This document shows positions 1 to 24,066 of a stretch of 24,066 nucleotides of DNA, piece by piece. A program made the translations under genes and the position numbers. The notes under the pieces are model-generated. The model did not search any database, was not told where the DNA came from, and was given only the letters and a program-made list of their open reading frames with translations. Source of the DNA: a bacterium (GTDB taxonomy: Bacteria; Joyebacterota; Joyebacteria; Joyebacterales; Joyebacteraceae); contig JALGZK010000024.1 in NCBI GenBank assembly GCA_025774935.1, positions 1-24,066 on the forward strand. The letters are read 5' to 3'. Each line of letters starts with the position of its first letter. The stretch's first letter is position 1.

Positions 1-867
1 ATCCTCTACACGTTCGCGAAGGGCGAGCAGACCGCCGACCGCCGTTTCTCGATCCCGCTCATCCTGAGAAACGTCCCCGAGGGCCTGACGCCGGTCACGC
101 GCGTGCCGGAGTCGATCGACGTCGTCCTGACCGGGGACAACAAGGACCTCGTGAGGCTCGGGCTCTGGGGCGAGCCGTACGCGGCGGTCGACATGGTCGA
201 CGCGGCAGCGGACCGCGTGCTCCGCGTCGGGCTCTCGGCGGCGAACGTGTTCCTCCCGCGCGACTCCGGCGTGACGGTGGCGGAGATCCACGACCCGAAG
301 AGCCTCGACATCGAGATCGACCGGCGGCTCGAGAAGAAGGTGCCGGTCGTTCCCATGATCGAGGGGACACCGCCTGACGGGTACTACGTGCTCGGCACGC
401 CGACGAGCGTGCCCGACTCGGTCACGGTCTACGGCCCGGAGCGCGTCGTCCGGAACCTCGACGCCGTGACGACCGAGCCGCTCTCCGTCGCGGGCCGGAG
501 GGGCCGCATCGAGGCCGGCCGCTCGATCGACTTCGACGACCCGTGGGAGCTCCACTCGGTCCCGCGGGAGGTCCGGGTAACGATCGACATCGAGGGGACC
601 GAGGTCGCGACCGTCCCCGACGTCCCGATCGAGCTCGAGCACGAGCCCGGCTTCGACTCCGTGATCGTCGCCCCGACCGTAATCCAGGTCCAGGTGGCGG
701 GCCCCGCGCACCTCGCGAAGGAGCTGACCGCCGCGGACGTCGCGGTCCGCGTGGACGCGCGGGGGCTCCCGAGGGGCATCCACGAGCTCGTCCCCGAGGT
801 CGTGGTCCCGGAGGGCATCGAGATCCTCAACACGACCCCCACGAGGTTCACCGTCACGCTCGAGTAG
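1..867 (+). CDS. YbbR-domain protein (CdaR-like), 5' partial
   Basis: The reading frame is open from base 1 and closes at TAG 865-867, giving 288 visible residues; the true start lies upstream. The first visible residues (ILYTFAKGEQ) look like the tail of the single N-terminal membrane helix that YbbR proteins carry, so probably only about 20-30 residues are missing. The rest is beta-rich with repeated units ending in patterns like VPESIDVVLTGD, VPDSVTVYGPE and APTVIQVQVAGP, which are typical of tandem YbbR repeats. In Firmicutes the family member CdaR regulates the membrane diadenylate cyclase CdaA, whose gene usually sits immediately upstream; that gene cannot be seen here, so a c-di-AMP role is inferred. 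The GTG at 103 is internal and was not taken as the start. Confidence is high for the family and low for the partner. Confidence 0.85.
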   Translation: MLYTFAKGEQTADRRFSIPLILRNVPEGLTPVTRVPESIDVVLTGDNKDLVRLGLWGEPYAAVDMVDAAADRVLRVGLSAANVFLPRDSGVTVAEIHDPKSLDIEIDRRLEKKVPVVPMIEGTPPDGYYVLGTPTSVPDSVTVYGPERVVRNLDAVTTEPLSVAGRRGRIEAGRSIDFDDPWELHSVPREVRVTIDIEGTEVATVPDVPIELEHEPGFDSVIVAPTVIQVQVAGPAHLAKELTAADVAVRVDARGLPRGIHELVPEVVVPEGIEILNTTPTRFTVTLE

Positions 868-874
868 TCCCATC

Positions 875-883
875 TGCTATCAT
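875..883 (+). promoter_or_regulatory. Possible extended -10 promoter for tsaD
   Basis: TGCTATCAT (875-883) reads as an extended -10: TG, one base, then TATCAT, 5 of 6 to TATAAT. No convincing -35 lies 17-18 bases upstream. It sits in the 87-base gap between the YbbR gene and tsaD and would start transcription near base 890. Confidence 0.35.
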
Positions 884-954
884 AGAGACCCGCTTCGACG
901 ACGCGGCCGGCGACGGCCGCGCAGACACGGTTCCACCCGCGCACGTGAGGGTTC

Positions 955-1971
955 ATGCTCGTACTTGGTCTCGATACGTCGTGTGACGAGACGGCCGCAG
1001 CGGTCCTCGAGGACGGCGTGAAGATCCTCTCGAACATCGTGGCCTCGCAGCTCGAGCACGCCGAGTTCGGGGGCGTCGTGCCGGAGTTCGCCTCGCGCGC
1101 CCACATGCGGACGATCGTGCCGATCGTGAAGGAGGCGCTGGGCCGGGCGGGAACGTGCATCCACGGAGTCGACGGGGTAGCGGTCACGAACCGGCCCGGT
1201 CTCGTCGGGTGTCTTCTGGTCGGGGTCTCGTTCGCGAAGGCGTTCGCGTACTCGCTCGACGTCCCCGTCGTCGGCGTCGACCACATCGAGGGCCACGTCT
1301 TCGCGGCGAAGCTCGCGGACCCGGACATGGCGCTCCCGGCGATCTGCCTCGTCGTCTCCGGCGGGCACACGGAGCTCATCCGCGTCGAGGAGTGGGGGAA
1401 CTACCGCACGCTCGGGCGGACGCGCGACGACGCGGCGGGCGAGGCATTCGATAAGGTCGGGAAGCTCCTGGGCCTCTCGTATCCGGCGGGACCCGAGATC
1501 GAGCGGCTCGCCGAGGGCGGCGACCCGACGGCGCACGACTTCCCCCGCGCGATGATGGAGCGCGGGAACCTCGACTTCAGCTTCTCGGGTCTGAAGACCG
1601 CCGTCAGGTACAGGCTCGACGACCTCGGCCACGTTCCCGAGGGCGACGAGCTCAGGGACTTCCTCGCGAGCTTCCAGGAGGCGATCGTCGACGCGCTCGT
1701 CACGAAGACGATGTGGGCCGCAGACGAGCACGGCGTCTCGACCGTCGCGCTCGGGGGAGGGGTCGCCGCGAACGGCGTCCTCCGCGCGCGCTTCGAGGAA
1801 GAGGCGGCGCGGCTCGGGTTCGCGACGGTCGTCCCGCCGAAGAACCTCTGCACCGACAACGGCGCCGTCATCGCCGCGGTCGGAGACTTCCTACTGTCGA
1901 ACGGAACCCGCGACGGACTCGATCTCTCGGTGAGCGCATCAAGGGAACAGGCAAGAGCGTGGAGATCGTAG
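955..1971 (+). CDS. tsaD: tRNA N6-adenosine threonylcarbamoyltransferase TsaD
   Basis: The product is 338 aa, the usual length for bacterial TsaD. It transfers the threonylcarbamoyl group from threonylcarbamoyl-AMP to A37 of ANN-decoding tRNAs, acting with TsaB and TsaE in the cytoplasm. The N-terminus LGLDTSCDET is the ASKHA nucleotide-binding start. The iron-binding HxxxH is seen as H110 and H114 (DHIEGH), followed by SGGHTEL, the FSFSGLKTAVR segment and the late GGGVAANGVLR and CTDNGAVI motifs. The ATG at 955 is preceded by GTGAGG at about 944-949. The 3' end overlaps priA by 13 bases, suggesting translational coupling. tsaB and tsaE are not in the window. Confidence 0.97.
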   Translation: MLVLGLDTSCDETAAAVLEDGVKILSNIVASQLEHAEFGGVVPEFASRAHMRTIVPIVKEALGRAGTCIHGVDGVAVTNRPGLVGCLLVGVSFAKAFAYSLDVPVVGVDHIEGHVFAAKLADPDMALPAICLVVSGGHTELIRVEEWGNYRTLGRTRDDAAGEAFDKVGKLLGLSYPAGPEIERLAEGGDPTAHDFPRAMMERGNLDFSFSGLKTAVRYRLDDLGHVPEGDELRDFLASFQEAIVDALVTKTMWAADEHGVSTVALGGGVAANGVLRARFEEEAARLGFATVVPPKNLCTDNGAVIAAVGDFLLSNGTRDGLDLSVSASREQARAWRS

Positions 1972-4562
1972 ACGAGAAGACCCGCGACGAGAGGCTCCGT
2001 GAGGATGCCTCTCCCGGCGTCCGGCACCTCAAGGTCGCCGTTCCGCTCCCCGTGACCGGGACGTTCACCTACTCCGTTCCCGAAGGGCTCCGCGACCGTG
2101 CGGTCACGGGCACGCGCGTCCTCGTCCCGTTCGGCAGAAGGAAGATCACCGGGTTCGTGGTCGGGTACAAGGAGGCGCCGGATGACGGGGCCGGGGCGGG
2201 GGCCGACGCGGCCGGTGACGCGCTGGCAGCCGGTGACGCCGGCAAGCCCGCCGCCGCGAAGCCCCGCGAGCTCAAGGACATCATCGAGGTCCTCGACGTC
2301 GAGCCGGTCCTCTCGCCTTCCATGATCGATCTCACCCGCTGGATCGCGGACTACTACCTGGCTCCCTGGGGCGAGGTGCTCCGGGGCGCGCTCCCGCCCG
2401 GCATCAACATGGAGTCGCGGAGGTTCGTCCGCCTGACCGACGACGGGCGGGACGCCCTCAAGGACGGCGCGCCGGGGGTCCCCGCGAAGCGGCGGAGGCT
2501 CCTCGAGGTCGCGGCCGACCGCGACAAGCTCACGGTCGCGCACGCGATCCGCGAGGCCGGGCTCCCGAGGGCGAACCACGGGGACGTCGACGCCCTTGCG
2601 CGGGAGGGCCTCCTCGAGATCTTCGAGGAGATTCGGAAGCCCGCGACCCACGCCGGGCGCGAGCAGGTCGTACATCTCAAGTGCTCGCCCGCCGAGGCAA
2701 GGGCGCACGCCGAGGCGATCGGGAAGAAGGCGCCCAAGCAGGCCGACGCCCTCCGCGTGCTGGCGGACGCCGAGGGCGGGATCATCCCCGTCTCGGAGCT
2801 CACCGAGCGCGGCGTCTCGTCGGCGACCGTCACGAGGCTCGCCGAGAAGATGCTCGTCGAGCGCGAGGAGCGCGACCGGCCGAGGCTCTCGACCGGACTC
2901 GAGGGCTGGGGACTCGCGGACGAGGGGCCGCTCACGACTGAACAGGAGCGCGCGCTCGAGCTGGTCCGGGGGAAGATGACCGCGGGAGAGTTCGGGGTCG
3001 TCCTCCTCCACGGCGTCACCGGGAGCGGGAAGACGCGCGTCTACAGCGAGGCCGTCGAGGCGGCGCTCGACGCGGGGAAGGGCGCGATCGTGCTCGTTCC
3101 GGAGATCTCGCTAACGCCCCAGATGGTCCAGCGGATGCGGAAGGACTTCGGCGACCGGGTCGCCGTGATCCACAGCGGGCTCTCGCTCGGCGAGCGGTAC
3201 GACACCTGGCGCGCGATCAAGGAGGGGATGTTCCCCGTGGTCGTGGGGCCGCGGTCGGCCGTGTTCGCGCCGGTCGCGGACCTCGGGGTCATCGTCGTCG
3301 ACGAGGAGCACGAGCAGACCTACAAGCAGAGCGAGTCGCCGCGCTACCACGCGCGCGACGTGGCGACGATGCGGGCGAAGCTCGAGGGCGCTGTCGTTGT
3401 GCTCGGGACCGCGACCCCGAGCATGGAGACTTATCTCAACGCGCGCGACGGGAAGTACGACCTGGTGGAGCTCCCCGAGCGGATCGACGCCGGCCCGCTC
3501 CCCGAGGTCGAGATCGTCGACATGCGCGAGGTCCCGACCGTCGACTCGGAGGGCGCGTTCTCGGCTGAGCTCCGGGACGCGATCGGGGAGACGCTCGACG
3601 GCGGCAAGCAGGTCATTCTGTTCCTGAATCGGCGCGGGTTCGCGTCGTTCGTGCAGTGCATGAGCTGCGGCCACACCGAGCGCTGCCCCGAGTGCAACGT
3701 CTCCCTCACGTACCACTCGGTAGGGCAAGAGATGCGGTGCCACTACTGCGGCCTCACGAACAAGGCGCCCTCGAAGTGCCCCGAGTGCGAGGGGCTGAAC
3801 CTCAGGTTCGGGGCGCCGGGGACGCAGCGGGTCGAGAAGGCGGTGCACGAGCTCTTCCCGCAGGCCACGGTCGCGCGGATGGACGTCGACACGACGACGC
3901 GCCACGGCTCCCACTGGCGGATCCTGAAGGCGTTCGCCGAGGGGAAGACCGACATCCTCCTCGGGACCCAGATGATCGCGAAGGGGCTCGACTTCCCGGG
4001 CGTGGGGCTCGTGGGCGTGGTCGCGGCCGACGTCGCCCTGAACCTCCCGGACTTCCGCTCGGGCGAGCGGACGTTCCAGCTCCTCACCCAGGTGGCCGGC
4101 CGGACGGGGAGGGGGAAGGAGCGCGGGAAGGTCCTCGTCCAGTCGTACCTCCCGGACCACTACACTATTGAGCTAGCGAAGGCGCAGCACTTCACCCCTT
4201 TCTTCGAGCGCGAGATCGAGGAGCGGGAGGGCCTGGGCCTCGGGTACCCGCCCTTCACGCGGCTCGTGGGCATCGTCGCGAAGGGGAAGACCGAGAGCCA
4301 GGTCATCCAGGCTGCCGGCCGACTCGCCGAGTTCCTCGACCGGGGGGCCGCTGGCATGGAGGAGCCCCGACCGGAGGTCCTGGGGCCGGCGCCCGCGCCC
4401 CTCGAGCGCATCAAGGGCGTCTACCGCTGGCAGGTCCTCGTCCGGGGGAAGGGCGCCAGCGCCCGGGCCCTCGTGGCGGCCGCTCTCGCCCAGAAGGCAT
4501 CGCTCAAGCTCCCGAGCTCGGTCACCCTCGCGATCGACGTGGACCCCCTTGATTTGCTGTAA
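1959..4562 (+). CDS. priA: Primosomal protein N' (replication restart helicase PriA)
   Basis: PriA is the superfamily 2 helicase that recognises stalled forks and reloads the replisome. I start it at GTG 1959, which overlaps tsaD by 13 bases with AAGGGA upstream; the frame is open further upstream but that part is a shadow of tsaD. This gives 867 aa, longer than E. coli PriA (732 aa). The N-terminal 3'-DNA-binding domain begins VAVPLPVTGTFTYSVP. The helicase core shows Walker A GVTGSGKT (352-359), DEEH (448-451) and the usual LGTATPSMET. Eight cysteines between residues 567 and 610 (CMSCGHTERC, CHYCG, CPEC) form the two zinc sites. Part of the extra length is an Ala/Gly/Asp-rich insertion at residues 75-101 in the N-terminal domain, which contains a short DNA repeat. 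Confidence 0.96.
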   Translation: MEIVDEKTRDERLREDASPGVRHLKVAVPLPVTGTFTYSVPEGLRDRAVTGTRVLVPFGRRKITGFVVGYKEAPDDGAGAGADAAGDALAAGDAGKPAAAKPRELKDIIEVLDVEPVLSPSMIDLTRWIADYYLAPWGEVLRGALPPGINMESRRFVRLTDDGRDALKDGAPGVPAKRRRLLEVAADRDKLTVAHAIREAGLPRANHGDVDALAREGLLEIFEEIRKPATHAGREQVVHLKCSPAEARAHAEAIGKKAPKQADALRVLADAEGGIIPVSELTERGVSSATVTRLAEKMLVEREERDRPRLSTGLEGWGLADEGPLTTEQERALELVRGKMTAGEFGVVLLHGVTGSGKTRVYSEAVEAALDAGKGAIVLVPEISLTPQMVQRMRKDFGDRVAVIHSGLSLGERYDTWRAIKEGMFPVVVGPRSAVFAPVADLGVIVVDEEHEQTYKQSESPRYHARDVATMRAKLEGAVVVLGTATPSMETYLNARDGKYDLVELPERIDAGPLPEVEIVDMREVPTVDSEGAFSAELRDAIGETLDGGKQVILFLNRRGFASFVQCMSCGHTERCPECNVSLTYHSVGQEMRCHYCGLTNKAPSKCPECEGLNLRFGAPGTQRVEKAVHELFPQATVARMDVDTTTRHGSHWRILKAFAEGKTDILLGTQMIAKGLDFPGVGLVGVVAADVALNLPDFRSGERTFQLLTQVAGRTGRGKERGKVLVQSYLPDHYTIELAKAQHFTPFFEREIEEREGLGLGYPPFTRLVGIVAKGKTESQVIQAAGRLAEFLDRGAAGMEEPRPEVLGPAPAPLERIKGVYRWQVLVRGKGASARALVAAALAQKASLKLPSSVTLAIDVDPLDLL

Positions 4563-4579
4563 TTCCTAGGTAATTGGCC

Positions 4580-4608
4580 TTGACGGGCCCCCCTTCAAGG
4601 GGTAGATT
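4580..4608 (+). promoter_or_regulatory. Sigma70-type promoter upstream of the HD-domain gene
   Basis: TTGACG (4580-4585) and TAGATT (4603-4608) are separated by exactly 17 bases, just after the priA stop codon. Transcription would start near 4615, leaving a leader of about 209 bases before the ATG at 4824. Confidence 0.6.
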
Positions 4609-4614
4609 GGTGTT

Positions 4615-4823
4615 GCCGCCTGCCCATCAACGGGCAGGCATAGTTTTCGCAGGTCTTGGCGTGGATGCGTGCTGCGGGGATGCCGCGACACGCTCGACGG
4701 GCGATTCCGCCTCAGGGCGGTCCATAGCCTGGACGCTCGTCGTTGTGAGCGCTCCCGGCGGGCGTGTCCGCGCCTTCTTTCGGGCCCCAACGGCCCAGCA
4801 TCAGCAAGGAGACAGGGATACAG
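4615..4823 (+). promoter_or_regulatory. Structured leader or small RNA of unknown class
   Basis: This gene-free stretch downstream of the 4580 promoter holds a series of hairpins: an 8-bp perfect stem GCCTGCCC/GGGCAGGC (4618-4639) followed by TAGTTTT; a two-part stem 4667-4693 (GCGTG/CACGC and GCGG/CCGC); CCGCC/GGCGG at 4707-4720; a GC stem with one bulge at 4757-4774 followed by TTCTTT, which looks like a terminator; and GGGCC/GGCCC at 4782-4796, just before the AAGGAGAC ribosome site. I could not match it to a riboswitch or a known small RNA. In GC-rich DNA some of these stems will be chance, but the promoter-to-terminator layout is suggestive of attenuation. The first stem could instead terminate priA transcription. 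Confidence 0.4.
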
Positions 4824-5489
4824 ATGGGAGCAGTGACGTTCAACAAGGTCCAGAAGGACCAGGAAATTACCTCGATCATCAAGCAGGCGGACGACCACCT
4901 GGGAGTGATCGGGTACACCGAGCACGGGGTCAGGCACGGGAAGTGGGTCGGCAGGACCGCCCAGAAGCTCCTCAAGAAGCTCGGCACCAACGGCCGCGAG
5001 GCCGATCTCGCCGGCATCGCCGGCTACGTGCACGACATCGGGAACCTCGTGAACAGGGAAGATCACGCCCAGACGGGCGCGATGCTCGCGTTCGAGCTCC
5101 TCAAGGAGCGCGGGATGCCCCTGCCCGAGATCACCCAGATCATGGCGGCCATCGGAAACCACCACGAGGAGCACGCAGACCCGGCGACGAACGTCTCGGC
5201 GGCGCTCATCCTCGCGGACAAGGCCGACGTGCACCGCTCGCGCGTCAGGAACCCGAACACGATCAGGTTCGATATCCACGACCGCGTCAACTATGCGGTC
5301 AAGAAGTCGGTCCTGGAGGTCTTCCCGGAGGAGAAGATCATCAGGCTCGACCTCACGGTCAGCACGAAGATCTCGCAGGTCATGGAGTACTTCGAGATCT
5401 TCCTCTCCAGAATGGTGGTCTCGAGGAGGGCGGCGGAGTTCCTGAACTGCAACTACGAGCTCTCCGTGAACGGGACCAGACTCCTGTAG
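4824..5489 (+). CDS. HD-domain phosphohydrolase
   Basis: The product is 221 aa from ATG 4824, with AAGGAGAC ending about 11 bases upstream. The frame is open back to 4764, but the upstream residues look like leader. The HD metal site is complete: H34, the H70-D71 pair (GYVHDIGN), H81, the GNHHEEH segment around 111-117, and D132 (ILADKADVHRSR). It would hydrolyse a phosphate ester or a nucleotide such as a (p)ppGpp- or nucleoside-type substrate in the cytoplasm; the actual substrate cannot be told. The protein is a stand-alone HD domain with no GAF, REC or PAS part. It has its own promoter and long structured leader and is followed by another promoter, so it is probably monocistronic. Confidence 0.85.
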   Translation: MGAVTFNKVQKDQEITSIIKQADDHLGVIGYTEHGVRHGKWVGRTAQKLLKKLGTNGREADLAGIAGYVHDIGNLVNREDHAQTGAMLAFELLKERGMPLPEITQIMAAIGNHHEEHADPATNVSAALILADKADVHRSRVRNPNTIRFDIHDRVNYAVKKSVLEVFPEEKIIRLDLTVSTKISQVMEYFEIFLSRMVVSRRAAEFLNCNYELSVNGTRLL

Positions 5490-5531
5490 AGACCGGACCC
5501 CGGCCAGACGGCGACCCGGCGGCCCCGCGAT

Positions 5532-5547
5532 GGGTCCCACCGGACCC
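5532..5547 (+). terminator. Short hairpin after the HD-domain gene
   Basis: GGGTCC (5532-5537) and GGACCC (5542-5547) form a perfect 6-bp stem with the loop CACC. It lies between the HD gene and the next promoter. There is no U-tract, so it would be at best a weak or Rho-assisted terminator. Confidence 0.3.
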
Positions 5548-5559
5548 GTTCGCTATGGC

Positions 5560-5588
5560 TTGACACCCCGGAGGGGGCCGGATATACT
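5560..5588 (+). promoter_or_regulatory. Strong sigma70-type promoter for the TPR lipoprotein
   Basis: TTGACA (5560-5565), perfect to the -35 consensus, and TATACT (5583-5588), 5 of 6 to the -10, are separated by exactly 17 bases. Transcription would begin near 5595, about 60 bases before the ATG. Confidence 0.75.
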
Positions 5589-5655
5589 TTTCCGGTTTGA
5601 GGACGACCGCGACACGCTGACATCCCTGGAAGCAAGCTCCTAGAAGGAGGGGGTA

Positions 5656-6759
5656 ATGAAGGTAGCGAGAATCGCCTGCGCGCTCCTCGCGGCGGGCACG
5701 ATCGCGTTCCTCGCCGGGTGCGGCGCGGATCCCGCGTTCACGAGCGGGAAGGTCTATCTGGGGCAGAAGGACTACGACAACGCCATCGAGCAGCTCCAGA
5801 TCGCCATCAAGAACTCGCCCGACGCGTGGCAGCCGCACATGTACCTGGGCATGGCGTACGCCGACACCGATCAGCTCCAGATGGCGCACGACGAGCTCTT
5901 CACCGCCCTCGACCTCGCACAGGACGACAAGTCGAAGGCGGAGGTCGAGAACGCCATCAACTACTACTGGCTCGAGTACGACAAGGAAGGCGAGCGGCTC
6001 AACGAGGCGGCGCAGTTCCTCGACGCCATCGACCAGTTCGAGAAGGCGATCGTCATCGACCCGCGGCAAGCCGACGCCTACATCAACCTCGGCTACGCCC
6101 TCCACATGAGCATGAACTACGACCGCGCCATCGAGGTCTTCGAGCAGGCGATGGAGTACGATTCCGACAACGAGATCCTGGTGGCGAACCTCATCAGCGT
6201 CTACGAGACGAAGGGCGGGAGCCTCGCGTCGCTCGGCGACCACGAGGCCGCGCTCCAGTACTTCGAGAAGATCCAGCGGCTCGATCCGGACTACCCGGAC
6301 ATCAACTACAACATCGGCATGATGTACTACTCGGCCAAGGACTACAACGACGCGCTCAGGTACTTCCACCAGCACCTCGAGCTGAACGAGGACGACGAGG
6401 AGGTCCTGTACAGGGTCTTCCTCGCGCACTGGGCGATCGCGAAGGAGCTCGAGGAGACCGGTCTCGAAGAGGCGGCGCTCGAGGAGCACGAGGAAGCGGT
6501 CGCTCCGCTCGAGCACCTGATCGACCTGAACGACACCGAGGTCACGTACCACCGCGCGCTCGCCCGCGTCTACGCGAAGCTGGGACGCGAGGACGAGGCG
6601 ATGCACGAGCTGAACATGGTCGAGTCGCTCCTCAGGGGCGAGATCCCCGTGAGGGAGCCCGAGGGCGAGACGGGCGCTGAGGCCGGTGAAGGCACCGGCG
6701 AAGAGACGACTGGTGAAGACACCGGCGGCGAAGGCGAGGCTGCCGGCGAAGGCGAGTAG
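5656..6759 (+). CDS. TPR-repeat lipoprotein with acidic C-terminal tail
   Basis: The product is 367 aa, starting at ATG 5656 after a strong AGAAGGAGGGGG ribosome site. The signal peptide ends in lipobox LAGC with the lipidated Cys at residue 22, so the protein is exported and anchored in a membrane. About six to seven TPR-like helical repeats follow (for example AYINLGYALHMSMNYDRAIE and INYNIGMMYYSAKDYNDALR), a scaffold for protein contacts. From about residue 335 the chain becomes a Gly/Glu/Thr-rich acidic tail made of short GE-type repeats and probably disordered. The family is too broad to assign a partner; roles in outer-membrane assembly, secretion or cell-surface organisation are all possible. 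It has its own strong promoter and is followed by a large hairpin. Confidence 0.9.
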   Translation: MKVARIACALLAAGTIAFLAGCGADPAFTSGKVYLGQKDYDNAIEQLQIAIKNSPDAWQPHMYLGMAYADTDQLQMAHDELFTALDLAQDDKSKAEVENAINYYWLEYDKEGERLNEAAQFLDAIDQFEKAIVIDPRQADAYINLGYALHMSMNYDRAIEVFEQAMEYDSDNEILVANLISVYETKGGSLASLGDHEAALQYFEKIQRLDPDYPDINYNIGMMYYSAKDYNDALRYFHQHLELNEDDEEVLYRVFLAHWAIAKELEETGLEEAALEEHEEAVAPLEHLIDLNDTEVTYHRALARVYAKLGREDEAMHELNMVESLLRGEIPVREPEGETGAEAGEGTGEETTGEDTGGEGEAAGEGE

Positions 6760-6807
6760 GCCGGCTTCTGCTGCGGCGTCCCGGCTGTTCGGTGGCGCCG
6801 CGTGAGA

Positions 6808-6861
6808 CGGCTGGGACGGGAACGTCGGCTCCTCGCGGGGCCGATGTTCTCATCCCGGCCG
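6808..6861 (+). promoter_or_regulatory. 54-nt near-perfect RNA hairpin of unknown role
   Basis: Bases 6808-6832 pair with 6837-6861 around the four-base loop TCGC. Of 25 positions, 20 are Watson-Crick, four are G-U wobbles (6812, 6819, 6824 and 6830 with partners) and only one is a mismatch (6817 C with 6852 A). The wobbles pair in RNA of the plus strand but not on the opposite strand, which points to an RNA structure on the coding strand. It occupies over a third of the 145-base gap between the TPR lipoprotein and the reductoisomerase-like gene. No U-tract follows, so it is not a classical terminator; 3'-end protection, attenuation or a protein site are open options. Confidence 0.6.
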
Positions 6862-6904
6862 GGCGGCACCCTTCCTGCAAGCTCCTTCCGAGCGGTAGCT
6901 CCGT

Positions 6905-8002
6905 ATGCGGATACTCAACGACAACGATCTCGTAGGGAAGCCCCTCGCGGGGAAGACGGTCGCCGTCCTGGGCTACGGGAACCAGGGCGAGGCGCACGCG
7001 CTGAACCTCCGCGACTCGGGGGTGAGGGTCGTGGTGGGTCTCCGTGCCGAGAGCCTCTCGCGGCCGAAGGCGGAGGCAGAGGGGCTCGCCGTCGTGGCGC
7101 CCGAGGAGGCGTGCGTGGGTGCCGACGTCGTCGCCCTCATGGTCCCCGACGAGGCCATGCCCACGTTCGTGCCCACCGTCGTCGTACCGAACGTGAGGCC
7201 CGGGGCGGCGCTCCTCTTCGCCCACGGGTTTCCGATCCGGTTCGGCGGTCTCGAGCCCCCGGAGGGCCTCGACGTCGTGATGGTGGCGCCGATGGGGCCG
7301 GGCCTGAGGCTCCGCGAGCTCTATCTCGAGGGGAGCGGGCTCCCGGCGGCCGTCGCTGTCGAGCAGGACGTGACGAAGCGGGCCCGCCACGCGGCCCTCA
7401 TGTACGCGAAGGCGCTCGGGTCCGGCCGCGTGGGGATCTTCGAGACGACGTTCTCGGACGAGACCGAGATCGACCTCTTCAGCGAGCAGGCGGTGCTGAC
7501 GGGAGGGGTGACGAGGCTCATCCAGGCCGGGTACGACACCCTCGTCGAGGCCGGGTACGAGCCCGCGCTCGCCTACATGGAGTGCCTCTACGAGCTCGAG
7601 CTCACGGTGAACCTGATCAGGCGGTACGGGATCAGGGGCATGCGGGAGAGGATCAGCCGGACGGCCCTCCTGGGGGACCTGACCCGCGGGGACCTCGTGA
7701 TCGGCCCCGAGTCCCGCGAGGGGATGAGAACGATTCTTGCTCAGGTAAGGGACGGGACCTTCGCGCGGGAGCTCCTCGAGGACGAGCGGGCGGGGGGCGA
7801 GAGGCTCAGGAGACTCGTCGAGGAAGCGGAGGCTCTCCCGATCGAGGAGGAGGGAAAGCGACTCGCCAGCGTCGCCCACGGAGAGCGGGGGGGCGGGAGA
7901 CCGGCGGGCGGGAGCGGAGACGGCCCGGCGGGCGGAGCCGAAGGCGCCCCGGCCGGGGGGAGCGCGGGGCCTCCCGACCTCGATGACTCCGAATCGCCTT
8001 GA
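6905..8002 (+). CDS. ilvC: Ketol-acid reductoisomerase-like protein lacking the catalytic Lys
   Basis: The product is 365 aa from ATG 6905; there is no clear ribosome site, but the N-terminus fits the family. KARI makes dihydroxy-isovalerate from acetolactate in branched-chain amino acid synthesis, using NADPH and Mg. The Rossmann motif is GYGNQG (23-28), with Ser residues in the following loop that suit NADPH. AHGF (H107), the metal ligands D190, E194, E226 and E230, and S251 are all in place. However, the family motif PK.PG reads PMGPG, so the catalytic Lys (Lys155 in E. coli) is M130. The last 45-50 residues are a Gly/Pro/Ala-rich tail absent from ordinary class I enzymes. No ilvB, ilvN, ilvD or leu gene is nearby. 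It may be a divergent KARI or a paralogue with another reaction. Confidence 0.8.
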   Translation: MRILNDNDLVGKPLAGKTVAVLGYGNQGEAHALNLRDSGVRVVVGLRAESLSRPKAEAEGLAVVAPEEACVGADVVALMVPDEAMPTFVPTVVVPNVRPGAALLFAHGFPIRFGGLEPPEGLDVVMVAPMGPGLRLRELYLEGSGLPAAVAVEQDVTKRARHAALMYAKALGSGRVGIFETTFSDETEIDLFSEQAVLTGGVTRLIQAGYDTLVEAGYEPALAYMECLYELELTVNLIRRYGIRGMRERISRTALLGDLTRGDLVIGPESREGMRTILAQVRDGTFARELLEDERAGGERLRRLVEEAEALPIEEEGKRLASVAHGERGGGRPAGGSGDGPAGGAEGAPAGGSAGPPDLDDSESP

Positions 8003-8027
8003 CACCTTCGGTCACATGCACTAGAAT
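7999..8027 (+). promoter_or_regulatory. Strong sigma70-type promoter for rho
   Basis: TTGACA (7999-8004) and TAGAAT (8022-8027) are separated by 17 bases. The -35 overlaps the TGA stop of the preceding gene. The start would be near 8034, leaving a leader of about 205 bases. Confidence 0.75.
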
Positions 8028-8033
8028 CTAAGT

Positions 8034-8238
8034 CGACATCCATTACAGCGCTCTCTTCAGCGGTAGCCCATCCGGAGCACACCGACCCATCTTTCATCCC
8101 GTCTGAGGATCTCCCGAGTGTAACTTCGTTACCGGGTACTACTCTGACACGTAGGCGGTCGCCGGCCGTTGCCTCCGGCCGCATCAACTCGACAATCCCA
8201 GAGAGACAGAACAGTACGCTCTTCCCAAGGTGGAGTGA
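8034..8238 (+). promoter_or_regulatory. rho leader with a C-rich, G-poor (rut-like) stretch
   Basis: The leader contains a C-rich segment: bases 8041-8100 hold 25 C and 10 G, unlike the balanced coding DNA around it. Such C>G runs are typical Rho utilisation sites, and rho is known to be autogenously attenuated in E. coli. Downstream lie hairpins GTAAC/GTTAC (8120-8132) and CGGCCG/CGGCCG (8163-8181). Rho autoregulation here is inference. Confidence 0.4.
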
Positions 8239-9732
8239 ATGGCAGAGAAAGCGACGAACAAGACGAGCACGACGAAGAAGAAGACGACCGGGCGCACGAC
8301 GAAGGCCGCCGGCTCCTCGGGCGGGACGACGAAGACGGCCGCCGCGAAGGCGGCGTCGGCCAAGGCCGAAGAGGCCAAGGCCGCGAAGGCGACCGAGGAC
8401 GAGGCGCCGGACGAGACCCCGGCCGCCGCCGAGAAGACAGCGGCGCCGGCGAAGTCCCCGCTCCCGTCGAACGGCGAGAACCTGAACATCGCGGAACTCA
8501 AGCAGAAGACGATTCGGGAGCTCTGCGAGTACGCCGAGCGGCTGGGCATGGAGGGGGTGGGGGGACTCCGGAAGCAGGACCTCATCTTCAAGATCCTCGA
8601 GGGGCAGACCAAGCGGAACGGCCTCATCTTCAACGAGGGCGTCCTCGAGATCCTGCCGGACGGGTACGGGTTCCTGCGCTCGCCGGACTACAACTACCTG
8701 CCGGGGCCGGACGACATCTACGTCTCGCCCTCCCAGATCAAGCGATTCGACCTCAGGAAGGGCGACATCGTCTCGGGGCAGGTCCGGCCGCCGAAGGAGA
8801 ACGAGCGGTACTTCGCTCTCCTGAGGGTCGAGGCCGTCAACTTCGAGAACCCCGAGATGGCGAAGACGAAGATCCTCTTCGAGAACCTGACACCGCTCTA
8901 CCCCGAGGAGAGGCTCAACCTCGAGCTCATCCCGAATGACATGACGACCAGGATCATCGACATGCTGACCCCGATCGGGAAGGGGCAGCGCGGTCTCATC
9001 GTCTCGCCTCCCCGCGCGGGCAAGACCGTCATCCTCCAGAAGATCGCGAACTCGATCTCCACGAACCACCCCGAGGTCGTGCTCATGGTGCTCCTGATCG
9101 ACGAGCGCCCGGAGGAGGTCACCGACATGCAGCGGAGCGTGAACGGCGAGGTCATCTCCTCGACGTTCGACGAGCCCGCGGAGCGTCACGTCCAGGTGGC
9201 TGACATGGTGATCGAGAAGGCGAAGCGCCTCGTCGAGCACAAGAAGGACGTCGTGATCCTGCTCGACTCGATCACGCGTCTGGCGAGGGCGCACAACACG
9301 GTCGTCCCGCACTCGGGCAAGATCCTCACGGGCGGCGTCGACTCGAACGCGCTCCAGAGGCCGAAGCGGTTCTTCGGCGCGGCGAGGAACACCGAGGACT
9401 CGGGGAGCCTCACGATCATGGCGACCGCCCTGATCGACACCGGCTCCCGGATGGACGACGTCATCTTCGAGGAGTTCAAGGGCACGGGCAACATGGAGCT
9501 GGTGCTCGACCGGAGGCTCACCGACCGGAGGATCTACCCCTCGATCGACATCCTGAAGTCGGGGACGCGGAAGGAAGAGCTCCTGATCTCCGAGGAGCAG
9601 ATCAACAGGCTCTGGATTCTGAGGAAGTTCGTGAGCGAGCAGACCCCGGTCGGGGCGATGGAGTTCCTGCTCGACAAGATGAAGCACACGAAGACGAACC
9701 AGGAGTTCCTGGACTCGATGAGCTCCATGTAG
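8239..9732 (+). CDS. rho: Transcription termination factor Rho
   Basis: The product is 497 aa from ATG 8239 with AAGGTGGAG upstream. Rho is the hexameric RNA helicase that ends transcription at C-rich RNA. Residues 1-80 are an extra Lys/Ala/Thr-rich basic then acidic stretch with no fold, as seen in Rho of several high-GC phyla. The RhoN helical domain ([20 protein letters not shown]) follows, then the cold-shock RNA-binding domain ([20 protein letters not shown]). The ATPase core has Walker A PPRAGKT (K262), Walker B around [16 protein letters not shown] and the Q-loop region. The gene has its own promoter and leader and ends at a 12-bp stem terminator before rpmE. Confidence 0.98.
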
Positions 9733-9747
9733 CTGGGATTACTTCGG

Positions 9748-9784
9748 GCACCCGCACGCGTGGTTGACTCCGGCGTGCGGGTGC
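9748..9784 (+). terminator. Terminator hairpin between rho and rpmE
   Basis: GCACCCGCACGC (9748-9759) pairs perfectly with GCGTGCGGGTGC (9773-9784), a 12-bp GC-rich stem with a 13-base loop, starting 15 bases after the rho stop codon. Only three T follow (GTTTAG), so it may be a weak intrinsic terminator or an mRNA 3' end. Confidence 0.65.
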
Positions 9785-9851
9785 GTTTAGATAGACAGGT
9801 TGACCCTTACACCGATGCCACGGTTCGTGCTGTAACCCGGAGGACGAGGAC

Positions 9852-10202
9852 ATGAGGAAAGACATTCATCCGAAGTACGAGGAAACCACGGTGAAGTGCG
9901 TCTGCGGGAACGAGTTCACGACCCGTTCGACGCTCAAGGAGATCAGCGTCGAGATCTGTTCGGCGTGCCATCCGTTCTTCACCGGCCAGCAGAAGCTCAT
10001 CGACAGCGCGGGCCGCGTCGAGAGGTTCGTGAAGAAGTACGGGAAGGACTTCGGCGGGGCGGACGTCGGCAAGAAGGGGAAGGCCGAGGAGGCCGCTCCT
10101 GCCGACGAGGCTGCACCAGCTCCTGAGGCAGCACCCGCGGAGCCGGCCCCCGAGGCCGCTCCTGCTGAGCCCGCGACCAAAGAGAAGAAGACCGACGCGT
10201 AG
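9852..10202 (+). CDS. rpmE: 50S ribosomal protein bL31 with Ala/Pro-rich tail
   Basis: The product is 116 aa from ATG 9852, preceded by CGGAGGACGAGG. Residues 1-69 are a standard zinc-binding (C+) bL31 that bridges the two ribosomal subunits: MRKDIHPKY start, C16 and C18 (CVCGNEF), C36 and C39 ([10 protein letters not shown]), then [11 protein letters not shown]. Ordinary bL31 stops there. Here about 45 further residues follow, built on an [10 protein letters not shown]-type repeat and ending in a short Lys-rich stretch. The four-cysteine form suggests that ribosomes are sensitive to zinc supply, with a C- paralogue possibly elsewhere. The rho-rpmE order is common in bacteria. Confidence 0.95.
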
Positions 10203-10245
10203 TTCCCCGGACGCTGTCCGATCACCCTGTGTGGCGGAGGCGCCC

Positions 10246-11649
10246 TTGTCTCGCACGGGAAAGCCGCTCAGAGTCTACACCCTCGACGACCTCCCGCCGG
10301 AGGTCGTCGCGGTCGCTTTCGCGAAGACGTCGCGGTCTCCGGAGTCGTTCGACGAGATCGCGCGCGAGCTCACCGAGACGAACTCCTCGAGGTTCCACGA
10401 GAAGTGGGTGATCGGCTACGGGCACTCGTCGGTGGCCGAGCACGCCGTGCTCTCGATCGCGGTCGAGAACGTCTCGATCCTGGGCGCGAAGGTTGTCGAG
10501 GAGAACAGGCTCAGCTCGTTCACCGAGAAGTCGACGCGCTACCAGGTGATGAGCGCCGAGAACTACTACACGCCGCCCGTGTTCGAGTCGGGGCGGCTCG
10601 GGAAGCTCTACCGGGAGACGATCGAGCAGCTGTATGCCGCGTACCACGAGCTCATGCCTGCGGCGCTCTCGTTCTGCGAGGAGAAGTACGGGGGGGAGGA
10701 GTGGCGGAAGCTCGGGTACACGCCGGCGGGGAAGGCGTGCGACTCCATCCGCGGGCTTCTTCCGGCCGCCGCGAAGACGAACCTCGGCTGGACGGTGAAC
10801 GCGCGGGAGCTTCGGCACGGGCTCGTGAAGATGGCCTCGAGCCCTCTCGCGGAGATGCGGGAGCTGGCGGACGAGCTTCTGCTCATCGCGAAGCCCGTCG
10901 TGCCGACGCTTCTCAAGTACGCCGAGCCCTCGGGCTATCTCGCGGCGTGGGAGGAGCGGATGGCGTCGGCGATGCTGCCGGAGCTGGACGCGGGGATGGC
11001 AGCGTCCGAGGTCGCGCCCGGCGTCAGGCTCGTCGACCACGACCCGGACGGAGAGAGGGCGGTGCTCGCGGCCCTCATGTTCCGGGCATGCGACAGACCA
11101 TACGAAGACATCCGGGCCCTGGTGGACGGGCTCGGTTCCGACAGGCTAGGCGTGCTCTTGATGGAGGCACTCCAGACGATCGGAGGCCATGAGGCACCGG
11201 TTCGGGAGTTCGAGAGCACTGCCTACACCTTCGAGATCACCTGCGACTTCGGCGCCTACCGCGATATCCAGCGTCACCGCATGACCATGCAGACGCAGCA
11301 GCCGCTCGGGTGCGAGCTCGGGTACGCGGTCACGACCGATGCCCGGGAGGCCGGGCTCGGGGACCGCGTGGCAGGGGCGCTCGAGGAGGCCGCTGGAGCG
11401 TGGCGCGGGCTCTCGTCCGAGGACGTGATGCACGCGCAGTACGCCGTCCCGCTCGCGTACAATAAGCGGTTCCTCATGCGGATGAACTTCCGGGAGGCGT
11501 ACCAGTTCGTGCGGCTCCGCTCGCGCGTGCAGGGGCACGAGTCGTACCGGAAGGTCGCTTGGGGCGTGAAGGACGCGATCGCCGGGGTGCACCCGAGGCT
11601 GGGTGGGATGGTGCCGGTGGAGCGGGTTCGGGAGGCCGTAGGTTCGTGA
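10246..11649 (+). CDS. thyX: Double-domain ThyX-like flavin-dependent thymidylate synthase homologue
   Basis: I start it at TTG 10246, which has GGAGG (10236-10240) five bases upstream; GTG 10231 is in frame but lacks a ribosome site. The product is 467 aa, about twice the usual ThyX length (220-250 aa). ThyX makes dTMP from dUMP using FAD and methylene-tetrahydrofolate. The N-half (about 1-235) shows the fold elements GHSSVAEHAVLSI and WTVNARELRHGL, and at 86-99 ENRLSSFTEKSTRY in place of the family RHRxxSxxExSxRY. It keeps the Ser and the SxRY but has lost the leading Arg-His. The C-half (about 260-467) keeps R343-H344-R345 but not the Ser or SxRY. The two halves may complement each other. 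It lies between rpmE and the DUF1385 gene, as in several phyla. Catalysis is unproven. Confidence 0.85.
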   Translation: MSRTGKPLRVYTLDDLPPEVVAVAFAKTSRSPESFDEIARELTETNSSRFHEKWVIGYGHSSVAEHAVLSIAVENVSILGAKVVEENRLSSFTEKSTRYQVMSAENYYTPPVFESGRLGKLYRETIEQLYAAYHELMPAALSFCEEKYGGEEWRKLGYTPAGKACDSIRGLLPAAAKTNLGWTVNARELRHGLVKMASSPLAEMRELADELLLIAKPVVPTLLKYAEPSGYLAAWEERMASAMLPELDAGMAASEVAPGVRLVDHDPDGERAVLAALMFRACDRPYEDIRALVDGLGSDRLGVLLMEALQTIGGHEAPVREFESTAYTFEITCDFGAYRDIQRHRMTMQTQQPLGCELGYAVTTDAREAGLGDRVAGALEEAAGAWRGLSSEDVMHAQYAVPLAYNKRFLMRMNFREAYQFVRLRSRVQGHESYRKVAWGVKDAIAGVHPRLGGMVPVERVREAVGS

Positions 11650-11689
11650 GCTGATAGGACGCCGCCCGCGAGGGACGGCGAGGTAAGCC

Positions 11690-11938
11690 ATGCCGAGGTT
11701 GCTGTCCAGGTTCGTCAAGTCGCCGGCCGCGAAGCAGCGAGTTCACAGGTTCTCGGTCATCGTATTCGCGCTCGCTGCCGTGATCAGCTGGTGGATGGTC
11801 GTCGAGGACGGGGCGACCCCGGCGAGGCTCGCCGCCGCAATCGCGTCGTCGGTGGCGGCAGTGATTCAGGTGGTAGCGCCGTGGAGAAGGCGCGCGGCGC
11901 AGGCAGGGCCGGAGAAGAGCTCCAACGGGGGCGCCTGA
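11690..11938 (+). CDS. Small membrane protein, unknown function
   Basis: An 82-aa product from ATG 11690 with GAGG (11678-11683 region) upstream. A basic N-terminus (RLLSRFVKSPAAKQRVHR) precedes a hydrophobic segment (about 21-40, with a WW pair) and a second weaker one (about 46-63), then a basic and polar C-terminus, so one or two membrane helices are likely. It lies 40 bases after thyX and 25 before the DUF1385 gene, in the same direction. I do not recognise the family. It could be an over-called ORF, but the start signal, the codon use and the membrane pattern support it. Confidence 0.55.
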   Translation: MPRLLSRFVKSPAAKQRVHRFSVIVFALAAVISWWMVVEDGATPARLAAAIASSVAAVIQVVAPWRRRAAQAGPEKSSNGGA

Positions 11939-11963
11939 CGGCAGAGAGGTAGCCGAGCATCGC

Positions 11964-13035
11964 ATGACACACGATTCCGACGACAAGAGCAAAGAGTACT
12001 CTTCCCCAATCTCCGGATTCGGAGAGCAGCCCCTCGACGGCGGGCCGATCCACTACGGCGGACAGGCCGTCATCGAGGGCGTGATGATGCGCGGTCCGAC
12101 CAAGGTCGCGACCGCGATCCGGCTCCCGAGTGGCGAGATCGACGTCCACGCGGAGGACTTCATGTCCTTTGCGAGGAGAAACAAGCTCTTCCGCGTTCCC
12201 GTCGTGCGAGGCGGGTTCACGCTCATCGAGTCCCTCTCGCTCGGCATCAAGGCTCTGAACTACTCCGCGAACGCAGCGATGGAGGCGGAGACGGAGATTG
12301 CAGAAGCTGCGGCGGCCGCGGTGGAAGCGGACCACGCCACCGACGAACCGCCAACCGAGCCCGCAGACGCGGCGCCCGCTGAGCCTCCCGAGAAGGACTC
12401 CGACTGGAAGACGAAGGCCGCGCTCACGGGCACGATGATCTTCGCCTTCGCGCTCGGGATCCTGATCTTCTTCTACATCCCGCTCGTTCTCACCGACAAG
12501 GTCATGGAGGGCGTCCTCCACATGGAGAGCGGCATCCTCTTCAACGTCATCGACGGCATCATCCGCGTCGTGTTCTTCCTCATCTACATCTGGGCGATCT
12601 CCAGGTGGAAGGAGATGCGGCGCGTCTTCGAGTACCACGGCGCCGAGCACAAGACGATCTTCATGGAGGAGGCGGGCGAGGAGCTCACGCCCGAGAACGC
12701 GGCCAAGTACACGACGAAGCACCCGCGGTGCGGGACGAGCTTCCTCCTCATTGTGATGGTGACGAGCATCCTCGTCTTCATGATCACCGGGAAGCCCGAG
12801 ACGATCACGCACCGTCTCATGAGGCTCCTCTTGATCCCGGTAATCGCGGGCGTCTCCTACGAGATCATGAAGATCTCGGCGAAGAAGGCCCACACGCGCT
12901 GGGCGCGGGCCATCTCGGCCCCGGGCGTGTGGCTCCAGAACATCACGACGAAGGAACCCGACCGCGGCCAGCTCGAGGTCGCGATCGCGGCACTCAAGGC
13001 GGCCAAGGTCGAACCGGTCGCCGCCGGAGCTACTG

Positions 13036-13052
<17 letters not shown>
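11964..13052 (+). CDS. YqhQ / DUF1385 family membrane protein
   Basis: The product is 362 aa from ATG 11964. The family hallmarks are present: [15 protein letters not shown] near residue 31, [10 protein letters not shown] in the middle, and [13 protein letters not shown]. After an Ala/Glu/Pro-rich linker (about 105-145) come four hydrophobic segments (about 150-175, 190-212, 255-275 and 283-303), so it is an integral membrane protein. The biochemical role of DUF1385/YqhQ proteins is not firmly established. It is often found directly upstream of prfA, as here, where its 3' end overlaps prfA by 17 bases. The His/Cys pattern of EYHGAEH and HPRCG may suggest a metal site, which is inference. Confidence 0.92.
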
Positions 13053-14102
<1,050 letters not shown>

Positions 14103-14106
<4 letters not shown>

Positions 14107-15056
14107 AGACCTGGACGGTCCTCGAGCTCATAGACTGGAGCAGGGACTACCTCAAGGAGAAGGGCTTCGAAAACGCGCGGCTCGAGACCGAGCTGCTGCT
14201 CTCGCACGCCCTGTCCCTCAAGCGTATCGAACTGTATCTCGCGTTCGAGCGTCAGTTGAACGAAGGGGAGCTGGCGCGGTACAAGGCGCTCCTGAAGCGC
14301 CGACTCGCCGGCGAGCCCGTCCAGTACGTGACGGGATGTGCCGCGTTCATGTTCTCCGAGTTCGAGGTGACACCTGCCGTCCTCATCCCGAGGCCAGAGA
14401 CCGAGGCCCTGATGGAGTTCGCGCTCCGGGTGATCGGGGAGATGGCGGCGGCCCCCCGCGTCGCGCTCGCGAGCTCTCAGGCAGGCGCGGTGGGCGCCTG
14501 CGAGGACGAGCTCGTGGTGGCGGACATCGGCACGGGCTCGGGCGTGATCGCGACGACGGTGGCGCAGAAGATCCCCGACTGCCGGGTCTACGCGACCGAT
14601 CCGTCCCGGGACGCGCTCGAGGTCGCCGCGAGGAACGCCGAGCGGGCGGGGGTCGCCGGGCAGATCTCATTCCTCGAGGGGAAGCTCCTCGATCCGCTCC
14701 GGGAGGAGGGGCTCGAGGGCCGGGTCTGCGCCCTGATCTCGAACCCGCCGTACGTCCCGACCGGGGACATCCCGGGGCTGCCCTCCGATGTGAGGGACTT
14801 CGAGCCCCGAGGGGCGCTGGACGGCGGACCGGATGGGCTTGACGTCATACGGGGAATTGCGCAAGATGGTGCGGCGTTTCTCGTGCCGGGCGGAGCGCTC
14901 ATCCTGGAGGTCGGGGACGGGCAGGCCGAGACCGTGACGGAGCTTCTCAGCGAGAGCCTGGAGAGCGTGGAGGTACACAAGGACTATGCCGGCCGAGACC
15001 GAATCGTTGCAGGTCGAAGAGAAAGCACAGACGCCGTCGGGGGGAGCGATGGATAA
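14103..15056 (+). CDS. prmC: Release factor glutamine methyltransferase PrmC
   Basis: I start it at ATG 14103, overlapping the prfA stop by four bases; the open frame further upstream is a shadow of prfA. The product is 317 aa, against about 280-290 for the family. PrmC transfers a methyl group from SAM to the Gln of the GGQ motif in RF1 and RF2. SAM-binding DIGTGSG lies at 141-147 and the substrate-binding NPPY at 214-217, followed by the [14 protein letters not shown] segment. The extra length comes from a roughly 20-residue insert before the SAM motif (after [12 protein letters not shown]) and about 15 residues past the usual end, which overlap murA by 8 bases. Confidence 0.96.
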
Positions 15057-16302
15057 GATCGTCATCGAGGGTGGCGAGAGGCTCGAGGGCGTCGTGCACG
15101 TGAGCGGCGCCAAGAACGCGACACTCCCCGTGATGGCGGCGACGCTCCTGGCGCCGGGAGTCTACCAGCTCACGAACGCCCCGAGCCTGGTCGACGTCCG
15201 GACGATGGGTAAGATGCTGGGGGTCCTGGGCGCCGAGGTCGAGCACCACGACCACTCGATCACGATCAACACGGCGAACTGCTGCACCCACGAGGCGCCC
15301 TACGAGCTCGTGAAGCAGATGCGCGCGTCGATCTTCGTGCTGGGTCCGCTGCTCGCGCGACACGGGAAGGCGAGGGTCTCGCTTCCGGGCGGGTGCGCGT
15401 GGGGACCGCGGCCGGTCGACTTCCACATCCGCGCGATGCAGGACCTGGGCGCCAGGGTCGAGCTCGAGCACGGCTACATCGTCGCCGAGTGCGACAGGCT
15501 TCGCGGGAACACGGTCCACTTCGACACGCCGAGCGTCGGCGCCACCGAGAACACGATGATGGCGGCGTCGGTCGCAGACGGGACGACGATCATCGAGAAC
15601 GCCGCGCGCGAGCCCGAGATCGGGGCGGTCGGCGACTTCCTGCGGTCGATGGGAGCGGTGATCGAGGGTGACGGGACCGATCGCATCACGATCCACGGCG
15701 TCGACGAGCTCCACGCGGCGGACGCGGCGATCATCCCCGACAGGATCGAGGCCGGGACGTTCATGGTCGCGGCCGCGATCACCGGCGGAGACGTCCTCCT
15801 GACCGGAGTCCGGAAGGAGCACTGCTCGGCGGTCATCATGAAGCTCAAGGAGACCGGGGCCGTGATCACGGAGGAGGAGCTGGGCCTCCGCGTGCAGGGG
15901 CCGGTCTGGGCGCAGGCGGTGAACGTGACGACGGCGCCGTACCCGGGGTTCCCGACCGACATGCAGGCGCAGTTCATGGCCTTGATGTCCGTGGCCGACG
16001 GCTCGTCGGTCATCACCGACACGATCTACGCCGACCGGTTCGCGCACGTGCCCGAGCTCAACAGGCTCGGGGCGAACATCAACGTCGACCGGAACGTGGC
16101 GGTCGTGACCGGCGTGAAGTCGCTCTCGGGAGCGAAGGTGATGGCGACCGATCTGAGGGCGTCCGCAGCGCTCATCCTCGCGGGGCTCGTCGCGGAGGGC
16201 TGGACCAAGGTCTCGCGCGTCTACCACATCGACCGCGGGTACGAGTCGATCGAGAAGAAGCTCGCGGCCTTGGGTGCGAAGATCGAGAGGGTGCGGGAGT
16301 AG
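15049..16302 (+). CDS. murA: UDP-N-acetylglucosamine 1-carboxyvinyltransferase MurA
   Basis: I take ATG 15049 (MDKIVIEGG) as start, giving 417 aa, the usual MurA length. An upstream in-frame ATG at 14986 would add 21 polar residues and has GGAGG further upstream, so the start is not certain. MurA transfers enolpyruvate from PEP to UDP-GlcNAc, the first committed step of peptidoglycan synthesis in the cytoplasm. K22-N23 (SGAKNATLP) and the catalytic-loop Cys116 (LPGGCAWGPRPVDFH) are in place, so fosfomycin sensitivity is expected. Other matches include DRIEAGTFMVAAA and DLRASAALILAGL. It is coupled to prmC by the 8-base overlap. Confidence 0.97.
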   Translation: MDKIVIEGGERLEGVVHVSGAKNATLPVMAATLLAPGVYQLTNAPSLVDVRTMGKMLGVLGAEVEHHDHSITINTANCCTHEAPYELVKQMRASIFVLGPLLARHGKARVSLPGGCAWGPRPVDFHIRAMQDLGARVELEHGYIVAECDRLRGNTVHFDTPSVGATENTMMAASVADGTTIIENAAREPEIGAVGDFLRSMGAVIEGDGTDRITIHGVDELHAADAAIIPDRIEAGTFMVAAAITGGDVLLTGVRKEHCSAVIMKLKETGAVITEEELGLRVQGPVWAQAVNVTTAPYPGFPTDMQAQFMALMSVADGSSVITDTIYADRFAHVPELNRLGANINVDRNVAVVTGVKSLSGAKVMATDLRASAALILAGLVAEGWTKVSRVYHIDRGYESIEKKLAALGAKIERVRE

Positions 16303-16312
16303 GAGGAGTTAC

Positions 16313-18214
16313 GTGGCGGACCAGGCGAAGCACGTCATTCTGGGGACCGCCGGCCACATCGATCACGGCAAGACCGAGCTCATCAAGGCGCTGACGGGGG
16401 TCGACACCGACCGTCTCCGGGAGGAGAAAGACCGCGGCATCTCGATCGAGCTCGGTTTCGCACGTCTGGACCTGCCGAGCGGGAACAGCGTGGGCGTGGT
16501 CGACGTGCCCGGGCACGAGCGGTTCGTGCGGACGATGCTCGCCGGCGCCGCCGGGGTCGACATCGTGCTCCTGGTCGTCGCCGCGGACGAGGGCGTCATG
16601 CCCCAGACGCGCGAGCACATGGACATCGTGGATCTCCTGGGCGTGCGCGCGGGGCTCATTGCGATCACGAAGACCGACCTCGTCGACCGCGACCAGGCAG
16701 AGTTCGCAGGAGAGGAGGCGCGCGAGCTCGTCGAGGGGACGGTGCTCGAGGGCGCTCCGGTCGTGCTCGTCTCGTCGGTGACTCGCGACGGGCTCGACGA
16801 GCTCACGGCCGAGCTCGAGACGCTCGTGGCCGCGGCCGCGGAGCGGTCGTCGTCGGGGCCGGCGAGGTTGCCGGTCGACCGCGTGTTCACGCTCGAGGGG
16901 CACGGGACCATCGTGACGGGGACGCTCTGGTCCGGGAGCATCGCGCCCGGGGACAAGCTCGAGATCTACCCGCGGGGTGAGATCGCGCGCGTGCGCGGTG
17001 TGCAGGTGCACGATCAGGCGGTCGAGCGGGCGGAGGCAGGCCAGCGGACGGCGGTCGGGCTCGCGGGTGTCCCAAAGGACGGCATCGACCGCGGCGATAC
17101 GCTCGGGAAGCCGGGGGCGCTCCACTCGTGCTCGATGCTCGACGTCAGGCTCCGGATGGTTCGGGGTGCCAGGACGATCACAAACCGCGCCCGCGTGCAC
17201 GTCCATCTCGGGACGGCCGAGGCGCTCGCGCGGGTGATCCTGCTCGAGAGCGAGACCCTCCGCGCGGGCGACGAGTCTCTCGTCCAGCTCAGACTCGAGA
17301 CGCCGCTCGTCGCCGAGAAGGACGACCTGCTGGTGGTGCGGTCGTACTCCCCGATGCTGACGATCGCCGGAGGGCGGGTGATCGACCCCGCGCCCCGGCG
17401 GCACAAGCGGATGAAGGAAGACGTGCTCGAGTCGCTCGAGGTGCTCGAGTCCGGAGGGGCGGATGACGTGCTGCTCCATCTGGTGGGGGCCGCGGGGATC
17501 GAGGGGATGGGGGAGGCAGACCTTCGGCTCGAGGCCGGGGGTGCGTCGGCCGATGCGCTGTCGGCGCTCCTTGATGGCGGCCAGCTCGTGAAAGTGGCCG
17601 GGCGGGTGCTGACGGCGGAGCAGCGCGATGCCCTGCACGAGCGGGTTCGTGAGCTTCTCACGGCGTTCGCGGACGGCGCGCCCCTCGAGTGGGGGATGTC
17701 GGCCGAAGAACTTCGTGGCAAGCTCGCCCGAAACCTCGATCGAGGCGTGCTCGACGCAGCGCTCCGGTCGCTCGAGGAGGCGGGGGAGGTCTCGCGGAGA
17801 GGCGACCTCGTTAGGCTGGGGGGCGCCGAGGTCGAGCTCTCGGACGCGCAGTCGCGGCTCGCGGCCGAGCTCGACGATCGTCTGAAGTCGGCCGGCGTGA
17901 ACCCACCGCTCCTGGATGAGCTCCGCGACGAGCTTGGCGGGAAGGACTTCGACGCCCTCGTCAAGCTCCTCGCTGAGAGCGGACGCCTCGTGAAGGTCAC
18001 GACCACGATGCTCTACCATCCCGACGTCGTCGACGACGTCCGGGGGAAGATCGTTGCCCACTTCGAATCCGAGGACCAGTTGACCGTTCCGATCTTCAAG
18101 GACATGGTCGGCGTGACCCGGAAGTACGCGATTCCGTTGCTGGAGTATTTCGACGGGGAGGGGACGACGATGCGATCGGGGAACGTGCGCCTCAAAGGGA
18201 GGCGGCAGCGATGA
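16313..18214 (+). CDS. selB: Selenocysteine-specific elongation factor SelB
   Basis: I start it at GTG 16313, seven bases after AGGAGG (16301-16306), giving 633 aa, the normal SelB length. SelB carries Sec-tRNA and GTP to UGA codons marked by a SECIS hairpin. The GTPase motifs are GHIDHGKT (14-21), RGISIELGF (41-49, the SelB form rather than the EF-Tu form), DVPGH (64-68) and TKTD (119-122). Beta-barrel domains follow. The C-terminal winged-helix repeats bind the SECIS and end in [19 protein letters not shown], a clear SelB signature. Its stop overlaps the ispG start by ATGA. No selA, selC or selD is nearby. It implies that the organism makes selenoproteins. Confidence 0.96.
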
Positions 18215-19287
18215 GCATCCTCAGACCCCGCAGGAAGACCCGCCAGGTCATGATCGGCGACATCCCCGTCGGCGGCGACGCGCCTATCTCCATCCAGTCG
18301 ATGACGAACACGAAGACTGACGACGTCGAGGCCACGGTCGCCCAGATCAAGAGCCTCGAGTCCGTCGGGTGCGAGATCGTGCGGGTCGCGGTGCCGGGGA
18401 AGGCCGCGGTCGCCGCGCTCCCGGATATCATCGCGCAGGCGAGCATCCCGGTCGTCGCGGACATTCACTTCGACTACCGGCTCGGGCTCGGGGCAGTGGA
18501 GGCGGGCGTGCACGGGCTCAGGATCAATCCCGGGAACATCGGTGCCCACGAGAGAGTCGAGGCGCTCGTCTCGGCGTGCGCCGACCGTGGCATCCCCATC
18601 CGGATCGGCGTGAACTCCGGGTCGCTCGAGAAGGACATCCTCGAGAGGGCGGGACACCCGACGGCCGAGGGGATGGTCGAGAGCGCGCTCAGGCACGTCG
18701 AGCTCGTCGAGGGGCTCGGGTTCACCGACCTCATCCTCTCGCTCAAGGCATCGGACGTGCCGATGACCATCGAAGCGAACCGCCTGATGGCCTCGAAGTG
18801 CGACGTACCGTTCCATCTCGGCGTGACCGAAGCCGGCACAATGCTGCCTGGTGCCGTGCGTTCGTCAGTCGCGCTCGGAGTGCTTCTTGCCGAGGGGATC
18901 GGCGATACGATCCGAGTGTCGTTGTCAGGTCCGCCCGAGGAGGAGATCCGCGTCGCTCGCGAGATGCTGAAGTCGCTCGGGCTTCACCACGGCGGCGTCA
19001 CCGTGATTGCCTGCCCTACCTGCGGTCGATGCGAGATCGACGTGCAGGCGATCGCGGAGGAGGTGGAGCGGAAGACGACTCACATCCGGACGCCCCTCGT
19101 CGTCGCCGTCATGGGCTGTGCCGTGAACGGGCCGGGGGAGGCGAAGGAGGCGGATGCTGGAGTCGCGGGCGGAGGAGAGAACACTGTGCTCTTCCGTCGG
19201 GGCGAGTTGATTCAGAAGCTCCCGGGCGATGTCGTCGTCAGCCAGCTCATGAACGAGGTCTTGTCGCTAGTGGATGGCGAGTCCTAG
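18211..19287 (+). CDS. ispG: 4-hydroxy-3-methylbut-2-en-1-yl diphosphate synthase IspG (GcpE)
   Basis: The product is 358 aa from ATG 18211, overlapping selB by four bases. IspG reductively opens methylerythritol cyclodiphosphate to HMBPP, the sixth step of the MEP isoprenoid pathway, using a 4Fe-4S cluster. The cluster ligands are C268 and C271 (CPTCGRC, which also contains C274) and C303 (MGCAVNGPGEA), with E310 in the conserved GPGEA. The TIM-barrel part shows QSMTNTKT, VADIHFDYR and GLRINPGNIG. Length and motifs are those of the short bacterial form. No other MEP gene is in the window. Confidence 0.97.
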   Translation: MSILRPRRKTRQVMIGDIPVGGDAPISIQSMTNTKTDDVEATVAQIKSLESVGCEIVRVAVPGKAAVAALPDIIAQASIPVVADIHFDYRLGLGAVEAGVHGLRINPGNIGAHERVEALVSACADRGIPIRIGVNSGSLEKDILERAGHPTAEGMVESALRHVELVEGLGFTDLILSLKASDVPMTIEANRLMASKCDVPFHLGVTEAGTMLPGAVRSSVALGVLLAEGIGDTIRVSLSGPPEEEIRVAREMLKSLGLHHGGVTVIACPTCGRCEIDVQAIAEEVERKTTHIRTPLVVAVMGCAVNGPGEAKEADAGVAGGGENTVLFRRGELIQKLPGDVVVSQLMNEVLSLVDGES

Positions 19288-19326
19288 GAAAGCCCAGTTC
19301 AAGTGGCCGAGCTGTATCGGAGGCGC

Positions 19327-20265
19327 ATGCGAGTCGCGGTTCCTGGTGGCACGGGACTCATTGGTCGCGCATTGGTCGCGGCACTCCGGAGCCGCGGCGA
19401 TCAGGTCGTCGTTCTCTCGCGGAATCCCACACGCGCGCCGGAGTGGCTGTCCGGCGTGGAGGTCTTCGGCTGGCGCCCAGAAGCTGAACATCCGCCCACA
19501 GAAGCCATCGACGGTGTCGACGCCGTGGTGAACCTCGCCGGGGCTCCGATCTTCCCCGGACGTTGGACCGAGTCCCGGATCCGTGCGATTCGGGACTCGC
19601 GTGTCCTCGGGAACAGGAACCTAGTCGCAGCGATCGGAGATACTGAGAGCCCGCCGAGTCTGATAGTCGCGGGGTCCGCGATAGGTTACTACGGGTCGCG
19701 CGGCGAGGAAGAGCTCAAGGAGGAAGCGGGGCCCGGCAGCGACTTCCTGGCCTCGGTCTGTCGAGATCTTGAGACGGAGGTGGAGGCAGCCTCACGGATG
19801 GGCGTCCGAGTCGTCAGACTCCGCACCGGAATCGTGATGGCTCCCTCAGGCGGGGCGCTCGGACAGCTGATTCCCGTGTTCCGGGCTGGCCTCGGTGGAC
19901 GCTTGGGTGCCGGCCGGCAGTGGTTTTCATGGGTGCACATCTCGGACTTGGTCGGGATCATCCTCCGCGTTCTCGACGACGACTCGATCGTGGGACCGGT
20001 GAACGCGACCGCCCCTAATGCGATCCGCAACGTCGCTTTCTCGAAGGCGCTGGGGCAGACACTCCGACGCCCCTCGATCATGTGGGTTCCTGCCGGAGTC
20101 CTCCGCCTCGCCTTCGGGGAGATGGCATCGATTCTCCTCTCAAGCCAGCGCGTGCTGCCTTCCAGACTCGCGGAGGCGGCCCACGAGTTCACCTTCGGAG
20201 AGATTGGTCCAGCACTCAAGGACTGTGTCACCCGTTCGCTCGATTCGAGCACCTCAACTCCTTAG
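19327..20265 (+). CDS. TIGR01777-type NAD-dependent epimerase/dehydratase (YfcH-like)
   Basis: I start it at ATG 19327 (MRVAVPGGTGLIG), with GGAGG three bases before it. GTG 19303 is in frame and would add eight residues with AGGAA upstream. The product is 312 aa, an extended-SDR protein: GGTGLIG at 7-13 binds the dinucleotide, VVNLAGAPI and SAIGYYGSRG hold the family catalytic region, and WFSWVHISDL is typical of the family. Its substrate is unknown. It lies 39 bases after ispG and closes the long housekeeping block. The C-terminal DUF1731-type helical segment (SRLAEAAHEFTFGEI) is present. Confidence 0.88.
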   Translation: MRVAVPGGTGLIGRALVAALRSRGDQVVVLSRNPTRAPEWLSGVEVFGWRPEAEHPPTEAIDGVDAVVNLAGAPIFPGRWTESRIRAIRDSRVLGNRNLVAAIGDTESPPSLIVAGSAIGYYGSRGEEELKEEAGPGSDFLASVCRDLETEVEAASRMGVRVVRLRTGIVMAPSGGALGQLIPVFRAGLGGRLGAGRQWFSWVHISDLVGIILRVLDDDSIVGPVNATAPNAIRNVAFSKALGQTLRRPSIMWVPAGVLRLAFGEMASILLSSQRVLPSRLAEAAHEFTFGEIGPALKDCVTRSLDSSTSTP

Positions 20266-20276
20266 CTACACCCAGC

Positions 20277-20305
20277 TTGCCAGCCGTTCGCTCACCTGAT
20301 AGGCT
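20277..20305 (+). promoter_or_regulatory. Possible promoter for the accessory cluster
   Basis: TTGCCA (20277-20282, 5 of 6) and TAGGCT (20300-20305, 3 of 6) are separated by 17 bases, in the only sizeable gap (154 bases) before the accessory cluster. Transcription would start near 20312. Confidence 0.4.
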
Positions 20306-20419
20306 AGCCGTGGGAACTGAGCGGCTCTCGATCGGTGCCGTCCAGCCGTGCGGTCGAGTTTGAGATCGCGTGCTGTGGTCTGCTGAAGACATCATAGTGA
20401 GGAACGGAGGTCATCCCTC

Positions 20420-21169
20420 ATGTCTGCCGATCTGGAGAGCATTCTCCGTCCCGTCGACAACCCCATGCCACCCTTCCCCGCGAAGCACGTGACCATCGCA
20501 AGCGGGGAGGAGATGGTGATACGCCAGGTCACGCGCGACGAGATCCCGGACATCCTCCCACACGTCGCTCCCCTCATATACGTCGAGAGGGACTTCTACG
20601 ATGTCGTCGCGGCACGCGTCTACTCCGAGCTTCTCTCGTACTACCGGTACCGCATCCAAGATGCGTACGTCCTGGTCGCCCAGATCGACGGGGAGCTCTG
20701 CGCGGTGGTGAACGGTCGGATGGCGACGCCCGAGGTCGGGATGTCTCTCCATACACTCGCGATGAGGCGCGGTCTCCGCATCGGCGCGCACGCCTTCGCT
20801 GCCAAGATGGAGTACCACATGGACATCATGGGGCAGCAGGAGGTGCTCATCGTTGCCGAGTCGCCGATCGGGTTCCGCCGCTGGATGATCGAGTACAACC
20901 TCGAGAAGCGCTTCGACGTCCCGCACGAGCTTGGCGGCGTTCCTTCGTGGGCGCTCACTAAGGAGCTCTTCGACAGGGCGCGCGCCACCCTTGTCGTCGG
21001 CAGGCGCCCGGTGCCCGAAGAACTTCTCGAGAAGGCACACGCTGCCATCCTGCCGCCGTCCGACCCGCCGACACCGCCCGAGGATCTCCTCGCGGCAACG
21101 CGCTCGCAGTACGATTCCACCGGCACCGCGCTCATCCTCCAGCGCTGGAGGCAGGAAGGGAAGGTCTGA
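20420..21169 (+). CDS. GNAT-like protein of unknown function
   Basis: The product is 249 aa from ATG 20420, with GGAGG (20406-20410) nine bases upstream. I do not recognise a named family. Residues 30-60 (MVIRQVTRDEIPDILPHV) and the RRGLRIGAHAF stretch resemble the first strand-helix and the acetyl-CoA loop (RGxGIG-like) of GNAT acetyltransferases, so an acyltransferase fold is possible. The C-terminal 60 residues are polar and Pro-rich (PPSDPPTPP). The stop lies two bases from the thiolase-like start, so the two are surely co-transcribed and may share a pathway. Alternatives are a degenerate GNAT domain or a binding protein. Confidence 0.75.
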   Translation: MSADLESILRPVDNPMPPFPAKHVTIASGEEMVIRQVTRDEIPDILPHVAPLIYVERDFYDVVAARVYSELLSYYRYRIQDAYVLVAQIDGELCAVVNGRMATPEVGMSLHTLAMRRGLRIGAHAFAAKMEYHMDIMGQQEVLIVAESPIGFRRWMIEYNLEKRFDVPHELGGVPSWALTKELFDRARATLVVGRRPVPEELLEKAHAAILPPSDPPTPPEDLLAATRSQYDSTGTALILQRWRQEGKV

Positions 21170-21171
21170 CG

Positions 21172-22347
21172 ATGCGCTCCGTCTACGTCATCGGCATCGG
21201 GATCACGTCCTTCACACGCCTCGAGTACCCGCTCTCCGAGATCGCGGCCTACCCTGCGATGATGGCGATGAAGGACGCAGGGCGGAAGGAGATCGACCAC
21301 CTCTACGTCGCGAATATGGGAAGCGGTCGGGTCAACCACCAGACGGGGCTCGCGAGCGCCGTCGTCGACACGCTCTCCCTGACCCCGGCCGGCGCAGAGG
21401 CGATCGAGAACGGCCCCGCGTCCGGCGCCTCGGCCATCAAGACTGGCTACATGGCCGTCGCCTCGGGGGTCCACGATGTCGTCATGGTCACGGGCGCAGA
21501 GCGCATGCGCGAGGTGAACAACCTAGAGGCGACCGAGTTCGTGGCGACACTCACGCATCCTCTCGCAGAGTACATCTACGGCGTGACACTTCCGTCCCTG
21601 GCGGCGATGTTCACACGGCTCTACATGGAGAAGTACGGCGTCACCGAGCGCCACCTCGCGATGGTCGCCGTCAAGAACCAGAACAACGCGCTCAAGAACG
21701 AATTCGCGCACCTCCAGCAGGAGATCTCGATCGAGGGCATCCTCGACTCGCCCGAGGCAATGACGAACAACCCGTACGTCGCCGAGCCGCTCCGGTTCTT
21801 CGACTGCTGTCCCGTGTCGGACGGGGGGGCGTGCGTGATTCTCGCGTCTGAGGAGGTGGCAAGGAAGGTCGAGCGACCGCTCGTCCGGCTCGCTGGCGTC
21901 GGCCAGGCGACGGATACCCACGCCGTCCATGAACGGGAGGAGCCGACCGACCTTCTCGCCGTGCGGCGAGCGGCAGCGAAGTCGTTCGAGATGGCAGGGC
22001 TCGCTCCCTCCGACGTCGACGTCGCTGAACTCCACGACGCGTTCACGATCCTCGAGATCGTGGAGAGCGAGGAGGTCGGATTCTTCCCGAAGGGGGAGGG
22101 ACACCTCGCGCTCGAGCGGGGAGAGACCGCGATTGGCGGGACACTCCCCATCAACCCGTCTGGTGGACTCAAAGGTCGCGGCCACCCCGTCGGCGCGACG
22201 GGCATCGCCCAGGCGCACGAGATCGTGCACCAGCTTCGGGGTGATGCTGGCGAGCGCCAGGTGAAGGACGCGAAGGTCGGGTTCACCTGCAACTTCGGCG
22301 GGTTCGGGAACAACGTCGTCTGCCTCACGTTCGTCAGGGGGAACTGA
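21172..22347 (+). CDS. Thiolase-fold enzyme lacking the nucleophilic Cys
   Basis: The product is 391 aa from ATG 21172, two bases after the previous gene. It belongs to the SCP2/archaeal-type thiolases: VYVIGIGITSFTR start, HDAFTI (H288), NPSGGLKGRGHPVGATG (H338) and CNFGGFG (C373). The family nucleophile motif CASG reads GPASG, so the Cys is P82, and there is no other Cys nearby. Classic thiolysis or Claisen condensation through a Cys acyl-enzyme is therefore unlikely. The thiolase-fold aldolase Ltp2 of steroid degradation also lacks this Cys and needs a DUF35 partner, and a DUF35 gene follows here after three bases. The actual reaction is unknown. Confidence 0.9.
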   Translation: MRSVYVIGIGITSFTRLEYPLSEIAAYPAMMAMKDAGRKEIDHLYVANMGSGRVNHQTGLASAVVDTLSLTPAGAEAIENGPASGASAIKTGYMAVASGVHDVVMVTGAERMREVNNLEATEFVATLTHPLAEYIYGVTLPSLAAMFTRLYMEKYGVTERHLAMVAVKNQNNALKNEFAHLQQEISIEGILDSPEAMTNNPYVAEPLRFFDCCPVSDGGACVILASEEVARKVERPLVRLAGVGQATDTHAVHEREEPTDLLAVRRAAAKSFEMAGLAPSDVDVAELHDAFTILEIVESEEVGFFPKGEGHLALERGETAIGGTLPINPSGGLKGRGHPVGATGIAQAHEIVHQLRGDAGERQVKDAKVGFTCNFGGFGNNVVCLTFVRGN

Positions 22348-22350
22348 TCG

Positions 22351-22698
22351 ATGGCTCGCGAGATCTACGCCTACAAGTGCAGGAAGTGCGGGCACACCCA
22401 CTACCCGTACCGCATGGTCTGCAAGAGCTGCGGCGAGAACGAGCACAACGAGTTTGATCAGGTGCCCTTGCCGAAGCGGGGGAAGCTCCTGACGTGGACG
22501 CGGGCGTACAGCCTGCCTGCTGACTTCGAGGTGCCGTCGCTCGGGCTCGCGATCGTGGAGCTTGAGAACGGGATCCGGATGACCGGGCAGCTGCGGGTCG
22601 ATGACCCGCGGATGGGGATGGACGTTCGGGGTGAGGTCGAGATCGTCCGGCGGGAAGGGTACGACGAGCGGTACGGGATGGTCTTCTACGAGGCGTGA
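22351..22698 (+). CDS. DUF35 zinc-ribbon / OB-fold protein, thiolase partner
   Basis: The product is 115 aa from ATG 22351, three bases after the thiolase-like gene. Four cysteines (C10, C13, C24, C27) form a rubredoxin-like zinc ribbon (KCRKCGHTHYP, CKSCGEN). An OB-fold follows (GKLLTWTRAYSLP, LGLAIVELENGIRMTGQL). DUF35 proteins bind acyl-CoA and form complexes with thiolase-fold enzymes, for example in archaeal HMG-CoA synthesis and in the ChsH2-Ltp2 aldolase. The gene spacing makes a complex with the preceding protein very likely. The length is that of a minimal stand-alone DUF35. Confidence 0.92.
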   Translation: MAREIYAYKCRKCGHTHYPYRMVCKSCGENEHNEFDQVPLPKRGKLLTWTRAYSLPADFEVPSLGLAIVELENGIRMTGQLRVDDPRMGMDVRGEVEIVRREGYDERYGMVFYEA

Positions 22699-22708
22699 CG
22701 GGGGATGA

Positions 22709-23548
22709 GTGGCTGAGCTTCTGAGCATCGGTGACCGGGTCGAAGGGGGAACGTACCAGGTCCACTCGCGGTTCCGCCGCGTGGTGAATCTGACCGACGG
22801 CGACTCTCTCGTCTCGGTGGTCGAGCCCGGCGTAGGCGCTGGCCCACTGAACCTCGTCGTCACGGACCTCGATCCAGAGGGCATCGCGCGGCTCGACGTC
22901 GGCCGATCGGCGGTACAGCTCGACACGAAGCGCTTCGAGCTAGGTGCCGGCCAGACATTCGACTCCGGGGTCAGCCTCTCGGGGGCGGATGCTGAGACGA
23001 TCGCAGCGAACACTGCGGCTCTGCGCGAGTTACTCGTTGCCCTCGCGCCTGAGAAGAGCCTTGCGTTCCTTCTGGACGAGTCCCGGGTCGAGCGATTCCG
23101 GGCCGGATTCGAGCGCACGCTCGCCGAGCATCTCACGCACTGTGTCCGCGACATGTTCACGTCCGATCTCCTTCGAGGCGTCTCACGTCTGAAGGGGGCC
23201 GGGTTCGGGCTCACGCCGAGCGGGGATGACTTCATCTGCGGTCTCCTCGTCGGCATGCATGTCCTGGAACAGATTCAGACGATTGACCTGATGAGCCTTC
23301 GGTCTGCCGTCTACGAGGCGGCGAAGAGCGGGAGCATTCTGACGGACACCGCGCTCGCCCTTGCGCGGGACGGTCTCGTGTTCGAGCAGTTCAAGGACCT
23401 CATCACTGCGCTGGGGTACGGGAGTCACACAGATCTACGGCGGGCAACCGTGCGGCTGCTCGCCGTCGGGCACACCTCGGGCGCCGACATCGCGACGGGT
23501 CTCTGCCTCACGCTCGAGCACGGCGTCCGCAGGATGGGGCACTCGTAG
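22709..23548 (+). CDS. DUF2877 protein (AllH/YlbF-like)
   Basis: The product is 279 aa from GTG 22709, with GGGGGATGA directly upstream and a 10-base gap to the DUF35 gene. The DUF2877 hallmark GFGLTPSGDD lies at 165-174, with GLLVGMH after it. The related E. coli protein YlbF (AllH) is, as I recall, one of three subunits (with FdrA/AllF and YlbE/AllG) of oxamate transcarbamylase in allantoin breakdown. fdrA follows here, so the partnership is probably conserved. The role of this protein alone is not clear. The N-terminal part (about 1-120) is poorly conserved to my eye. Confidence 0.88.
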   Translation: MAELLSIGDRVEGGTYQVHSRFRRVVNLTDGDSLVSVVEPGVGAGPLNLVVTDLDPEGIARLDVGRSAVQLDTKRFELGAGQTFDSGVSLSGADAETIAANTAALRELLVALAPEKSLAFLLDESRVERFRAGFERTLAEHLTHCVRDMFTSDLLRGVSRLKGAGFGLTPSGDDFICGLLVGMHVLEQIQTIDLMSLRSAVYEAAKSGSILTDTALALARDGLVFEQFKDLITALGYGSHTDLRRATVRLLAVGHTSGADIATGLCLTLEHGVRRMGHS

Positions 23549-23590
23549 TCGGTACAGGCGCACACTCCTCCGACCAGGAGCCAACACGGC

Positions 23591-24066
23591 ATGGTCGTCT
23601 CCGGCCGCGTCAAGAAGGGCGCGTACTTCGACTCCGTCACCCTCATGACGGTGGGGAATCAGCTCGCCGAGCGGGCGGGTGTCGCGGACGCGGCTGTCGT
23701 GATGGGGACGAAGGAGAACCGCGCCATCCTCGCTGCGTCGGGCCTGCTCCTTACCGAGTTCGAATCCGCCACCGATACGGACCTTCTGCTGGCGGTAAAG
23801 ACCGACACCGACGCGGTAGCCGAGGAAGCACTCGCCGCGGTCGACGTTCTTCTCGCTGAGTCCAGGAAGCGTGACACACCAGGCGAGACACTCCGGCCAA
23901 CGAGCATCCCGGGTGCGGTCGAGGCCGTGCCGGACGCGAATCTCGCCCTCATCTCCGTCACGGGGCGCTACGCCGCGCGCGAGGCCAGGAAGGCCCTCGA
24001 CGCCGGGCTCCACGTGATGCTCTTCTCCGACAACGTCTCGGTCGAGGACGAGGTCGCACTCAAGCG
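23591..24066 (+). CDS. fdrA: FdrA (AllF) family protein, 3' partial
   Basis: The reading frame starts at ATG 23591, with AGGAG (23576-23580) ten bases upstream, and runs off the window end after 158 codons; full FdrA is about 500-550 aa. The N-terminus matches the FdrA family closely: KKGAYFDSVTLM, VVMGTKENRAIL, PDANLALISVTGRYAA and VMLFSDNVSVEDEVALK. FdrA resembles the succinyl-CoA synthetase alpha chain and in E. coli is part of oxamate transcarbamylase. The gap to the DUF2877 gene is 42 bases. The next gene downstream would be expected to be a YlbE/AllG (DUF1116) homologue, and possibly a carbamate kinase, but neither is in view. Confidence 0.93.
   Translation, partial: MVVSGRVKKGAYFDSVTLMTVGNQLAERAGVADAAVVMGTKENRAILAASGLLLTEFESATDTDLLLAVKTDTDAVAEEALAAVDVLLAESRKRDTPGETLRPTSIPGAVEAVPDANLALISVTGRYAAREARKALDAGLHVMLFSDNVSVEDEVALK

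Follow-up and report, generated by a model that had tools for sequence, protein, structure and literature searches.

Oxamic-transcarbamylase-type genes beside a cysteine-less thiolase: a candidate cluster for anaerobic pyrimidine catabolism

What could join the subunits of an oxamic-transcarbamylase-like enzyme to a thiolase-fold protein that has lost its catalytic cysteines? The question is raised by the last five genes of the window (the whole stretch of DNA that was analyzed, 24,066 nucleotides). A preliminary description, made from the sequence, had proposed a catabolic route behind this grouping. We report here the locus continued onto the next contig, its distribution among bacterial phyla, and a predicted pathway.

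The window is one entire contig, and its final 114 bases are identical to the start of the next contig, C7 (direct comparison). Its terminal genes make up the leading half of a conserved, probably catabolic gene cluster, which runs on across the join with the following features.

20266..20419, strand not applicable: intergenic gap of 154 bases preceding the GNAT gene
20420..21169, + strand: GNAT-fold protein, 249 aa, possible CoA-dependent acyltransferase or decarboxylase
21172..22347, + strand: thiolase-fold protein, 391 aa, both catalytic cysteines missing, His of GHPVG and HDAF retained
22351..22698, + strand: DUF35/ChsH2-type partner, 115 aa, OB fold and C4 zinc ribbon (CxxC...CxxC), PF01796 and PF12172 above cut-off
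22709..23548, + strand: AllH/DUF2877 subunit, oxamate-transcarbamylase-like, 279 aa, GTG start
23591..24066, + strand: AllF/FdrA, N-terminal part (NF004760), running on to contig C7
23953..24066, strand not applicable: contig overlap of 114 bases, exact match to the start of C7
L002:1128-2540 (contig C7): AllG
L002:2566-3384 (contig C7): PF04199 hydrolase
L002:3394-4281 (contig C7): XdhB
L002:4290-4757 (contig C7): XdhC
L002:7496-9844 (contig C7): XdhA

The joined order, GNAT–thiolase–DUF35–AllH–AllF–AllG–PF04199 hydrolase–XdhB–XdhC–(aquaporin, protease)–XdhA, is maintained in relatives within the host's family. The five genes in the window form the tight, same-direction series first described (spacings of 2, 3, 10, and 42 bases) and follow the 154-base gap; the plausible promoter placed in that gap is unsupported, because a scan of it gave 0 sigma-70-like sites. 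AllG, expected downstream, is present on the next contig.

The earlier family calls for the thiolase, DUF35, AllH, and FdrA hold by profile scores. AllH (PF11392, 77 bits) occurs in one copy in the genome and is the most variable subunit. AllF is cut by the contig end and continues at L002:1-646; the frame of its Ligase_CoA part (L002:643-1131) overlaps this piece, and the FdrA pieces score 134 bits in the window and 259 and 138 bits beyond it; AllF is split in the host genome and fused (512 aa) in relatives. AllF, AllG (345 bits), and AllH are contiguous and make up the full oxamic transcarbamylase subunit set, with identities to the Escherichia coli proteins of 46% (AllG), 43 to 46% (AllF), and 33% over 110 aa (AllH).

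Catalytically competent thiolases use a nucleophilic cysteine. The window protein has both thiolase domains above cut-off (Thiolase_C_1, PF22691, 151 bits; Thiolase_N, PF00108, 82 bits) and neither cysteine of an acyl-CoA C-acyltransferase: the nucleophile position is Pro (ENGPASG), and the cysteine of HDCF is Ala (HDAF). Its description as a thiolase without Cys is thus true for the catalytic sites; a C-terminal Cys373 is L, T, V, or I in other members. Every one of the 26 cluster thiolases examined, which came from AllG-seeded loci and Spirochaetota, has ENGPASG, as do the aligned members of the host's family. The second catalytic Cys is likewise gone in 26/26 (HD[A/P]F), and the zinc ribbon of DUF35 is retained in 26/26 checked. 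A paralogue at G000:C15 (44% identical) retains ESACASG and HDCF. The closest solved structures by profile were 7yvy (394 bits over 387 positions), 6esq (363 bits), and, lower down, 7pxp (218 bits); the DUF35/ChsH2 partner scored 33 and 28 bits. The Cys-less thiolase is a regular, conserved component of the cluster. Cys-less KSQ ketosynthase domains decarboxylate, and by analogy the thiolase, with its two conserved His, would most likely decarboxylate a malonyl-type CoA ester in a KSQ-like manner and not act as a thiolase, which is the least certain part of our proposal.

The first protein of the series had no Pfam or NCBIfam match by sequence, yet the early call of “GNAT-like” was borne out by an AlphaFold2 model (pLDDT, 85.8) built on a deep alignment of 33 sequences; a model from 8 near-identical sequences was unusable (pLDDT, 33.8). 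The deep-alignment model matched the GNAT fold (Foldseek E, 9e-8) and PA3270 (Z, 13.7 over 163 residues), spanning residues 14 to 192, and malonyl-CoA decarboxylase was absent from the best 50 fold matches listed. The protein is 80 to 85% identical among host family members, and it has a conserved RGLRxGA loop in which Arg stands for the middle Gly of the usual CoA-binding motif; it is possibly a CoA-dependent acyltransferase or decarboxylase. In the genomes tested, its gene occurs only alongside genes of the same pathway. Among 392 Spirochaetota genomes, 15 carry GNAT, and AllG is present in 15/15 of these versus 32/392 overall (1e-18 assuming independent genomes, which they are not). In G288, a GNAT homologue adjoins dihydropyrimidinase, with the dihydropyrimidine dehydrogenase PreA nearby; a complete core cluster is ~20 kb away. 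Loci in Thermotogota and Caldisericota have GNAT but no thiolase; therefore, the triad of GNAT, thiolase, and DUF35 is not one indivisible unit.

AllF/AllG, the PF04199 hydrolase, and the Mo-hydroxylase co-occur in 18 named phyla. In 80 AllG-seeded loci, we found AllF in 72 to 74, the PF04199 hydrolase in 65, XdhB in 57, AllH in 56, XdhC in 55, XdhA in 52, and the thiolase in 15. Carriers are uncultured bacteria of many phyla. That most AllG loci lack the triad is what a chance adjacency of two modules with no common function would predict, and we reject that explanation as very improbable: at least eight named phyla have the triad with the core, placed upstream, internally, or downstream; gene order is retained across the host's family; every GNAT-bearing Spirochaetota genome has AllG; and well-supported branches of the AllG tree demand at least four changes of triad state. 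The linkage of the five genes is not chance, and the thiolase/DUF35 and FdrA/DUF2877 pairs, whose separation in related genomes was to be the sign of coincidence, stand together in relatives and in other phyla.

Clusters without the triad carry substitutes. They hold either a CoA-transferase with a malonamidase-like amidase or amidases of other kinds, and a permease of the uracil type is frequent; altogether, two CoA-transferase classes and unrelated amidase families stand in where the triad is missing. The triad and a CoA-transferase shared a locus in 0/80 cases, and all four Spirochaetota AllG loci without GNAT and with a visible flank had both CoA-transferase and amidase. Two loci (L147 and L155) have an amidase together with the triad; therefore, what the triad stands in for is the CoA-transferase and not the amidase. 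For the amidase adjoining the CoA-transferase, the nearest solved structure was malonamidase E2 (1ock; 190 and 169 bits), followed by GatA (160 and 147 bits), and 8/13 amidases have the GSxxR motif of malonamidase E2.

The remaining core genes bear on the substrate. XdhA has Ala after GGGFGGK (GGGFGGKA-type) in 48/48 readable sequences, in place of the substrate-binding Glu of purine xanthine dehydrogenases (bovine Glu802). XdhA proteins 40 to 45% identical occur in other existing clusters. Neighboring NCS2 permeases scored higher as uracil than as xanthine permeases in 9/12 loci; in three Caldisericota clusters, the permease was nearer the xanthine type. In the host's family, the cluster has no permease; the sole strong NCS2 permease is encoded elsewhere, and comparison did not single it out as a uracil transporter. 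A carbamate kinase, expected downstream, is encoded in the genome, on another contig (G000:C2:170213-171133); carbamate kinase is above cut-off in 18/20 host family genomes and occurs in AllG-less genomes too. Contig C2 also holds a separate purine/uric-acid-type set (adenine deaminase, SsnA, Xdh including a second XdhB, carbamate kinase, and dihydropyrimidinase), and the reductive-type genes PreA and dihydropyrimidinase are in the genome as well. An ordinary allantoin locus, the other outcome foreseen at the outset, was considered and rejected: the downstream genes are AllG, the PF04199 hydrolase, and XdhBCA, the joined locus has no allantoin genes, 20 host family genomes have no allantoinase above cut-off, and the uric-acid-type set and carbamate kinase lie apart. 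No AtzD-family barbiturase or ureidomalonase was recognized in the clusters by the general family scans applied.

Taken with the permeases and amidases of sister clusters, the Mo-hydroxylase and ring-opening hydrolase suggest that the substrate is a pyrimidine ring. From these genes, we consider it marginally probable that the cluster serves anaerobic oxidative pyrimidine catabolism, most likely of uracil, with energy saved as carbamoyl phosphate; substrates and reactions are all inferred. XdhABC, the candidate Mo-hydroxylase, would convert uracil to barbiturate, and the PF04199 metal hydrolase would open the ring to ureidomalonate. Ureidomalonate (HOOC-CH2-CO-NH-CO-NH2) is the homologue of oxalurate one carbon longer. 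AllFGH would phosphorolyze it to malonamate and carbamoyl phosphate, from which the genome's carbamate kinase would yield ATP. The malonyl unit would pass to malonyl/acetyl-CoA through the triad in the host lineage, perhaps with a KSQ-like decarboxylation as its CoA step, and through amidase and CoA-transferase in other lineages. The energy-conserving carbamoyl step guessed at earlier fits this scheme; the core proposed with it, C-C chemistry on an acyl-CoA linked to FdrA/AllH, leaves out both the Mo-hydroxylase and the ring-opening hydrolase. Order conservation, core co-occurrence, permease type, amidase/CoA-transferase replacement, the XdhA Ala, the G288 neighborhood, and the separate purine set favor this scheme; the Caldisericota permeases, the out-of-cluster carbamate kinase, the lack of an in-cluster permease in the host's family, the loci with GNAT and no thiolase, the slightly better oxalate-type score of the class III CoA-transferase, and PreA/dihydropyrimidinase in the genome speak against it.

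The same genes can be read in other ways. The substrate could be another N-heterocycle or pyrimidine derivative (thymine, a cytosine-derived base, or a cofactor-derived ureido-acid) handled by the same ring-opening and phosphorolysis logic, which would need identical genes; AllH could determine specificity, and clusters with the divergent XdhA exist. We think this unlikely, since the uracil-type permeases and malonamidase likeness point to an unsubstituted malonyl product. Slightly less likely is a route in which a hydantoin-type ring is oxidized to parabanate, parabanate is opened to oxalurate, AllFGH is a true oxamic transcarbamylase, and oxamate is hydrolyzed and activated to oxalyl-CoA. 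Oxalurate is a substrate of E. coli AllFGH (PMC11326118), the best NCBIfam match of the CoA-transferase is CoA:oxalate CoA-transferase (374 bits, below the cut-off of 522), and the class III enzyme scores slightly nearer the oxalate than the succinate/glutarate type, so an oxalyl product fits as well. Against this route stand the uracil-type permeases, malonamidase as the amidase's nearest structure, the lack of an allantoinase above cut-off in the host's family, and the CoA-transferase's scores against solved structures, which are higher for succinate-HMG CoA-transferase (338 bits) than for YfdE (326 bits).

A purine route, in which XdhABC makes xanthine, PF04199 makes 4-ureido-5-imidazolecarboxylate, and AllFGH takes the ureido group as carbamoyl phosphate, seems to us improbable. 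The Xdh-type enzyme, the three Caldisericota permeases, and a PucR-type regulator in one locus (L113) agree with it, but the neighboring permeases are mostly uracil-type, XdhA lacks the purine-binding Glu, the genome has its own purine set, glycine-forming downstream genes were not seen in the loci, and the malonamidase-like amidase and CoA-transferases would have no role.

If the uracil reading is true, the cluster supplies gene candidates for oxidative pyrimidine catabolism steps in anaerobes, a second ATP-yielding, carbamoyl-phosphate-forming use of AllFGH besides allantoin, and a role for a thiolase subfamily whose two catalytic Cys are lost across at least eight phyla; a nucleobase diet would also be explained that is common to uncultured Cloacimonadota, Elusimicrobiota, Kiritimatiellota, Effluviviacota, and Spirochaetota. 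Two Spirochaetota carriers (G389 and G418) have single-contig genomes, and their clusters resemble that of a Sphaerochaeta metagenome-assembled genome, so culture tests look possible. No description of the cluster was found in the open-access papers searched. We tentatively suggest, while holding it short of probable, an undescribed, widespread anaerobic barbiturate/ureidomalonate route with AllFGH-type phosphorolysis, in which the double-Cys-less thiolase/DUF35 and GNAT would form a new malonyl-type CoA decarboxylase or transferase.

Several known systems resemble parts of the cluster. In E. coli, AllFGH (fdrA, ylbE, and ylbF) is oxamic transcarbamylase (PMC11326118); all three subunits are contiguous in both systems, whereas the partners here are an Xdh-type Mo-hydroxylase, the PF04199 hydrolase, and either the triad or CoA-transferase/amidase, with no allantoin genes or adjacent carbamate kinase in the joined locus and no C-terminal extension of AllF. 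As outlined in PMC7662398 (citing Soong et al. 2001, 2002), the oxidative pyrimidine pathway uses uracil dehydrogenase, barbiturase, and ureidomalonase; on that outline, the proposed barbiturate and ureidomalonate intermediates and malonyl end are common to both, but the ring opener here would be PF04199, and the known route hydrolyzes ureidomalonate to malonate and urea. The reductive uric acid cluster (XdhD, YgfK/UacX, SsnA, HyuA, and YgeW; PMC12507026) shares anaerobic N-heterocycle degradation, an Xdh homologue, and carbamoyl phosphate, but its enzymes are all different, and its look-alike genes are on contig C2 of the host genome. Malonamidase E2 (1ock) and class III CoA-transferases are the nearest structures for proteins of sister clusters, neither encoded in the window. 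Competent thiolase-DUF35 systems have the same architecture; throughout the cluster group, Pro replaces their nucleophilic Cys. Ltp2-ChsH2 and Sal-Shy, Cys-less thiolase-fold/DUF35 aldolases with a catalytic Tyr in YDHF or YDCY (PMC12329534), share the thiolase fold, the zinc-ribbon DUF35 partner, and the loss of thiolase chemistry, but the cluster group lacks their Tyr and has at that place HDAF, without a catalytic Cys.

The window is the entire contig C35 of a 3.24-Mb genome in 40 contigs, and it ends in 114 bases shared exactly with the start of contig C7 (contig comparison); the truncated FdrA gene therefore continues on C7. The joined locus reads as follows.

20420-21169, GNAT-like protein
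21172-22347, thiolase
22351-22698, DUF35 protein
22709-23548, AllH
23591 onward, to the window end at 24066 and continuing on C7, AllF
C7, in order: Ligase_CoA part of AllF, AllG, PF04199 "cyclase" hydrolase, XdhB (FAD), XdhC (2Fe-2S)
C7, after XdhC: aquaporin Z, HtrA-like protease, then XdhA (Mo subunit)

allF apparently is split here (window 23591-24066; locus region L002:600-660), where a linker deletion leaves overlapping TGA/ATG; the split could be real or an assembly or sequence error. Relatives encode a single 512-amino-acid AllF. AllF and AllG share one open frame of ~1,030 to 1,070 amino acids in Spirochaetota (L152:11207-14398, L153:5340-8438, and others), an apparent fusion that fits a shared complex. 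YfcH-type epimerase genes (a 71% identical pair; window 19303-20265 and L002:9888-10811) bracket the cluster, and the upstream gene differs in genome G017. SelB, the selenocysteine elongation factor, is encoded at window 16274-18214, so the organism may make selenoproteins.

The source genome shares one family with a metagenome-assembled genome named Candidatus Effluviviaceae (L048, the same contig as G017:C81; G017 is listed in that family). AllG was found in 13 of the 20 genomes of the phylum examined, and the order GNAT-Thl-DUF35-AllH-AllF-AllG-PF04199-XdhB-XdhC-XdhA is unchanged in the family wherever contigs are long enough. Aquaporin Z and the HtrA-like protease (L002:4786-7056) separate XdhC from XdhA only in this genome and look inserted into the operon. 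Within the family, thiolase orthologues share 82 to 96% identity, and another thiolase, ~44% identical, is a separate gene.

The AllG alignment was scanned against 84,980 species genomes, and the nearest 80 of at least 575 loci were taken (56 to 82% identical; 18 phyla by record titles). Among these 80, which represent nearest relatives only and genomes that are not independent samples, AllF occurs in 72 to 74, PF04199 in 65, XdhB in 57, AllH in 56, XdhC in 55, XdhA in 52, GNAT in 18, and thiolase/DUF35 in 15. The triad (GNAT, thiolase, and DUF35) lies upstream of, within, or downstream of the core (AllF/AllG, PF04199, and XdhABC), depending on phylum. Well-supported branches of the AllG tree require at least four changes of triad state, so the link between triad and core has probably formed or broken several times. 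A GNAT-seeded search found GNAT in 15/392 Spirochaetota, all 15 with AllG (versus 32/392 overall); thiolase and DUF35 directly adjoin GNAT in 11 of 12 regions examined, and most of the longer regions also contain the core.

The window's GNAT-like protein had no match in sequence libraries and the L097 homologue a weak GNAT match; a structure model from 33 sequences has a clear GNAT fold. Eight tested genomes that bear the triad or GNAT have one copy each, and no copy was found in five tested with other cluster types. In genome G288 a homologue adjoins dihydropyrimidinase; PreA/PreT-like genes are close by and a core cluster with a permease lies ~20 kb away, a second tie of this family to pyrimidines. 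In the region L156:9631-18667, a GNAT homologue adjoins dihydropyrimidinase, with PreA/PreT-like genes and an acyl-CoA carboxyltransferase in the vicinity; thiolase is absent from the region examined.

Triad-less loci have one of several replacements: a class III CoA-transferase (15 loci), in most cases with an amidase-signature enzyme (13 loci) after it; a CN-hydrolase (12 loci, almost all of them in Elusimicrobiota); an isochorismatase-like hydrolase (5 loci); or, at L072, a class I CoA-transferase pair. Triad and CoA-transferase co-occur in 0/80 loci, and Spirochaetota AllG loci without GNAT have CoA-transferase plus amidase wherever the flank is visible (4/4). Because L147 and L155 carry the amidase alongside the triad, it is the CoA-transferase step for which the triad is predicted to stand in. 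The amidase's nearest solved structure is malonamidase E2, whose GSxxR motif is common to 8 of the 13; the Arg of this motif binds the malonamate carboxylate.

Neighbouring permeases are uracil-type in 9/12. The PF04199 ring-opening hydrolase is a member of the kynurenine-formamidase family, and 4cob is its nearest structure. Judging by gene content and by relatives, we infer the substrates and reactions: uracil would be converted to barbiturate, then ureidomalonate, then malonamate plus carbamoyl phosphate, and malonamate to malonyl/acetyl-CoA. The Xdh-type hydroxylase, ring-opening hydrolase, AllFGH, uracil-type permeases, malonamidase-like amidase, and CoA-transferases all fit this one chain. 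The cluster of the window's own family contains no permease, amidase, or CoA-transferase, so the malonamate evidence comes from sister clusters. The permease is xanthine-type in three Caldisericota clusters. A purine substrate is argued against by Ala at the purine-binding Glu position of XdhA and by a separate set on contig C2 of the source genome (L165-L167: adenine deaminase, SsnA, a second XdhB, dihydropyrimidinase, carbamate kinase, and PreA), which resembles the reductive uric acid pathway (PMC12507026).

In Escherichia coli, AllFGH cleaves the acyl-urea oxalurate (PMC11326118). Ureidomalonate is the homologue of oxalurate with one more carbon. The cysteine-less DUF35 partners Ltp2 and Sal, steroid aldolases, use the Tyr of YDHF/YDCY (PMC12329534), which the cluster thiolase lacks. 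In each of the 26 cluster thiolases read, the motif is ENGPASG, where Pro occupies the nucleophilic-Cys position of the paralogue and working thiolases; HDCF of the paralogue is HD[A/P]F in all 26, and both histidines (of GHP and HDAF) are retained. With both Cys positions replaced, the protein should not act as an ordinary thiolase. KSQ ketosynthase domains decarboxylate malonyl thioesters, and the cluster thiolase, alike in having two histidines without the cysteine, may follow similar chemistry.
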